Shown piece by piece: positions 1-53,286 of a DNA stretch of 53,286 bases; within the stretch, counting starts at the first letter, position 1, and each line of letters opens with the position of its first letter. The position numbers and the translations under genes were made by a program. The notes under the pieces are model-generated. The model worked only from the letters and a program-made list of their open reading frames with translations. It was not told the DNA's origin and searched no databases. The stretch lies in the IMG/VR virus record IMGVR_UViG_3300023181_000036, positions 1 through 53,286 of that record; one strand, written 5' to 3'. The DNA is from a virus.

Positions 1-126
1 GATTGTGGCGGTTGGTGAGTACGTCGGCGTACAGGCGTTTCTTATCTATGCTGGCGCTGCGCTTGTCGGCGGTGCAGTCGCACGGAACAAACAGAAGCGC
101 GCAAACGAGTCGGCAAAGAATGCCTA
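1..126. repeat. terminal direct repeat (left copy)
   Basis: Bases 1-126 are identical to 53155-53280. After them the left copy continues CAACGATT while the right copy continues ACGATT, so two bases (127-128) are missing at the right end before the match resumes for six bases. This is the signature of a circular or circularly permuted genome written out linearly with an overlap. The unit lies inside the tail-tip coding sequence, so it is not a designed terminal repeat such as those of T7. Confidence 0.9.
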
Positions 127-3028
127 CAACGATTCGCTGACCGCGAAGAATCAAACGTTCCTGTCGTCGGAAGCGCCTTGGCAGATTATCTACGGCGAAC
201 CGCCTCCGGTTGGCGGTGCTATCGTAGCGCACATGGTGAGCGGTGATAGGGACCAATACCAACACGTAGTTATCGTACTTGCTGCGACAGCATTGGAAGA
301 AATTGGCGAAATCTATCTAGACGGCGAGCCTGTTGGTCAGCTTGACAACGACGGCTTTCCGCTCAGTGGTCCTTTCGTTGACAACGTAGATACGAACTAT
401 CGTCAGATTGATGTGACGTTTGACGCAGGCGGCGTTGTTGCTTTGCCGGGTGTGCAGATCACAGGTAACTGCACTATGACCACGATAGACAGTTTCGGAC
501 AACAAACCGTAACTGTGTTGCATTTCTTTTACGAAACGAATGCCAACATTACGCTAGTGTATGGCCCGCCGAATCTGCACACGCTCATTACCTGCAACGC
601 ACGTAACCGTGTGCCGCGTGTTCGTATCTATAAGCACAATAACGCTGACGGTGTAGCGGATACACGCCTGATTGCTGACTGCCCTGGCGAGTGGACTTCA
701 GACCACAAGCTACACGGACGTAGCTACCTTATCATGCGGTTTGATCTGGACTTCAATCGGTTCCAGCAAGGCATGCCGAACGTAACGGCGAAGTGCAAAG
801 GTAAGAAGGGTATCTACGATCCGCGTGACGGGCTGTTGAAGTACACGCGCAACCCTGCGCTGTGCTGGGCAGACTTTGTTTGCAACAAGTATGGCTTTGG
901 CGCAGCATACAGCCAACTCGATATGCCAGCGCTTATCGCAGCGGCGAACGCATGCGACGTAGTTGCGTACCCGGACCTGTCAGGCGATGCGTACTCGTAT
1001 CTGTATAACCTGGGTAACAGCCGCGCGCTGTACACGTGCGATGGCGTATTCAATACAGGTGAGGGCCGCGACAACACGCGCACCGCGCTTGAGCGCAGCA
1101 TGGGCGGCGTAAGCTTTGAATCGGGTGGAGTGTGGGTACTTCGTGCAGGCACATGGTCTACCCCGCTATTCACGCTCAATCCGACCGACCTTCGCGCACC
1201 TGTTGAAATCGTGCAGAGTAGCTACGGGCCGAACGAGCGTGTAAACGGTGCACGCGGACGCTATCTGAACGCGGCTGGCTTGGGGGTGCCTGAAGACGTG
1301 ACGCCGTATCAGAACGCCGTATTCCTTGCCGCTGACGTGAAGGCGAAATGGGCAGACGTGCAAGTTGGTTTCACGACCGGAGCGGTGCGCGCAATTCAAA
1401 TGTTGCGTATGGCTGTTGAAATGTCACGCGGCGGGCAAATCATTCTTGTGTCGCCTCGCATGCTGCATTGGAAAGCGCAACCCGGCGACAGGTTCATTCT
1501 GAATGAGCCAGCGATAAATGTTGCCGCAAAGGTGTACCGTATTCAGGATTGGGCGCATGCACGCGGCAACCCATGCGCGTTCACCGCAATCGAAGACGTG
1601 CCCACAATCTATGACCTGACGAACGAAACAGCGCAAGACCCCGCACCGAACGTTACGCCTGTCAATCCGCGCGACGTAGAAAATCTGCTGTTCGACGGCG
1701 AGCCACAGAGCGGCACCAATTACCTGACGATTCAGGCTGACGGAACTATTGTCACGAACGTGTTCATTCCTATCAAGCCTGCGACACGCCGTAACGTGTT
1801 CAACGGCGGTAACGTCGAAGTCGTATGGCGGCGTACGGATTCTGAAGGTGACGGATGGGTGAACGCGCCAGAAGCGCCCGGTAACGCAACTAGCGTCATG
1901 CTGTCCAACGTACCGGAAGTACCTATCACTATCGGTGCGCGGTTCTCCAACGACCTGAACCTGAAGGGGCACTTCAACTACATCACGCATCAGGTCATCG
2001 GCAAGACCGCGCCGCCGTCTGACATGACGGTGTTGAACATCGACGGCGATACACTGTCCTGGCCCCCGATTACCGACGCCGACCGCGCGGGCTATGTCTT
2101 CCGGTTCCACTACGGACAGAACACCGATTGGGGCACGGCGGCACCCCTGCATACCGAACAGATCGTTTCATCGCCCTACCGCATGATTCAGCGCCCCAGC
2201 GGGCCTGTCACGATCTTGGGCAAGGCCATCGACACGACGGAGCATGTCTCCCTCAACGCCATCCCTGTCTTTACGGACCTGGGAGACGCGCCCGTGGCGA
2301 ACGTGGTAGAGGTCTTCGATTTTGAGGCGATGGGCTGGCCTGGAGTTATCACAGGCGGCTCCATTGTGGGCACGGATATCGTTGCGAACGCGACAGACTC
2401 TTTTTACGGTGCGGATGCGGCGTCGTTCTACGATTCTGACGATACCGCTTCGTTGTATGAAACCGGCACGTATACGCCACTTGTGTACGTGACATCGCAG
2501 GTACTAATCAACAGCGCGCTTGCAGGTTCTTACCTTACCGTGATGCTTGAATCGCTCGGCGCGAACGCTACGGTTGAGTACCAGAAGTCCGGTCCTGAAC
2601 CTTTCTACGGTACAGGTAGCGCGCCCTTCTACGGCGTTGGTCCTGACTCGTTCTACGGCCCTCCTGGCGATTGGTTGCCGTTGCCTGGACAACTACTCGT
2701 TGAGAATGTCGGCTACGCGTTCCGTATCACGATTGGCCCTGGCGCTGTGCAGGGTGTTATCGACAAGTTCTCATTGACGGTTGACGCGCCTGACATCATT
2801 GAAGATATTAGCGATCTGCCGTTGGTTGCGGCAGGTACCGTCGTCCCGTATACGAAACCGTTCACGGTCATCAAGTACGTGTACCCGGCGCTACAGGCAA
2901 ATGGTAGCGGAGCAACACGATTGGGCATCGTCAAAGTAGGCCCCCTGACAACCGTTCTCACCCCTTACAATGCTGCCAACGTCGGCGTGAATGGCGCGAC
3001 CGCAGACGTTCAACTTAAAGGCTACTGA
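5..3028 (+). CDS. J-like tail tip / host-specificity megaprotein (C-terminal 1007 residues; gene begins at 53075)
   Basis: Central tail-tip protein, analogous to lambda gpJ or gp15 of gene transfer agents, expected at the distal end of the tail where it contacts the host. Reading across the terminal overlap joins it to the ORF starting at 53075, giving about 1035 residues. The N-terminal hydrophobic part and the following Lys/Arg stretch are typical of this family. Fibronectin-like beta-rich segments follow. Near the C-terminus are two sets of three octapeptide-spaced aromatic motifs (bases about 2395-2465 and 2590-2665) with the pattern xxFYGxxx. Gene order after the tape measure (Dit-like, hub-like, DUF6950, then this gene) supports the assignment. 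The GTG at 5 is an internal codon, not the real start. Confidence 0.85.
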   Translation: MAVGEYVGVQAFLIYAGAALVGGAVARNKQKRANESAKNAYNDSLTAKNQTFLSSEAPWQIIYGEPPPVGGAIVAHMVSGDRDQYQHVVIVLAATALEEIGEIYLDGEPVGQLDNDGFPLSGPFVDNVDTNYRQIDVTFDAGGVVALPGVQITGNCTMTTIDSFGQQTVTVLHFFYETNANITLVYGPPNLHTLITCNARNRVPRVRIYKHNNADGVADTRLIADCPGEWTSDHKLHGRSYLIMRFDLDFNRFQQGMPNVTAKCKGKKGIYDPRDGLLKYTRNPALCWADFVCNKYGFGAAYSQLDMPALIAAANACDVVAYPDLSGDAYSYLYNLGNSRALYTCDGVFNTGEGRDNTRTALERSMGGVSFESGGVWVLRAGTWSTPLFTLNPTDLRAPVEIVQSSYGPNERVNGARGRYLNAAGLGVPEDVTPYQNAVFLAADVKAKWADVQVGFTTGAVRAIQMLRMAVEMSRGGQIILVSPRMLHWKAQPGDRFILNEPAINVAAKVYRIQDWAHARGNPCAFTAIEDVPTIYDLTNETAQDPAPNVTPVNPRDVENLLFDGEPQSGTNYLTIQADGTIVTNVFIPIKPATRRNVFNGGNVEVVWRRTDSEGDGWVNAPEAPGNATSVMLSNVPEVPITIGARFSNDLNLKGHFNYITHQVIGKTAPPSDMTVLNIDGDTLSWPPITDADRAGYVFRFHYGQNTDWGTAAPLHTEQIVSSPYRMIQRPSGPVTILGKAIDTTEHVSLNAIPVFTDLGDAPVANVVEVFDFEAMGWPGVITGGSIVGTDIVANATDSFYGADAASFYDSDDTASLYETGTYTPLVYVTSQVLINSALAGSYLTVMLESLGANATVEYQKSGPEPFYGTGSAPFYGVGPDSFYGPPGDWLPLPGQLLVENVGYAFRITIGPGAVQGVIDKFSLTVDAPDIIEDISDLPLVAAGTVVPYTKPFTVIKYVYPALQANGSGATRLGIVKVGPLTTVLTPYNAANVGVNGATADVQLKGY

Positions 3029-3029
3029 C

Positions 3030-4010
3030 ATGGCTGCACCCCCCAATAGAAACGAGATTTCCGATACCTACCCGAACCCCACGGATGCCGTCGCCCGCGC
3101 CGGATTCGGCAAGCTGTGGGATTACGTCACGGGCCTGTTGGGCGCGACCGGCAACGCTGTCGAAGCACGTGCCGCCTTGGGCGTTGACGATCCGATGGCG
3201 AATGGTTTCCGTCTCACGCTTACAAGTAACGTGCCGGTAACTCCAACCGATGTGGTAGGTGGAACCATCTACGCGTGTCCGATGACGGGCAATGTCATTT
3301 CGCTATACGATGCTACGTTAGCTAAATGGGTTAAGCGTACCTCAGCACAATTTTCTCTTGCGCTTGGTACGCTAACAAGCAACCTGCCGCATGATGTTTT
3401 CTGTTACTCAAACGCTGGCGTGCCTACACTGGAGTTTACGCCCTGGACCAATTTGGTAACACGAGCTACGGCGCTTGTGCGCCTAGACGGTGTGCTTGTT
3501 AAATCCGGTGCACCGACGCGGCGGTATTTGGGCACGTTCCGCACCAACGGTACAACGACAACCGTTGATTCGGATGCGTTCCGCTATCTGTGGAACTACT
3601 ACAACCGCGTTGATCGTCGTATCCTTGTCCTGGGGCTCAGTTCGACTTGGACCTACGCGACGAACGCATGGCGGCAGGCGCAAGGCGCGACACAGAACCA
3701 ATTCAATTGCGTCATCGGCGTTGCGGAAGACATAACGATGGCGATGGTGCGTACGTCTGCCTTGGGCAGTTCCGGCACGTACGCAAACTGCATGGTTGCG
3801 ATGGGCCTTGATAGCACCACAGCGCCTACGTCGAACACGGTGCTTGCCGCGACAGCAAACGTCGCGTACGTCGCCTACAACGCTGACTATCCGGTGCTGA
3901 TCCCCGAAGGTGGTCATTACATCGCATGGCTTGAAATTGCTACGTCTGGTATCAGCGTTACGTTCCAAGGTGGCGGCGGTGGCGCGATCCTCGGCACGAT
4001 GCGAGCATAA
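3030..4010 (+). CDS. tail fibre/appendage protein with YPNP module
   Basis: A 326-residue protein starting at the ATG at 3030, one base after the tail-tip stop. An upstream in-frame start at 2991 is rejected because the paralogue at 4020 begins with the same MAAPP motif. The first ~50 residues (TYPNP, LWDYVTGLLGATGN, ALGV) form a module found at the N-terminus of many phage tail-fibre proteins and probably anchor it to the tail. The rest is beta-rich and Thr/Ala/Gly-rich, ending in a GGGGG run typical of fibre tips. It probably takes part in receptor binding. The exact role is unknown. Confidence 0.65.
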   Translation: MAAPPNRNEISDTYPNPTDAVARAGFGKLWDYVTGLLGATGNAVEARAALGVDDPMANGFRLTLTSNVPVTPTDVVGGTIYACPMTGNVISLYDATLAKWVKRTSAQFSLALGTLTSNLPHDVFCYSNAGVPTLEFTPWTNLVTRATALVRLDGVLVKSGAPTRRYLGTFRTNGTTTTVDSDAFRYLWNYYNRVDRRILVLGLSSTWTYATNAWRQAQGATQNQFNCVIGVAEDITMAMVRTSALGSSGTYANCMVAMGLDSTTAPTSNTVLAATANVAYVAYNADYPVLIPEGGHYIAWLEIATSGISVTFQGGGGGAILGTMRA

Positions 4011-4019
4011 GGAAACATC

Positions 4020-4502
4020 ATGGCAGCACCCCCGTTACGCACTGACCTAGCGAATACATACCCCAATCCGAGCAACGGCGTGTTCCGCATCGGCATCGGA
4101 GCATTGTGGGATTACCTTACGGGCCTGCTCGGTGCGACCGGCAATCCGAAAGAAGCGTTGCTTGCGCTTGGCGTGCAGAACAAGAATGTGTCGAAGCCTG
4201 CGCACAGTGCAACGCCTGTATTCGACTGCGCCTTGTTCGCTACATTCAAGCCTGGAGTCGTTACGGCAAACATTTCATCCATGACGTTTCAAAACATGGT
4301 TGAGGGCGAGTGGTACACGGTGCGCCTCAAGATGAACGCGACAGGCGGCTATACGGTTGCCGTTCCGAGCATCGCGGGCGGCAATACGCCGAAGATCACA
4401 GGTACGTACGGTAACTTGCCGAATCAAGTCAGTATGCTGACGGTGTGCTACGACGCCACAGACAATCGCGTTGAAGGCGCTTGGACCGTACTTGCCCCAT
4501 GA
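4020..4502 (+). CDS. short tail fibre/appendage protein, paralogue of 3030 gene
   Basis: A 160-residue protein whose first ~52 residues repeat the YPNP / LWDYLTGLLGATGN / ALGV module of the preceding gene. The C-terminal ~100 residues are different, so the two genes share an anchor and differ in the distal domain. The start ATG at 4020 is preceded by AAGGAAACATC, a clear ribosome site. The stop overlaps the next start (ATGA at 4499). Likely a second tail appendage. Function inferred from the module and position only. Confidence 0.6.
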   Translation: MAAPPLRTDLANTYPNPSNGVFRIGIGALWDYLTGLLGATGNPKEALLALGVQNKNVSKPAHSATPVFDCALFATFKPGVVTANISSMTFQNMVEGEWYTVRLKMNATGGYTVAVPSIAGGNTPKITGTYGNLPNQVSMLTVCYDATDNRVEGAWTVLAP

Positions 4503-4900
4503 CGTTACTTGTATCCAATAATAGCCGCGCGGTAATGGTCACAGGCGACTACGGTTTCGTTTTTTATCAAGCGCGCGGCTATGTGCTTGGTGGCGGTGCG
4601 GGAGACAGCCTCAGCAATACGCAAGGGGTAGACCAAATAATAATTAACCAACTACTTACGACGTACGAAGGCAGTGAAGGTTATCGCGTAGTGCTGCATG
4701 TCACTACGACCTTATTGCGCGTATACGGCGCACTCTTAGCACAAACAGCGTTGAGTTACCTAAAGCTCGGTAATCGCGTGTACCTTACAGCTACGGCTTC
4801 GTTCTTTTCACAGAGCGGCGATGCAACTTGGACGTGGACCGGGCTATCCGCCGCTGATTTGCTGGCTGTGGGCGTAGTAGTTGACGTTGAGATAGGTTGA
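4499..4900 (+). CDS. hypothetical protein in fibre cluster
   Basis: A 133-residue protein starting in an ATGA overlap with the preceding gene, so probably translationally coupled. It is rich in Thr, Leu, Tyr and Gly and predicted beta-rich, with no signal peptide or clear membrane helix. Location between fibre genes suggests a fibre-tip or fibre-associated role. I do not recognise a family. Confidence 0.5.
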   Translation: MTLLVSNNSRAVMVTGDYGFVFYQARGYVLGGGAGDSLSNTQGVDQIIINQLLTTYEGSEGYRVVLHVTTTLLRVYGALLAQTALSYLKLGNRVYLTATASFFSQSGDATWTWTGLSAADLLAVGVVVDVEIG

Positions 4901-4921
4901 CCCGGCAATCGCGCCTATAAT
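4897..4921 (+). promoter_or_regulatory. possible promoter with perfect -10 TATAAT
   Basis: A perfect TATAAT at 4916-4921 sits in the short gap before the 4954 gene. A TTGACC at 4897-4902 is too close (13-base spacer) for a standard sigma-70 -35, so it may act with a different -35 or not at all. It would give a separate transcript for the 4954 and 5352 genes. Confidence 0.25.
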
Positions 4922-4953
4922 CCCCCTGGCTCCCCGCCCTCAAAGGACGCCCA

Positions 4954-5355
4954 ATGACCGTCGCCTACGACCTTCTTATCATCGCAGGACAAGACCTGAC
5001 GAACGCTACGTTCCGTTGGAAGATCAACGACGCGCCTGTTGACCTGACATCCTTCAAAGCCCGTGCCCACATTCGTAGGGCGCTTGACGTTGAGGAAGAC
5101 CCAACGGTGATCTTCACGACGGAGAACGGCGGCATCGTGCTTGGCGGCGTGACTGGAACAATCGAAATGCTCATGGATGCGGTAGCGAGTGCGGCACTGT
5201 GGAGCGATGACCTACCGGCTTCACCTACGTCGTACAAGGGCCGTCGTTGCTACGACCTGGGCTATTGGGATATTGAAATCCTGAACGCTATCAACGAACC
5301 AATTGAACGCCTACTGCAAGGCCGCGTTGCCATCTGCCCGGAGGCTACCCGATGA
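4954..5355 (+). CDS. BppU-like/Ig-like tail-fibre-associated protein
   Basis: A 133-residue protein. The pattern 'YDLxIxxGQDLTNATFRWKINDAP', then 'VDLTSFKARAHIR', then 'ENGGIVLGGVTGTI', then 'YDLGYWDIE...RLLQGRVAI' matches a small beta-sandwich family (BppU N-terminal or baseplate-like) commonly encoded just upstream of long tail fibres. It probably forms a collar or adaptor for the fibre encoded next. The ATG is preceded by AAAGGACGCCC, and its end overlaps the next start in ATGA. Confidence 0.6.
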   Translation: MTVAYDLLIIAGQDLTNATFRWKINDAPVDLTSFKARAHIRRALDVEEDPTVIFTTENGGIVLGGVTGTIEMLMDAVASAALWSDDLPASPTSYKGRRCYDLGYWDIEILNAINEPIERLLQGRVAICPEATR

Positions 5356-7907
5356 TTGAAGTTATCGAAAGTCCGTCAACGCAAACGCTTGAGGTCATCA
5401 AGGATGACGGCACGGTAAAGCTGCTTGAGGTCGTTGCGCGTGGTCCCCAGGGCATCGCCGGTCAGGCTGTCGAACCAGTGTGGGGAAACATCACAGGTGC
5501 GCTGCTTGACCAACTCGATTTGAAGACTGCGCTTGACGGTAAGTTGTCGTTGGGCGGCGGTACGATGACCGGCAACATTGGGTTTGGTGGCATCACGAAT
5601 GCGTTCCCGATGCTGAAGCGGAATGGGGTAGGTATTGACATTCGTTTAGCTGACGATAGCGCCTATGGGACACTGCGCGCCAATGCTGTTGAGTTTGATG
5701 TCGATGGGCGTTCAAAACTTACGCGCAATATTAATACTGACGGTCTTGACTTCTGGGGCGGCGCTACTCGTATCGGTGGGACATGGAATGCTGGCATTCT
5801 CTTTGATGCAACGAAGTCAGTGTCATGGTCTTCTGGGGCGTTTGGCACTACCTCACCTGACCTCTACCTGCGCCGTGGCGGCGCTGGTGTGCTTGAGCAG
5901 TACAACGGCGCGAACGCTCAGGCCCAGAACGTATACAACACGCGCACCGACGCGAGCAACTATGAGCGTGGTGTGTTTGCGTGGTCTGGTGGAGTTCTAA
6001 ATATTGGGGCTGAAAAGGCCGGTACGGGGGTTGATCGTGGGGTGGTTATTAAGAGCGCTGGTGTAGCTGCTGTTGTCATCAACACAAACGGCTCGAATCG
6101 TTGGCGCTTTGATGAAGGTGGGGTGTTCCATCCCATTACTGATAACACCAATGACATTGGTGGCAGCGCCAATCGGATGCGTAATGCCTACGTAGGCACA
6201 AGCCTTGTTGTCGGCGGCGATGGTACGACTGGCAATCCACGCGGTGTGATTTCCTGGGACACGAATCAACTAATGATCCAGTCCCTTGAGAGCGGGTCGT
6301 TTCGTGCGATCTCCTTCAAGGTTGGTGCGCAATCGGTTATTGCACAGATTGACCAAACAGGGTTGATGTTCCCTACGGACAACAGCTACGATATTGGGGC
6401 AAGCGCAGCAAAGCGCCCGCGTAGCATCTACACCTCTGCCAATGTGTTTGTTGGCTCTCGTCTGGAACTTGGCAATAACCTTGGCCTAGGAAGCGGTAAC
6501 GCGCTGTTCATGAACAGCTTAGGAATGATGATGAGTTCCGCCATGTACTTGGCATGGAGTAGCGGTGGTAACGCGACATCAGGAATTGATACGTTTATGT
6601 ATCGCGGTATTGCGGGGCGGATTGACCAACGGTTTGGAGTCAACGCCCAAGGCCAGCGCATCTACAACACCTACACCGACGCCTCCAACGGCGAATGGGC
6701 AAGCCTCGGTTGGCAGGACAACGCCAATATTCTGACGCTGGCGACGGGGGCGAACGGTACTGGTACTGTACGGAATCTCCGACTTAGTGCGCCCAGAATC
6801 ATAGTCAATACCCAATCGCAGATATTCAACGTTGCGGATACTGCCGGTATCTATTTTGCTGACGGCGATTTGCGTTTCTACGAAAACAGCCTTGCGTCTA
6901 GTCTCCGCTTACAAAAAAGTACGTTCAGTGGTGGTCAAGGCGTAAAGCTGGGAGCGAATGCCGGACTGATGTGGGCTACGACAGGGGATGTCGGTATCGA
7001 CGCCGTTGACACGGGTATCCGTCGCAACGCAGCCGGTGTCGTTGAAATCAACAACGGCACGGCGGGTACGTTGGCTGGTTTGACGCTTGCTTCACTCACT
7101 ACAGCATCTGCGAAAGTCATTATTGATGCGTTGGCCGGTGCTGGCCGTCTGACGTTGACACGCGCATCTGATGGGTACGGCTGGCGGTTGACGCCCAATT
7201 CAGCGAATGTGCTTGAGTTCCGTTCGGGCTCCGGTGCATCGGATACCGTCTACGGCAGTCTGACAGACGCGGGCGCACTCAGTGTGGCAGCTAATGGAAC
7301 CTTCGGACGTTACGAAATCGACCAGACTTACGGCCTGCGTCCGACATCAGGTAGCGGTGCGCTGTCCATTGGCACCAGTGCACAGCTAATCTGGGCAGCA
7401 AGTTACGGTGTTGCCCTCAATGGTCTTGTGATCGGCACTGCCAACCAAGACGCACGCCTGTCCTACGACGGCACCGGAACCATTGCACAGCGTAATGCCG
7501 CTGTCGCGCAGAACTGGAACACATACGGCACCTACACCGATGCGTCCAATTACCGCCGCCTGCGTTTCGGCAGCACGACGGCAGGTGCGTTCAGCATCAC
7601 GGCGGAAGGGCTGGGGACTGGTGCGAGTGGCAATACGTTGACGTTGAACGGTGGCAGTGGCTGGAACATTGATGCAGCGGGAAATGCACTTCTACGCGCA
7701 ATAACAACTAATGTAGCGGCCGGTTTTTCGGCTGTCCCGCAACTGACTTCGTTAGTTGTCATTGGCGCATCGACAACAACAGCGTCCCATCTTCGACTGA
7801 CGGCAGGCGCAAACGTTGCAGGTCCTGTCAACGGCGACATCTGGTTCGACGGCACGGACATCAAAATGCGTATTGGCGGCGTTACCAAAACATTCACACT
7901 TACCTAA
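5352..7907 (+). CDS. long tail fibre protein
   Basis: An 851-residue fibre. The N-terminus contains a short collagen-like GPQGIAG, then 'LDQLDLKTALDGKLSLGGGTMTGNI', typical of the shaft start of phage fibres. A repeat of about 40 residues occurs at least three times, marked by 'NAQAQNVYNTRTDASN', 'NAQGQRIYNTYTDASN' and 'WNTYGTYTDASN', plus repeated 'NDIG/YDIGASAxR' segments like those of fibres with chaperone-type tips. The C-terminus ends 'GDIWFDGTDIKMRIGGVTK', a common terminal motif. No intramolecular chaperone domain is evident. Likely the main receptor-binding fibre. Confidence 0.8.
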   Translation: MIEVIESPSTQTLEVIKDDGTVKLLEVVARGPQGIAGQAVEPVWGNITGALLDQLDLKTALDGKLSLGGGTMTGNIGFGGITNAFPMLKRNGVGIDIRLADDSAYGTLRANAVEFDVDGRSKLTRNINTDGLDFWGGATRIGGTWNAGILFDATKSVSWSSGAFGTTSPDLYLRRGGAGVLEQYNGANAQAQNVYNTRTDASNYERGVFAWSGGVLNIGAEKAGTGVDRGVVIKSAGVAAVVINTNGSNRWRFDEGGVFHPITDNTNDIGGSANRMRNAYVGTSLVVGGDGTTGNPRGVISWDTNQLMIQSLESGSFRAISFKVGAQSVIAQIDQTGLMFPTDNSYDIGASAAKRPRSIYTSANVFVGSRLELGNNLGLGSGNALFMNSLGMMMSSAMYLAWSSGGNATSGIDTFMYRGIAGRIDQRFGVNAQGQRIYNTYTDASNGEWASLGWQDNANILTLATGANGTGTVRNLRLSAPRIIVNTQSQIFNVADTAGIYFADGDLRFYENSLASSLRLQKSTFSGGQGVKLGANAGLMWATTGDVGIDAVDTGIRRNAAGVVEINNGTAGTLAGLTLASLTTASAKVIIDALAGAGRLTLTRASDGYGWRLTPNSANVLEFRSGSGASDTVYGSLTDAGALSVAANGTFGRYEIDQTYGLRPTSGSGALSIGTSAQLIWAASYGVALNGLVIGTANQDARLSYDGTGTIAQRNAAVAQNWNTYGTYTDASNYRRLRFGSTTAGAFSITAEGLGTGASGNTLTLNGGSGWNIDAAGNALLRAITTNVAAGFSAVPQLTSLVVIGASTTTASHLRLTAGANVAGPVNGDIWFDGTDIKMRIGGVTKTFTLT

Positions 7908-7918
7908 AGGAGCTACAC

Positions 7919-8452
7919 ATGAAAACCCTCACCCTCGTTGTTTCTGATCCTGATTTGCTCGCGGGCCTGCAAGCTGCGCTTGACCGCTACAACGCCGACT
8001 TGCCGCAGACGATCCAAGTTGACGGCATCGACGTGCCAAACCCGAAGCTGATCGCCACGGTTGAAGCCTACTTCGAGAAGAACGCAATCGGCTGGCTGCA
8101 AAGCTACGCCGGTCAGTACGTCGAAGGCTACGTTCGGCCTAGCGACGAAGCACAACGCGAGCCGACGCCGGAAGAACTGGTTGCCATCGGTACCGGCGCG
8201 GTACAGCTTCAGCTTGACGCCTTCGCCAAGACGCGCGGCTACGACAACATCCTGTCGGCCTGCACGTACGCTACGTCCGGCGTGCCCAAGTTCGCGGCAG
8301 AAGGCCAGTACTGCGTTGACCTCCGCGACAACGTGTGGGCAGCATGCTATGCTATCCTCGCCGACGTACAAGCTGGGAACCGTCCCATGCCTACACTGCC
8401 TGAACTCCTGGCTGAACTGCCGGATGCTGAATGGCCCAACACCGAGGAATGA
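7919..8452 (+). CDS. fibre-associated protein, DUF4376-like
   Basis: A 177-residue protein immediately downstream of the long fibre with a strong site (AAAGGAGCTACAC before ATG). The C-terminal segment 'FAKTRGYDNILSACTYATSGVPKFAAEGQYCVDLRDNVW' followed by 'LPELLAELP' matches a domain usually found at the end of tail-fibre assembly or fibre-tip proteins (DUF4376 type). The N-terminus is unlike the usual Caudo_TAP. It may assist fibre folding or cap the fibre. Confidence 0.6.
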   Translation: MKTLTLVVSDPDLLAGLQAALDRYNADLPQTIQVDGIDVPNPKLIATVEAYFEKNAIGWLQSYAGQYVEGYVRPSDEAQREPTPEELVAIGTGAVQLQLDAFAKTRGYDNILSACTYATSGVPKFAAEGQYCVDLRDNVWAACYAILADVQAGNRPMPTLPELLAELPDAEWPNTEE

Positions 8453-8454
8453 CC

Positions 8455-8727
8455 GTGAAACCCATCAAGACTGCCGTTGCCCGCGCCGCCCAGACAGGCC
8501 CCGTGGCAGCGCAACCGCCTGTAGCACCCTTCACGCTGAAAGAACTCCAGTTCATCGCGGAGTCGCTTGACGCCTTCAACCGGGCCAACGGCTTGCGCGT
8601 GGCTGTGGCCTGCCTCACGGTCATGCAAAAGGTCGAAGCCCTCGCCCAGGCCCAGGGCGGAGAAGAAAACGCCGGGAAGGGGCCGTCTGACACGCCGCAG
8701 GCACCTTCCGGCACGCCCCAAGCCTAG
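8455..8727 (+). CDS. hypothetical protein, end of late operon
   Basis: A 90-residue protein. GAGGA at 8444-8448 is well spaced from the GTG at 8455 but abuts the ATG at 8449, so the GTG start is preferred. It overlaps or directly follows the preceding stop. A central helix (LKELQFIAESLDAFNRANGLR) and a Gly/Ser/Pro-rich tail are visible. The gene is convergent with the polymerase gene, their stops overlapping at 8724-8727. Function unknown. Confidence 0.5.
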   Translation: MKPIKTAVARAAQTGPVAAQPPVAPFTLKELQFIAESLDAFNRANGLRVAVACLTVMQKVEALAQAQGGEENAGKGPSDTPQAPSGTPQA

Positions 8728-10799
8728 TCAATCGCTCCCCAATTTGCACCCCGGCCAAAATCGACCAAGACCGGGATTTTTATAGAAACGGCGTGTGTCA
8801 TAACATGACGCATATAAGCAAACGCTTCGTTCATTGCAGGATCGTTGCGCATCACACTAAAGACTAATTCATCGTGTACTGTCAGCCGTGGTACACCGAT
8901 GTAGTCAAACACCCCTTCTTTCCAGCACTGCCACATACCGCGTTTCATGTGGTCGCCTTCGGCCATCTGAAGCTTGCGGTTCAGTGCTTTGTGCCCGTAG
9001 GCGCGTTGAATACGCGTACCGTACATCGCCAAAGCACGTTCGTACGGCAAGGCGATCTTGCGTTCTTCCCGGCTGTTGCGCTCGCGGATTGGTTCCCACA
9101 GGTTGAACCGGCTCTTGCGCCCCAGCATGCTCACGATCTGACCGTCCTCCAGGGCCATGCGCGCAAACAGCTTCGTCGTCTCCCGCACGTACGGCGCGCC
9201 CATGTGGTACGCCTTCATGATTTCACGGGCAACGCTCAGTTCTACGCCAAGTTGCCGCGCTAGCTTGTCTTCGCCCATTCCGAAGGCAAGTCCGAAGTTA
9301 ATGTTCTTAATCGGCTTACGTTCAATGTAGCGGCCTGACACATCGTTAACTAACTTCTGTACGATGTCGTGGTAGTCCGTATTGGGGTCTAGGTTGTAAG
9401 CATCGGCCACGGCCTGCGCCCCGTCGCCTACTGCATCGTGTACGAGATAGCGATACTGAATCTGGCTGAAGTCGATCTTCTCGATTTCAACGTCGCCGAA
9501 GTCGTGACGAAAGCACGAACGCATACGCTTGCCCAGGGGTACGTATGTGGGATCGTACAACGGATTGGGCTTGCCTTCTTTCGGCTTGGTCAGTAGTGGT
9601 TCTTCGGTGAATCCAGGTCGCACCGGAATGTTTTGCAGGTTCGGGTCACTGCTTGAATAGCGACCTACGATAGTGCCGCCGTCATCACTGCGTAATTGAT
9701 TGAATGACGCATGAATCTTTCCGTTGGTGTGCCGTTCAAGCAGGTACGACCGTATGAACGTGTTGCGAATCTTTTCGTACATCCGCAGTTCGATAATCTG
9801 CTTACCGATAGGATGCTCTACCTGCTTTAGAAAGTCCTTTGTGAAACTTGGCTTACCTGCGGCAGTCCTCATGTACGGTACGCCGTAATAGTCGAATGCC
9901 TTTGCTACGCTATCACCTGCGTTAACGTTCAGTTCAAAGCCAAGCTGATTCTTTAGCAGCGTATGGAACTTCATAATGTCAAGGCCAAGCTGTGCGTACA
10001 ACTGTTCGACCATCGGCAGATCAATCGTTACGCCCTTGCGCCGCATCGCAACCATGAGACTGATTAGATCACACTCCATACGGTAGATGTTCAATACACC
10101 TTCACGCTCCATCGCAGGCCACTGGTGACGCAGGATGCGGAGTGGCAGATCAACGTCACCTTCACCATAGTGCCCGACAAGGCGGGGTGACGTACGGTAG
10201 ATATTCGCGCGCTGATTGCTATTGGCGGAACCGCCGTAGGCTTCGGCCTGCCAACGGTACATGTCGTCGCTTGTTTTGTTTTCATTGAGGTACTTAACTC
10301 CAAGATGACCAAGGTTAACTTCAGTGTCCTCCGACAACAGGGCTTCGGCAAACTGTACGTCGTGAAGCTCACCCTTGACGTGAATGTTTTCTTCTCCGAG
10401 CCAGCCCACATCGTATGTCAGGTTCGCGCCGACTTTCGGAATGTTCGGTGTGCGCTCCAACGTATCCCGCACGTAGTTGAACACGTGTATTGGGTCAAGG
10501 TTGTACTGTGGTTCGACTTCATGCCGGACAGGAAAGTACCACTTGCCATAGTTGCCGTTGCCGTCGTCAGCGCCGATACCAACGCCTACGATATGGCCCT
10601 TACCGCGCGCCCATCCTGGCCCGTGGTCAAAGTCCGGTTCCCAGGTTTCGCAGTCGAAGCTCAGGAGCTTTGCGGCACTCAGGTTCGGGAAGTGTGTGGG
10701 CGGCAACCATCCCGTATTCGGTGTCGGCGGTAGCTGCTTGAGAACTGCTTTACGACGCAGCGTCAGTGGTTCGTCATCGAAGAATAGAATGTCACTCAC
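8724..10799 (-). CDS. DNA polymerase, family A, with 3'-5' exonuclease
   Basis: A 691-residue replicative polymerase. The exonuclease is intact: D49/E51 (FDCETW), D130 in NLTYD, and Y211-D215 in YGEGD. Polymerase motif A is D443-FSQIQYR, motif B is K498-NINFG with F502, and motif C is H642-D643-E644. The T7-like length and absence of a 5' nuclease fit a phage replicase. Motif A has Gln448 where E. coli Pol I has Glu710 (the steric gate). F502 predicts discrimination against dideoxynucleotides. The start is GTG at 10799 with GAGGATT seven bases upstream, overlapping the end of the clamp-like gene by eight bases. Confidence 0.93.
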   Translation of the reverse strand: MSDILFFDDEPLTLRRKAVLKQLPPTPNTGWLPPTHFPNLSAAKLLSFDCETWEPDFDHGPGWARGKGHIVGVGIGADDGNGNYGKWYFPVRHEVEPQYNLDPIHVFNYVRDTLERTPNIPKVGANLTYDVGWLGEENIHVKGELHDVQFAEALLSEDTEVNLGHLGVKYLNENKTSDDMYRWQAEAYGGSANSNQRANIYRTSPRLVGHYGEGDVDLPLRILRHQWPAMEREGVLNIYRMECDLISLMVAMRRKGVTIDLPMVEQLYAQLGLDIMKFHTLLKNQLGFELNVNAGDSVAKAFDYYGVPYMRTAAGKPSFTKDFLKQVEHPIGKQIIELRMYEKIRNTFIRSYLLERHTNGKIHASFNQLRSDDGGTIVGRYSSSDPNLQNIPVRPGFTEEPLLTKPKEGKPNPLYDPTYVPLGKRMRSCFRHDFGDVEIEKIDFSQIQYRYLVHDAVGDGAQAVADAYNLDPNTDYHDIVQKLVNDVSGRYIERKPIKNINFGLAFGMGEDKLARQLGVELSVAREIMKAYHMGAPYVRETTKLFARMALEDGQIVSMLGRKSRFNLWEPIRERNSREERKIALPYERALAMYGTRIQRAYGHKALNRKLQMAEGDHMKRGMWQCWKEGVFDYIGVPRLTVHDELVFSVMRNDPAMNEAFAYMRHVMTHAVSIKIPVLVDFGRGANWGAID

Positions 10800-11805
10800 C
10801 AGGAATCCTCATGCCAGATACTGCGCCGCGAACGTTCTCGCCGAAGAACAACAAGGGGCTATCGCCCTTGGCGTAGTCGATGGTTTTTGCGATACCTTCA
10901 AGCATCAGCAGATACTCTAGGTTGAATGCTCGCCCCTCCGGTATGCCTTCAAGCTCGTAGCTACCGCCTTCGGTGTTGTTCGTCCTGCTTGTGTGCAACA
11001 GATTACGCGAGAACATAACACACTTGCTGTCTTCGGTAAACGGTTTCAGTACGCGCAACGCGTCGTAGAGTCCGGGTGTTACGGGCCATTGGTCCGATGG
11101 CTTATCTAGGACACGACCAATATCCGGGTACTTGTCAGCGTAAAGCTGCGTCTTGAGCCAGCTACCGTCGCTAAAGTAGAACGTAGCTGTGTTGCCGGAG
11201 TAACCGAACTGCGTCAACGGTTTCTTGATGCCTTCGATAGCCTTGAGCGCGGTCTTAGGGACCAAGATCACCGGCAAATCGATGCCGTGCCAATACTCGA
11301 TCACCACATGCCGGTTGGTCGCGCAGATCGTCTGCGGCCCCAGGCGCGCACAGGCCGTGATGACCGTCTGCGCGTTGTCCGATACCAGGGGCGCGACAGC
11401 CGCCATTCCGGCCCGCAGGCGGTCGTCTATGACGGCCACGGGCGGGTCAGGGAACACCGGGGGCATATCGTTCAGCACATGGCAGGGTACGACGGCCTTG
11501 AACCGCCCCGCCTTGACGCTCAAACCAGATTGCAACTGCGTCATAGCCATCTGGCCTTCGCAGCGTTCTAGGGCCTGGATCAGCCGCTGCGTGTGGGGAG
11601 CAACCGAAATGTCTTCTTCAATCCGATGTCCGGCAGACAGAATGCCGTTGAACGCATACAGCCATGTGCCGTACATGATGCAGTGCCGATGCTGCGGCGG
11701 TCCCGCATCCAACTGTGCTATCTTCACGAACTTCAACGCGTCGAGTAGGTTCAGTTCGTTGCTTGTCGGCTCCGGTTCCGTTTTCTTCGTGCGTTTCGTC
11801 GCCAT
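10792..11805 (-). CDS. putative sliding-clamp-like protein (beta-clamp fold)
   Basis: A 337-residue protein directly upstream of the polymerase and overlapping it. Features reminiscent of bacterial beta clamps are an N-terminal 'ALKFVKIAQ', a central 'VILVPKTALKAIEG', a strand pair 'TATFYFSDGSWLKTQLYADKYPDIGRVL' resembling the beta-clamp 'EGxYPDYRRVL' region, and a C-terminal 'FNLEYLLMLEGIAK' followed by 'SPLLFFGENVRGAVSGMRI', which parallels the clamp C-terminus FNxxYL...PLxF...M.R. Length is close to bacterial DnaN (~366). The ATG at 11805 has AAGGGG eight bases upstream. The assignment is inference from pattern and context. Confidence 0.55.
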   Translation of the reverse strand: MATKRTKKTEPEPTSNELNLLDALKFVKIAQLDAGPPQHRHCIMYGTWLYAFNGILSAGHRIEEDISVAPHTQRLIQALERCEGQMAMTQLQSGLSVKAGRFKAVVPCHVLNDMPPVFPDPPVAVIDDRLRAGMAAVAPLVSDNAQTVITACARLGPQTICATNRHVVIEYWHGIDLPVILVPKTALKAIEGIKKPLTQFGYSGNTATFYFSDGSWLKTQLYADKYPDIGRVLDKPSDQWPVTPGLYDALRVLKPFTEDSKCVMFSRNLLHTSRTNNTEGGSYELEGIPEGRAFNLEYLLMLEGIAKTIDYAKGDSPLLFFGENVRGAVSGMRIPGE

Positions 11806-12061
11806 CGTCTACCCCTTCAATTGGGTTAATGATTGCAAGGGTTAGTTCCTTGTTTACGGTGATCTTCTTCGCTTGGAATTCGTTGCTGTCAGGCTGCGCA
11901 CCGCCACAAGCAGGGCAGAAAACGAGATAACGAATAGGTTCCATCGGAACTTCTGCCCACACTTGGCGGTCAAGGTCGATGTACGCGAGCATGCGGACAA
12001 CGCGGCACTGTTCGGCGTGCCATACTTTTAGGTTTGGTGCTGTACCTTCGCAGAGTATCAT
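11618..12061 (-). CDS. hypothetical protein with CxxC motif; long overlap with clamp-like gene
   Basis: A 147-residue ORF starting at ATG 12061 with AGGA six bases upstream. Residues ~50-53 carry CPACGG, a possible half zinc site, followed by an acidic stretch (EGVDDGDETHEENG). The last ~63 codons overlap the start of the clamp-like gene in another frame, and that part is rich in Arg, His and Ser like a chance reading frame. The first ~85 codons look genuinely coding. Either the overlap is real or the functional part is only the N-terminus. Confidence 0.5.
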   Translation of the reverse strand: MILCEGTAPNLKVWHAEQCRVVRMLAYIDLDRQVWAEVPMEPIRYLVFCPACGGAQPDSNEFQAKKITVNKELTLAIINPIEGVDDGDETHEENGTGADKQRTEPTRRVEVREDSTVGCGTAAASALHHVRHMAVCVQRHSVCRTSD

Positions 12062-12069
12062 TTTAGTTC

Positions 12070-12441
12070 CTATGCTGGGTAGACAGGGCACTGCACGCGC
12101 TCTGCCTCTTTTATCATGTTCGCGGTTCCGATACCGCCAGGGAATGCTAACACAAAATCCGGCGCGCAAATGTCGATCATCCATTTATTGCGTACGCTAC
12201 CTGCGCGCTTTTCGTAATAGTCCCATGCAGCATCCATCGTGATACATGGTACACCATTCTTCAACGCCCAATCCTTTGCGATACGATCCGCGCCCTTTGC
12301 GCCGCCTTGGATGATGACGATACCTTCTTTATAGTAGGCGTTGATTTGTTCCAGTACGCCGTGTGCGTACGTGACATTCACGTAATCGCGCCCGCCAGTC
12401 ACGAGAATGCGCGTACGCTTAGAACGGCACTGCATCATCAC
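12070..12441 (-). CDS. SLOG-family protein (DUF2493, YspA-like)
   Basis: A protein of about 122 residues with the SLOG/Rossmann nucleotide-binding signature: ILVTGGRDY at the N-terminus, GGAKGAD in the middle, AGSVRNKWM, and FPGGIGTANM near the end. The family includes bacterial YspA and phage DUF2493 proteins. Some SLOG proteins sense or process nucleotide-derived ligands, so a role in nucleotide metabolism or in counteracting nucleotide-based host defence is possible but unproven. Starts at ATG 12438 or 12435, or GTG 12441, overlapping the preceding small gene. Confidence 0.8.
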   Translation of the reverse strand: MMMQCRSKRTRILVTGGRDYVNVTYAHGVLEQINAYYKEGIVIIQGGAKGADRIAKDWALKNGVPCITMDAAWDYYEKRAGSVRNKWMIDICAPDFVLAFPGGIGTANMIKEAERVQCPVYPA

Positions 12442-12640
12442 ACCATGACGGGCAACCGAATACGACGACTTTCGCAGGAGGATACGCGTTGTACAGCAAG
12501 CAAAAAGAACGGTCGCCGCGTAGCTCGCCCTTGTCGCAGTTCAAGCATGTGGGCAAGGCTCCCGTCCGTACCATTTCTTCATGCAGCATGATCCGCACCG
12601 GCACAGGGGTTGTCCAGAAAAATGCCTTAGTCATACTCAT
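12419..12640 (-). CDS. small Cys-rich protein
   Basis: A 73-residue protein with CLNCDKGELRGDRSFC and a later C..WC, consistent with a small zinc-binding fold. Candidate starts are ATG 12640 and 12634, both overlapping the end of the helicase gene (stop 12627-12629), which implies translational coupling. Its own stop lies inside the SLOG gene start. No family recognised. Confidence 0.5.
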   Translation of the reverse strand: MSMTKAFFWTTPVPVRIMLHEEMVRTGALPTCLNCDKGELRGDRSFCLLYNAYPPAKVVVFGCPSWCDDAVPF

Positions 12641-14267
12641 AGCTGATAATCTCAGGGTATTTGCGGTTGACGATCACATTGATACGCTTCGGTATGCGCA
12701 ACGCACTTTGATACGTCAATGCTTCATCGACGGTAGCTGGCGGTTCCGTGCTGTGACGTTCACGCCACCAATCACGGGCTTGTTTTGCGAGTAGCGAACC
12801 GTGCGGTTGCTCAATATTAATCCATTCAACGAACTGTTGAATGCCTGTAATGTACGCTACCTTCATGCACGGGGTACCGCGTCCGTTCTTAGCTATATGT
12901 TTCGTGTACAGCACACGTTTGACGGGTACGTTTTCAATCTGCGGTAGGTCAGACGTTTCGGTACGCAAGATCGTATCGGTTGACGCCGTGCCTGCGATCT
13001 TCGGTGTGAAGTCGAATTCAAAGGCGCAGCACTCGCACGTGCGGCGGCTGGCGTGGTTGTAGGTGCCGCAGACCTCGCACAGGCGCACGGGCGCGTCTCC
13101 GCCGCCCTTGCCCTTCTTCCGGGGGATCACGGGGTCGTTGATAGGCCCCAGGCGGCGCGTGTTGCCTGCGAAGTCCAGCACAAGGCAGTTCTTCTTTCCC
13201 GTCTCCGGTGACACGCGGGTGCCACGGCCAATCATCTGCACCCATAGCCCAGGCGACAGGGTAGGACGCAACATGGCGATACAGTCAACCGGACGATGGT
13301 TGAATCCGGTCGTCAGAATGTTGTTCGATACGAGACAGCGATACTTGAACTGCTTGAAATCTTCGATAGCTTCGTCACGCTGCGAGTCCGATAGCTTGGA
13401 ATGCACTGCGGCAGTCGGAATGCCGTAGGAGTTAAGCAGGTTCGCTATTGCAATCGAGTTGCCGATACCAGGGGCGAATACGATCCATGAGATACGATCC
13501 TGCGCAAGCATGACTAGCTCTTGACACGCGCGCTCCGTTACCTTGCTCACTTCCTTTTCAAGCTGACCTTCGTTGAACTTGCCCATTGCAACAGAGATAG
13601 TACTTGTGTCAACTTCGACAGCAGTACGCTTCGTCGTAGGCGGGCACAGGTAGCCTTCTTCCACGAGACGGTTAAACGCGTGCATCGTCGTCATGTCGTA
13701 CGCTACGTGCGTAAATAGGCCATCGTCCGTAAGCAGGCCCTGTCCAAGCCGATACTTCGTTGCGGTAAGGCCGATGACCTTCAACGCCGGATTGACTTTC
13801 TTCAGTTCCGAAATGATCGTCTGATACATCGACTTCTCGTTAGGACTGAGCAGGTGACATTCATCAATCAGGATAAGATCACGCCATCCGAACGCATGGA
13901 TGCGGCTAATCACGCTCGCTACGCCAGCGAAGATGATAGGCATGACGGTATCGCGTTGTTTGAGCGCGGCAGAATATATGCCCACAGGTGCCTCAGGCCA
14001 GATACCCTGCAATTCGGCCGCGTTCTGCGCGATCAGTTCCTTAACGTGCGTCAGGCACAGCACGCGAGTACGGGGCCAGGACTCTAGTGCATGCTTCAGG
14101 AAGAATGCGATAACGACTGACTTGCCCGTACCTGTTGGTAGCGCAATGAGGGGGTTATGCTCCTTCTTCGCTTCTTCAGGATCATTCGCGGACAAGGCCC
14201 CGAAATAGCTGAAGTAGTCGAACGTCGCTTTGACTGCCTCTTTCTGAAACCACCACGGTTCGATCAT
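12627..14267 (-). CDS. superfamily 2 DEAH helicase, RadD-like
   Basis: A 546-residue helicase when started at ATG 14267, which overlaps the stop of the 29-aa gene upstream (ATGA). Walker A is PTGTGKS (residues 44-50), Walker B is DECH (135-138), motif III is LTAT, and motif VI is QMIGRGTR. A C-terminal four-Cys zinc finger (CEVCG...CECC) follows the helicase core, as in bacterial RadD/YejH and the phage helicases that replace DnaB-type enzymes. It probably unwinds DNA for replication or recombination with the adjacent exonuclease and Sak4-like protein. Confidence 0.88.
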   Translation of the reverse strand: MIEPWWFQKEAVKATFDYFSYFGALSANDPEEAKKEHNPLIALPTGTGKSVVIAFFLKHALESWPRTRVLCLTHVKELIAQNAAELQGIWPEAPVGIYSAALKQRDTVMPIIFAGVASVISRIHAFGWRDLILIDECHLLSPNEKSMYQTIISELKKVNPALKVIGLTATKYRLGQGLLTDDGLFTHVAYDMTTMHAFNRLVEEGYLCPPTTKRTAVEVDTSTISVAMGKFNEGQLEKEVSKVTERACQELVMLAQDRISWIVFAPGIGNSIAIANLLNSYGIPTAAVHSKLSDSQRDEAIEDFKQFKYRCLVSNNILTTGFNHRPVDCIAMLRPTLSPGLWVQMIGRGTRVSPETGKKNCLVLDFAGNTRRLGPINDPVIPRKKGKGGGDAPVRLCEVCGTYNHASRRTCECCAFEFDFTPKIAGTASTDTILRTETSDLPQIENVPVKRVLYTKHIAKNGRGTPCMKVAYITGIQQFVEWINIEQPHGSLLAKQARDWWRERHSTEPPATVDEALTYQSALRIPKRINVIVNRKYPEIISYEYD

Positions 14268-14353
14268 AGGTCGCTCACCAGAAAGTAAAGCAACCACAAC
14301 AGCGCGAGCAGCAACACGACGCGCCCTAGCATCGCTTCAAACGATTGTTTCAT
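14264..14353 (-). CDS. 29-aa single-span membrane protein
   Basis: Reading the minus strand from ATG 14353 gives MKQSFEAMLGR followed by a hydrophobic helix rich in Val, Leu, Ala and Trp, ending YFLVSDL and a TGA at 14264-14266. The ATG overlaps the exonuclease stop (ATGA at 14350-14353) and the TGA overlaps the helicase ATG (ATGA at 14264-14267). This double overlap strongly argues that it is translated. The helix is ~18 residues with an N-terminal charged segment. It could anchor the replication proteins to the membrane or act independently. Confidence 0.7.
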   Translation of the reverse strand: MKQSFEAMLGRVVLLLALLWLLYFLVSDL

Positions 14354-15363
14354 ACGGCAGGCGTCCAGCTATTGCAGCCAGTAGGGATGAACGTCGCCGG
14401 GATGACCTGACCATGCAGATTGCACCCCCACTGCTTGCCGGGGATCGCCTGGGCATGCGCGCAGCTACGGCAATTCTTCTCGTACGGCTTGGCCTGATGG
14501 CAGACCTCTTTCATGTCACAGTATTGGCACGTACTGTGGGCAAGGGATTCCGACAGCTTCTGCGGCGGCGTGCGTGAGAAGATGATGCGGTGAGCCTTCG
14601 CTTCCATGCGTTGCGCAAGTTCCCAATCCAGTTCAACGACTTCGACATGCAGCGAATCGTCATTCTTGTTCGCCGCCATGTAGACGCCGTACTTGTGGCC
14701 TTTCTTCCAGCCATAGATACACATTTGCGTGTAGTGGTCCGGTTTCTCTTTTTGCACGCCATCGCGCATTAGTGCGGTGAACTTCGCGCCGGTAGCCTGC
14801 GTCTTGAATTCGTTAATGAACATAACGAACAGGTTGTACTGTTTCGGCAGTTCAAGCAGGTTGTCGATAGACCCGCCAAAGTGGCCTTCACAGCCCGATA
14901 CGCGGTGTTGCGGATAGTCAGGGTATACGCCTTGTGATTCGGCTTCTGTTACGCCGTGTTCTGTGTTCGCTTCAACGATAACTTTACCGTCACCTTTGAA
15001 CGTTGTTTCGTAATGGTAAAGGCCGGTAACGGTGTTGTAGTGCAGCACGTTCGGCGCTTCATAGTCAACCGGCGACACGTTGCAGCCGATGCCCTCAAGC
15101 ATCTTGAGCATGAATTCTTCTTCTCTATGCCCACGTTGGAACAGCCGCTGCATGCGACCGTCAAATTCTTTGTTGTACACCCAGCGGAAGACGTACCACA
15201 GATACCGCGAACACTCGCGGTTAATCAACGACGCGCCCAGGTGCGTACGATGACCGTCATTGAACGCGGTACGACAGTACGTATCGATGTCTGCAAGCAG
15301 ACGCTTCGACAGCTTGTTACGGTCTTCTCTGTTCGCCAAATCGAATTCAGGTGTTGTCATCAT
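14350..15363 (-). CDS. PD-(D/E)XK nuclease, Cas4/RecB-like exonuclease
   Basis: A 337-residue nuclease. The catalytic pattern is G163-G-S-I-D167, E185-F-K187 and a downstream H210-YTQ, the usual RecB/Cas4 arrangement. C-terminal cysteines (CQYCDMKEVC, CRSCAHA, and WGCN...GCNSW) could ligate an iron-sulfur cluster or zinc. ATGs exist at 15363 and 15360, and AGGA is better spaced for 15360. Such genes are often adjacent to a Sak4-like ATPase and DUF669, forming a phage recombination/replication set. Confidence 0.85.
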   Translation of the reverse strand: MMTTPEFDLANREDRNKLSKRLLADIDTYCRTAFNDGHRTHLGASLINRECSRYLWYVFRWVYNKEFDGRMQRLFQRGHREEEFMLKMLEGIGCNVSPVDYEAPNVLHYNTVTGLYHYETTFKGDGKVIVEANTEHGVTEAESQGVYPDYPQHRVSGCEGHFGGSIDNLLELPKQYNLFVMFINEFKTQATGAKFTALMRDGVQKEKPDHYTQMCIYGWKKGHKYGVYMAANKNDDSLHVEVVELDWELAQRMEAKAHRIIFSRTPPQKLSESLAHSTCQYCDMKEVCHQAKPYEKNCRSCAHAQAIPGKQWGCNLHGQVIPATFIPTGCNSWTPAV

Positions 15364-15373
15364 GATCCTATTG

Positions 15374-15398
15374 AAAAACAGGGGCCGAAGCCCCTGTT
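15374..15398 (-). terminator. rho-independent terminator after DUF669 gene
   Basis: A perfect 9-bp stem (15377-15385 with 15390-15398) and a four-base loop. Read leftward, it is followed by a T-rich tail formed by the A-run at 15374-15378. It sits between the DUF669 gene and the exonuclease gene, so it probably reduces transcription of everything downstream relative to the DUF669 protein. Confidence 0.85.
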
Positions 15399-15417
15399 CT
15401 CGTTCACGCCGGAAAGC

Positions 15418-16224
15418 TTACTTCGTAGCCCAGGGAGCCGTGTTGCCGCCAGCCTGCGCGGGCTGTTGCTGCGCCCAGGGAGCGCCGCCACCGGCAGGGG
15501 CTTGCGCGGCCTGTTGCGGGGCCTGGGGTGCCGCTGCACCGTTCGCCCAGGGAGCGCCGCCTTGCGGCTGCTGTGCGGCCTGTTGCGCAGGCTGCTGGAA
15601 CTGCTGTGCCGGTTGCTGGGCAGGCTGTTGGAACGTCTGCGCGGGCTGCTGGGCCTGGGCAGGCTGTTGCCATGCGCCTTGCGCGGGCTGTTGCGGGGCC
15701 GCAGCCGCACCGAAGGGGTTGCCTTGCGCGGCGGGCTGCTGGAACTGCTGGGCAGGCTGTTGCTGCGCCGGAGGGGCCTGGAACTGCTGGGTCTGCGGGG
15801 CCGCTGCGCCGCCCGTCTTGCCGGGGTCGTTGCCCTGCATGTCCTTGTAGCCCTTGATGACGTTGCGATTGCCGTCGATGACGAACTTCGCTTGGAACGG
15901 CACGCCCTTGAGTTGCGCGGTGTCCTGGATCACGTGACGGCCCGTGACATGGCAGATTGCCGACAGTTCGCGCTGTGCGATTTCGACAGCCTGAATGTTG
16001 TCGTTTCCGAGGTTCAGGTTCACGTAGCCTTTGCGCCCCTTGAACTGCGGATTGCCGTCTGCGGCTGCGATGACTTCCAACGTCAACGCCAGATACCACG
16101 ATTGCGGCTTGTTCGCAACCGCTTTCGGTTCTTCGTCAACGATCATGACTTGGTACCAGCCTTCCGGTACCGGCTCCATCGGCTGCATCGGTGCAATACC
16201 TTGCGTGCTAAAGTTGATTTGCAT
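15418..16224 (-). CDS. DUF669 protein, candidate ssDNA-binding protein
   Basis: A 268-residue protein. Residues 1-~135 match the DUF669 pattern: PVPEGWYQVMIVDEEPK, then LEVI, then GRKGYVNLNLGNDNIQAVEIAQRELSAIC. Such proteins usually sit beside phage Sak4 and exonuclease genes and are thought to bind single-stranded DNA. Residues ~136-265 are a disordered Gln/Pro/Ala-rich tail built of QQPAQ-like units, with GGAPWA repeats and an end of APWATK, resembling a long SSB tail. A terminator directly follows. The repetitive GC-rich DNA keeps long ORFs open on the opposite strand, which are not real. Confidence 0.75.
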   Translation of the reverse strand: MQINFSTQGIAPMQPMEPVPEGWYQVMIVDEEPKAVANKPQSWYLALTLEVIAAADGNPQFKGRKGYVNLNLGNDNIQAVEIAQRELSAICHVTGRHVIQDTAQLKGVPFQAKFVIDGNRNVIKGYKDMQGNDPGKTGGAAAPQTQQFQAPPAQQQPAQQFQQPAAQGNPFGAAAAPQQPAQGAWQQPAQAQQPAQTFQQPAQQPAQQFQQPAQQAAQQPQGGAPWANGAAAPQAPQQAAQAPAGGGAPWAQQQPAQAGGNTAPWATK

Positions 16225-16275
16225 TTTCCTGTTTCTCCGTTACGTTATGGCGCTTGAGGCTACGCCGTCGCCTTG

Positions 16276-16515
16276 TTACTCTTTTACTGCCGAAACTTCC
16301 ATCATTACAGGCGCATGCGTACGCCCTGCAACCGTTAGGATAATTGCGTGCCCTTCGTTAAGCGCCGCCAATTCGTTAGGTTCTGGTTTCCAGAACGACT
16401 GAACAACTTCAATACCTTGAATAGCGGAACGACGAATAGGCAAATCGATTACTTTGTCCTCGCCTTCTGCGGCGTACAACGTAGTATTTGTTTCTGAATG
16501 CTTTACTGGAAACAT
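16276..16515 (-). CDS. hypothetical protein
   Basis: A 79-residue protein with ATG at 16515, sharing a base with the stop of the Sak4-like gene (TAATG). Mixed alpha/beta composition, no signal peptide and no recognised family. It lies inside the recombination set and so is probably co-expressed with the Sak4-like protein and DUF669. Confidence 0.55.
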   Translation of the reverse strand: MFPVKHSETNTTLYAAEGEDKVIDLPIRRSAIQGIEVVQSFWKPEPNELAALNEGHAIILTVAGRTHAPVMMEVSAVKE

Positions 16516-17357
16516 TACGCAGCCTCCCTATTCCATACGTCAATCCCTGCGGCCTGATGCAGGTTGCCTGCGAGTTGGTTCCACGCACACGCCGGGGGTG
16601 CCGGTAGCGCAATGGTACCACGCATACCGTATCGATTTCCGGCAACGTACGACGGCGTGCGTTCAACACCTAAAACGCGGCCTTGACCGAGACTGATCGC
16701 CCGCGCCATATTGGAGTTTGCGTCTTTCGATACCGTAATCGGGTCGTGCAGGTAGCCGATAACATCGGCCCATTGCGTGAGCATTTCGCGCTTGCCGTAG
16801 GTCTTCTGATCCTTCGGGCTGTGAAGCTGGACATCCCAGGTGTTGTACTCGCCGTTCTGCGGGTCGAGTACCTTCGCGCTGAACACGTGGGCAGTCAGTA
16901 CGATGGTCATGCGTGCATTGATAACGAGCATGTCGCACCATGCCAGGAAGTCACCGAACAACTTGTTCGCAACACCATATGCCTTGCCGTAGCCACCGTG
17001 CGCAGTCTCCATCGACAGCGACTTGTCGGTTTTGCTTTTCGGATCAAGCGTAATGACGTACGTGTGAATCAGTCGCTCCAACGCCGTAGCCGAATCGAAC
17101 ACGAGCGTACGGAATTGGAACTGCCCACGCTGTGCCGCCTGGGTGATTTCGTTCTGAAGCTGAAGCAACTGCGTGTAGTCCGTCAGCATCGGCACGTAGT
17201 TCGTCTTCACGCCTGCGTAGCCTTGCTCCAGCGGGATCAGCAGCGCGCCGGGTGCGCCGGTCGCAAACGTCGTCTTGCCTTGCTTCTCCGCTCCGGCGAT
17301 GACAATGCGCGTGCCCATGTGGGCAGTAGACGTTTGTACGTTTTGAAGAATGCTCAT
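16515..17357 (-). CDS. Sak4-like RecA-family ATPase
   Basis: A 280-residue ATPase with Walker A GAEKQGKT (residues 22-29), Walker B-like 'LVFDSATALE', and 'TIVLTAHVFSAKV', matching phage Sak4 (AAA_24, RecA-like) single-strand annealing or recombination proteins. The chosen ATG (17357) has GGGAAG seven bases upstream and overlaps the previous stop (ATGA). It is expected to act with DUF669 and the exonuclease in recombination and genome repair. Confidence 0.82.
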   Translation of the reverse strand: MSILQNVQTSTAHMGTRIVIAGAEKQGKTTFATGAPGALLIPLEQGYAGVKTNYVPMLTDYTQLLQLQNEITQAAQRGQFQFRTLVFDSATALERLIHTYVITLDPKSKTDKSLSMETAHGGYGKAYGVANKLFGDFLAWCDMLVINARMTIVLTAHVFSAKVLDPQNGEYNTWDVQLHSPKDQKTYGKREMLTQWADVIGYLHDPITVSKDANSNMARAISLGQGRVLGVERTPSYVAGNRYGMRGTIALPAPPACAWNQLAGNLHQAAGIDVWNREAA

Positions 17358-17623
17358 TGGTAACTTCCCATGTGATGCCGTACCCATAGCCTTCGGTTTG
17401 CGTTGGCTACTGCGATGTTAAGCGCACGCGCAAGGCGTTTCCTTGCTTCTTCGCACGCTGCGTCGATGTTGAATGGTACACGATTTTCACGTTCCGGTAC
17501 GTATGTTACGCGGACTTGTGGCAAACGTTCGACGGTACAACGAACAACGACGCCTGTGACGTTTCGTGTACGATAGTCAATCCCCAGGAAGTCAAGGATT
17601 TCTTCGTTCGTGCGTAACGTCAT
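17354..17623 (-). CDS. hypothetical protein
   Basis: An 89-residue basic protein between the DUF7173-like gene and the Sak4-like ATPase, overlapping both by four bases. No recognised family. It has a mixed helix/strand pattern with many Arg and Val residues. Operon position suggests a DNA-metabolism accessory. Confidence 0.55.
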   Translation of the reverse strand: MTLRTNEEILDFLGIDYRTRNVTGVVVRCTVERLPQVRVTYVPERENRVPFNIDAACEEARKRLARALNIAVANANRRLWVRHHMGSYQ

Positions 17624-18309
17624 TTCGGTTCCTTCGGCGGATTGATTTCCACGGTAGGTGCAGCCGACTTCATTTCAAGCACGGTATCGATGATTTCCTT
17701 GTACCCTGGGTCAAGCATATCGTACGTTGACACGGACAAGTCAGCAGACCACTTCACGAGCGTTGACGCAAACTCACGACCGCGATTCGGGTCGAGGGGA
17801 TTGCCTTGCCGGTCATGCGTTGCGGAACACATTTTCTTGATGGCATCGCTCACGGCATCGTGCATCGATACGGCGGCATCAAACGACTTAAGCGTATAGC
17901 GCAAGCCCTTCTTAACCTTGAGTTGCCAGCCTGCGCCAAGCGCGACGTTCTCCGTACCCTTCTTCTTGTCCGGGTCGGTGAACGACGCGACGACTTTGCC
18001 GCGCAAATCCATTTCTTGTGCTTTCCAGAAATCAAGTTGCTGTTGCGCATGTTGCCAGTCAAGCAGCATTTGATCCCGGTCATACGGTACTTTGGTTCCG
18101 TCAGCCAGTTCTTTGTAGAACACTTCGCCCGTGTCTTGGTCGATAGCTGTGCCTGTGGGAACGACGACAGGCGGAACGTGCACAGCACCGGGGGTTGCCC
18201 ACACTTCGGGGTTGGTCGTCGCGCCGAAGGGGGACACACCGGCAGGAGGCGCGAAGGGGTTCGCGGGCGCAGGGGCCGGTGTATTGAACGGGTTGAAAGG
18301 GTTGATCAT
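17620..18309 (-). CDS. conserved phage protein, DUF7173-like
   Basis: A 229-residue protein. The N-terminal ~45 residues are Pro/Ala/Phe-rich (NPFNPFNTPAPAPANPFAPP) and probably disordered, and a similar NPFNTPAPA string occurs in the primase linker. The region 'QQQLDFWKAQEMDLRGKVV' through 'GTENVALGAGWQLKVKKGLRYTL' matches a phage family often located in replication operons beside Sak4-like genes. Biochemical function is unknown. Overlaps the next gene by four bases. Confidence 0.6.
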   Translation of the reverse strand: MINPFNPFNTPAPAPANPFAPPAGVSPFGATTNPEVWATPGAVHVPPVVVPTGTAIDQDTGEVFYKELADGTKVPYDRDQMLLDWQHAQQQLDFWKAQEMDLRGKVVASFTDPDKKKGTENVALGAGWQLKVKKGLRYTLKSFDAAVSMHDAVSDAIKKMCSATHDRQGNPLDPNRGREFASTLVKWSADLSVSTYDMLDPGYKEIIDTVLEMKSAAPTVEINPPKEPK

Positions 18310-18608
18310 AGCTGGCGCTTCGGTGGCGTGAGCCCGAGGGAGCGGCGCACTGATTCTGCCACAAAGGCAGGGTCCATGCTGGCGTCAATATGCACCGTCA
18401 TTACGTTGTACTGTGGCGGATGCGCGGGCGTGTTGACTATGCGCGCCATCATGTAGACGGTCTCGGGCACAGGTATCGCAGTCACGATACCGTTACCGAT
18501 GCCGTCGAGGTTCTGCACGCGGGCCGCTGCATGGTGAGCAAGGTCAGGTATCGGCTTCTCGTGCGTGACTTCAAGCAGCACGTATGACGTGAGCAATTTA
18601 GACGACAT
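18306..18608 (-). CDS. hypothetical protein
   Basis: A 100-residue protein. ATG 18608 is chosen because AGGAG lies ten bases upstream, and longer in-frame starts have no such site. Sequence resembles an alpha/beta fold (SYVLLEVTHEKPI...YNVMTVHIDASMDP). It overlaps both neighbours in the leftward operon. No recognised family. Confidence 0.5.
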   Translation of the reverse strand: MSSKLLTSYVLLEVTHEKPIPDLAHHAAARVQNLDGIGNGIVTAIPVPETVYMMARIVNTPAHPPQYNVMTVHIDASMDPAFVAESVRRSLGLTPPKRQL

Positions 18609-18969
18609 TTGGCTGTTCTCCTGTCGAAACGAAATAGTTGTCAGGCAACCGTTCCATGTTGACGTAATCGACATAGTGACAATACCGCGCGTTCGGCGGA
18701 TTGCCAAATGTCAAGTCCGGTACCGGAAACGCAAACGCCACGCTACAGTCCACGCCGTCATTACACGGGGAACCGTGTTTGTGCACCTTTCCGATAAGGC
18801 CCACCGCCGCAGGACTGTGATGTCCGCGTAGAATGATGACGCGCGTACCCAGGGGCCAACGCTTGTGATCGCGTTTGATCTTGAAGTTATAGACGACGCT
18901 CGCCCACCAATCGCGCAGCCGTCCGAGTTTCGTCGTGCGGTGTTGCCAGTCTTTCATGAAGCCGGTCAT
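18598..18969 (-). CDS. hypothetical protein, KOW/SH3-like beta pattern
   Basis: A 123-residue protein starting at ATG 18969 in an ATGA overlap with the dUTPase stop. The segment 'WPLGTRVIILRGHHSPAAVGLIGKVHKHGSPC' looks like a small SH3-like beta-barrel (GTxV.i...h.....G.iGkV), a common nucleic-acid-binding fold. That is inference. The family is not recognised. Confidence 0.5.
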   Translation of the reverse strand: MTGFMKDWQHRTTKLGRLRDWWASVVYNFKIKRDHKRWPLGTRVIILRGHHSPAAVGLIGKVHKHGSPCNDGVDCSVAFAFPVPDLTFGNPPNARYCHYVDYVNMERLPDNYFVSTGEQPNVV

Positions 18970-19409
18970 CGTCCGGTACTCCCCAGACCACCTGCACCGC
19001 GTTTCGTGGCGGGCAGTTCCGCTGTCCACGCAACGACCACTTTCGGATACGGCATGAGCATGCCTTGCGCGAAACGTTCGCCGTCGTGAACTTCAAACGT
19101 ATCCTGCCCGTCGTTGGTGATGATAAGTTTGATTTCGCCGCGATAGTCGCTGTCGATCACACCGACGCAGTTACCCAGGCGTACGCCGTGCTTCGCACCG
19201 TGACCGCTACGCGAGAACAGGTACAACACATAGCCTTCGGGCACAGCAACAGCGATGCCGGTACCGATTGAGGCACGCTCGCCATGCGCAAGCGAAACCC
19301 AGGAACCGAAAGGAATGCGCGCATAGAAATCAAAACATGCTGCGCCTTCGGTGCCATACTCCGGCAGCTTTGCGTGCGTGTCCAGAGGTTTGCAAGGGAG
19401 CTTCAACAT
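18966..19409 (-). CDS. dut: dUTPase (deoxyuridine 5'-triphosphate nucleotidohydrolase)
   Basis: A 147-residue trimeric-type dUTPase hydrolysing dUTP to dUMP, keeping uracil out of phage DNA. Motif 1 is EGAACFDFYAR, motif 2 SRSG, motif 3 GVIDSDYRGEI, motif 4 ERFAQGML, and motif 5 is at the C-terminus as RGAGGLGSTGR, so all five are present. The start at ATG 19409 is chosen over 19499 because residues before it are not part of the family. AAGGAC lies upstream. It is the first gene of the leftward replication operon. Confidence 0.95.
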   Translation of the reverse strand: MLKLPCKPLDTHAKLPEYGTEGAACFDFYARIPFGSWVSLAHGERASIGTGIAVAVPEGYVLYLFSRSGHGAKHGVRLGNCVGVIDSDYRGEIKLIITNDGQDTFEVHDGERFAQGMLMPYPKVVVAWTAELPATKRGAGGLGSTGR

Positions 19410-19517
19410 AGGCGTTCTTGTCCTTATAAAAAGCGGTTGCGTGTCGTACTGCAAAGACGAGTGAGGCAACAACCCGTCCAACAAAACAGCACGGGGCAAT
19501 CACGCAACCGATGCGAG

Positions 19518-19547
19518 AATGTACCGCATGTAATATTATCCCGTCAA
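19518..19547 (-). promoter_or_regulatory. leftward promoter for replication operon
   Basis: On the minus strand TTGACG (19542-19547) and TACATT (19518-19523) are separated by 18 bases, about 110 bases upstream of the dUTPase start. The TACATT -10 and TTGACG -35 recur at 27048-27077 with the same spacing. It would drive the whole leftward unit down to the polymerase. Confidence 0.55.
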
Positions 19548-19570
19548 GCCCAATCGGATAAAAATTTTAG

Positions 19571-19599
19571 TTGACCTGTTGTGTGCGTTCGGGCACACT
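19571..19599 (+). promoter_or_regulatory. possible operator hairpin upstream of Cro-like gene
   Basis: GTGTGC (19581-19586) and GCACAC (19593-19598) form an inverted repeat with a six-base centre, just after TTGACC (19571-19576). It lies 28 bases before the regulator start and between divergent units, a classic position for the operator of a small Cro-like repressor. The rightward -10 is weak. Confidence 0.35.
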
Positions 19600-19626
19600 T
19601 CCGGCCACATTCAAAAAGACCTGACC

Positions 19627-19890
19627 ATGCCGAGTAAAGACCAGCCCTGGCCCCCTAAAGAGTACCCCGACAACAGCGTAAAGCGGCCCTTCCAGCCCAC
19701 ATTACGTAAGCGCACTTATACGGCGCTGCGGGACACTATTGACGGGCGCAAACAGACGTTGCGTGAAATCGCGGATGGGTCCGGCGTTACATGGGGTTGG
19801 CTACGTATGTTTGCACTTGACCGTATTCCTGATCCCTCCTGCGACCGCATAGAACGGCTATACCACTATTTGACCGGCGCGACACTGTAA
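19627..19890 (+). CDS. small Cro/C1-type helix-turn-helix regulator
   Basis: An 87-residue protein whose C-terminal half, 'TLREIADGSGVTWGWLRMF' then 'IPDPSCDRIERLYHYLTG', matches the phage/plasmid HTH pattern in which a recognition helix follows GSGV and the 'xPDPxxxRIExLYxYL' helix closes the fold. ATG 19627 is used; an upstream TTG has no support. It is transcribed rightward into the primase gene and probably controls the divergent 19.4-19.6 kb promoters. Confidence 0.7.
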   Translation: MPSKDQPWPPKEYPDNSVKRPFQPTLRKRTYTALRDTIDGRKQTLREIADGSGVTWGWLRMFALDRIPDPSCDRIERLYHYLTGATL

Positions 19891-19896
19891 GCGCCA

Positions 19897-22302
19897 ATGT
19901 TGTTCGACAACATTCCGAGCGAGTTGCGTGTTCTATCGCAATGGGTGACGTGGCGCTTTGAAGACCACGGCGGTGCGAAGCCGACGAAGGTGCCCTACAA
20001 CCCGATAGGCGGCTACAAAGCTAGTCATTCTGACCCGTTCACGTGGACAAGCTTCGACGCTTGCGTGAACGCGGTACATGCGCGGGCCTATGACGGCATT
20101 GGTTTCGTTCTGGCTGAGTCCGACCCGTATGCGTTCATCGATCTTGACGACGTTCACGAAGACCTTGACGCCCAGGCGCGGCAGGTTCGCATCTTTGAAG
20201 CCTTCGACTCGTACGCCGAGATAAGCCCCAGCGGCAAGGGCCTGCACATCATCATCAAAGGCTCCGTTCCGAGCGGACGTAAGCGTGCCTTCGTTGAGGT
20301 ATACAGCACGCTCCGTTTCATGACGATGACAGGCAACGTCTACCGCGCCAAGCCCATCAGCGGCGACTTTAATCCGCTGCTGAATTCACTGTGGGAACAG
20401 ATGGGCGGCAACGCTATCGTGTCTTCGTACGCGGGCGACGTGTACCAAAAAGAAGAAGACATGGCGATAGTGAACAAGGCGCTGAAGGCTGACAACGGCG
20501 ACAAGTTCAACGACCTGATGTGGGGACGCTGGAACCTGCACTATTCGTCACAGTCTGAAGCCGACCTTGCGCTTATCAACATCCTGGCGTTCTATACACA
20601 GCACAAGCCGCAGATCATTCGCTTGTTCCGTCAATCCGGTTTAGGGCAACGGCCAAAGGCACTACGCAACGATTACGTTGACTACATGGTGGCGAAGTCC
20701 TTCGACAGACTGCTACCGCCCGTTGACATCGATGGCATCCGTAACCAGATTGAAGCGCAGCTTGCAGAGCGCCGCGCCAATCCTCCGCCAAATCCCTTCA
20801 ACACGCCTGCGCCAGCACAGCAGCCAGCACGTGATGTGCCTGCGATGCCAAAGCCTGTTGTCGATCATCAGGCACACATCACGAAGACGGAATACCATGT
20901 GTTCGATAACGTGAAACCGTTGAACATGCGTGCCCTCAAGGTCAAGAAATTCGAGTACGTTAAACCGCCTGGGCTCATTGGTGAGATTGCATCGTTCATC
21001 TACGCCGCTGCGCCACGGCCTGTGCCTGAGATTGCGCTGACGGCTGCCCTCGCGCTCATGAGCGGCATCTGTGGCCGTGCGTACAACGTGAGCAATGCGG
21101 GCCTGAATCAATACATCCTCTTGCTTGCTCCTACAGGCTCCGGCAAAGAGGCAATTGCAAGCGGTATCGACAAGCTCATGGCAAGCGTACGCATGACAGT
21201 GCCTGCGGCGGCTGAGTTCATCGGCCCCGCTGAGATTGCATCGCCTGAAGCGCTGCTTAAGTATATGAACTACGCATCGTGTAGCTTCGTGTCAATGATT
21301 GGTGAGTTTGGTCTGAAGCTTAAACAGATGGCAACGCAGAACGCTTCGCCACAGATGGCGGGGCTAAAGCGCATGTTGCTTGACCTGTACAACAAGTCCG
21401 GTGAAGGCAAGTTGCTCCACCCGATGATCTACTCCGACAAGACGAAGAATACCGACATCATCGAAGCGCCTGCGTTCTCTCTCATGGGCGAGTCCGTACC
21501 AGGGCGCTTTTACGAAGTGCTTGACGAAGCCATGATTAGCGAAGGCTTGTTGCCACGGTTTACCATCATCGAATACAACGGCGACAGGCCACCACTGAAC
21601 GAGCGGCATCACGAAGCGGTTCCAAGCGTCAGCCTGATTGAACAAGTCAGTGCGCTGTGCGGGCATGCGCTCATGTTGAACAAAGCTAAAAAAGCGATCA
21701 CAGTTAATCTCGATCCAAACGCGGAAAAGCTTTTCCGTGACTTCGACAAGTATTGCGATGACCGTATTAACAGTGGTAGCAAGGAAGTCGTCAAGCATCT
21801 GTGGAATCGTGCCCACATGAAATCGATGAAGCTCGCGGCCCTCGTTGCTGTGGGCAATAGCCCTTACGACCCCAGGATCAACGGCGAGACGGCACAGTGG
21901 GCGATTGACCTCGTTGTGCATGATGCGATGTCGCTGCTTGAGCGCTTTGAAACCGGCAAGGTAGGCGCTACTGAAAGTTCGGACACGAAGCAGATTGAGG
22001 ATATGGTTTCTGTTATCGGAGCCTATCTAGAAGACCCGCACGACACACTGAAGAAGTACCACGTACCACTCGCATTGCACAGCGAACGTGTCCTGCCCTG
22101 GGGCTATCTGGCGCGGCGTCTGTCGCCTATGACATCGTTCAAGAATGACCGCTTTGGCGCTACCGCAGCGCTGAAGAAATGCGTTCAAGCGTTGGTTGAT
22201 CGTGGTGATTTGCAAGAGCTATCACGCAACGACACAGCCGCAAAATTTAAGACGACAGCTAAATGCTTTGTCATCAGTAATGTGCATGCCTTCTTATCGT
22301 AA
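19897..22302 (+). CDS. AEP primase fused to DUF3987 helicase
   Basis: An 801-residue replication protein. The N-terminal ~200 residues carry an archaeo-eukaryotic primase pattern: IDLDD with D82 and D84, SPSGKGLH with H117, and then VEVYSTLRFMTMTG. A Pro-rich linker (~residues 285-310) leads to a DUF3987 P-loop domain with APTGSGK (411-417), IGEFG and LMGESVPGRFYEVLDEAM. Such fusions prime and unwind DNA at the phage fork. The ATG is seven bases after the regulator stop. It works with the family A polymerase and the clamp-like protein. Confidence 0.88.
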   Translation: MLFDNIPSELRVLSQWVTWRFEDHGGAKPTKVPYNPIGGYKASHSDPFTWTSFDACVNAVHARAYDGIGFVLAESDPYAFIDLDDVHEDLDAQARQVRIFEAFDSYAEISPSGKGLHIIIKGSVPSGRKRAFVEVYSTLRFMTMTGNVYRAKPISGDFNPLLNSLWEQMGGNAIVSSYAGDVYQKEEDMAIVNKALKADNGDKFNDLMWGRWNLHYSSQSEADLALINILAFYTQHKPQIIRLFRQSGLGQRPKALRNDYVDYMVAKSFDRLLPPVDIDGIRNQIEAQLAERRANPPPNPFNTPAPAQQPARDVPAMPKPVVDHQAHITKTEYHVFDNVKPLNMRALKVKKFEYVKPPGLIGEIASFIYAAAPRPVPEIALTAALALMSGICGRAYNVSNAGLNQYILLLAPTGSGKEAIASGIDKLMASVRMTVPAAAEFIGPAEIASPEALLKYMNYASCSFVSMIGEFGLKLKQMATQNASPQMAGLKRMLLDLYNKSGEGKLLHPMIYSDKTKNTDIIEAPAFSLMGESVPGRFYEVLDEAMISEGLLPRFTIIEYNGDRPPLNERHHEAVPSVSLIEQVSALCGHALMLNKAKKAITVNLDPNAEKLFRDFDKYCDDRINSGSKEVVKHLWNRAHMKSMKLAALVAVGNSPYDPRINGETAQWAIDLVVHDAMSLLERFETGKVGATESSDTKQIEDMVSVIGAYLEDPHDTLKKYHVPLALHSERVLPWGYLARRLSPMTSFKNDRFGATAALKKCVQALVDRGDLQELSRNDTAAKFKTTAKCFVISNVHAFLS

Positions 22303-22569
22303 CGATTTGGCGATTTTGCTTTGCCTTTGCGAAAGCTCCGAAAACGCCGGGTACCATTTTTGACGAAAAACGCCTATTAACGTTTTGGGGTACCCCTCGT
22401 GGTTGTGCGGCGCAGCATGCGAGTGCGTAAAAACCACGCGGAAAGACGAGGGTAGATGGGCTAGAATTCCCAGGCCGGGGAGTGCCTTTCCGCCATGCCG
22501 TGCGCAAGGCTGAGAGCTAAGGGGCTGAACCGCCTACATGCCCCGGCAACCCTCCCCACTCAGAATGGC
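22303..22569. other. non-coding region with nested inverted repeats; candidate structured RNA or replication element
   Basis: 267 bases between convergent genes with no credible ORF. Seen directly: GGGTACC/GGTACCC stem around 22350/22389; AAAACG/CGTTTT (22367-22372 and 22381-22386); TACCC(C)TCGT 22391-22400 with ACGAGGGTA 22446-22454; CGTGGTT 22398-22404 with AACCACG 22432-22438; CGCA/TGCG hairpin 22411-22421; GCCGGGG 22474-22480 with CCCCGGC 22541-22547; GCCTT 22484-22488 with AAGGC 22506-22510; GGGGC 22521-22525 with GCCCC 22540-22544. Some stems are mutually exclusive, as in switches. It could contain terminators for both units, an RNA, or a replication site. Confidence 0.5.
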
Positions 22570-22836
22570 TCACGCCGGGCCGGAATCAACCGTTCCGCGC
22601 AGCATAAAACCGTTTAGGTAGGGGGATAGCCTGGGACTGCCTAAAGCGTTCCATGCGTCTTGAGTGACCGGCGCGAAACCTTCAGGCAGATCACGCGCTC
22701 TGCGCTCTGCGCGTAGCGGCGCACTGGTACGGTAGGCGCGTGCGTGCCATGCAAGCCAAAATCCGCCACGTCCAGGACGTTTAGCAAAGCCGCGCCAGCT
22801 ACGCATTAGCAGGCGCTTGCGGTTACGGTTATTCAT
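22570..22836 (-). CDS. hypothetical basic protein
   Basis: An 88-residue, strongly basic protein (many Arg in the first half: NRNRKRLLMRSWRGFAKRPGRG). ATG 22836 is preceded by CTGGAGTAACCGAT, the same style of site used by neighbouring leftward genes. It lies just downstream of a terminator, so is expressed by read-through or by an undetected promoter. Could bind nucleic acid. No family recognised. Confidence 0.5.
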   Translation of the reverse strand: MNNRNRKRLLMRSWRGFAKRPGRGGFWLAWHARAYRTSAPLRAERRARDLPEGFAPVTQDAWNALGSPRLSPYLNGFMLRGTVDSGPA

Positions 22837-22855
22837 ATCGGTTACTCCAGTTCAG

Positions 22856-22896
22856 AAAACGCAAAGGGCCGCGCACTCGATATGAATGCGCGGCCC
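22856..22896 (-). terminator. strong leftward terminator
   Basis: A perfect 10-bp inverted repeat (22866-22875 with 22887-22896) with an 11-base loop. Read leftward it is followed by TTTGCGTTTT. It ends most transcripts of the small-gene unit before the last gene (22570-22836). Confidence 0.85.
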
Positions 22897-22914
22897 TAGT
22901 CGCTTTCCCATTTA

Positions 22915-22931
22915 ACGTCAGGGGTTGACGT
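22915..22931. repeat. palindrome ACGTCA-N5-TGACGT
   Basis: ACGTCA (22915-22920) and TGACGT (22926-22931) separated by GGGGT, next to an AT-rich TGATGATTATTATTACG stretch and between a terminator and the 22948 gene. The spacing and symmetry suit an operator for a dimeric regulator. Confidence 0.4.
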
Positions 22932-22947
22932 GATGATTATTATTACG

Positions 22948-23169
22948 TTACAAGCGTGGCGGATGTGCGTTTACCGGAAAGCCGCATTCCTTTAGGAACA
23001 TGCCGCTATCAACAGAAAGCTCGCGGGCGAGTTGCTGCGCCAGGGTAATCAAAGCGTTATGCCCGCCGATAGCCTGCGCGTTATCTACGCGCATCATTGC
23101 AACGGCTTTGTACGCTGCAAGGCTATCGCGGATGACATGCGCTAGTGTGGTGTAGTCTGCTTTACGCAT
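22948..23169 (-). CDS. hypothetical helical protein
   Basis: A 73-residue, Ala/Leu-rich helical protein. ATG 23169 is preferred (GGAAG six bases upstream and overlap with the end of the 23162-23311 gene); a longer frame to 23217 has no ribosome site. The middle (NAQAIGGHNALITLAQQLARELSVDSGMF) looks like two helices. Unknown function. Confidence 0.55.
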   Translation of the reverse strand: MRKADYTTLAHVIRDSLAAYKAVAMMRVDNAQAIGGHNALITLAQQLARELSVDSGMFLKECGFPVNAHPPRL

Positions 23170-23311
23170 TGATGGCTTCCACAGTTTCATTCTGCGCGTA
23201 GTAAAACGTGCGCCCATATTTAACGATTAGTGCGGTACGTGTGCTTTTCTTTACGCACACATTACCGTTACAGTAAAAAGACGCGCCGATAGCTATTTCT
23301 GAAAACATCAT
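23162..23311 (-). CDS. 49-aa hypothetical protein
   Basis: Read from ATG 23311 (or 23308) on the minus strand, with AGGAG six bases upstream. Sequence starts MMFSEIAIGASFYCNGNVC and ends VEAINA before TAA at 23162-23164. The stop overlaps the next gene's ATG region, suggesting coupling. A compact beta-like protein with two Cys. Too short for automatic calling but the ribosome site and overlap support it. Confidence 0.55.
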   Translation of the reverse strand: MMFSEIAIGASFYCNGNVCVKKSTRTALIVKYGRTFYYAQNETVEAINA

Positions 23312-23378
23312 GGCATTCTCCTAATGTGGGAACATTCCCGCAGTAGCGCACGTCCAGGCTGCACTACTACTGGCACGC

Positions 23379-23543
23379 TCACGCATGCGAACGCTTGAGA
23401 CGCGGCGCGTAAATGCTGCGCTTGCCTTCACGTGCCATGATGCACAGTGCCTTATGCGCGAGACGTTCGCGGCGCGCCTTGTCGGTTTCTTTCATGGCTT
23501 GCGCCTCAAGGATTGCGACATGGTTTTGCGTTGCTTGGTTCAT
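23379..23543 (-). CDS. 54-aa helical hypothetical protein
   Basis: ATG 23543 is preceded by CTGGAGTTATCCAA. The protein is predicted to be one or two helices (MNQATQNHVAILEAQAMKET, then DKARRERLAHKALCIMAREGK) with a basic C-terminus. A longer frame to 23570 lacks a ribosome site. Unknown function. Confidence 0.5.
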   Translation of the reverse strand: MNQATQNHVAILEAQAMKETDKARRERLAHKALCIMAREGKRSIYAPRLKRSHA

Positions 23544-23577
23544 TTGGATAACTCCAGGTAAGGGCGACATTGCCCGA

Positions 23578-23600
23578 CATTGCCCACACTATAGGCAATG
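23578..23600. repeat. inverted repeat CATTGCC...GGCAATG containing TGTGGGC
   Basis: CATTGCC (23578-23584) and GGCAATG (23594-23600) flank CACACTATA. A TATAGT on the minus strand sits in the centre, and CGACATTGCCC is duplicated next to it (23565-23585). It could be an operator around a leftward promoter for the 23379-23543 gene. Confidence 0.35.
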
Positions 23601-23615
23601 GCTGAAAATGTCTGT

Positions 23616-23954
23616 TTAGCTGGCTTCGGGGGATAGCCAATACTCGATAGCTGTGCGCGCTTTGCCTTCGCCACCACAAGCTAGGATGTAATCGAATTGC
23701 TCTAATGCACGTTGCACACTTCCTGTACCTTCCCATGCGGCGTGCATGCGCTGTGCCAGTGCATGGCATGAGTAACCGTTACTGTGAAGGGCTAACGTTG
23801 ACGTGCCACGCGAATGCGTCAACGTTAGTGCATGGGTGTCTAGTTCAGGAATGGCTTTCACTTGAAAGGTTCCATGCTTGCCGGGCATGGGCAATAAAAT
23901 GAACTGGTCACTTGAAGGCAGTACAGAATTGCCGATACGTTTTTGCGTTGCCAT
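23616..23954 (-). CDS. hypothetical protein
   Basis: A 112-residue protein with ATG 23954 preceded by AAGGAGCATGAC. The frame continues further upstream but through the neighbouring gene's coding region. Beta-rich first half (QFILLPMPGKHGTFQVKAIPELDTHALTLTHSRGTSTLAL) then helices (ALAQRMHAAWEGTGSVQRALEQFDYIL). Only two bases separate it from the 23956 gene. No family recognised. Confidence 0.55.
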   Translation of the reverse strand: MATQKRIGNSVLPSSDQFILLPMPGKHGTFQVKAIPELDTHALTLTHSRGTSTLALHSNGYSCHALAQRMHAAWEGTGSVQRALEQFDYILACGGEGKARTAIEYWLSPEAS

Positions 23955-23955
23955 G

Positions 23956-24450
23956 TCATGCTCCTTCGTTATTGATTTTGCCGTCGCATGCGAGCGCATG
24001 AAAAACGCATTCACCCAGCGTCTCAGCAGCTTCGGCGTAGGATAGTCCGACATATGCCGACTGCCCGTAGGTGACGTTAAACAGGCGTTTACCGCCTTTG
24101 TTTTGCGCCATCTTGATAGCGAACTGCGGTAAGGCAAAATCTGCGGTTGACGCGGTAACTTCGGCCTTCATTGCGTCTTGCATGTCGCGCAGCCCTGACA
24201 TGTAAACGCCGATGGCTTCAGACAGTTTTGTGGCGCTCACAAAGCCGATGTTTAGTACGTTGCGTTCGCCTCCACTTGTGCACATCTGCACAAGCTGATA
24301 ACCGTCGTATGCGCTATCGATATGGTAGTTGCCTGGGTTTGCCTTATGCACGCCGTCAACGTTGCTGTACGGCTTCGTAGGCGTTTTCATGAGGCGGTTA
24401 AGGTTCTCCACTTGTGTTTCGAGAAAGGCGCGGGTGATACGCTGTGCCAT
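23956..24450 (-). CDS. conserved phage hypothetical protein
   Basis: A 164-residue protein. Its N-terminus 'ITRAFLETQVENLNRLM...GNYHIDSAYDGYQLVQM' matches a small family seen in many phages of diverse hosts (pattern L..rin...g.p..py......aN.GNyHid.ayGgy.lvr). The second half shows 'YGQSAYVGLSYAEAAETLGECVFHAL'. Role unknown, usually located among early small genes. Confidence 0.6.
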   Translation of the reverse strand: MAQRITRAFLETQVENLNRLMKTPTKPYSNVDGVHKANPGNYHIDSAYDGYQLVQMCTSGGERNVLNIGFVSATKLSEAIGVYMSGLRDMQDAMKAEVTASTADFALPQFAIKMAQNKGGKRLFNVTYGQSAYVGLSYAEAAETLGECVFHALACDGKINNEGA

Positions 24451-24451
24451 G

Positions 24452-24667
24452 TCAGTTACTCCGGTTAAGTTTATCGGTGAGCGCTAGGTTAACGCGATTG
24501 GATTCGATGATTGCGTTTGCATGCTCGCGCACCATGTACTCATGATGGCGCGCAATTGCTGCGTATTGACGGTACTCAGCTTCGCAGCCGTCGCGTTTCA
24601 TTGCGATGGCATTGCGCCGATGGTGTAAAGCACTTTGCAGGTGCTGTGTGATGCGGTCAACTTGCAT
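24452..24667 (-). CDS. hypothetical helical protein
   Basis: A 71-residue, largely helical and His/Ala/Arg-rich protein. ATG 24667 shares its last base with the stop of the next upstream gene (TGATG), and the longer frame to 24700 lacks a ribosome site. Unknown function. Confidence 0.5.
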   Translation of the reverse strand: MQVDRITQHLQSALHHRRNAIAMKRDGCEAEYRQYAAIARHHEYMVREHANAIIESNRVNLALTDKLNRSN

Positions 24668-24825
24668 CACTTCCCACACTCCAGAGCAAAGAACCAGCAT
24701 GCGACAGGTTCAAACACGTTACCGGCTGCATAGAGCAATCCGGCGCATGCCATCGCGGTAAGAATGAACATTACCGCGCCGCCGATTGCGACTAGCGCTA
24801 CTGCGATGTTGTCCAGGTCGTTCAT
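24667..24825 (-). CDS. 52-aa membrane protein
   Basis: ATG 24825 has AAGG six bases upstream. After a short acidic start (MNDLDN) there is a long hydrophobic segment (residues ~7-33) and a second hydrophobic patch near the C-terminus, so one or two membrane spans. It overlaps the next gene by four bases. Possibly an inner-membrane modulator. No family recognised. Confidence 0.55.
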   Translation of the reverse strand: MNDLDNIAVALVAIGGAVMFILTAMACAGLLYAAGNVFEPVACWFFALECGK

Positions 24826-25055
24826 TTTGTGCCTTGGATGGAAACAGCCACTAAGCAGTCTTCGCCATTGGATGCAACTTCGCCAATCAAAAACATTACG
24901 TCCTGTGCAGGGCCTGTAGCGCGGCAATGACCTGGGGATAACTGTATGCCCATAATTATTGCGTTGCACCGCGAGCCTGTACGCTTTTCCATTGCGTTGC
25001 GCATCTTTGCGATACGCAATGCGTCAGCCTTGAAAATTGCAATAAGCTTGTTCAC
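24822..25055 (-). CDS. hypothetical protein
   Basis: A 77-residue protein using GTG at 25055, with CTGGAG 8-9 bases upstream. An ATG three bases earlier is out of frame and stops after two codons. N-terminal helix (NKLIAIFKADALRIAKMRNAMEK) then beta segments with two Cys. Unknown function. Confidence 0.5.
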   Translation of the reverse strand: MNKLIAIFKADALRIAKMRNAMEKRTGSRCNAIIMGIQLSPGHCRATGPAQDVMFLIGEVASNGEDCLVAVSIQGTK

Positions 25056-25080
25056 TTCATTTACTCCAGGTTATTCGGGG

Positions 25081-25368
25081 TTACGCCTTTACGATTTCGT
25101 TATGAAATCGTTGCGGGACCTTACGCGTAGCGTTGCCGTATGCGTCAGCAAAATGTGAAGGCAGTTTGCCGTTGTCAACATACGCCCATGCGCGCCCGTT
25201 GTCATCGTCACAAACAAGTACAGGCGCAAAATGATGACCTTTACTGCTTTGTGTCGCCAACACTGCTTTAACGCCGTTGTACGACGTTTGAAACGAATGG
25301 TCTATCACATCACCTGTTTTTGTGTGGATTTCTTCTACATCCCATTCATAAGCTACTGCCGTTGCCAT
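25081..25368 (-). CDS. conserved phage hypothetical protein
   Basis: A 95-residue protein. The pattern 'YEWDVEEIHTKTGDVIDHSFQT' and 'ARAWAYVDNGKLPSHFADAYGNATRKVPQRFHNE' resembles a small acidic phage family annotated only as hypothetical. ATG 25368 follows CGGAGTAAACAAG. It is the first gene downstream of the 25.4 kb promoter, implying early expression. Confidence 0.55.
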   Translation of the reverse strand: MATAVAYEWDVEEIHTKTGDVIDHSFQTSYNGVKAVLATQSSKGHHFAPVLVCDDDNGRAWAYVDNGKLPSHFADAYGNATRKVPQRFHNEIVKA

Positions 25369-25405
25369 CTTGTTTACTCCGTTACGTTTGCTGATCCGAT
25401 AACGT

Positions 25406-25442
25406 AATGTAGGACATCAAACTACTTTACGCAACTACTTTA
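25406..25442 (-). promoter_or_regulatory. leftward promoter P25.4 with direct-repeat operator
   Basis: Minus-strand TTGCGT (25429-25434) and TACATT (25406-25411), 17-base spacer. The -10 is embedded in ATGTAGGACAT, and AACTACTTTA occurs twice (25420-25429 and 25433-25442) as a 13-base-period direct repeat. The same block with small changes occurs at 27048-27082. Confidence 0.6.
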
Positions 25443-25474
25443 TTGTAAAGCTTGTGTAAAGCTACGGCACATGA

Positions 25475-25705
25475 CTACGTTATTTTGCTAACGATGTCAT
25501 TGATCGTTTCTTGCCCGCAGTAGATGCGCCCGCTTTTGTGCCACGATTCGCACACGCCGTTAGGGTATATGCCCCGCGCACGGTACGGCGTTATCGTTGT
25601 GACTTCTACCTGAAGCCCTTCGCGCGTCATGTACAGTCCTGGCGCGTCAACGATGACAGGCAGTAAAGGCGAAAAGTACGGCGGGAGAATTTTGGTTGTT
25701 AGCAT
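25475..25705 (-). CDS. hypothetical protein
   Basis: A 76-residue protein. ATG 25705 is preceded by AAAGGAATCACC. Beta-rich core (LYMTREGLQVEVTTITPYRARGIYPNGVCESWHKSGRIYCG) suggests a small barrel. Convergent with nothing; it is the last gene of the transcript starting at 27.05 kb. Confidence 0.55.
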   Translation of the reverse strand: MLTTKILPPYFSPLLPVIVDAPGLYMTREGLQVEVTTITPYRARGIYPNGVCESWHKSGRIYCGQETINDIVSKIT

Positions 25706-25731
25706 GGTGATTCCTTTGTGAAGTGACTGCG

Positions 25732-26244
25732 TTACGGGAATGCGTAGCCCTTGCCCTTCAGGTACGTTTTAGCGTCTTCCAGTGTGTAGAAGTGCCGACC
25801 GGCTTCGCCAAGTGAATAGCAAATCCAAGGGAGCGATTCAGAGTAATCGGGCCTGTACGTGATCCGTGCGCCGCCCGTCAGGCTGCGCTCTGTGTAGCCA
25901 ATCGGGTAAACCGGGGCGACGGCTGGAGGATTGACCGATTCCAGGCCCTTTTCTGCCTCGGGCAAGGGGTAGGCGGCGCAAAGGTACTCGCGCAGCTTGT
26001 GGGCTGTGGCTGAATCCAAATTGAGCATGATCCGGCGACGTTGCTCTGCGGTCTTGCCTTCGTACCATTCCATTGCGTCAATGGACAGTGAACCATCCTG
26101 GCACTTTGACACTTCAATGTACGCGCCGCCATTGTTGCGCTTTGTGGACCATGATGGCACGTATTGTTTGTCAAGATGGGTAAACGATACGCCAGTGACC
26201 TGACCGTTATATTTTGTGAAGCCTGCGACAGAATAGATTGACAT
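25732..26244 (-). CDS. hypothetical protein
   Basis: A 170-residue protein, ATG 26244 with AAAGGAACCACATC upstream. The N-terminus (YSVAGFTKYNGQVTGVSFTHLDKQYVPSW...GAYIEVSKC) looks beta-rich, followed by a helical part (TAEQRRRIMLNLDSATAHKLREYL) and a C-terminal 'HFYTLEDAKTYLKGKGYAF' helix. No family recognised. Confidence 0.55.
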   Translation of the reverse strand: MSIYSVAGFTKYNGQVTGVSFTHLDKQYVPSWSTKRNNGGAYIEVSKCQDGSLSIDAMEWYEGKTAEQRRRIMLNLDSATAHKLREYLCAAYPLPEAEKGLESVNPPAVAPVYPIGYTERSLTGGARITYRPDYSESLPWICYSLGEAGRHFYTLEDAKTYLKGKGYAFP

Positions 26245-26269
26245 GATGTGGTTCCTTTATGTTGGTTGA

Positions 26270-26428
26270 TTACTTACGAATGCGAACGCGTTGCCCTGGC
26301 AGAGCAACGAAGTAGAGAACAAACTCACCGGGTTCCGTCACGCCGTACATACGCGCGGCTTTGATGGCTTCGGTAAGGCCAGCTTGGCGCATGATGCGCT
26401 GAATGTGTTGGATAGTGCCGTAGTTCAT
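26270..26428 (-). CDS. 52-aa hypothetical protein
   Basis: Minus-strand ATG 26428 follows ACGGAGTACACAGC and overlaps the stop of the 26425 gene (ATGA). Sequence begins MNYGTIQHIQRIMRQAGLT and ends QRVRIRK before TAA at 26270-26272. An amphipathic helix followed by two strands. It fills a gap that would otherwise be empty. Unknown function. Confidence 0.55.
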   Translation of the reverse strand: MNYGTIQHIQRIMRQAGLTEAIKAARMYGVTEPGEFVLYFVALPGQRVRIRK

Positions 26429-26628
26429 GCTGTGTACTCCGTTTCGATAGGTTCAATACGAAGCCATTCAAACGTGCATTGGTTAAACGACTTGTACAGG
26501 CCGCATGATGCCGGGCAATCACGCCGATACTCACGCGCTATTTGTTTGCGTGCGGCACCTTTACTTTCGGCGCGCACTGTGTATGTGCTATCACCGACAC
26601 GCGCTGTAAATTCTTGATAGGTCGCCAT
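26425..26628 (-). CDS. hypothetical protein
   Basis: A 67-residue protein from ATG 26628 with AAAGG ten bases upstream. Pattern 'YQEFTARVGDSTYTVRAESKGAARKQIAREYRR' is a beta-hairpin followed by a helix, similar in style to small nucleic-acid-binding or inhibitor folds. Unknown function. Four-base overlap with the next gene. Confidence 0.5.
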   Translation of the reverse strand: MATYQEFTARVGDSTYTVRAESKGAARKQIAREYRRDCPASCGLYKSFNQCTFEWLRIEPIETEYTA

Positions 26629-26657
26629 GATGGTTAGCCTTTCGATGTTGCCCACAC

Positions 26658-27008
26658 TTAACCGCGAATGCCTGGGAAGGCAGAGTACGCGGCATTGTGG
26701 TAGTTCGCTGCAATCATTGCCATGTCGCATTGATACACCGCACGTGCGGCTGCATTGTCCATTTTCATTGCGATGCTAATGAACGCACTGTACTGCGCGC
26801 CTTCACGGTATGCAACACACAGCGCTTGCAGGGCTTGATCTGCCGCCGTGCGCACCAAACGGCGCGTAAGTGTGGGCTTGTCGTTGCTGATGGTTTGCTC
26901 GTCATGCTCCACGCTTGCAGTACGGCGTTCTTCCCAGATACGTGCGTGCGCTTCCCAATCGTTAGCATCGCGTGCGGCTTGCAGTTCATTGGTAAAGTTG
27001 CGTGTCAT
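26658..27008 (-). CDS. hypothetical helical protein, first gene of leftward unit
   Basis: A 116-residue helical protein. ATG 27008 follows AGCAGGAACACATC. Long helices such as NELQAARDANDWEAHARIWEERR and AADQALQALCVAYREGAQY. It lies directly downstream of P27.05, so it is probably among the first products made. No family recognised. Confidence 0.55.
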   Translation of the reverse strand: MTRNFTNELQAARDANDWEAHARIWEERRTASVEHDEQTISNDKPTLTRRLVRTAADQALQALCVAYREGAQYSAFISIAMKMDNAAARAVYQCDMAMIAANYHNAAYSAFPGIRG

Positions 27009-27047
27009 GATGTGTTCCTGCTGTGTGGTTGGTGTTGCTATGGATGT

Positions 27048-27082
27048 AATGTAGGACATGACACTACTTCACGTCAAGTAGT
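27048..27082 (-). promoter_or_regulatory. leftward promoter P27.05 with inverted-repeat operator
   Basis: Minus-strand TTGACG (27072-27077), 18-base spacer, TACATT (27048-27053). ACTACTT (27063-27069) and AAGTAGT (27076-27082) form a perfect inverted repeat over the -35. The palindromic ATGTAGGACAT lies over the -10 as at 25.4 kb. It drives the genes from 27008 leftward. Confidence 0.65.
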
Positions 27083-27089
27083 TCGTTAT

Positions 27090-27265
27090 ACAGTGTTGTC
27101 ATATGAAGTGATGGTCTTATACCGTAGTTGCGTGACGTAGCTGTGCTGGAGTCAGTACGTGATAGAGCGTAGACGTGTCGTTTTTACTAAACATATACAA
27201 ATCTTTGTAATTGGGACTTTCTGTCTTTCGATAAGTTGTTGATTTTGTTGGAGAAAGTGAAATAT
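27090..27265. other. intergenic region between divergent units
   Basis: No gene seen. It contains TACAAATCTTTGTA, a perfect 14-base palindrome around 27197-27210, and several GACGTAG/CGTAGTT elements (27120-27140) that recur in the other intergenic region at 27941-28040. Confidence 0.4.
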
Positions 27266-27276
27266 ATGGATATAAT
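27248..27276 (+). promoter_or_regulatory. possible rightward promoter at the AT-rich tract
   Basis: TTGGAG (27248-27253), 17-base spacer and a perfect TATAAT (27271-27276). Transcription would run through the AT-rich tract towards the 27507 gene. Confidence 0.4.
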
Positions 27277-27325
27277 TTTTTGTGGACCTGGGTTAGGTGG
27301 ATGGTGCCGTCCCAAAAGTAGTACC

Positions 27326-27370
27326 TTTATATATATATTATTATTATTATTTATATATATATTTATATAG
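27326..27370. repeat. AT-rich tract (TATATA/TTATTA repeats), candidate DNA-unwinding element
   Basis: About 45 bases almost entirely A and T, made of TATATATATA, four TTA/ATT units and TATATATATATTTATATAG, in a genome that is otherwise GC-rich. Low helix stability and the DnaA boxes 500 bases away suggest the melting site of an origin. A 34-codon frame (ATG 27266 to TAG 27370) would encode a hydrophobic peptide, but its ATG lies inside the -10 of the promoter, so translation is doubtful. Confidence 0.5.
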
Positions 27371-27473
27371 AATACACTTAGAAATCAAGCACTTAGAGAA
27401 AAACAGAGAAACCCGCTCCCCCTTAAACGGACGCAGGTATAACTCAATGGAATCGGTACGTTACTGATACGCT

Positions 27474-27482
27474 TGTTACATT
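27474..27482 (+). promoter_or_regulatory. possible extended -10 promoter for 27507 gene
   Basis: TGTTACATT (27474-27482) fits an extended -10 with the TACATT variant used elsewhere in this genome. The -35 region is weak. It lies 25 bases upstream of the start codon. Confidence 0.35.
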
Positions 27483-27506
27483 CTTAACACAAATAGGGGT
27501 AGAAAA

Positions 27507-27830
27507 ATGGCTTTCATTCATACGGCAATGCAACTCTCTACTACGCGACGTGAACGCGCCCTGGCACGTAAGCTAAAGATGATGCTGATTGAACGCGGAT
27601 ATACAGTTAAATGGCGTTCTATCGTTGATTTGTATGGTGCGAGATTGTTACCCCTCGACCTTACGGTTAACGATGTACCTGTCTTGGTGCGGTTAGCGCA
27701 TGACACACACGACAGATGGCAGGACGTTGACTACCTGGAGAAGTACCCGAATGCCTTCATACAGCGCGGCATCACGGACATTGCACCATTGTGTGGGCAC
27801 ATCGCTACGGTAACAGGCGTACCGCAGTGA
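27507..27830 (+). CDS. hypothetical protein
   Basis: A 107-residue protein, ATG preceded by AGGGGTAGAAAA. Helical N-terminus (STTRRERALARKLKMMLIERGYTVKWRSI) then 'LLPLDLTVNDVPVLVRLAHD'. It sits between the AT-rich tract and the DnaA boxes, so an origin-related role is conceivable, but no family is recognised. Confidence 0.55.
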   Translation: MAFIHTAMQLSTTRRERALARKLKMMLIERGYTVKWRSIVDLYGARLLPLDLTVNDVPVLVRLAHDTHDRWQDVDYLEKYPNAFIQRGITDIAPLCGHIATVTGVPQ

Positions 27831-27831
27831 G

Positions 27832-27840
27832 TTATCCACA
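27832..27840 (+). promoter_or_regulatory. DnaA box TTATCCACA
   Basis: Perfect match to the high-affinity DnaA box, immediately after the 27507-27830 gene. A second copy lies 107 bases away in the same orientation. Confidence 0.6.
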
Positions 27841-27947
27841 AGCAGTATTACATGGTGCTTAAACAATAGGCATCATGCCGTATTTATGTGTACTATCGTA
27901 TGCTGCGAAGTTAACATAATGGTCATTGTATGATGCACAGAACGTAG

Positions 27948-27956
27948 TTATCCACA
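27948..27956 (+). promoter_or_regulatory. DnaA box TTATCCACA
   Basis: Second perfect DnaA box, flanked by AACGTAG and TTTGTGG. The following TTTGTGG makes an imperfect inverted CCACAGTTTGTGG. Confidence 0.6.
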
Positions 27957-28193
27957 GTTTGTGGTATTCTGTACTACATATCACGCATCGTATGACGTAG
28001 TTGAATGTTGTAGTGCCGTGCCTGGGGCTGCGAGACGTAGCTATATGACGAAGGGGGTATAGGGATGCCGGGGGAGGGGGTAGGGGGTGCGTCGGAGGCC
28101 AACCATATACTTCCCCAGCCCCTAAAATCCTCCCGTATCACTACACCGCACCCCAGAACCCCCACCCAACCCAAAAATAGTTACCGTACTCTA

Positions 28194-28221
28194 TTGACAC
28201 TAGCTTTAATTGCTGTAATAT
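28194..28221 (+). promoter_or_regulatory. rightward promoter with TAATATTGACCGTA element
   Basis: TTGACA (28194-28199), 16-base spacer, TAATAT (28216-28221), followed by TGACCGTAT. The string GTAATATTGACCGTA is repeated at 28507-28521. It drives the DUF4326 gene. Confidence 0.6.
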
Positions 28222-28243
28222 TGACCGTATTAGAGGAACCATA

Positions 28244-28510
28244 ATGCTCTTTCCGCCAGCAACAACCGTAGTGCATCGCAGTCAACCACATGACGTGTAT
28301 ATTGGCCGTCCGTCCAAATGGGGCAATCCTTTCCTACTGCGTAATGAGGCTGATCGTGCCGCAGTCATCCATCAGTATGAGGAATGGCTGCGCACGCAAC
28401 CGAACCTTCTCGCCGATTTGCACGAACTGAAAGGTAAACGCCTGGGTTGCTGGTGTAAACCTTCCGCATGTCATGGTGATGTACTTGCAAGACTCGCCGA
28501 CATGACGTAA
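28244..28510 (+). CDS. DUF4326 protein
   Basis: An 88-residue protein with the DUF4326 signature: VYIGRPSKWGNPF near residue 20 and GKRLGCWCKPSACHGDVLA near residue 65. Cys and His residues in the second motif could bind metal. The family is common in phages and sits near nucleotide-metabolism genes; its activity is not established. It has its own promoter at 28194-28221. Confidence 0.85.
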   Translation: MLFPPATTVVHRSQPHDVYIGRPSKWGNPFLLRNEADRAAVIHQYEEWLRTQPNLLADLHELKGKRLGCWCKPSACHGDVLARLADMT

Positions 28511-28513
28511 TAT
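28485..28513 (+). promoter_or_regulatory. rightward promoter with TAATATTGACCGTA element
   Basis: TTGCAA (28485-28490), 17-base spacer, TAATAT (28508-28513) then TGACCGTAC. The -10 overlaps the stop of the DUF4326 gene. Same motif as at 28194-28230. Confidence 0.5.
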
Positions 28514-28548
28514 TGACCGTACTTACTTGACCATATGAAAGGTTCCAC

Positions 28549-28725
28549 ATGCGCCTTGAACACTACAAAGCCCAAATCGAAATGAACGCCTCACCTATCG
28601 TAGTGCGTACTGACGTTCCTGAAGGCGGCTGCGTACGCTTGCTACTGGACGACGGAACTGTCATACTGTTCAAGGTAAGCGAATGGGGCAGCGTTGAAAT
28701 CCATCCGCATTACAAGACGCTTTGA
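28549..28725 (+). CDS. 58-aa hypothetical protein
   Basis: ATG 28549 is preceded by GAAAGGTTCCAC and by its own promoter. The product is small, beta-rich and acidic (MRLEHYKAQIEMNASPIVVR ... ending HPHYKTL). No family recognised. Confidence 0.55.
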   Translation: MRLEHYKAQIEMNASPIVVRTDVPEGGCVRLLLDDGTVILFKVSEWGSVEIHPHYKTL

Positions 28726-28765
28726 TACACCCCGCCCCACTGTGGGCAACAACTAAGGAGTAGCC

Positions 28766-29032
28766 ATGCTGACACGTAAACAGTTCATTCGTAATTCGAT
28801 TCTTCTCAGCGTTGCGCAAATCGTAACGCTGCCTATCTGGCTTCCTGTGCTGTTTGTCGTTGTGTTAATCGCGTATGTCGTCGCGTTTATCGGAGAAACG
28901 TACAAAAGCTACATGCAGACTGTCAACGACAAGTACGCCATGCAGCAGGCCAAGGTCAACGCGTGGTTGTGGTATACACTGCGCGAGAATCCCCAGGCGT
29001 TCTACAGTGCTTCGGGGATGAAGGGGTCGTAA
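28766..29032 (+). CDS. membrane protein
   Basis: An 88-residue protein with a long hydrophobic stretch at residues ~12-43 (NSILLSVAQIVTLPIWLPV then LFVVVLIAYVVAFIG), enough for one long or two short helices, and a soluble C-terminal helix. TAAGGAGTAGCC precedes the ATG. Early expression suggests a membrane effect on the host (for example exclusion of other phages), which is inference. Confidence 0.55.
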   Translation: MLTRKQFIRNSILLSVAQIVTLPIWLPVLFVVVLIAYVVAFIGETYKSYMQTVNDKYAMQQAKVNAWLWYTLRENPQAFYSASGMKGS

Positions 29033-29061
29033 CCATTTTCTTCAACTGTTAAGGAGTAACC

Positions 29062-29328
29062 ATGCCCATTCAACTTCCCCCGTCGGTGTTTCACGATCCC
29101 GAACTGCCCCTGCGCCGTACCGGACGTACAACCGCACTGATGCTTGAGCTTATCGCCAAGTGCATCCGTGAGCCCAATGTGTGGCATCCGGTCGTGGATC
29201 ATCACGACGCGCACATTGCCCGTATCGAAGCATTCGAGTGCGCTAAAATGCTCGTGAACAACTTGAACTTTCAGGGGTTCCAATTCCAACGTAGCACACT
29301 GTCGGTCCGTTTAACTCGTAGGGGATAA
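29062..29328 (+). CDS. hypothetical protein
   Basis: An 88-residue protein, ATG with TAAGGAGTAACC upstream. Motif RRTGRTTALMLELIAKCI resembles a helix-capped nucleotide-binding loop but lacks a P-loop Lys. Two His in DHHDAHIARIE. Unknown function. Confidence 0.5.
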   Translation: MPIQLPPSVFHDPELPLRRTGRTTALMLELIAKCIREPNVWHPVVDHHDAHIARIEAFECAKMLVNNLNFQGFQFQRSTLSVRLTRRG

Positions 29329-29330
29329 CC

Positions 29331-29978
29331 ATGCACATCATTTCACGCACAGGCAACATTGCCTTGATCGCACCGCCAACCGAAGTCATTGGTTCGGCGA
29401 ACCTGCCGGAGTATCTGAACAAGCTTCAGAACGACAACAACTGTATCGTCCTGGGGGTCAATCCCACAGGTACGTTGGTCCGGTTCCTGCCTCCGGTCCC
29501 GGCGCGCGAACACAAGCCACACCCAGCGACGACGGCGCAGGCCAATCGCGGCGTACCTGACAAAGGCACGATCACAACGTACAGCTTCGCAGGGGGCAAG
29601 TACGTATTTGACCGCAACAGCACCGGCATTATCGAAGACGTGCGGCGCAACGGCGAACCGTGGTTCATCATAAAGACGCAGATCGAACACGCTAACTGGT
29701 TCCATGCTGTGCTTGACGAAATCGACCGGCTGCAAGCGAACTGCGTTACCGACAAGCCGGTTGTTCAGGACGAACCGAAACCCGGTATCCCAGGTAACGT
29801 CATCACGCACCGTAATGCGTGGCGCAAGGCACTGGAGATTGCACGCGACGTGGCCGTAACGCGTAGCCCTGTGCCTGAAGACGACGGCCCTGATGACCGC
29901 GCGTATTGGGAGCATGAACTCGCCGCGTTTGATCGTACGTTTACGCGGCTTTGGGAACTCATAGGCCACAACGAATAA
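29331..29978 (+). CDS. hypothetical protein
   Basis: A 215-residue soluble protein two bases after the previous gene. N-terminal strand-rich part (MHIISRTGNIALIAPPTEVIG), a central region (ITTYSFAGGKYVFDRNSTGIIEDVRR), and an acidic helical C-terminus (DDGPDDRAYWEHELAAFDRTFTRLWELIG). No family recognised. Confidence 0.55.
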   Translation: MHIISRTGNIALIAPPTEVIGSANLPEYLNKLQNDNNCIVLGVNPTGTLVRFLPPVPAREHKPHPATTAQANRGVPDKGTITTYSFAGGKYVFDRNSTGIIEDVRRNGEPWFIIKTQIEHANWFHAVLDEIDRLQANCVTDKPVVQDEPKPGIPGNVITHRNAWRKALEIARDVAVTRSPVPEDDGPDDRAYWEHELAAFDRTFTRLWELIGHNE

Positions 29979-29980
29979 AT

Positions 29981-30011
29981 TCCCACGCCGCCAAAACAGG
30001 CGGTATATAAT
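29981..30011 (+). promoter_or_regulatory. possible promoter upstream of 30035 gene
   Basis: A perfect TATAAT at 30006-30011 in the gap between genes. TTCCCA at 29981-29986 with a 19-base spacer is a weak -35. Confidence 0.3.
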
Positions 30012-30034
30012 CTTTGCACACTACTGGAGAACAC

Positions 30035-30250
30035 ATGCCCGCCCCCAAACTGACTCCCTGGATTTCTGCCAGCACGCCGCCTGTCCGCAGGGGCGTCTAC
30101 ATCGCAAGCTGTGGCCGCAACCGTTTCTATCGCTACTGGAACGGCAAGCAGTGGCTGAATGGTTCGTACGGCCTTCGCGACGTACGAAAGGATGCAAAGC
30201 CGTACCGTGGTGAAGTGGCTTGGTGGCGCGGACTGGCGGTGAAGCCATGA
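30035..30250 (+). CDS. conserved small phage protein (WxxxxxxPVRxGVY type)
   Basis: A 71-residue protein starting at ATG 30035 with CTGGAGAACAC upstream. Pattern 'PWISASTPPVRRGVYIAS...FYRYWNGKQWLNGSYG...WWRGLA' recurs in many small phage proteins of unknown role (DUF551-like). Overlaps the next gene by four bases. Confidence 0.55.
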   Translation: MPAPKLTPWISASTPPVRRGVYIASCGRNRFYRYWNGKQWLNGSYGLRDVRKDAKPYRGEVAWWRGLAVKP

Positions 30251-30591
30251 CCACTGACCAAAGCATTAACTTCTTTATCCATACGTTCGTAGCCTTCGCG
30301 TCCGGCTGGCTGATCTGCATGGCGTACAACCAATGGGAGCGCAACAAAGAAGCCAAGCAGCCGATGAATCCTGACGTACTGACGTGCCCTGAGTGCAAGG
30401 GCGAAGCTGTCGTCGTGCGTTGGGGACCGGAAGAATACTCTGTTGAGTGTAAAGAACAGGAAGACGCGGACTACAGAAACGATGCGTCAGACTGCATATG
30501 GGGCGGCACGCCGCTTGTAACGACAAAGGCCGACGCAGTATCGTTGTACGTCACACAGGCGAAAACGCAGTCGAGGGCACAGAATGGCTAA
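30247..30591 (+). CDS. membrane-anchored zinc-ribbon-like protein
   Basis: A 114-residue protein. A hydrophobic helix at residues ~8-25 (INFFIHTFVAFASGWLIC) is followed by a possible zinc site CPECKGEA at residues ~47-54 and two later Cys. ATGA overlap with the preceding gene. Unknown function. Confidence 0.5.
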   Translation: MTTDQSINFFIHTFVAFASGWLICMAYNQWERNKEAKQPMNPDVLTCPECKGEAVVVRWGPEEYSVECKEQEDADYRNDASDCIWGGTPLVTTKADAVSLYVTQAKTQSRAQNG

Positions 30592-30886
30592 GGAAGAACT
30601 ATCTCTTACCGAAGTCGCCTACGATGCGAAAGAGCAACGAATCAACATCGCGTTCGGCCCTGTTGTCGTAAGCGTGTTTATCGGAAAGGGCATGGCATGG
30701 AACGTTGTCGCAGCACAACTGCACAGCCTTGCGTTGCTTGTAAAACAGAACGTCGAAGCGCACAACAAATCGCAACGCAAACCCGCAGGCTACCTGCTTG
30801 ACGGAGACTTCGTGCCGCTTCCGCGCAACATTGTGCTAGAAGAACTTGACATACCGGAGTTTGCTACGGTACTATACGCAGACTAA
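30584..30886 (+). CDS. hypothetical protein
   Basis: A 100-residue alpha/beta protein overlapping the previous gene by eight bases. 'RINIAFGPVVVSVFIGKG' looks like a beta-hairpin, followed by an amphipathic helix (WNVVAAQLHSLALLVKQNVEAH). No family recognised. Confidence 0.5.
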   Translation: MAKEELSLTEVAYDAKEQRINIAFGPVVVSVFIGKGMAWNVVAAQLHSLALLVKQNVEAHNKSQRKPAGYLLDGDFVPLPRNIVLEELDIPEFATVLYAD

Positions 30887-30901
30887 CTTAAAGGAGCTTA
30901 T

Positions 30902-31477
30902 ATGTACGACTCGGAACAACGTTACCTGAAGATCAGCTTTATGCGGCTTTTCCGTATGTTGCTGCCAATCGTACTCGGATGCCTGCTGGGCTTCTGCGTA
31001 TTCAACGAAGCCAAAGCGCAGGACCGTATCGGCGTGAACCTGCTGAGTTTCCACAGCAAGGAATACGTCGCCTGGGCGGAAAACGATAACGGCGTGTACA
31101 AGGTCATCAAGACGGAGCCGTACAACGTCGTGACGCCTGGGGCCTACGTGCAGTATGAATCCGGCCTGCTGCTGGGCGTGCTGATGTCCAACAGCCTCGG
31201 CAAGCCCGGAGCGTATGTGGGCTGGACCTTCCGAACGCGTGACGACCGCTGGGGCCTGACCTTGGGCGCGATTGGCCCCTACGAACGCCGGATCATGCCC
31301 TTGCTTCAGGCGACGTTCGCGGTTAAGCTGCGCCAAGACCTCGGATTGAATGTCGCAGAAGACTACACTCTGCGCGTCGGATTCATGCCGGGTTTCCGCC
31401 ACAAACTCACCTGGACAGACAAACATACCGTACGTTCGCCGAACGTCGTAACCGTCAGCATTGACAGGAAGTTTTAG
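30902..31477 (+). CDS. exported protein, probable outer-membrane beta barrel
   Basis: A 191-residue protein with AAGGAGCTTAT before the ATG. Residues ~14-40 (MRLFRMLLPIVLGCLLGFCV...EAKA) look like a signal peptide cleaved after AKA. The mature part has alternating hydrophobic/polar strands with Gly turns (VTPGAYVQYESGLLLGVLM, GAYVGWTFRT, WGLTLGAIGPY, YTLRVGFMPGF) and ends in Phe, a feature of outer-membrane barrels. A role in altering the host surface or blocking superinfection is a reasonable inference. Confidence 0.55.
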   Translation: MYDSEQRYLKISFMRLFRMLLPIVLGCLLGFCVFNEAKAQDRIGVNLLSFHSKEYVAWAENDNGVYKVIKTEPYNVVTPGAYVQYESGLLLGVLMSNSLGKPGAYVGWTFRTRDDRWGLTLGAIGPYERRIMPLLQATFAVKLRQDLGLNVAEDYTLRVGFMPGFRHKLTWTDKHTVRSPNVVTVSIDRKF

Positions 31478-31480
31478 CGC

Positions 31481-31696
31481 GTGGCAAATAGCTGGGTTCC
31501 GCCAGGATGGGCACGCGGGGACACAATCGTTGTGCCCACATACGAACCGCGTATCGTAGTGCAGCGCCTTGGGATTACGCCGTTCAACGTGAAGCCTGGG
31601 GCGCTGCTGAAAATAGAATTCGATGACGTAGCCGCGTATAACGCTTGGCTGCGTTGGTGGTTTGCTGATGACGTACCGATAAATCCTTTCGCATGA
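31481..31696 (+). CDS. hypothetical protein
   Basis: A 71-residue protein starting at GTG 31481 with AGGAAG ten bases upstream. Rich in Trp, Pro and Val; predicted beta. Overlaps the next gene by four bases (ATGA). Unknown function. Confidence 0.5.
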   Translation: MANSWVPPGWARGDTIVVPTYEPRIVVQRLGITPFNVKPGALLKIEFDDVAAYNAWLRWWFADDVPINPFA

Positions 31697-31887
31697 AAAC
31701 AGAATGGCTTCCCATCTTCGCGGTTTGGTACACCAACAACGGTACCGTGTGGTATCTAGGCGATACGTACCGCGCCAAGACAGCACAGGGCGCAATCAAG
31801 CAGTTTGTCAAAGGCCGCAGTAAGCACAAGCACTACATAGGAGTGAAAGCAAATGAAGTTAATAACAATATCGAGCGTGACGCTTGA
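31693..31887 (+). CDS. hypothetical protein
   Basis: A 64-residue protein with 'WYTNNGTVWYLGDTYRAKTAQGAIKQFVKGRSKHKHY', a beta-hairpin plus helix pattern, and a basic C-terminus. Its end overlaps the next gene by 35 bases. Unknown function. Confidence 0.5.
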   Translation: MKTEWLPIFAVWYTNNGTVWYLGDTYRAKTAQGAIKQFVKGRSKHKHYIGVKANEVNNNIERDA

Positions 31888-32083
31888 AGGCGTGATTGAT
31901 GAAGTCAACCATCTGAACTACGCAAACGATGTCGTCACTATCCTGCCGCTAGGTAGCGGTGCCGGTTACAGCGCTGTCGTACGTGTGAGCGATATGCGTG
32001 TCGCGCGTATGAAGCGTGTCCAGCAAGACCCGACCGACAGCACGCCGTTGCCGCCCATCGACCCGAAAGGCGGTGCGCAATGA
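31853..32083 (+). CDS. hypothetical protein
   Basis: A 76-residue protein starting inside the end of the previous gene, with GGAGTGAAAGCAA upstream. Beta-rich (LITISSVTLEGVIDEV, VVTILPLGSGAGYSAVVRVSDM), with a disordered Pro/Asp tail. Overlaps the next start (ATGA). Confidence 0.5.
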   Translation: MKLITISSVTLEGVIDEVNHLNYANDVVTILPLGSGAGYSAVVRVSDMRVARMKRVQQDPTDSTPLPPIDPKGGAQ

Positions 32084-32232
32084 AACCGCATATACGTTAC
32101 GTGCCTGGTTACGGCTGGCGCGCCGTACTGGGTATTTTCTGGCCTACGCATGCAGAAGTCTCCTTGCTCAATAAAGCATGGGAATGGTGCCACCATCGCA
32201 ACAAGCTAAAGGATCAAAATGAAGCCCGCTGA
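32080..32232 (+). CDS. 50-aa hypothetical protein
   Basis: ATG 32080 overlaps the preceding stop (ATGA), and the frame ends at TGA 32230, 14 bases into the next gene. Begins MKPHIRYVPGYGWRAVLGIFW and ends in a basic helix. The start and stop overlaps support translation. Unknown function. Confidence 0.5.
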   Translation: MKPHIRYVPGYGWRAVLGIFWPTHAEVSLLNKAWEWCHHRNKLKDQNEAR

Positions 32233-32728
32233 CCTCGCCAAGTCCGGTACCGAATCCGGCCAACAACGCGCCCTTTTCGCAGCAATCAACGCGGAGCTAT
32301 GGCAACTGAAGTGCCAAGAGGCGCATTCCGCAACGCCAAAGTACCCGATGTCGCAGGAGACTGCCCGCATGATAGGCATGTGGGACCACAAAGACCGTCG
32401 CCACCTTGCGCCGCTGCGCTGGTGCCACGCCATCCCGAACGGCGGCAGTCGCGGTGAGTCTGCCAGGGGCCGCGCCATCGCCGGGGCGGCCATGAAGGCG
32501 GAAGGTGTCATCGCGGGCATCCCTGACGTATTCCTGCCCTTCCCGACCGTGATAGGTTTGAGCCAGTGGGCCGGACTCTACATCGAAATGAAGAAAGCGA
32601 TAGGCGGACGCGTCAGCGAAGAACAAAAGGAATTCGGCACGTACGCGCGCAGTGTGGGCTACGCTTGGCATGTCTGCTACACATGGGAAGAAGCTTTCTC
32701 GGTCTTGATCGCGTATTTGGAAGGGTAG
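32219..32728 (+). CDS. VRR-NUC domain nuclease
   Basis: A 169-residue protein whose C-terminal half has the VRR-NUC (PD-(D/E)XK) core: HAIPNGGSR, then MKAEGVIAGIPDVFLP (GIPD), then LYIEMKK (E-x-K) and GRVSEEQKEFGTYARSVGYAWHVCYTWEEA. Such phage nucleases can cut branched DNA. The N-terminal ~65 residues are an extension not seen in minimal family members. Confidence 0.85.
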   Translation: MKPADLAKSGTESGQQRALFAAINAELWQLKCQEAHSATPKYPMSQETARMIGMWDHKDRRHLAPLRWCHAIPNGGSRGESARGRAIAGAAMKAEGVIAGIPDVFLPFPTVIGLSQWAGLYIEMKKAIGGRVSEEQKEFGTYARSVGYAWHVCYTWEEAFSVLIAYLEG

Positions 32729-32732
32729 TACC

Positions 32733-32957
32733 ATGCCAACAATGAAAGAACGTGGAACCGAAGTCGGTAATGAACTGCTGGGTAGTTGTGGCGCTATAGG
32801 CGATCATGCAACAGACGAAGAACAGAATAACGGTGAATTCTGCGCGGAGCTTGAAGAAGTGACGCAACAATGCGACACCTGCGGTTGGTGGTGCGAACCT
32901 GGTGAAATGAACGATACTGGTGTTTGTGAAGACTGCGCTGAAGAAGAAAGCGAATAA
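32733..32957 (+). CDS. small acidic zinc-ribbon-like protein
   Basis: A 74-residue acidic protein (pI likely low) with CDTCGWWC and CEDC, a four-Cys zinc-ribbon arrangement separated by ~14 residues. Five bases after the VRR-NUC gene. Function unknown; acidic, zinc-binding small proteins are often regulators. Confidence 0.55.
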   Translation: MPTMKERGTEVGNELLGSCGAIGDHATDEEQNNGEFCAELEEVTQQCDTCGWWCEPGEMNDTGVCEDCAEEESE

Positions 32958-32962
32958 CGTAG

Positions 32963-32991
32963 TTGACACATCGCAGTAACCACGCTATATT
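32963..32991 (+). promoter_or_regulatory. rightward promoter
   Basis: TTGACA (32963-32968), 17-base spacer, TATATT (32986-32991), 26 bases before the 33017 start codon. The -10 area (TATATTAACGTAT) resembles the repeated TAATATTGACCGTAT element at 28.2 and 28.5 kb. Confidence 0.65.
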
Positions 32992-33016
32992 AACGTATCA
33001 ACTCTGAAAGGCCAAC

Positions 33017-33202
33017 ATGATCCGTCCTAGCTATCGTGACAATCCTTACGCGTGGCACGTCACTCCGCGCTACATGACCGACCGTGCCAAGTATGGCTAT
33101 GCCGGATCGAAGTACAAGCGCCGCGTAACGCCGATGTCGATTGTTTTCTTCATCGTCGCCGTCTTGCTCATGATCGCAACGATCCTGATGGCGCTGTCGT
33201 GA
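33017..33202 (+). CDS. 61-aa single-span membrane protein
   Basis: Basic, Tyr-rich N-terminus (MIRPSYRDNPYAWH...KYKRRVTP) and a C-terminal hydrophobic helix (SIVFFIVAVLLMIATILMAL), i.e. N-in, C-out topology likely. AAAGGCCAAC precedes the ATG. First gene after a good promoter. Overlaps the next GTG by four bases. Confidence 0.55.
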   Translation: MIRPSYRDNPYAWHVTPRYMTDRAKYGYAGSKYKRRVTPMSIVFFIVAVLLMIATILMALS

Positions 33203-33417
33203 GCCAGCAAGACCAACGTAACGACGCGAAGGCCCTGCGCATTATTGTTGCGCTATGGGCCGAAGGTGTAAGCGCAGATAACATCGTTCGTCTGCTGAAC
33301 TACCATTTCGAGCCGACTTACGTTGTGTCGGTGCATAACCGTATTCCCTCAATCATGCGCGTGCCGGAAGGGCATAACTACGCGCCTAACGTAACTGTCT
33401 GGAGTCCAACGAAATGA
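33199..33417 (+). CDS. small HTH-like protein
   Basis: A 72-residue protein starting at GTG 33199 in a GTGA overlap. The segment 'LRIIVALWAEGVSADNIVRLLNYHFEPTYVVSVHNRI' has the length and pattern of a helix-turn-helix (a GcrA-like 'LWaeGxSaxxIa..l' motif). It may be a small DNA-binding regulator. Confidence 0.5.
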   Translation: MSQQDQRNDAKALRIIVALWAEGVSADNIVRLLNYHFEPTYVVSVHNRIPSIMRVPEGHNYAPNVTVWSPTK

Positions 33418-33812
33418 GCATCGAAAAACCTGTCAACAGCGCCCAGGCGATCATGTCCGGCGATCAGTACCGCAAGCAGCCGACGATGGCCGAAACGTTC
33501 AACAACGTAGCTAGGGCCGCAGGTAAAGCGACCATCATGCAGAAGCATGAAAACGGCTTCTTCATCTGGGTGACGGAGAACGAAACTGATCCTGTAGCCG
33601 CACTCCTGCACGCGGCTATCGGCATCATGGCGGCGCGAGGCGTCACGTCGAACGGCCACAGTATCGAAATGCGCCGCAGTGAACTGCTTGCAAAAGATTT
33701 GCAGGTGTTCTGGTCCGTGACCGGCGCTGACGGCGAACTGATAGCCAAAGGCTACGCAGCCGACGAAAGAGCGGCAGGCCGCGCGATGCTGCCGCATTTG
33801 ACGCAGGCGTGA
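33414..33812 (+). CDS. hypothetical protein
   Basis: A 132-residue protein, ATGA overlap upstream and one base before the mini-A-like gene. Mixed alpha/beta composition with no recognised domain. Its place right before the Spo11-like gene may hint at a partner, but nothing in the sequence proves it. Confidence 0.5.
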   Translation: MSIEKPVNSAQAIMSGDQYRKQPTMAETFNNVARAAGKATIMQKHENGFFIWVTENETDPVAALLHAAIGIMAARGVTSNGHSIEMRRSELLAKDLQVFWSVTGADGELIAKGYAADERAAGRAMLPHLTQA

Positions 33813-33813
33813 C

Positions 33814-34797
33814 ATGAAACGCGCATTCATGGAGCGGCGCTTTCAGACAAGCGTGCGCGCGATCATCGCAGACGCAAACAAGATCATCGAAAAGTACGCC
33901 GCCCAAGGGCTGACGCTCACGGTGCGGCAACTGTACTACCGGTTCATTGCGTTCGACCTGTTCCCTGCGTCATGGATCGATACGGCGTACAACAAGCGCA
34001 ACGGACTCGACCCGAACACGAAGAACACGCTGAAGAACTACAAACGCCTTGCCGGTATCGTCAACGACGGGCGTGTTGCGGGCTGGATCGATTGGGACGC
34101 AATCGAAGATCGTACGCGCTGGCTGCGCGACTATGCGACGTACGACGACGCAGCGCAACTTATTCGTGAAGCGAATTACCGCTACGCCGAAGCGATTTGG
34201 GAATTGTCCCAGCCCTGCTACGTCGAAGTGTGGGTAGAGAAAGACGCGCTCGTTGGTGTGATCGAAGGCCCGTGTAATGAACTGCGCGTACCGTACTTTC
34301 CCACACGCGGCTATCTGTCGCAGTCTGAAGCGTATAGTACAGGCCAGCGGCTGCGCGACAAGCTTGACAGCGGTAAAGAGGTTGTGATATTCCACCTGGG
34401 CGACCATGACCCTAGCGGCCTAGACATGTCGCGCGATCTTGAAGAACGTATGAAAACGTTCGCATGCACGGAAGACATAAATTTTCAACGTATCGCGTTG
34501 AACATGGATCAAGTCACGAAGTACAACCCACCGCCAAATCCTGCGAAGGAAACAGATAGCCGCTTCGCGCAGTACAACAGCGAGTACGGCGACGAGTCCT
34601 GGGAGCTTGACGCGCTTGAGCCTGAAATCATTCAGGCACTTGTGAAGGACAGCGTTAAAACGCTGATCGACCAATCTGCCTGGGATGCTGCTATCGCAGA
34701 CGAGACACACAACCGGCAGGTACTGAGCGAACTGACGAACCGCTGGCCGCTGATTAAAACGTTCCTTGAACGCCGCATTCCGTCGCAAAGCGAATAA
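33814..34797 (+). CDS. Spo11/topoisomerase VI subunit A-like protein (mini-A type)
   Basis: A 327-residue protein. Residues ~34-50 contain TVRQLYYRFIAFDLF, matching the winged-helix motif with the catalytic Tyr of Spo11 and TopoVI-A (RD-I-YYxxxxxF); Y41 or Y42 is the candidate. The Toprim domain is present: E142 in WVEKDAL and D197/D199 in LGDHDPSG. No GHKL-type B subunit is encoded anywhere in the window, so it fits the 'mini-A' group of single-subunit relatives known from mobile elements. Possible DNA-cleaving or nicking activity during replication or packaging. Strong family call, activity unproven. Confidence 0.75.
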   Translation: MKRAFMERRFQTSVRAIIADANKIIEKYAAQGLTLTVRQLYYRFIAFDLFPASWIDTAYNKRNGLDPNTKNTLKNYKRLAGIVNDGRVAGWIDWDAIEDRTRWLRDYATYDDAAQLIREANYRYAEAIWELSQPCYVEVWVEKDALVGVIEGPCNELRVPYFPTRGYLSQSEAYSTGQRLRDKLDSGKEVVIFHLGDHDPSGLDMSRDLEERMKTFACTEDINFQRIALNMDQVTKYNPPPNPAKETDSRFAQYNSEYGDESWELDALEPEIIQALVKDSVKTLIDQSAWDAAIADETHNRQVLSELTNRWPLIKTFLERRIPSQSE

Positions 34798-34822
34798 ATT
34801 TGTACAGCGCAACAGAAAACGC

Positions 34823-34851
34823 TTGACATGTATCTTTTGCTCGATTACATT
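34823..34851 (+). promoter_or_regulatory. strong rightward promoter
   Basis: TTGACA (34823-34828), 17-base spacer and TACATT (34846-34851), about 58 bases before the 34909 start codon. TACATT as -10 is shared with three leftward promoters. Confidence 0.7.
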
Positions 34852-34908
34852 GAATTCTGTCGGATAACTGATACCGATTTTTCATCAACCACTGAAGGAG
34901 TTTCACAA

Positions 34909-35694
34909 ATGGCCCTGACCAAAGCACAACAAGCCGCTGCCGCGAAGAAGGCGAAAGCCGCAGCCGCGAAGTCCGCTGCACCCGCAAATACCGAAGCCAC
35001 CAACGACGGCGGCGCGACCGAAATCAACCTGCAACACCTGACCCACATCGTCACGCAGACGCAGAGCGCCGCAGGCTTCTGCTACTCGCCCGCCGAAGTC
35101 AATGCACCGCTGTTGGCCGCTGGCCTTGTCGCCGTGCGTGAAGACGTGACGGACGAATCCGGCCACATCGCCACCAAGGCCACCGAAGCGGGCATCGCCT
35201 ACGTTGCTTCGCGCGGCAGTCCGTTCGGCGCTGCCGCATCGACCACCGCAGCATCCGGCAACGGCGGCGGTGACGCCAGCACGACCGGCAACGCCAATCA
35301 GCCCACGGGCGATGCCAACGTCGTTGCGCCTGCCAGCCGCGTCAAGGCTGTGGCCCCGGAAGGTGGCTTCAAGCTCGTGTCCGGCGTGCCCATGCCCGAA
35401 GTCACGCGCAAGTTCGGTGCCAAGCCCGCGATCTATCCGTTCGCGGATATGGAAGTCGGCCAATCGTTCTTCGTCGCCGCAACCGAAGCGCGCCCGAACC
35501 CGGCAAAGCAGATGGCATCGACCGTCAACAGCGCAACGCAGCGCTTCACCGTCGAAGACGGCACGCACGTCGTTGACGGGCAGACCGTGGCGAAGTGGAA
35601 GAAGACCCGGACCTTTTCCCTGCGCAACATCGATGACGGCGCGCCCTACGGCTTCCCTGGCGTCAAGGGCGCAGCGGTGTTCCGTACGGCCTAA
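34909..35694 (+). CDS. conserved phage protein, strongly expressed (Ala-rich N-terminus)
   Basis: A 261-residue protein with AAGGAG well spaced before ATG 34909 and a near-consensus promoter. The first ~30 residues are an Ala/Lys-rich helix (MALTKAQQAAAAKKAKAAA), the middle is Gly/Ser/Asn-rich and probably flexible, and the C-terminal ~80 residues (YPFADMEVGQSFFVAAT...KTRTFSLRNIDDGAPYGFPGVKGAAVFR) match a domain widespread in phages of unknown role. Expression strength suggests a DNA-binding or abundant accessory protein. A longer frame to 34828 lacks a ribosome site. Confidence 0.6.
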   Translation: MALTKAQQAAAAKKAKAAAAKSAAPANTEATNDGGATEINLQHLTHIVTQTQSAAGFCYSPAEVNAPLLAAGLVAVREDVTDESGHIATKATEAGIAYVASRGSPFGAAASTTAASGNGGGDASTTGNANQPTGDANVVAPASRVKAVAPEGGFKLVSGVPMPEVTRKFGAKPAIYPFADMEVGQSFFVAATEARPNPAKQMASTVNSATQRFTVEDGTHVVDGQTVAKWKKTRTFSLRNIDDGAPYGFPGVKGAAVFRTA

Positions 35695-35710
35695 ACAGCC
35701 GTGAAAAGTG

Positions 35711-35744
35711 CTTGACGGTGCGGCGGTGACGCCGTATCGTCAAG
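35711..35744 (+). other. 15-bp RNA hairpin with GTGA tetraloop
   Basis: CTTGACG (35711-35717) pairs with CGTCAAG (35738-35744), and the inner segments GTGCGGCG and CGCCGTAT pair with two G-U pairs, closing on GTGA (a GNRA loop). It lies 17 bases after one stop and 30 before the next start. No T-run follows, so it is more like an mRNA stabiliser, processing site or regulator target than a terminator. Confidence 0.55.
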
Positions 35745-35774
35745 GTTCCCTCCCAACCTGAAAAGGAAATCATC

Positions 35775-36110
35775 ATGAAACGTTCCATCTACGGCCTTGC
35801 TGCCGCCCTGGCATTGGCCTGTTGCGCCCTCACTGCCAACGCCACCGAAAATCCGTTTATCGCCTTCGCCTCCGCCTCCGTTTCCAGCCCCGGCGCCTCC
35901 GACTACGCCAAGACCGCGGTTTCGTCCTTCGACGTGCAAGCAACCTACGTGATCGTGCCGGCCGCTCCGACGCCCGCCTACGTCATGCAGCCCGAAGCCA
36001 AGGTCCGCTACGCGTCGTTCTTCGTCGCCCGCGACTCCGGCAAGTCCCCCAGCCTGGGCGGCTACGGTGCCACGCTCCGTTACGACAAGGGCGGCAGTCA
36101 CCGAATGTGA
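35775..36110 (+). CDS. secreted hypothetical protein
   Basis: A 111-residue protein with AAAAGGAAATCATC before ATG. A clear signal peptide (MKRSIYGLAAALALACCALTANA, cut before TE). The mature region is Ala/Ser/Pro-rich and ends 'YGATLRYDKGGSHRM'. Followed by a terminator, so it forms the end of a transcript. May act in the periplasm. Confidence 0.55.
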   Translation: MKRSIYGLAAALALACCALTANATENPFIAFASASVSSPGASDYAKTAVSSFDVQATYVIVPAAPTPAYVMQPEAKVRYASFFVARDSGKSPSLGGYGATLRYDKGGSHRM

Positions 36111-36141
36111 CAACGGCCTGACGGCCTACACACTCTGAAGC

Positions 36142-36169
36142 AAAAGGCCCTTTCGGGCCTTTTCTTTTT
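36142..36169 (+). terminator. rho-independent terminator
   Basis: AAAAGGCCC (36142-36150) and GGGCCTTTT (36155-36163) pair perfectly around TTTC, followed by CTTTTT. Separates the early/middle genes from the lysis cassette. Confidence 0.9.
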
Positions 36170-36221
36170 GGTGTTACACTTCCGCAAACTCGGCGGTTCC
36201 GAGTACACTCAGGCGAACATC

Positions 36222-36542
36222 ATGCCCAACTCTGCTGCATCTGCAAAGACCCGTTACATGAAATTCAGCCCTGAAATCAATACCGGAACGATCATTCAAA
36301 TTTTGGTCATCATTGCCGGTATCGCACTCGGTTACGGTGATCTGAAGGGCGAGCAACGTGTACAGGCCAATCAGCTTGTTGACATGAAGGCCCAAGCCGC
36401 GACCACTGCCGCAACGCAGAACGGCGCACTGACCGACATCAAGGCCGAACTCAAAGAAATTGCCCGCGCAACGCAAGGCCTGAAAGAAGACGTTGCCGTA
36501 TTGCGTGGCCGTGCTGCTGAAACAACCGGGGTGAAACGATGA
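36222..36542 (+). CDS. membrane-anchored coiled-coil protein (inner-membrane spanin or holin candidate)
   Basis: A 106-residue protein. One hydrophobic helix near the N-terminus (IIQILVIIAGIALGYG, residues ~23-38) and a long polar helix (TDIKAELKEIARATQGLKEDVAVLRGRA) typical of a coiled coil. ATG 36222 is used; 36258 is an alternative. Position before the endolysin gene supports a lysis role, with inner-membrane spanin most likely. Confidence 0.55.
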   Translation: MPNSAASAKTRYMKFSPEINTGTIIQILVIIAGIALGYGDLKGEQRVQANQLVDMKAQAATTAATQNGALTDIKAELKEIARATQGLKEDVAVLRGRAAETTGVKR

Positions 36543-37024
36543 ATGATCCGCTTCTCGAAACCATCGAACGCACAGCCGTGCGTCCGGCGTTTGAACTCCT
36601 GGCGAAGCCCTGGACAAACGAAGCCCGTGTCATGATGCTGACCATTGGCCTGCAAGAAAGCCAGTTCAAGTACCGGCGTCAGATGAACCAGGGTCCGGCT
36701 ACCGGCTTCTGGCAATTCGAGAACGGCGGGGGTGTCCGTGGCGTCATGACGCACGACGCGAGCAAGCTCCTTGCCGAACGCCTGTGCAAGGCCCGTGGCG
36801 TAGCCTTCACTCGCGGGGATGTGTGGGCACGCCTGGAGACGGATGACGTGCTTGCGGCAGGCTTCGCGCGCCTCCTGCTGTTGACGGACCCGAAGCCCCT
36901 GCCGCCTGTGCTGGCTATGCACATGGCATGGGACTACTACGAACGCAACTGGCGTCCTGGCAAGCCGCACCCCGACAAGTGGCCCGCGAACCATCAGCGC
37001 GTCCTGAAGTACCTGGGCCTGTGA
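36539..37024 (+). CDS. endolysin (lysozyme/transglycosylase-like)
   Basis: A 161-residue soluble protein overlapping the spanin-like gene by four bases. The segment 'MMLTIGLQESQFKYRRQMNQGPATGFWQFEN' has Glu40 in the place of the catalytic Glu of transglycosylase/lysozyme-like phage enzymes, followed by the substrate-binding 'GxWQFE' loop. No signal peptide, so a holin is needed for export. It degrades peptidoglycan at lysis. Confidence 0.75.
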   Translation: MNDPLLETIERTAVRPAFELLAKPWTNEARVMMLTIGLQESQFKYRRQMNQGPATGFWQFENGGGVRGVMTHDASKLLAERLCKARGVAFTRGDVWARLETDDVLAAGFARLLLLTDPKPLPPVLAMHMAWDYYERNWRPGKPHPDKWPANHQRVLKYLGL

Positions 37025-37025
37025 C

Positions 37026-37415
37026 GTGATCGAGCCGCCTGCTATTCCGACAGGACGGATTAACCTGCTGATCGCTACGGCATTCGTCATGGTTATTGTC
37101 TGCCTTATCGTCATCGTTTTTGCTGCGTTGGATGATGAATTCTCCAAAGCTACGATTACGCTGATTCTGGGGCGGTTCCTCGGGTACACCGATAATATCT
37201 ACAACTATGACTTCGGTACGACGCGATCCAGTGCAAACAAGGATGCGACGATCAATACCTTGACCAAGACCGCATCTGTTGTTGCCGCAACAGCACAAGC
37301 AACACAAGTCGCAGCGGATAACGTAACGACTACCGAATCACCTACGCAAGTAGATGAAGTGAAGATAGAAGCGAAGACCGCATCTATCGTTGTCGATAAC
37401 CAAACCAAAGGATAA
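37026..37415 (+). CDS. holin-like membrane protein
   Basis: A 129-residue protein (GTG start at 37026) with a hydrophobic helix 'LLIATAFVMVIVCLIVIVFAAL' and a conserved region 'ILGRFLGYTDNIYNYDFGTTRSS' seen in a phage family. The C-terminal Thr/Ala-rich helix could multimerise. Directly after the endolysin, so a holin or pore-former role is plausible. It is not identical to any well-known holin family. Confidence 0.5.
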   Translation: MIEPPAIPTGRINLLIATAFVMVIVCLIVIVFAALDDEFSKATITLILGRFLGYTDNIYNYDFGTTRSSANKDATINTLTKTASVVAATAQATQVAADNVTTTESPTQVDEVKIEAKTASIVVDNQTKG

Positions 37416-37417
37416 GC

Positions 37418-37792
37418 ATGAAACGTCTCTTTCTCATTGTTCTGTTCGCGCTCGCAGCCGTTGGCTGTGCCGCGCCTTCGGCAGGCTCCGGCCCGTCGTA
37501 CCAGCAAGGCGTCTTCCAAGCCAAGACGCAGTACAGCGCCGCGTTGACTGCCGCCGTTGCGTACAAGCGCCTGCCCACGTGCACAGCTACCGTGCCGCTG
37601 CCGTGTTCGCAGCCTGCCGTCATTGCGCAACTGCAAAAAGCCGACAACGTTGCCGCGCAGGCACTCGACGCGGCTGAAGTCGCTGTCAGAACGCCGGGGT
37701 TCGGTGCGTCCGTCGTATCGAGCGCCGTCGCCGCCGCGAATGCCGCCATGCAGGCATTCGTTTCCATCACAACTACCCTGGGGACGAAATGA
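37418..37792 (+). CDS. outer-membrane lipoprotein (o-spanin candidate)
   Basis: A 124-residue protein with signal peptide and lipobox LAAVGC (Cys17). The mature region is Ala-rich and helical. An outer-membrane lipoprotein encoded in the lysis cassette next to a membrane coiled-coil protein fits the o-spanin role. The gene is unusually long for that role, so other outer-membrane functions are possible. Confidence 0.6.
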   Translation: MKRLFLIVLFALAAVGCAAPSAGSGPSYQQGVFQAKTQYSAALTAAVAYKRLPTCTATVPLPCSQPAVIAQLQKADNVAAQALDAAEVAVRTPGFGASVVSSAVAAANAAMQAFVSITTTLGTK

Positions 37793-37998
37793 ACGCTACC
37801 GCACTCGCATACGCACTGCAACTGATGACGGCCTTGCCGGGGTTGGTGCAAGCAGGCAAAGACATCAAAGACATCGTTGCCAAGGGCGCAGCGCGGATCG
37901 AAGCCATGCAAGCGGAGGGGCGTGAGCCCACCGCCGCCGAATGGAAAGAACTGCAAGACGACATCGACCCCAAGCGGGCCGAACTGCACGGCAGGTAA
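37789..37998 (+). CDS. hypothetical helical protein
   Basis: A 69-residue protein in ATGA overlap with the lipoprotein gene. N-terminal hydrophobic helix (ALAYALQLMTALPGLV) then a charged helical region. Could be a second lysis or holin accessory protein. No family recognised. Confidence 0.5.
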   Translation: MNATALAYALQLMTALPGLVQAGKDIKDIVAKGAARIEAMQAEGREPTAAEWKELQDDIDPKRAELHGR

Positions 37999-38002
37999 AA
38001 AC

Positions 38003-38034
38003 GCAGCGGAACGCGCACAGTCTCGTTCCGCTGC
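38003..38034. terminator. perfect 11-bp hairpin before terminase genes
   Basis: GCAGCGGAACG (38003-38013) and CGTTCCGCTGC (38024-38034) pair around a ten-base loop. On the plus strand it is preceded by AAAAAC, and on the minus strand it is followed by GTTTTTAC, so as a terminator it faces leftward, though no leftward gene is nearby. It may instead mark a packaging or regulatory site upstream of the terminase. Confidence 0.5.
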
Positions 38035-38047
38035 CCCCAATGTGGGC

Positions 38048-38053
38048 TATACT
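38048..38053 (+). promoter_or_regulatory. possible late promoter -10 next to a TGTGGGC motif
   Basis: TATACT at 38048-38053 lies six bases upstream of the terminase small-subunit ATG, so the transcript would be nearly leaderless. The preceding TGTGGGC (38041-38047) is the over-represented heptamer. The -35 is poor. Confidence 0.35.
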
Positions 38054-38059
38054 GGCCCC

Positions 38060-38572
38060 ATGTACCCCTCAACGGACCTTATCCCTGCCGCCGACGCACC
38101 GAAGCTGAAAACAGCCTTCGCTGAAGCGTTGCTGCGCAACCCAGATAACGCGTTCCAAGCAGGTACCCAGGTGTTCGGCGCTGAGACGAACAAGGCCCTT
38201 TTCGCGGCTACCCAATGGGTCAATGACGATTTCGTATTGCATGAGAAGGCACGGCTGCTGAAGACAAGTGGTGCCCGCGCGTTCCTGCCGTCGAAGGAGG
38301 ACTACGCGCGTGAAGTGTGGAAGACCGCCACTGACCCCAAATGCCCTATTGAAGATAAGCGCGGCTTGCTGTCGCTGTACGGCGATGTCATGGGGTACAA
38401 AGAAGCTGCCGCCAAGCCCACGGGCGGTATCACGGTCAACAATAACCGTGTGATGATCGTCAAGGATCACGGCACGGATTCGGATTGGGAACGCCGTGCC
38501 ATGCAGCAACAGCATGCCCTCACGCGGGGCAACGCTGACGTTATTGACGCCGAAGTTGTGACGACGCACTGA
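38060..38572 (+). CDS. terminase small subunit
   Basis: A 170-residue protein directly upstream of the large subunit (one-base gap). Pattern 'LKTAFAEALLRNPDNAFQAGTQVF' then 'LFAATQWVNDDFVLHEKARLL' and 'CPIEDKRGLLSLYGDVMGYKE' fits small terminases, which recognise the packaging site. A DNA-binding N-terminal region and C-terminal assembly helices are likely. Confidence 0.8.
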   Translation: MYPSTDLIPAADAPKLKTAFAEALLRNPDNAFQAGTQVFGAETNKALFAATQWVNDDFVLHEKARLLKTSGARAFLPSKEDYAREVWKTATDPKCPIEDKRGLLSLYGDVMGYKEAAAKPTGGITVNNNRVMIVKDHGTDSDWERRAMQQQHALTRGNADVIDAEVVTTH

Positions 38573-40107
38573 TGGCCGTATTCAGCGACATTAGCGCGGT
38601 ATGGACTCCGCTTGAGAATACGAGCCAAGAGATTGCACTCGATACGCGTTGTCATCATACACTATATTGCGGTAGCCGTGGTCCCGGTAAAACGGACGTG
38701 CAGCTTATGCGGTTCCGTAGACGTGTGGGCTTGGGCTACGGATCGTTCTGGCGTGGCATCATCCTTGACCGTGAGCATAAGAACCTTGATGACTTGGTAG
38801 CGAAGTCAAAGCGATGGTTCTACCAATTCAATGACGGTGCTGAATTTCATAGCGCAACGAACGCGTACAAATGGGTGTGGCCTACCGGAGAAGAACTGCT
38901 TTTTCGTACCGCAAAGAAAGAAGAAGACTATTGGAGCTACCACGGGCAGGAGTTTCCTTTTATTGGCTGGAACGAGCTAACGAAGTACCCCACAGAGAAG
39001 ATATATAGTCTTTTCATGTCGTGTAATCGTTCGTCCTGGACACAGGAGAAGGATTCCAAGATAGACGAAGAAACAGGCGAGTATGATCTACCGCCGATTC
39101 CGCTTGAAGTGTTCTCGACAACGAACCCTTGGGGCGCGGGCCATCCCTGGGTCAAAGCGAAGTTCATTGACCCAGTACCGTACGGCCATGTGCTGCGGCA
39201 TACCGTTCGCGTGTTCAACCCGCAGACGCAGGAAGACTTTGACGTTGTGCGTACGCAGGTCACGATCTTCGGTTCGTACAAAGAGAACAAATATCTTGAC
39301 CCGGTGTATATCTCCAACCTTGAATCGGAGAAGGACGAGAACCTGCGTAAAGCATGGCTGACCGGATCATGGGACATCGTAGCAGGCGGCGCGTTCTCGT
39401 CGTACTGGAAAAAGAATGTGCATGAGAAGCAACGCTTTCCGGTGCCCGCGAACTGGCGCATTGATCGTACATTCGATTGGGGGTCATCGCATCCGTTCTG
39501 GGTTGGATGGTGGGCCGAAGCGAACGGCGAAGAAGTCAAGATTCAACATCCTGACGGACACATCGAAACGTTCTGCCCGCCAGCTAAAAGCTACATCCTT
39601 ATTCACGAATGGTACGGTACGCATCGTATCGGCACGAACGAAGGCTTACGTTTAGCCGCAGGCAAAGTAGCTGACGGCATCATTGAACGCGAGAAGGAAT
39701 TGAAGGAACAAGGTTGGATTAGTTCTGACGTACAAGCTGGCCCCGCTGATAACGAAATCCGTAGCGTTAAACAGAGCGACGAAGAAACAATCGAAAAGAA
39801 GATGGCGCGTAAGAAGGTGAAATGGACACATAGCGACAAGTCGAAAGGGTCACGCGTTAACGGTGTCGTACTGATGCAAGAAAGGCTAGAGGCTGCGGTA
39901 GAAAATACCGGCCCTGGTATCTATGTCATGGTGCATAATCGCGCATCTATAGCCATCATTCCTTCCCTTCCCCGTGACTCTGACAAACCCGACGACGTTG
40001 ATACTGAAGCCGAGGATCATCCTTGGGACGGATGGCGCTACAAAATCCTTCAGTCGGTTAAGCGGCTGGCGACCAACATCAAAGTGGGCTTTGCACGCGC
40101 AAAGTAA
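38572..40107 (+). CDS. terL: terminase large subunit
   Basis: A 511-residue motor/nuclease. Walker A is GSRGPGKT (residues 34-41), Walker B-like 'FPFIGWNELT', and a C-terminal nuclease region with 'IDRTFDWGSSHPF' and 'VQAGPADNEI'. Packages DNA into the capsid and cuts it at the end. Confidence 0.93.
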   Translation: MAVFSDISAVWTPLENTSQEIALDTRCHHTLYCGSRGPGKTDVQLMRFRRRVGLGYGSFWRGIILDREHKNLDDLVAKSKRWFYQFNDGAEFHSATNAYKWVWPTGEELLFRTAKKEEDYWSYHGQEFPFIGWNELTKYPTEKIYSLFMSCNRSSWTQEKDSKIDEETGEYDLPPIPLEVFSTTNPWGAGHPWVKAKFIDPVPYGHVLRHTVRVFNPQTQEDFDVVRTQVTIFGSYKENKYLDPVYISNLESEKDENLRKAWLTGSWDIVAGGAFSSYWKKNVHEKQRFPVPANWRIDRTFDWGSSHPFWVGWWAEANGEEVKIQHPDGHIETFCPPAKSYILIHEWYGTHRIGTNEGLRLAAGKVADGIIEREKELKEQGWISSDVQAGPADNEIRSVKQSDEETIEKKMARKKVKWTHSDKSKGSRVNGVVLMQERLEAAVENTGPGIYVMVHNRASIAIIPSLPRDSDKPDDVDTEAEDHPWDGWRYKILQSVKRLATNIKVGFARAK

Positions 40108-40112
40108 ATACG

Positions 40113-41648
40113 ATGCCTAATCCTGTTACCGCTGTCGATGACGTTACCTATCAACGTGCCGAGCTTACCGCCGCACTGCCACGTTACACGCTTGTACGTG
40201 ACGCGGTAGGTCAACACGTTAAGGACAAGGGCCAAGTCTATTTGCCCAAGCCTTCCCCTGGCGATTTGTCAAGTGATAACGTTCTGCGTTACGCTGCGTA
40301 CGTTGAACGCGCTGTGTTCTACGGCGTCACTGGCCGTACGTTGAACGGCATGGTTGGTCAGGTCTACGCGCGCCCGCCGATGGCGACACTTCCTGCGCTG
40401 CTGTCCGTGATGGAAGCCGATGCAACAGGCTCCGGCTTGAGCATGGAACAGCTATCAAAAGATACAATGGCCGACATCATGAGTTGTGGCCGTGCTGGGC
40501 TCTACGTTGACTATCCGGTGACGAATGCGACGACGACACGCGCGCAACTGCTTGACGGTTCCGTACGTCCTACGCTCACGACCTACGGCCCTGAGAGCGT
40601 CATCAATTGGCGCAGCAAACGACGCGGCTCGAAGCTTGTGCTTGACCTCGTTGTGCTGTACGAGAAGGTTGACGTTCAAGGCGAATTCAGCACGACGCAA
40701 GTTGAACAGTGGCGTGAACTACGGCTTGTGCCGGACGCAGGCGGCAACGACATGTACGTTGTTCGCGTGCACCGCCGCAACACTACGCCTGTAGCAGCGA
40801 CCGGCGCGGTGAAGTCTGTCGCTCCTGAACCTGCGACCAATCCGCAAAGCTGGACCATCACGTCGGCCATTCCGAAAGACGCGGAAGGCTTTCCGTTCAA
40901 CGAGATTCCTTTTACGTTCGTTGGTTCGACCAACAACGATACGGCCATTGACGAAGCGCCGTTGTACGATCTGGCAAACCTGAACATTGCGCACTACCGC
41001 AACAGCGCCGACTACGAAGAAGCCTGTTTCATATGTGGGCAACCTACGCCCTGGTTCTCTGGCCTTACCCAGGAATGGGTGACTGACGTGTTTAAGGGCG
41101 AAGTTCTGCTTGGCTCGCGTGCTGCGATCCCGCTGCCGGAGAACAGTCAAGCAGGGCTCCTGCAAGTCGCTCCGAACAGCATGCCGTTTGAAGCCATGAA
41201 GCACAAGGAAGTGCAGATGGTTGCGCTAGGCGCGCGTCTTGTGGAGAACAGGCAAGTACGGCGTACTGCTTCGGAAGTGACGCAGAGCAATGCGTCAGAG
41301 ACTTCCATTCTTGCGTCCTGCGCTGATAACGTGAGTGCTGCCTACACGAAAATGCTTGGCTTCGCTGCGCGCTTCGTTGGTGCTGCGCCAGAAGAATGCA
41401 AGTACGAACTGAACACCGACTTCGCTATGGTTTCGTTGTCGCCTGAAGATCGTATGCAGCTTATCGCCGACATGCAAGCCGGTGCGCTGTCGTTTACGGA
41501 AGTGCGTACGCAACTGCGGCGTGTGGGCGTGGCGACCCAAGCAGATTCCGAAGCCTTGACCGAGATTAAGGCACGCGCAGAGGCACAAGCAAAGCTTGAA
41601 GCTGATGCCAAACCGCAACCGAACAAAATCGACAACAGAGCGAAGTAA
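40113..41648 (+). CDS. portal protein (DUF4055-like)
   Basis: A 511-residue protein next to the large terminase. Early segments 'YVERAVFYGVTGRTLNGMVGQVYARPPMATLPALL', 'GLSMEQLSKDTMADIMSCGRAGLYVDYPV' match the DUF4055 portal group. Forms the vertex ring through which DNA enters. Confidence 0.88.
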   Translation: MPNPVTAVDDVTYQRAELTAALPRYTLVRDAVGQHVKDKGQVYLPKPSPGDLSSDNVLRYAAYVERAVFYGVTGRTLNGMVGQVYARPPMATLPALLSVMEADATGSGLSMEQLSKDTMADIMSCGRAGLYVDYPVTNATTTRAQLLDGSVRPTLTTYGPESVINWRSKRRGSKLVLDLVVLYEKVDVQGEFSTTQVEQWRELRLVPDAGGNDMYVVRVHRRNTTPVAATGAVKSVAPEPATNPQSWTITSAIPKDAEGFPFNEIPFTFVGSTNNDTAIDEAPLYDLANLNIAHYRNSADYEEACFICGQPTPWFSGLTQEWVTDVFKGEVLLGSRAAIPLPENSQAGLLQVAPNSMPFEAMKHKEVQMVALGARLVENRQVRRTASEVTQSNASETSILASCADNVSAAYTKMLGFAARFVGAAPEECKYELNTDFAMVSLSPEDRMQLIADMQAGALSFTEVRTQLRRVGVATQADSEALTEIKARAEAQAKLEADAKPQPNKIDNRAK

Positions 41649-41666
41649 CAAGTTTCTCAACCCGTA

Positions 41667-41686
41667 GGCGCAGTGCGCCGACTTTT
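41667..41686 (+). terminator. weak terminator hairpin
   Basis: GGCGC-AGT-GCGCC (41667-41679) followed by GACTTTT. Lies between portal and scaffold genes, and probably partial. Confidence 0.4.
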
Positions 41687-41702
41687 AAACTAGGAAGTTC
41701 CT

Positions 41703-42455
41703 ATGGCTCTCAAAGTAAAAATTACCAAAGCTGAATTCGATAAGCTGTCGGATGTTCTCAAAGCAGAGTACAAAGAGAATGACGCCAAAGACGGCTACAT
41801 TCTCGACGCAGAAGGTGTCGAAGATACCGGCGCATTGAAACGCGCGAAGGATCGTGAAGCGGAAGAAGCAAAGAAGGAAAAGAAGCGTGCAGACGATCTG
41901 CAAGCAGAAATCGACCGACGTGACGCTGCCGATGGCGGTACCGCCGAAGAAAAGGCGCGCAAGGCCGGTGACATCGCAACCCTGGAGAAGTCTTGGACTA
42001 CCAAGATGGACAACGAAGTCAACAAGGTCAAGGGCACGCTGACGCAGCGTGAACAGCATCTGCAAAAGCTGCTGGTGCACGATACCGCGATGCGCCTCGC
42101 GCAGAAGATCAGTACCAAGCCGAACGTGCTGTTGCCGCACATCCTGGCGCGTCTCAGCGCGGACTTGACCGGCGACGAACCGACAACCCGCGTGCTGGAC
42201 AGGGATGGCAAACCGTCAGCGTTGACGATTGCCGAACTCGAAAAAGAATTTGTTGGCAACGACGATTTTGCGGCTATCATCACCGGATCGAAAAGTTCCG
42301 GTGGCGGTGCCCCTGGCGGCAAACAAAACGGTGGCGGTGCCCCGAAGAAGTTTGCGGAAATGACTGGTACAGAGCGGGCGGCGTTGAAAGACAGCGACCC
42401 TGCAACGTATCAGCGAGAAGTTGACGCTGTTCAGAAAAGCAGCGTCAAGTTGTAA
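41703..42455 (+). CDS. scaffolding protein
   Basis: A 250-residue, highly charged helical protein (long Glu/Lys/Asp-rich coiled coil, residues ~40-110) located between portal and capsid, the usual place for a scaffold. The Gly/Ser-rich linker and conserved C-terminal helix (FAEMTGTERAALKDSDPATYQREV) match other phage scaffolds. Confidence 0.8.
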   Translation: MALKVKITKAEFDKLSDVLKAEYKENDAKDGYILDAEGVEDTGALKRAKDREAEEAKKEKKRADDLQAEIDRRDAADGGTAEEKARKAGDIATLEKSWTTKMDNEVNKVKGTLTQREQHLQKLLVHDTAMRLAQKISTKPNVLLPHILARLSADLTGDEPTTRVLDRDGKPSALTIAELEKEFVGNDDFAAIITGSKSSGGGAPGGKQNGGGAPKKFAEMTGTERAALKDSDPATYQREVDAVQKSSVKL

Positions 42456-42479
42456 CCACCGCTACCTAAGGAGCCCATC

Positions 42480-43493
42480 ATGGCTGTTGTTCGTCTCTCT
42501 GATCTTCAAATCCCCGCCGTATGGAATTCGTACGGTGAAGTCAACTCGCCGGAACTCGTTGCGTTCCTGACGAGCGGTATCGTCACGCAGTCGGCGACGT
42601 TGGACGCCTACGCACGCGGCCCCAGCAAAGACGGTACGCTGACGTACTGGAATGACCTCGACCAAACCATCGAGCCGAACTACAGCAATGATGATCCTGC
42701 GGACATGGCAACGCCGCAGAAGATCAACATGGCCGCGATGGGCTATCGCATTTCCTACCTGAACCAAGGCTGGTCTTCGATGGACCTCGCAGCGGAACTG
42801 CTGGACCAAGACCCCATCGCGCAGATCAAGTCGCGTACCTCAACGTACTGGCTTCGTCGCCTGCAACGTCGCATCGTCGCAATCGGCGTCGGCGTCTGGA
42901 AAAAGAACGTCGCCACAAACTCCAGCGACATGACCATCGACGTTTCGCTGGAAACGACGGTCGGTGTGACGGACGCGAACCGCATCAGTGACGACGTGCT
43001 GATCGACGCGGCCTACACGATGGGCGACCGTACCAACGCGTTCGTTGCCATCGCCATGCACTCCAACGTCATGAAAAAGCTGGTCAAGCAAGACCGCATC
43101 GACTTCGAGAAGGACAGCCAAGGTGCGCTGACGATCCCGTACTACAAGGGTATGTACGTGGTCGTTGACGACGGCATGCCGGTGATCGCCGGTACGACGA
43201 GCGGTTTCCGCTACGTGTCGATGCTGTTCACGCGCGGTTTCATCGGCATGGGCGTCGGTGTTCCCGAAACCCCTGTCGCTGTGCAGCGTGTCGAAGCCGC
43301 AGGACACGGCGGCGGCATGGAGACGTTCTGGGAACGCAAGACGTGGCTGTTGCAGCCCGCAGGCCATACCTGGGTCGAAGGTTCGTTGGCCGAATTCTCC
43401 CCGCGAGATTCGGACCTCGCACTTGCGGCGCACTGGACCCGCGTGTGGGCACGCAAGCAGACGGGGATTGCCTTCCTCGTCACCAACGGCTAA
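42480..43493 (+). CDS. major capsid protein
   Basis: A 337-residue protein with AAGGAGCCCATC before ATG. Signature features are 'VAFLTSGIVTQSATLDAYARG', a helix-rich central part, and 'YYKGMYVVVDDGMP' near residue 220, matching a common siphovirus capsid family that is not of HK97 protease type. Followed by a strong terminator. Confidence 0.88.
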   Translation: MAVVRLSDLQIPAVWNSYGEVNSPELVAFLTSGIVTQSATLDAYARGPSKDGTLTYWNDLDQTIEPNYSNDDPADMATPQKINMAAMGYRISYLNQGWSSMDLAAELLDQDPIAQIKSRTSTYWLRRLQRRIVAIGVGVWKKNVATNSSDMTIDVSLETTVGVTDANRISDDVLIDAAYTMGDRTNAFVAIAMHSNVMKKLVKQDRIDFEKDSQGALTIPYYKGMYVVVDDGMPVIAGTTSGFRYVSMLFTRGFIGMGVGVPETPVAVQRVEAAGHGGGMETFWERKTWLLQPAGHTWVEGSLAEFSPRDSDLALAAHWTRVWARKQTGIAFLVTNG

Positions 43494-43502
43494 AGCCGCA
43501 TC

Positions 43503-43528
43503 GCAAGGGCCTTCGGGCCTTTGCTTTC
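43503..43528 (+). terminator. rho-independent terminator after capsid gene
   Basis: GCAAGGGCC (43503-43511) and GGCCTTTGC (43516-43524) pair around TTCG, followed by TTTC. It tunes expression so that capsid mRNA exceeds downstream genes. Confidence 0.75.
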
Positions 43529-43556
43529 ATCCCCTTCCACAAACGGAGAATTGAAC

Positions 43557-43961
43557 ATGAAACCTCTTGCCGAACGCATCGTTGAACGCGCCCAGGAAGC
43601 CGCACGCAACGCCGAAAAAGAACAGGCTCCCATCCTGAACACCCAGGCCCAAGCTGAAGCCGATTTGCTCCAGAAGGCCGAACGCGATGGCTGGGCGAAA
43701 ATGCCCACTTTCGAGAAGCGCGTCAAGGGCGCTGCCAAGGACGGCACGATCAAGTCCGAATCCAAGGAAGACCGTGAAGCCCGCGAGCAGGCGGAGAAGG
43801 AAGAAGCTGACGCCCAACGCGCCGAAGACGAAGCCGCCTTGGCCGCTGAAACCGCCGCACGCAAGGCCGGTACCTCCGCCGTGAACCCCTTCGGCGTTGC
43901 TGCCAACGGCGCTCCGGCTGACGCCGTTGTCCAGGCGGCGAAGACCAAGGCAACGAAGTAA
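43557..43961 (+). CDS. hypothetical capsid-region protein
   Basis: A 134-residue helical, Ala/Glu/Lys-rich protein starting at ATG 43557 (ACGGAGAATTGAAC upstream). Could be a head decoration, scaffold or connector accessory. No family recognised. A longer frame to 43521 overlaps the terminator. Confidence 0.5.
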   Translation: MKPLAERIVERAQEAARNAEKEQAPILNTQAQAEADLLQKAERDGWAKMPTFEKRVKGAAKDGTIKSESKEDREAREQAEKEEADAQRAEDEAALAAETAARKAGTSAVNPFGVAANGAPADAVVQAAKTKATK

Positions 43962-43964
43962 TCC

Positions 43965-44465
43965 ATGCCGCTGATTGTCGAAGACGGCTCCGGTGTAATT
44001 GGTGCGAATTCCCTCGCATCAATTGCACAGGCGCGCGACTTCGCTTCACTGCGGAATGTGACGCTACCGGGAGACGCGGCCTTGACCGCGTTTCTAGTTA
44101 AGGGAACTGATTACGTAAAGACGTTCTCTTACCTAGGAACCAAGACTTACGCCGGAGTAAGCTATCTTCCTTGGCCGCGTACTGGCCTGACGATTGATGA
44201 TGAAGCATTCGACGGTGATGCGATCCCGCCGGACATCGTTTCCGCAGTCTGCCAACTGTGTATCGAGCAAAAGAATGGTGTCGTTCTTTTCGGCACGTCT
44301 ACCGGCCCTGCGATCCGCCGCGACAAGGTAGGCCCGCTCGAAACAGAATACGCCGTGTCCAATGGCTCCGGCAACGCTGCCAAAGCCTCAATGCCTGCCG
44401 TTGACGCCTACCTGAAGCCCTACCTTGCCGGAGGCGGCTTCTCCCTGCGTACGCGCCGGATTTGA
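43965..44465 (+). CDS. head-tail connector (DnaT-like adaptor)
   Basis: A 166-residue protein whose early 'IVEDGSGVIGANSLASIAQARDFASLRNV' and 'LVKGTDYVKTFSYLGTKTY...QLPWPR' style match phage proteins annotated as putative DnaT-like ssDNA-binding proteins. In this position they are head-completion adaptors. Confidence 0.65.
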   Translation: MPLIVEDGSGVIGANSLASIAQARDFASLRNVTLPGDAALTAFLVKGTDYVKTFSYLGTKTYAGVSYLPWPRTGLTIDDEAFDGDAIPPDIVSAVCQLCIEQKNGVVLFGTSTGPAIRRDKVGPLETEYAVSNGSGNAAKASMPAVDAYLKPYLAGGGFSLRTRRI

Positions 44466-44466
44466 T

Positions 44467-44850
44467 ATGGGCGTCTACGACCGCCAAATCGCTACCGCCC
44501 TGCGCATGATCCGCGAGAAGGGCGAGCTATGCGTGTGGGCATCATCTACCCAGGCTGAAGCAAACGATAGCGAACCCTGGAACGGTACTCCGTCAGAGTC
44601 GGTGCCATACGAAGATACGCCCATTGTTTTCTTTCCGCTCAATCAGCAGTGGAGCGAGCTTATCCGTTACTTGCGCGGTACGGAAGTACAGTCAGGCAGT
44701 CTATACGGGATCATGCCGCAGGTTGAGTTCAGCCCACAGCTTACCGATTCCGTGACTCGCAGTGACGGTTCCGTGTTGCGTCCTCTTGCTATTGATCCGC
44801 TGTCACCTAACGGTGAAATCATTCTCTACACCATCCGATTCAACAAATGA
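44467..44850 (+). CDS. head-tail connector protein
   Basis: A 127-residue protein next to the adaptor. Pattern 'YDRQIATALRMIREKGELCVWASS' and the C-terminal 'RPLAIDPLSPNGEIILYTIRF' correspond to the second head-completion protein of many siphophages. Function by position and pattern. Confidence 0.65.
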   Translation: MGVYDRQIATALRMIREKGELCVWASSTQAEANDSEPWNGTPSESVPYEDTPIVFFPLNQQWSELIRYLRGTEVQSGSLYGIMPQVEFSPQLTDSVTRSDGSVLRPLAIDPLSPNGEIILYTIRFNK

Positions 44851-45299
44851 CTACGTTCGCTGACCCTATCGAAGCTGACGACGACATTAACAGGTCGTTC
44901 AAGACGGCATGGGATACAGGCGCGAAAGTCATTGCGGGGTACGCGCCTGTAGTGCGATGGCAAGGCGTCGTAGAAGCTGTGCCTAATCCGTTGCAGGCAT
45001 GGGTTCGTGTGACGATTGCGCCAGTGATGACGCAGCAAGTAGCGCTTGCGGATGCGAATGGTAAACGCCGTGACGAAACAAGCGGTATCGTTACGGTACA
45101 GGTATTCACGCCGATGTCTCAACAAGACGGCTGGCTGCTTGCGAAGCGGCTTGGTGTTCTCGCACGAAAACCTTTCTTGCGCCGGTCTTTATCTGGCAAA
45201 ATATGGTTTCGTCGTGCGCGCATCATCCCTTTGAATCCTGATGGTGAGTTTCATCGGCTGAACGTCATAGCCGAATACGAATATGACGAATTGAACTAA
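44847..45299 (+). CDS. tail terminator (DUF4128-like)
   Basis: A 150-residue protein overlapping the previous gene by four bases. 'IVTVQVFTPMSQQDGWLLAKRLGVLARKPFLRR' is the beta/alpha pattern of tail-completion proteins that cap the tail tube. Confidence 0.65.
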   Translation: MTTFADPIEADDDINRSFKTAWDTGAKVIAGYAPVVRWQGVVEAVPNPLQAWVRVTIAPVMTQQVALADANGKRRDETSGIVTVQVFTPMSQQDGWLLAKRLGVLARKPFLRRSLSGKIWFRRARIIPLNPDGEFHRLNVIAEYEYDELN

Positions 45300-45312
45300 C
45301 GGAGTTTCCATC

Positions 45313-46830
45313 ATGCCGGATAAAATCGACAGTAACATCACAAGCGCCGCATTTGCGGAAGAAGCGACGATTGGCGTGCTGCCCGGTTCTCCGGTGTGGT
45401 ACCGCGTGGAGCCGAACAGTTTCGCTGAAACTGGCGGTGACGTAACGACCGTCGCACGTGCGCCCATCAACCCGTCGCGTCAGCGCCGCAAAGGCACAAT
45501 CGTTGACCTCGATTCGTCGTACGGTATGAATCACGACTTCGTGATGACCGGACTCATGCGCGCGTTGCAAGGATTCTTCTTCGCAGCGGCGCGTGAAAAC
45601 GCCGACTCGCAAAGTCTCGCAATCGCGCCCATCGCACTGACCGCCACGACCGTCACGACGTACACCGCTGCCGCTGGCCTGGGCGCGTTCAAGGCAACCG
45701 ACATCGTATTCGCCTCCGGCTTTGCTACGGCTGCGAACAACGGTATCCGCGTGCTGTCTGCCGCATCGGCGACGACCCTGACGACCACGGGCCTGACCGT
45801 CGAAGCTGCCCCGCCCGCTGCCGCCCGCGTGCAGACTGTGGGCACGCAGTTCGCATCCGCCGACGTGAACGTTGCCAACGTGACCGCAGCGAACTTCGCG
45901 CTGACGTGCACGGCGTTCGACTTCACGACGTTGGGCCTGACTCCGGGCGAGTGGATTTACCTGGGCGACGACATCGCGGGCAACCGCTTCGCAAACAACC
46001 TGGGGTACGCTCGCGTGCTGTCGGCTGCGGCGAAGGTTATCGTTCTGGATCAATCGACCTGGACTCCGGTAAACGAAGTCGGTACCGGCAAGACGATCCG
46101 CATGTACTACGGCACGGTGTTGCGCAACGAGAAAACGCCAAGTCTGATTGTGCGCAAGTCCGTGCAGTGGGAACGCCAGCTTGGCAATGACGGCAACGGT
46201 ACTCAATCCGAATACGTCACCGGCGCTGTCGCTAACGAAATGTCGCTGAACGTGCCGATGACGGACAAGATGAACGTTGACCTGGGGTACATCGGTATCG
46301 GCAACGAACAACGCACCGGCACAACCGGCGTCAAGGCCGGTACGCGCGTCGAACCGCCGTTGGAAGGCGCTGTCAACACGTCTACCGATGTGGTGCGCAA
46401 CCGCCTCGCCATCGTTGACCCCACGACGATGAATAACACCGGCCTTGTCGGCTACTGCCAAGAAATCACGCTGACAATTAACAACGGCGTGACTCCGAAC
46501 AAAGCTATCGGCAAGCTGGGTGCCTTCGACGCTACGGCGGCAGACTTCGCGGTTGACGGTGAACTGACCGCCTATTTCAGCGACATCCGCGCAGTGCAGG
46601 CCATCCGGCAGGTTGCCGATGTGGGCTGGAACTACATCGCGGCACGGGCAAACAAGGGGTTCATTTGGGACTTGCCGCTGCTGACCCTGGGCGGTGGCCG
46701 TGTCAACGTGGAGAAGGACTCCGCGATCACCATTCCGGTGACGGAAATGGGTGCAGAGAACGCGCTGGGCTACACGCTCATGTACGTTGAATTCCCGTAC
46801 TTGCCCACAGTGGCAATGCCGGTTCAGTAA
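45313..46830 (+). CDS. major tail tube protein
   Basis: A 505-residue protein with ACGGAGTTTCCATC upstream. The N-terminal ~45 residues (AAFAEEATIGVLPGSPVWYRVEPNSF) and the tail 'IPVTEMGAENALGYTLMYVEFPYLP' match phage tail tube proteins. It is much longer than typical tube proteins (~200-300), suggesting an extra surface domain. Forms the tail shaft. Confidence 0.8.
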   Translation: MPDKIDSNITSAAFAEEATIGVLPGSPVWYRVEPNSFAETGGDVTTVARAPINPSRQRRKGTIVDLDSSYGMNHDFVMTGLMRALQGFFFAAARENADSQSLAIAPIALTATTVTTYTAAAGLGAFKATDIVFASGFATAANNGIRVLSAASATTLTTTGLTVEAAPPAAARVQTVGTQFASADVNVANVTAANFALTCTAFDFTTLGLTPGEWIYLGDDIAGNRFANNLGYARVLSAAAKVIVLDQSTWTPVNEVGTGKTIRMYYGTVLRNEKTPSLIVRKSVQWERQLGNDGNGTQSEYVTGAVANEMSLNVPMTDKMNVDLGYIGIGNEQRTGTTGVKAGTRVEPPLEGAVNTSTDVVRNRLAIVDPTTMNNTGLVGYCQEITLTINNGVTPNKAIGKLGAFDATAADFAVDGELTAYFSDIRAVQAIRQVADVGWNYIAARANKGFIWDLPLLTLGGGRVNVEKDSAITIPVTEMGAENALGYTLMYVEFPYLPTVAMPVQ

Positions 46831-46832
46831 CC

Positions 46833-46852
46833 GCAGGGGCTTAGGCCCTTGC
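46833..46852 (+). terminator. hairpin after tail tube gene
   Basis: GCAGGGGC (46833-46840) and GCCCTTGC (46845-46852) pair with one G-U around TTAG, without a T-run. Possibly an mRNA processing or stability element. Confidence 0.45.
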
Positions 46853-46867
46853 ATAACGGAGTTTTGA

Positions 46868-47317
46868 ATGTCACTGTCCAAACAGTTCAAGGTTAGCGAT
46901 AAGCTGGAGCAAGACGGCGCACCGATTCGTTTCGACGCCGACGCTAACGGCAAGGTGCCGTGCTTCTGGATTCGCCGTGTCGGCGGGCGCGAGAACGCGT
47001 ATCAAAAAGTCGTTGACCGCATCATGGAACCGCATCGCCGTGCGCAGGAAGTTGGTGCGCTGCCGAAAACGTTGCATGAGCAACTGCGCATCGAAATGTT
47101 CGCTGAAGGCGCGATTGCCGGATGGGAAAACGTGCTGTGGTCGGATGTTCGCGCCCCTGCCAATACGCAAGCGCCTGACAGCTATGCGCCGTACAGCAAG
47201 GAAAACGCAATCGCGCTGCTGAACAACCTGCCGGAACTGTACGGTGAACTCCTGGCGTTCGCGGTGCAGCGTTCTACATTCCTTGAAGTGAATTTGGAGC
47301 AAGACGCAAAAAACTAA
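46868..47317 (+). CDS. tail assembly chaperone, short form (G-type)
   Basis: A 149-residue protein between tail tube and tape measure, overlapping nothing upstream. The final codons GCA-AAA-AAC-TAA contain the slippery heptamer A_AAA_AAC (47308-47314), so most ribosomes stop here and a fraction shift into the -1 frame. Tail chaperone needed to assemble the tape measure. Confidence 0.85.
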   Translation: MSLSKQFKVSDKLEQDGAPIRFDADANGKVPCFWIRRVGGRENAYQKVVDRIMEPHRRAQEVGALPKTLHEQLRIEMFAEGAIAGWENVLWSDVRAPANTQAPDSYAPYSKENAIALLNNLPELYGELLAFAVQRSTFLEVNLEQDAKN

Positions 47318-47670
47318 CCGAAGTCCTTATCTACCGGCTTGACTACCCAGGCAAGCAGGAGTCATCACTAGCCAAGCAGGTTTATAAGGACACAGGGAAG
47401 ATACCGGAGCGGATTGAAAAAGCTCCGAAGTTGCTCGAAGGATTGCAGTTCTACTTCACGGCCTTTTTCGACCTTGACCGCGAAAGAGGTATTGGACTTA
47501 ACGGACGTGAACCGATAAGAGGCAGAGCCATCAGAGAGTACGCGGAGGATGAAGGAATGGACCGCGAACAGTATGAACGGCTTCAGTATCTGATAACGGA
47601 AATGGACGATGCGTTTCTAAAGCGACTTGCAGAGAAAAGACCGTCACCGCCGCAAGGCAAAAGGAAATAA
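46868..47670 (+). CDS. tail assembly chaperone, frameshifted long form (GT-type), join 46868-47311 and 47311-47670
   Basis: Slippage at A_AAA_AAC moves ribosomes into the frame reading KLTEVLIYRLDYPGKQ, then continuing through LLEGLQFYFTAFFDLDRE to the TAA at 47668-47670, giving about 267 residues. A GCTTG/CAAGC hairpin (~47336-47356) follows the slip site by ~20 bases, a typical stimulator. The -1 reading has no start codon near its upstream end, so it must be reached by frameshifting. Confidence 0.88.
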
Positions 47671-47672
47671 CA

Positions 47673-48098
47673 GTGGCCCGTACGCTCCTAGATTTAGCAA
47701 AGTCGATGGAACGTCGGGCCGCTGCACTTCCGGCAGGACCAAACGCACTCGCCATCGACGTAGCGCGTGCGATCCTCGCGGACTTTGGACGTATCTCGCC
47801 GGTCGATACATCGTTGTTTGTGTCAAACTGGCAGGTAACGTTAGACGGCAAGCCGATGACGTATCGGCCAGCGTATTTTTACGGTGAACTAGGTAGCACG
47901 CGCGGTGCAAGTGTTGGCGCGATGCTCGCAGACGGTGAAGCGGTGCTTGCAACGAAGAAGCCCGGACAACGGATTTACATATCGAACGTTCTGCCCTACG
48001 CGCATGTTCTGGATACCGGACATGCGAAACAAGGCCCAATCGGCTTCAGGGCGCGTGCTGCGCTGATAGGTAGAAAGATGGTGGCTAAGAATGGCTGA
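47673..48098 (+). CDS. tail completion / HK97 gp10-like protein
   Basis: A 141-residue protein starting at GTG 47673 with AAGGAAAT upstream. Pattern 'ALAIDVARAILADFGRISPVDTSLFVSNWQV' and 'YISNVLPYAHVLDTGHAKQ' resembles gp10-like or minor tail completion proteins. Overlaps the tape measure gene by eight bases. Confidence 0.65.
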   Translation: MARTLLDLAKSMERRAAALPAGPNALAIDVARAILADFGRISPVDTSLFVSNWQVTLDGKPMTYRPAYFYGELGSTRGASVGAMLADGEAVLATKKPGQRIYISNVLPYAHVLDTGHAKQGPIGFRARAALIGRKMVAKNG

Positions 48099-51000
48099 CG
48101 AAACAATTCATATCGTCGTAGAAGATAAGGTATCCGACGTACCGCGCCAGAAGATTGAAGCGCTCGGCAAAGTCGCGCGTGAAGCCCACACGCAGATCAG
48201 CACGCTAAAGGAGCAACTGCGCAGTATCAACGTAACGTCCGTTCGTAAGCTTCAAGACGAAATGGACAAGCAGACGACGGCCACGACCCGGCAGGCGTCG
48301 GCCCTGGCGCGCATGGAAGCCGCCCAGGGGCGCGCAGAGGCGGCGCAGGCCCGTGCTACCCGCGAACAGGCCCGTGCAGCCACGGAAACCCAGCGTACGG
48401 CCCTTGCAGCCCAACGTGTAGGCACTGAGCTTGAACGCACGAATGCTGTCCTGGCGCGCACTGAAATTGCAAAGGCAAAAGCAACTGCCGCCAGTGAGCG
48501 CGCGACACGTGCGATGGACAAGGAAGGTGACGCCGCCGTAAAGTTGTACCGTACTGTTGAAACTGCACGTGCCAAGCAGGTAGCTGCACAAGCACAGCAA
48601 GACGTAAACGCAGTCTACGCCCCAGGGCTTGTCAATTCTTCACGCGGCACAGCACGTAGCAGCGCTTCAGTGTTTATTGAAGACGCAAACGCGAAAGCAA
48701 AAGCCGCTGCCGAAACGGAAGAACTTGCACGCCGTACTGATCGCTTGAAGTCTGCGATTGATCCGATGTACGCAGCGCAGATGCAGGCGAACCGTACCAT
48801 CGCAGAAGCGACCGCGTTGCGCAAGGCTGGTGCCATTTCAGAGCAGACGTATACGCAAGCCGTGAACATGGCAACGGCTGCGATGAATCAGAATGCCGGT
48901 GCGCAGAAGCGTATGGGCGATGCCGCGAAGCTGAATCGTTTCCAAATCCTCACGTTGCAGTACACGGTCAACGACGTGATTGCCTCCCTGGCGTCCGGCG
49001 CGAGCCCGCTGACAATCCTTCTCCAACAGGGCGGGCAGGTGACGCAGGCATGGGGCGGCGCAGCCAATACCTTCCGCGCCTTGGGTACCGCCCTGGCAAG
49101 CCCGCTGGGGCTGTTCACGGCCCTCACGGCGGCGGTAGCGGGCGGTTTGCTGATCGTTGACCGGGCGACCTCGGAATTCAAGGGCTTTGAGCGTCAGCTT
49201 GCGCTCACGGGCGGCAGTGCTGGCCTGTCGGCAGGGCAGTTCATCCAAATGTCGGACACGATTGCGACTGCCTCTAACAAGTCTATTTCGTCGTCACGTG
49301 ATGTAGCTATGGCGTACGCACGTACAGGTCAACTGCAACGCAATGAAATCGAGCTACTGAGCATCGCAACGCAGAACTTCTCGAAGCTTACAGGCGATAA
49401 GTCTGAAGACATCGTTAAGTCCTGGAGCAAGATGACGGAGGGGCCTGCGAAGTTCGCCCGCGAATTCAATGCGCAGTACAACATCCTCACGACCGCGCAG
49501 TACGAGTACATCCGCGCATTGGAAGAATCAGGCCGTAAGCAGCAAGCCGTAACGGAACTGTCGCGCATCCTGTACAACTACTACGGCAAGGAAGCGCCGA
49601 CGAGCCTCGGCATCCTAGAGCGCGCCTGGAACGCTGTGGGCAGGGCTATCACGAATGCCTATACGAAGACGAAAGACTTTGGCCGTCAACAGACGATCCA
49701 AGAACAACTTGTAGCGGCGCAGGAAGCATTGACGAAAGCGGAGTCAGGTCCGAAGGACATCCGCTCTACGAACCGTAGCGCTGACCCGACAGCCGTGAAG
49801 GACGCGAAAGACCGTATCGCGCTGTTGCAGGAGGCATTGCGACTAGAGACGCGCGTGTCAGAGAACAAGGCGATGCAGGCGCAAACGCAACGTGACGGCG
49901 TTGAGGCGTCTGAAGCGCTTAACAACATGTCGGCAGAGATTGCAGATAACGCAGTCAAAGCCGAACGTGCGGTTGCTGCGTTCCGCGCGAACATTGCGAA
50001 GCTGTCGAAGGCCAACCCAAACAGCGAAGTGCTGAAGTACAACGTTGACAATCAAGCAGCTATCGAAGCGGGTATCCGTAAGAAGTTTATGCCTGATGCA
50101 GCGAAGGCGTCGAAGGATGCTGCCAAGGCGGAAGAAACACGCGCACAGTCAATGGCGATTGTTAACGCAGAATTGAACAAGCAGTTAAACGCGCTTGGTG
50201 TTCTGAAGCATGAGCGTGACATACAAGTCAAGATGGATGAAATCGAAATCAGCTTGCAACGTAAGAAAGTTACGTTGAATGATGCTGAACGCATTGGCAT
50301 TGAAAAGAAGATCAAGACCATCGTAGACAATGCACGTGCGCAAGCCGCAATGGACGCAGCGTATGAAACCGCAGTGGGACCGTTGCGCAACTACGGCGAA
50401 GCGCTTGCAGCGGCTGACGCGCTGTACCAGAAGGGGACAATCTCCCTGGCAGAGAACCTGCGGCAACAGGCGGTTGCGAAAGAAACGTATCTGGACATCA
50501 TCGACCCGTTGCGTGCGATGAATCGCGCACTTGACGAACAGGACCGGCTTCGTGGTAAGTACGGCAAGGCACGCGATGTCGAAACGGAAATGTTGCGTGC
50601 TGAAGGCGCGTTGCGTGCGCGTAACGGCGGCTTGATTACGGCAGAGACTCAAGCGCAACTTGACGCTTACCGTACACGTGTCGAAGGTCAAACCGAAGCG
50701 ATTGCGGTTGACAGGGCACTTAACAGTATCTACGACGATACGGCAGGTAAGCTGGAGACGATCCGCGTCAAGCAAACCGCGCTTACGCAAGCGATGGACC
50801 GTGGCTACATCGGCGCTACGCAATATGCGCTAGGCATGTCCGCGCTGCGCACCGAACTGTTTGACGTGTCTGTGGCGATGGGAACAGACACGTTCAGTGA
50901 CCGCGTTGCCGAAGCGTTTAACAAGAATATCAAGACGATGGAAGACACGCTTGTTGGCTTCGTTTCGACAGGCAAGTTTGAAATCAAGTCGCTCGTTACG

Positions 51001-51471
51001 AGCATGCTTGCCGACTTCGCCCGCCTGGAAATCCAGCGTACCGTTACGGGTCCGATGTCGCAACAACTGAGCGAGGGCGGCGGCTGGGGCGGGCTCCTGA
51101 AAGCTGGCCTTGGCTACCTGATGGGCGGCAATACGGCGAGCGGCTACGGTACCGGCATCGATGCTACGGCACTGCCAACCGGCGATTTCGCGCGTATGGA
51201 TCGCATGAAAAGCTACGATGTGGGCACGCCTTACGTTCCACACGATCAGATCGCAAAGATTCACAAAGGCGAGCGCATCCTGACCGCCCAGGAAAATAAG
51301 CGCGGCAGTGCACGCGGCGGCAATACAATCCACTACGCCCCGACAACGCAAATCACGGTCGATGCGCGTTCCGACCGCGAGGATGTCTACCGTAACGTAG
51401 AAAGCCAGCTTGACGCACGCGATAAACGTCAACGTGAATACTTCCAAAACATAGGTTTGGTAAATGACTAG
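48091..51471 (+). CDS. tape measure protein
   Basis: A 1126-residue protein. Residues ~60-200 are a long Ala/Arg/Glu coiled coil, with hydrophobic segments near residues ~295-360 (YTVNDVIASLASGASPLTILL and FTALTAAVAGGLLIVD). The C-terminus contains repetitive charged helices and 'HKGERILTAQENKR', a common tape-measure motif. Sets tail length and exits during infection. Confidence 0.9.
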   Translation: MADETIHIVVEDKVSDVPRQKIEALGKVAREAHTQISTLKEQLRSINVTSVRKLQDEMDKQTTATTRQASALARMEAAQGRAEAAQARATREQARAATETQRTALAAQRVGTELERTNAVLARTEIAKAKATAASERATRAMDKEGDAAVKLYRTVETARAKQVAAQAQQDVNAVYAPGLVNSSRGTARSSASVFIEDANAKAKAAAETEELARRTDRLKSAIDPMYAAQMQANRTIAEATALRKAGAISEQTYTQAVNMATAAMNQNAGAQKRMGDAAKLNRFQILTLQYTVNDVIASLASGASPLTILLQQGGQVTQAWGGAANTFRALGTALASPLGLFTALTAAVAGGLLIVDRATSEFKGFERQLALTGGSAGLSAGQFIQMSDTIATASNKSISSSRDVAMAYARTGQLQRNEIELLSIATQNFSKLTGDKSEDIVKSWSKMTEGPAKFAREFNAQYNILTTAQYEYIRALEESGRKQQAVTELSRILYNYYGKEAPTSLGILERAWNAVGRAITNAYTKTKDFGRQQTIQEQLVAAQEALTKAESGPKDIRSTNRSADPTAVKDAKDRIALLQEALRLETRVSENKAMQAQTQRDGVEASEALNNMSAEIADNAVKAERAVAAFRANIAKLSKANPNSEVLKYNVDNQAAIEAGIRKKFMPDAAKASKDAAKAEETRAQSMAIVNAELNKQLNALGVLKHERDIQVKMDEIEISLQRKKVTLNDAERIGIEKKIKTIVDNARAQAAMDAAYETAVGPLRNYGEALAAADALYQKGTISLAENLRQQAVAKETYLDIIDPLRAMNRALDEQDRLRGKYGKARDVETEMLRAEGALRARNGGLITAETQAQLDAYRTRVEGQTEAIAVDRALNSIYDDTAGKLETIRVKQTALTQAMDRGYIGATQYALGMSALRTELFDVSVAMGTDTFSDRVAEAFNKNIKTMEDTLVGFVSTGKFEIKSLVTSMLADFARLEIQRTVTGPMSQQLSEGGGWGGLLKAGLGYLMGGNTASGYGTGIDATALPTGDFARMDRMKSYDVGTPYVPHDQIAKIHKGERILTAQENKRGSARGGNTIHYAPTTQITVDARSDREDVYRNVESQLDARDKRQREYFQNIGLVND

Positions 51472-52111
51472 ACTTGTTATCGTACCGCCCGCAACGTTTG
51501 AAGCCGGAGACATGACATCTGGCGTCATGCGTTCGGACGTGAACTACAACGAAGGTCCGACAGGCGAAAGCGATACCGAAGTCATGGGACCGCCGCGCTG
51601 GACAATGATGCTTGCATCAGAAGCCCGCGTACCGGATTGGCTGTCGGCATTGTGGCAAGCCATGATCCTTGACCTTGATGGCGCAATCAACTACCTTGCA
51701 GTGCACGACATTTATTGTCCTGTGCCGAAGGGTACGTTCAATATCGGCTTGACGACGAAAATGTACGCTACCGCAGCCGCTGGCGCGACGACTTGCGTAA
51801 TCGATGGCACTGCCGGTAACGCAGGCAAGACGCTGTTACGCGGTGATTGGTTCGGCGTCAATCAAGCCACAACAAATCGTCAAGCGTTGTACATCATGGA
51901 AGATGCTGTTGCGGACGGAAATGGACGCATCACAGTACGGTTTAAGAATTACCTTCGTGTTCCCGCTGTAGCAAACAGCGCTGTCGTTTTCGACAAGCCC
52001 ACATGGCTAGGACGTCAGAAGCCGGAATCGGCAAGCTCGGCATGGAAGACGACGAACGGCTACGGCGCACGCGGCGGCTATAGCGTAGACATCGTGGAGG
52101 ATTGGGAATGA
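51464..52111 (+). CDS. distal tail protein-like
   Basis: A 215-residue protein overlapping the tape measure by eight bases. Its position and size are like Dit or DUF2460 proteins, which form the tail-tip ring. The sequence (beta-rich, 'MLASEARVPDWLSALWQAMI') does not give a clear family, so the assignment is positional. Confidence 0.55.
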   Translation: MTRLVIVPPATFEAGDMTSGVMRSDVNYNEGPTGESDTEVMGPPRWTMMLASEARVPDWLSALWQAMILDLDGAINYLAVHDIYCPVPKGTFNIGLTTKMYATAAAGATTCVIDGTAGNAGKTLLRGDWFGVNQATTNRQALYIMEDAVADGNGRITVRFKNYLRVPAVANSAVVFDKPTWLGRQKPESASSAWKTTNGYGARGGYSVDIVEDWE

Positions 52112-52695
52112 GCGTCGTAACGAACACAGGTTTCGACAACCAAGCCGCAAGCGGTGTGTACACGTCGGTGAATCTGGCGAAATACGAATTCGCAACAGGA
52201 CCGTTGTTCCTTGCCGCCTACCCGTTGAACATCGTAGCGTTCGGCGAGACGTTCCAAGGCGTGAAGAAGTTCAGTATGAGCGGCCTGAAGGAAAGCGAAG
52301 ACGGCGGGCCGCAAAAGCATGAGCATTACCTGAACCCGCTGAAAGAATCGCTGCTTGCATACGCGATGGGTGATCCTTCGGTGTACATGGATCGCCCCGT
52401 AACGGTGTGGCTTGCCATGCTGGACCCCGCGACCGGCCAGCTTGCCGGAGAACCTGTCGTACGCTTCAAAGGCGTCATGGCAACAACGCACATCGAACGC
52501 AAGAAAGACAAAAGCCGTATCAAGCTGATATGCCGTAGCGGCTCCTACGACGAAACGAGTGACCCTGACAGCCTGCGGTACACGAACGCGCAACAGCAAT
52601 TCGAGTACACAGGTGATCGCGGCATGGAACAAGTACCGCAACTTGTGGGCAAGGCTCGTCCCTGGCTCAGTGAACGTTTTCAGCAGCAACGATGA
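52108..52695 (+). CDS. tail-tip hub-like protein (DUF2163-like)
   Basis: A 195-residue protein starting at ATG 52108 in an ATGA overlap with GGAGG upstream; a TTG start at 52102 is rejected. 'VTVWLAMLDPATGQLAGEPVVRFKGVM' and the 'DSLRYTNAQQQFEYTGDRG...' segment fit GTA gp13 or DUF2163-like hub proteins, which carry the tail-tip peptidase. Confidence 0.6.
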   Translation: MSVVTNTGFDNQAASGVYTSVNLAKYEFATGPLFLAAYPLNIVAFGETFQGVKKFSMSGLKESEDGGPQKHEHYLNPLKESLLAYAMGDPSVYMDRPVTVWLAMLDPATGQLAGEPVVRFKGVMATTHIERKKDKSRIKLICRSGSYDETSDPDSLRYTNAQQQFEYTGDRGMEQVPQLVGKARPWLSERFQQQR

Positions 52696-53087
52696 AACAC
52701 CTTGAAGACTACATTGCCGCGCATCGGTACGCCGATTTCAAGTGGCTGGAACACGACTGCATCAGCTTTGGTGGCGATTGGGTCATGGTATGCCGTGGCA
52801 AAGACCCAATCCCCGAATACAGGGGCTACGGCTCGCCTATGGAGGCTTTTCGCGCCCTGCGGGCCATTGGCGGCTTTCGCGGCCTGGGGAATAAGCGCTT
52901 CGGCGCTGAAGTTCGGCCTGCTTTCATGCAGCGCGGAGACGTGGCGCTTGTGCAGAGCGGACGGAAAATCGGTCTAGTCTCCGGTTATACCTTCGGAGTC
53001 TGTACCGGAACGCATATCGCAGTACCTACCGCAAAAGGTGTCGCATTCCTGCTTGTCACTGCGGGGGTAGCGGCATGGCGCGTCTAA
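52692..53087 (+). CDS. DUF6950 protein, NlpC/P60-like tail-tip
   Basis: A 131-residue protein in ATGA overlap. 'WLEHDCISFGGDWVMVCRGKDPI' carries a Cys (residue 23) in the place of the NlpC/P60 nucleophile, and the C-terminal 'GDVALVQSGRKIGLVSG...AWRV' matches DUF6950. A clear catalytic His is not obvious. In gene transfer agents the equivalent gene is the cell-wall peptidase, so it may act, or once have acted, on peptidoglycan at DNA entry. Confidence 0.7.
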   Translation: MKHLEDYIAAHRYADFKWLEHDCISFGGDWVMVCRGKDPIPEYRGYGSPMEAFRALRAIGGFRGLGNKRFGAEVRPAFMQRGDVALVQSGRKIGLVSGYTFGVCTGTHIAVPTAKGVAFLLVTAGVAAWRV

Positions 53088-53281
53088 TCGCATTACTCTT
53101 GCTGCTGGTGTGCGTCCCGGCGCATGCGGACCCGTTCTCGCTTATCGCAATGGCGATTGTGGCGGTTGGTGAGTACGTCGGCGTACAGGCGTTTCTTATC
53201 TATGCTGGCGCTGCGCTTGTCGGCGGTGCAGTCGCACGGAACAAACAGAAGCGCGCAAACGAGTCGGCAAAGAATGCCTAA
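53075..53281 (+). CDS. J-like tail tip megaprotein (N-terminal part; continues at base 5)
   Basis: Starts MARLIALLLLLVCVPAHA, a signal-like hydrophobic N-terminus, then repeats the sequence found at bases 5-126. The TAA at 53279-53281 is caused by the two missing bases relative to 127-128 and is probably an artefact of the linear end, so the gene really continues as the 5-3028 ORF. Overlaps the DUF6950 gene by 13 bases. Confidence 0.85.
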   Translation: MARLIALLLLLVCVPAHADPFSLIAMAIVAVGEYVGVQAFLIYAGAALVGGAVARNKQKRANESAKNA

Positions 53282-53286
53282 CGATT
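53155..53286. repeat. terminal direct repeat (right copy)
   Basis: Identical to 1-126 for 126 bases, then a two-base deletion and six matching bases (53281-53286 equals 129-134). Confidence 0.9.

Follow-up and report, generated by a model that had tools for sequence, protein, structure and literature searches.

Spo11, which makes meiotic double-strand breaks, is an A-subunit homologue outside the full topoisomerase VI (Topo VI) holoenzyme and works in vivo with Topo VI-B-like partners, and a family of related proteins, Mini-A, was reportedly described by Takahashi et al. 2020. In the archaeal A subunit (Top6A) from M. mazei, Y106 is the catalytic tyrosine, E202, D254 and D256 form the metal-binding triad, and R102 pairs with E342 in an "electrostatic clasp" that helps to hold cleavage low, the clasp glutamate being one whose replacement by glutamine (E342Q) makes the enzyme cleavage-prone (PMC13040014). 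Mouse SPO11 alone cuts DNA as a dimer with hybrid active sites and stays on the 5′ ends; cleavage needs a divalent metal and the second tyrosine of its YY pair (Y138), and nicks can be resealed (PMC11922746). Among mobile elements, Topo VIII is a type IIB enzyme with A and B parts, and the Mini-A of Pseudomonas phage NP1 is the published example of its family (drawn in PMC7614492). JetD/MksG, the Wadjet nuclease, is likewise a Toprim dimer related to TopoVI-A, and acts with SMC partners. No report on the biochemical activity or function of any Mini-A was found in the accessible literature.

The stretch analysed here, hereafter the window, comprises positions 1 to 53,286 of IMG/VR virus record IMGVR_UViG_3300023181_000036 and carries at 33814..34797 (+) an open reading frame with a strong coding signal. 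The encoded protein of 327 aa had been proposed in the initial annotation to be a Spo11/TopoVI-A-like mini-A, and the identity is borne out on several grounds. It matches phrog_6247 "DNA topoisomerase" (E 1.4e-100), and the NP1 homologue, which is 39.5% identical over 95% of the length (E 4e-66), has the same size and catalytic residues and likewise no B subunit, leaving nothing that excludes membership. Since NP1, the published type example, is among the matches and an archaeal plasmid homologue carries the annotation "Topo Mini-A", the Mini-A label holds, and by its sequence the window protein is a member of this already described family. As expected of a Mini-A, it is a truncated TopoVI-A homologue with the predicted catalytic tyrosine and the Toprim acidic residues, encoded on a mobile element, here a complete phage genome, without a cognate B subunit. 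Homologues were found in 75 phage records, including NP1, PaMx25, RDJL and Pam3 (23-45% identity among the matches listed), in 50 plasmid records and in at least 152 stretches of bacterial and archaeal genome contigs. A search of a viral fold library gave no named Mini-A match.

The predicted active-site residues lie in the order expected of a type IIB A subunit, with a winged helix followed by a Toprim domain and the R-x3-Y, E and DxD elements in sequence. The N-terminal winged-helix-like region (residues 13-62, 33850..33999, +), delineated by helices 12-29 and 37-46 of the AF2 model and by the Top6A alignment, contains R38 and the motif LTVRQLYY(41/42)RF, while the Toprim domain (residues 135-228, 34216..34497, +), assigned from the AF2 model and the M. 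mazei Top6A register, contains YVEVWVE(142)KDALVGVI, G166 and FHLGD(197)HD(199)PSG. The Toprim glutamate and the DxD pair named in the initial annotation are thus in place and in register with E202, D254 and D256 of Top6A. Its YY motif is also present, but only one of the two tyrosines is conserved: several members have F, H, W, M or A in place of Y41, whereas Y42 is unchanged in every sequence aligned and in register with Top6A Y106, and therefore Y42 alone (codon 33937..33939, +) is the predicted catalytic, DNA-attacking tyrosine of the pair.

In the alignment of 87 homologues (A2), R38, Y42, E142, D197, D199, R212 and E264 are invariant, together with others. The genome-contig homologues were recruited by patterns that span the E142 and DxD stretches, so for these sequences part of the invariance at those residues follows from the search itself; the patterns do not extend to R38, Y42 or E264. 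The phage and plasmid homologues were recruited by tblastn and are free of this bias, and the distant tblastn-recruited set keeps R38, Y42, E142, DxD and E264 with the exceptions of D199N in one member and E264Q in two. The conservation of the putative clasp arginine R38 is apparently new to the accessible literature. E264 (codon 34603..34605, +), in the motif SWELDAL, resembles the Top6A ExxA motif that holds E342 and is a candidate partner of R38. The C-terminal alignment of Mini-A and Top6A around E264/E342 is without statistical support, so E264 is put forward only tentatively as the equivalent of E342 that would pair with R38.

Several natural variants of these residues were observed. The second Asp of the DxD is Asn in the homologue of Haloarcula virus HCIV-1, where metal binding is possibly altered, and a Rubrobacter plasmid and pFRL3 (NC_023283.1) each encode Gln at the E264-equivalent position, resembling the cleavage-prone Top6A E342Q. 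The Mini-A gene of Clavibacter phage 33 (4001-4990) contains a near-exact tandem duplication of the segment with the first Toprim strand and its Glu, which is either real or an assembly error. The window protein itself has a rare insertion of 19 residues at about 52-70, part of which is shared in alignment A1 by a single other sequence (L021).

The relation to topoisomerase VI-A is a distant one and emerges from profile comparison. Single-sequence searches of Pfam, NCBIfam and the PDB with the window protein gave no significant match and did not reach Top6A, no match to PF21180 / Pfam TOP6A-Spo11_Toprim above the cut-off was obtained in the window, and the narrow profile A1 retrieved a chance match only from the PDB. 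The sole natural PDB match of a wide profile was TopoVI-A (1d3y), which is in register and weak (E 0.27), and Pfam TP6A_N and TOP6A-Spo11_Toprim are among the few families that Mini-A members match weakly. When a profile of 30 diverse Mini-A proteins (A3) was aligned by hhalign with one of 23 archaeal Top6A proteins (A4), as the HMM-HMM check suggested in the initial annotation envisaged, similarity was found over 195 columns with a probability of 88.7% and E 2.5e-6. A second run of the same pair gave E 3e-6 and a score of 51.8, compared with at most 30.5 (mean 16) for 60 column-shuffled Top6A profiles and 13.4 for a reversed profile. The TLR-x-x-YY segment, the Toprim Glu, the DxDP and then a D-I-x-x-Y region are in register, and R38, Y42, E142, D197 and D199 pair with R102, Y106, E202, D254 and D256 of M. 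mazei Top6A, whose numbering is exactly that of the Methanosarcinales-family Top6A in our set (L134). These profiles support distant homology of Mini-A to topoisomerase VI-A. Archaeal Top6A thus shares with Mini-A the colinear winged helix and Toprim domain, R-x3-Y, the Toprim Glu and DxDP, whereas identity is only about 12-14% and Mini-A is shorter, has another C-terminal region and is without a B subunit.

The predicted structure points in the same direction. A first AF2 model built from 21 sequences had a pLDDT of 86, and its top 50 Foldseek matches were generic Rossmann-like and unrelated folds, without Topo VI. A model from a deeper alignment of 87 sequences reached a pLDDT of 93 and a pTM of 0.82, and has the strand and helix order β1-α-β2-α-β3-α-β4 of a Toprim domain, with E142 after β1 and the DxD after β3. 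The best Foldseek match of this model among 350,542 PDB chains is 9o0g_C, the M. mazei Topo VI in a DNA-cleavage state (E 4.4e-3, probability 1.00), followed by Topo VI entry 2q2e and chains of the T7 primase. The TM-scores are low at 0.26-0.33, which supports kinship of fold and not close superposition. The Toprim fold expected in the initial annotation is accordingly present in the model, at the level of predicted topology. The outcomes that the initial annotation named as refuting the identification, a lack of TopoVI-A similarity in profile or structure comparisons or of a Toprim fold, were therefore not observed.

Mini-A occurs here without Topo VI-B or a GHKL ATPase. Neither the Topo-VIb transducer (PF09239) nor HATPase_c (PF02518) was found in the window or in 21 other Mini-A records, while the former scored above the cut-off in four archaeal control genomes and the latter in all 14 controls. 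The first 126 bases of the window recur at 53155-53280 as a direct terminal repeat, which indicates that the genome, about 53.15 kb long, is complete in the window and makes the absence of the B subunit, already remarked on in the initial annotation, meaningful. The last 6 bases of the window do not extend the repeat and are probably an assembly end. The locus thereby differs from the Topo VI holoenzyme, whose GHKL/transducer B subunit serves ATP-driven strand passage, from Topo VIII, since this phage has the A part only, and from Spo11, which has a Topo VI-B-like partner, although with Spo11 it shares a life outside the full holoenzyme and, by prediction, catalysis by the second Tyr of the YY. 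A genetic partner of another kind is not visible either: within 6 kb of 107 Mini-A loci the neighbours belong to many families, none of which recurs in more than 14 loci, and the idea of a conserved partner was rejected on this count. A host protein could serve as the partner.

The genome around Mini-A is that of a KL1-like phage. Packaging and structural genes include TerS/TerL, portal, major head protein and tail genes, and the replication cluster encodes PolA, a processivity factor, helicase, Cas4-type exonuclease, SSB, Sak4, dUTPase and primase. A SLOG/YspA-like (DprA-related) protein is also encoded within this cluster at 12070-12438 (-). Mini-A lies outside it, in an accessory region with the VRR-NUC gene on one side and the lysis and terminase genes on the other. 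The variable stretch is bounded on the left by the VRR-NUC-like nuclease gene (32219..32728, +; phrog_824, E 6e-37; Pfam VRR_NUC, E 2.7e-4, below the cut-off) and on the right by a gene for a DUF7303 protein (34909..35694, +; PF23978, E 6e-41). The gene order is common to the window, Burkholderia phage KL1 and Paracoccus phage vB_PmaS-R3, and is much the same in Variovorax phage VCLv21; homologues of both flanking genes (VRR-NUC/Vsr and DUF7303) are present in all three of these phages. VCLv21 has a Mini-A between the same two genes, whereas neither tblastn nor profile searches detected one in KL1 or vB_PmaS-R3, and because these two are syntenic without it, the gene is accessory and dispensable in this lineage. 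Mini-A is thus optional for the KL1-like replication and packaging module. Its presence and absence among KL1-like phages, as well as the lack of a conserved neighbour, are seemingly new to the accessible literature.

The reading that we consider probable is that Mini-A is a stand-alone, B-less Top6A/Spo11 homologue, likely a homodimeric metal-dependent tyrosine transesterase with an accessory role in DNA metabolism. Two copies would come together where the duplex is bent or underwound and create a pair of hybrid active sites. In each of these, one subunit would contribute Y42 and its partner E142, D197, D199 and a divalent metal; transesterification would then cut the DNA and leave Mini-A covalently attached to the 5′ ends. 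As the tyrosine is retained, transesterification is the likelier chemistry, and with no GHKL ATPase, ATP-driven strand passage is not to be expected. The outcome might be either reversible nicking and resealing, leading to relaxation, or a double-strand break processed by downstream nucleases and recombinases. In the window phage, Mini-A would be a DNA-metabolism factor added to the KL1-like module of PolA, helicase, Cas4 exonuclease, SSB, Sak4 and primase, and may be used in replication or recombination of the phage DNA. Mini-A represents, in minimal form and as it occurs in nature, the cleavage unit of Topo VI and Spo11; should it cut alone, it would be a simple model of ATP-free activation of an A subunit. 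The window copy offers a clean test case, with all catalytic residues present and no B subunit found in a complete genome, for which KL1 and vB_PmaS-R3 are natural controls.

Genomic context across the 107 loci does not separate roles in recombination, topology or attack on host DNA. One narrower form of the transesterase reading, possible though short of probable, has Mini-A make programmed double-strand breaks whose ends are resected by the Cas4-type exonuclease and VRR-NUC and passed to the Sak4 recombinase for recombination-dependent replication. The window does have Sak4, Cas4 exonuclease and SSB, and in PaMx25 the genes for Mini-A and Sak4 adjoin and overlap by a single base; among 22 Mini-A records, Sak4-family matches occur as a raw count in 8, of which 5 are convincing. 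Against this, the Cas4-SSB-recombinase module of KL1 and vB_PmaS-R3 exists without Mini-A, and most Mini-A records have neither a strong Sak4 match nor a shared neighbour. An obligate link to Sak4 is unsupported by the same count.

A second narrower form, to be entertained with similar reserve, is a topology factor that relieves supercoils in replication or transcription by ATP-free nicking and resealing. Precedents are the resealing of nicks by SPO11 (PMC11922746) and the relaxation of DNA without ATP by Topo VIII of Microscilla marina (PMC7614492), and the invariant R38 corresponds to the Top6A clasp arginine that helps to keep cleavage low; what speaks against it is that strand passage in Topo VI is driven by a B subunit and Mini-A has none. 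Somewhat more doubtful is a bolder version of the probable transesterase reading, in which Mini-A would be a self-sufficient DNA breaker, an optional "viral Spo11" whose protein-linked breaks start recombination or replication, and which would be restrained by an R38-E264 clasp of the Topo VI kind, released without an ATPase subunit.

A hydrolytic Toprim nuclease of the JetD/MksG type, directed at host or competing DNA, appears unlikely. JetD is itself a dimeric Toprim nuclease resembling TopoVI-A, DUF2399 is the commonest weak Pfam match in the Mini-A family and PADLOC JetD matches weakly, but the catalytic tyrosine is missing in JetD (PMC10586767) and Y42 is invariant in Mini-A, and no recurring SMC/Jet partner was seen among the 107 loci. 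Finally, a factor that attaches to or resolves protein-linked ends of linear elements is very improbable: 28 of 45 distant homologues on Streptomyces plasmid records lie less than 20 kb from the record end (KS p 1e-6) and a homologue occurs in the linear-genome haloarchaeal virus HCIV-1, but the plasmids are mutually related with their topology checked for part of them, the genome of the window phage has terminal redundancy and encodes TerS/TerL, and Mini-A is also found on a circular 8.8-kb archaeal plasmid.

As an observation in its own right, the distant homologues on these 45 Streptomyces/Kitasatospora plasmid records, which are not independent, are nearer the record end than expected, which suggests a link to linear-plasmid DNA ends and appears to be new to the accessible literature. 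Examples of such end-proximal homologues are found at 585-1370 in NZ_CP029542.1, at 31036-31848 in NZ_CP101652.1 and at 419017-419835 in NC_023283.1.
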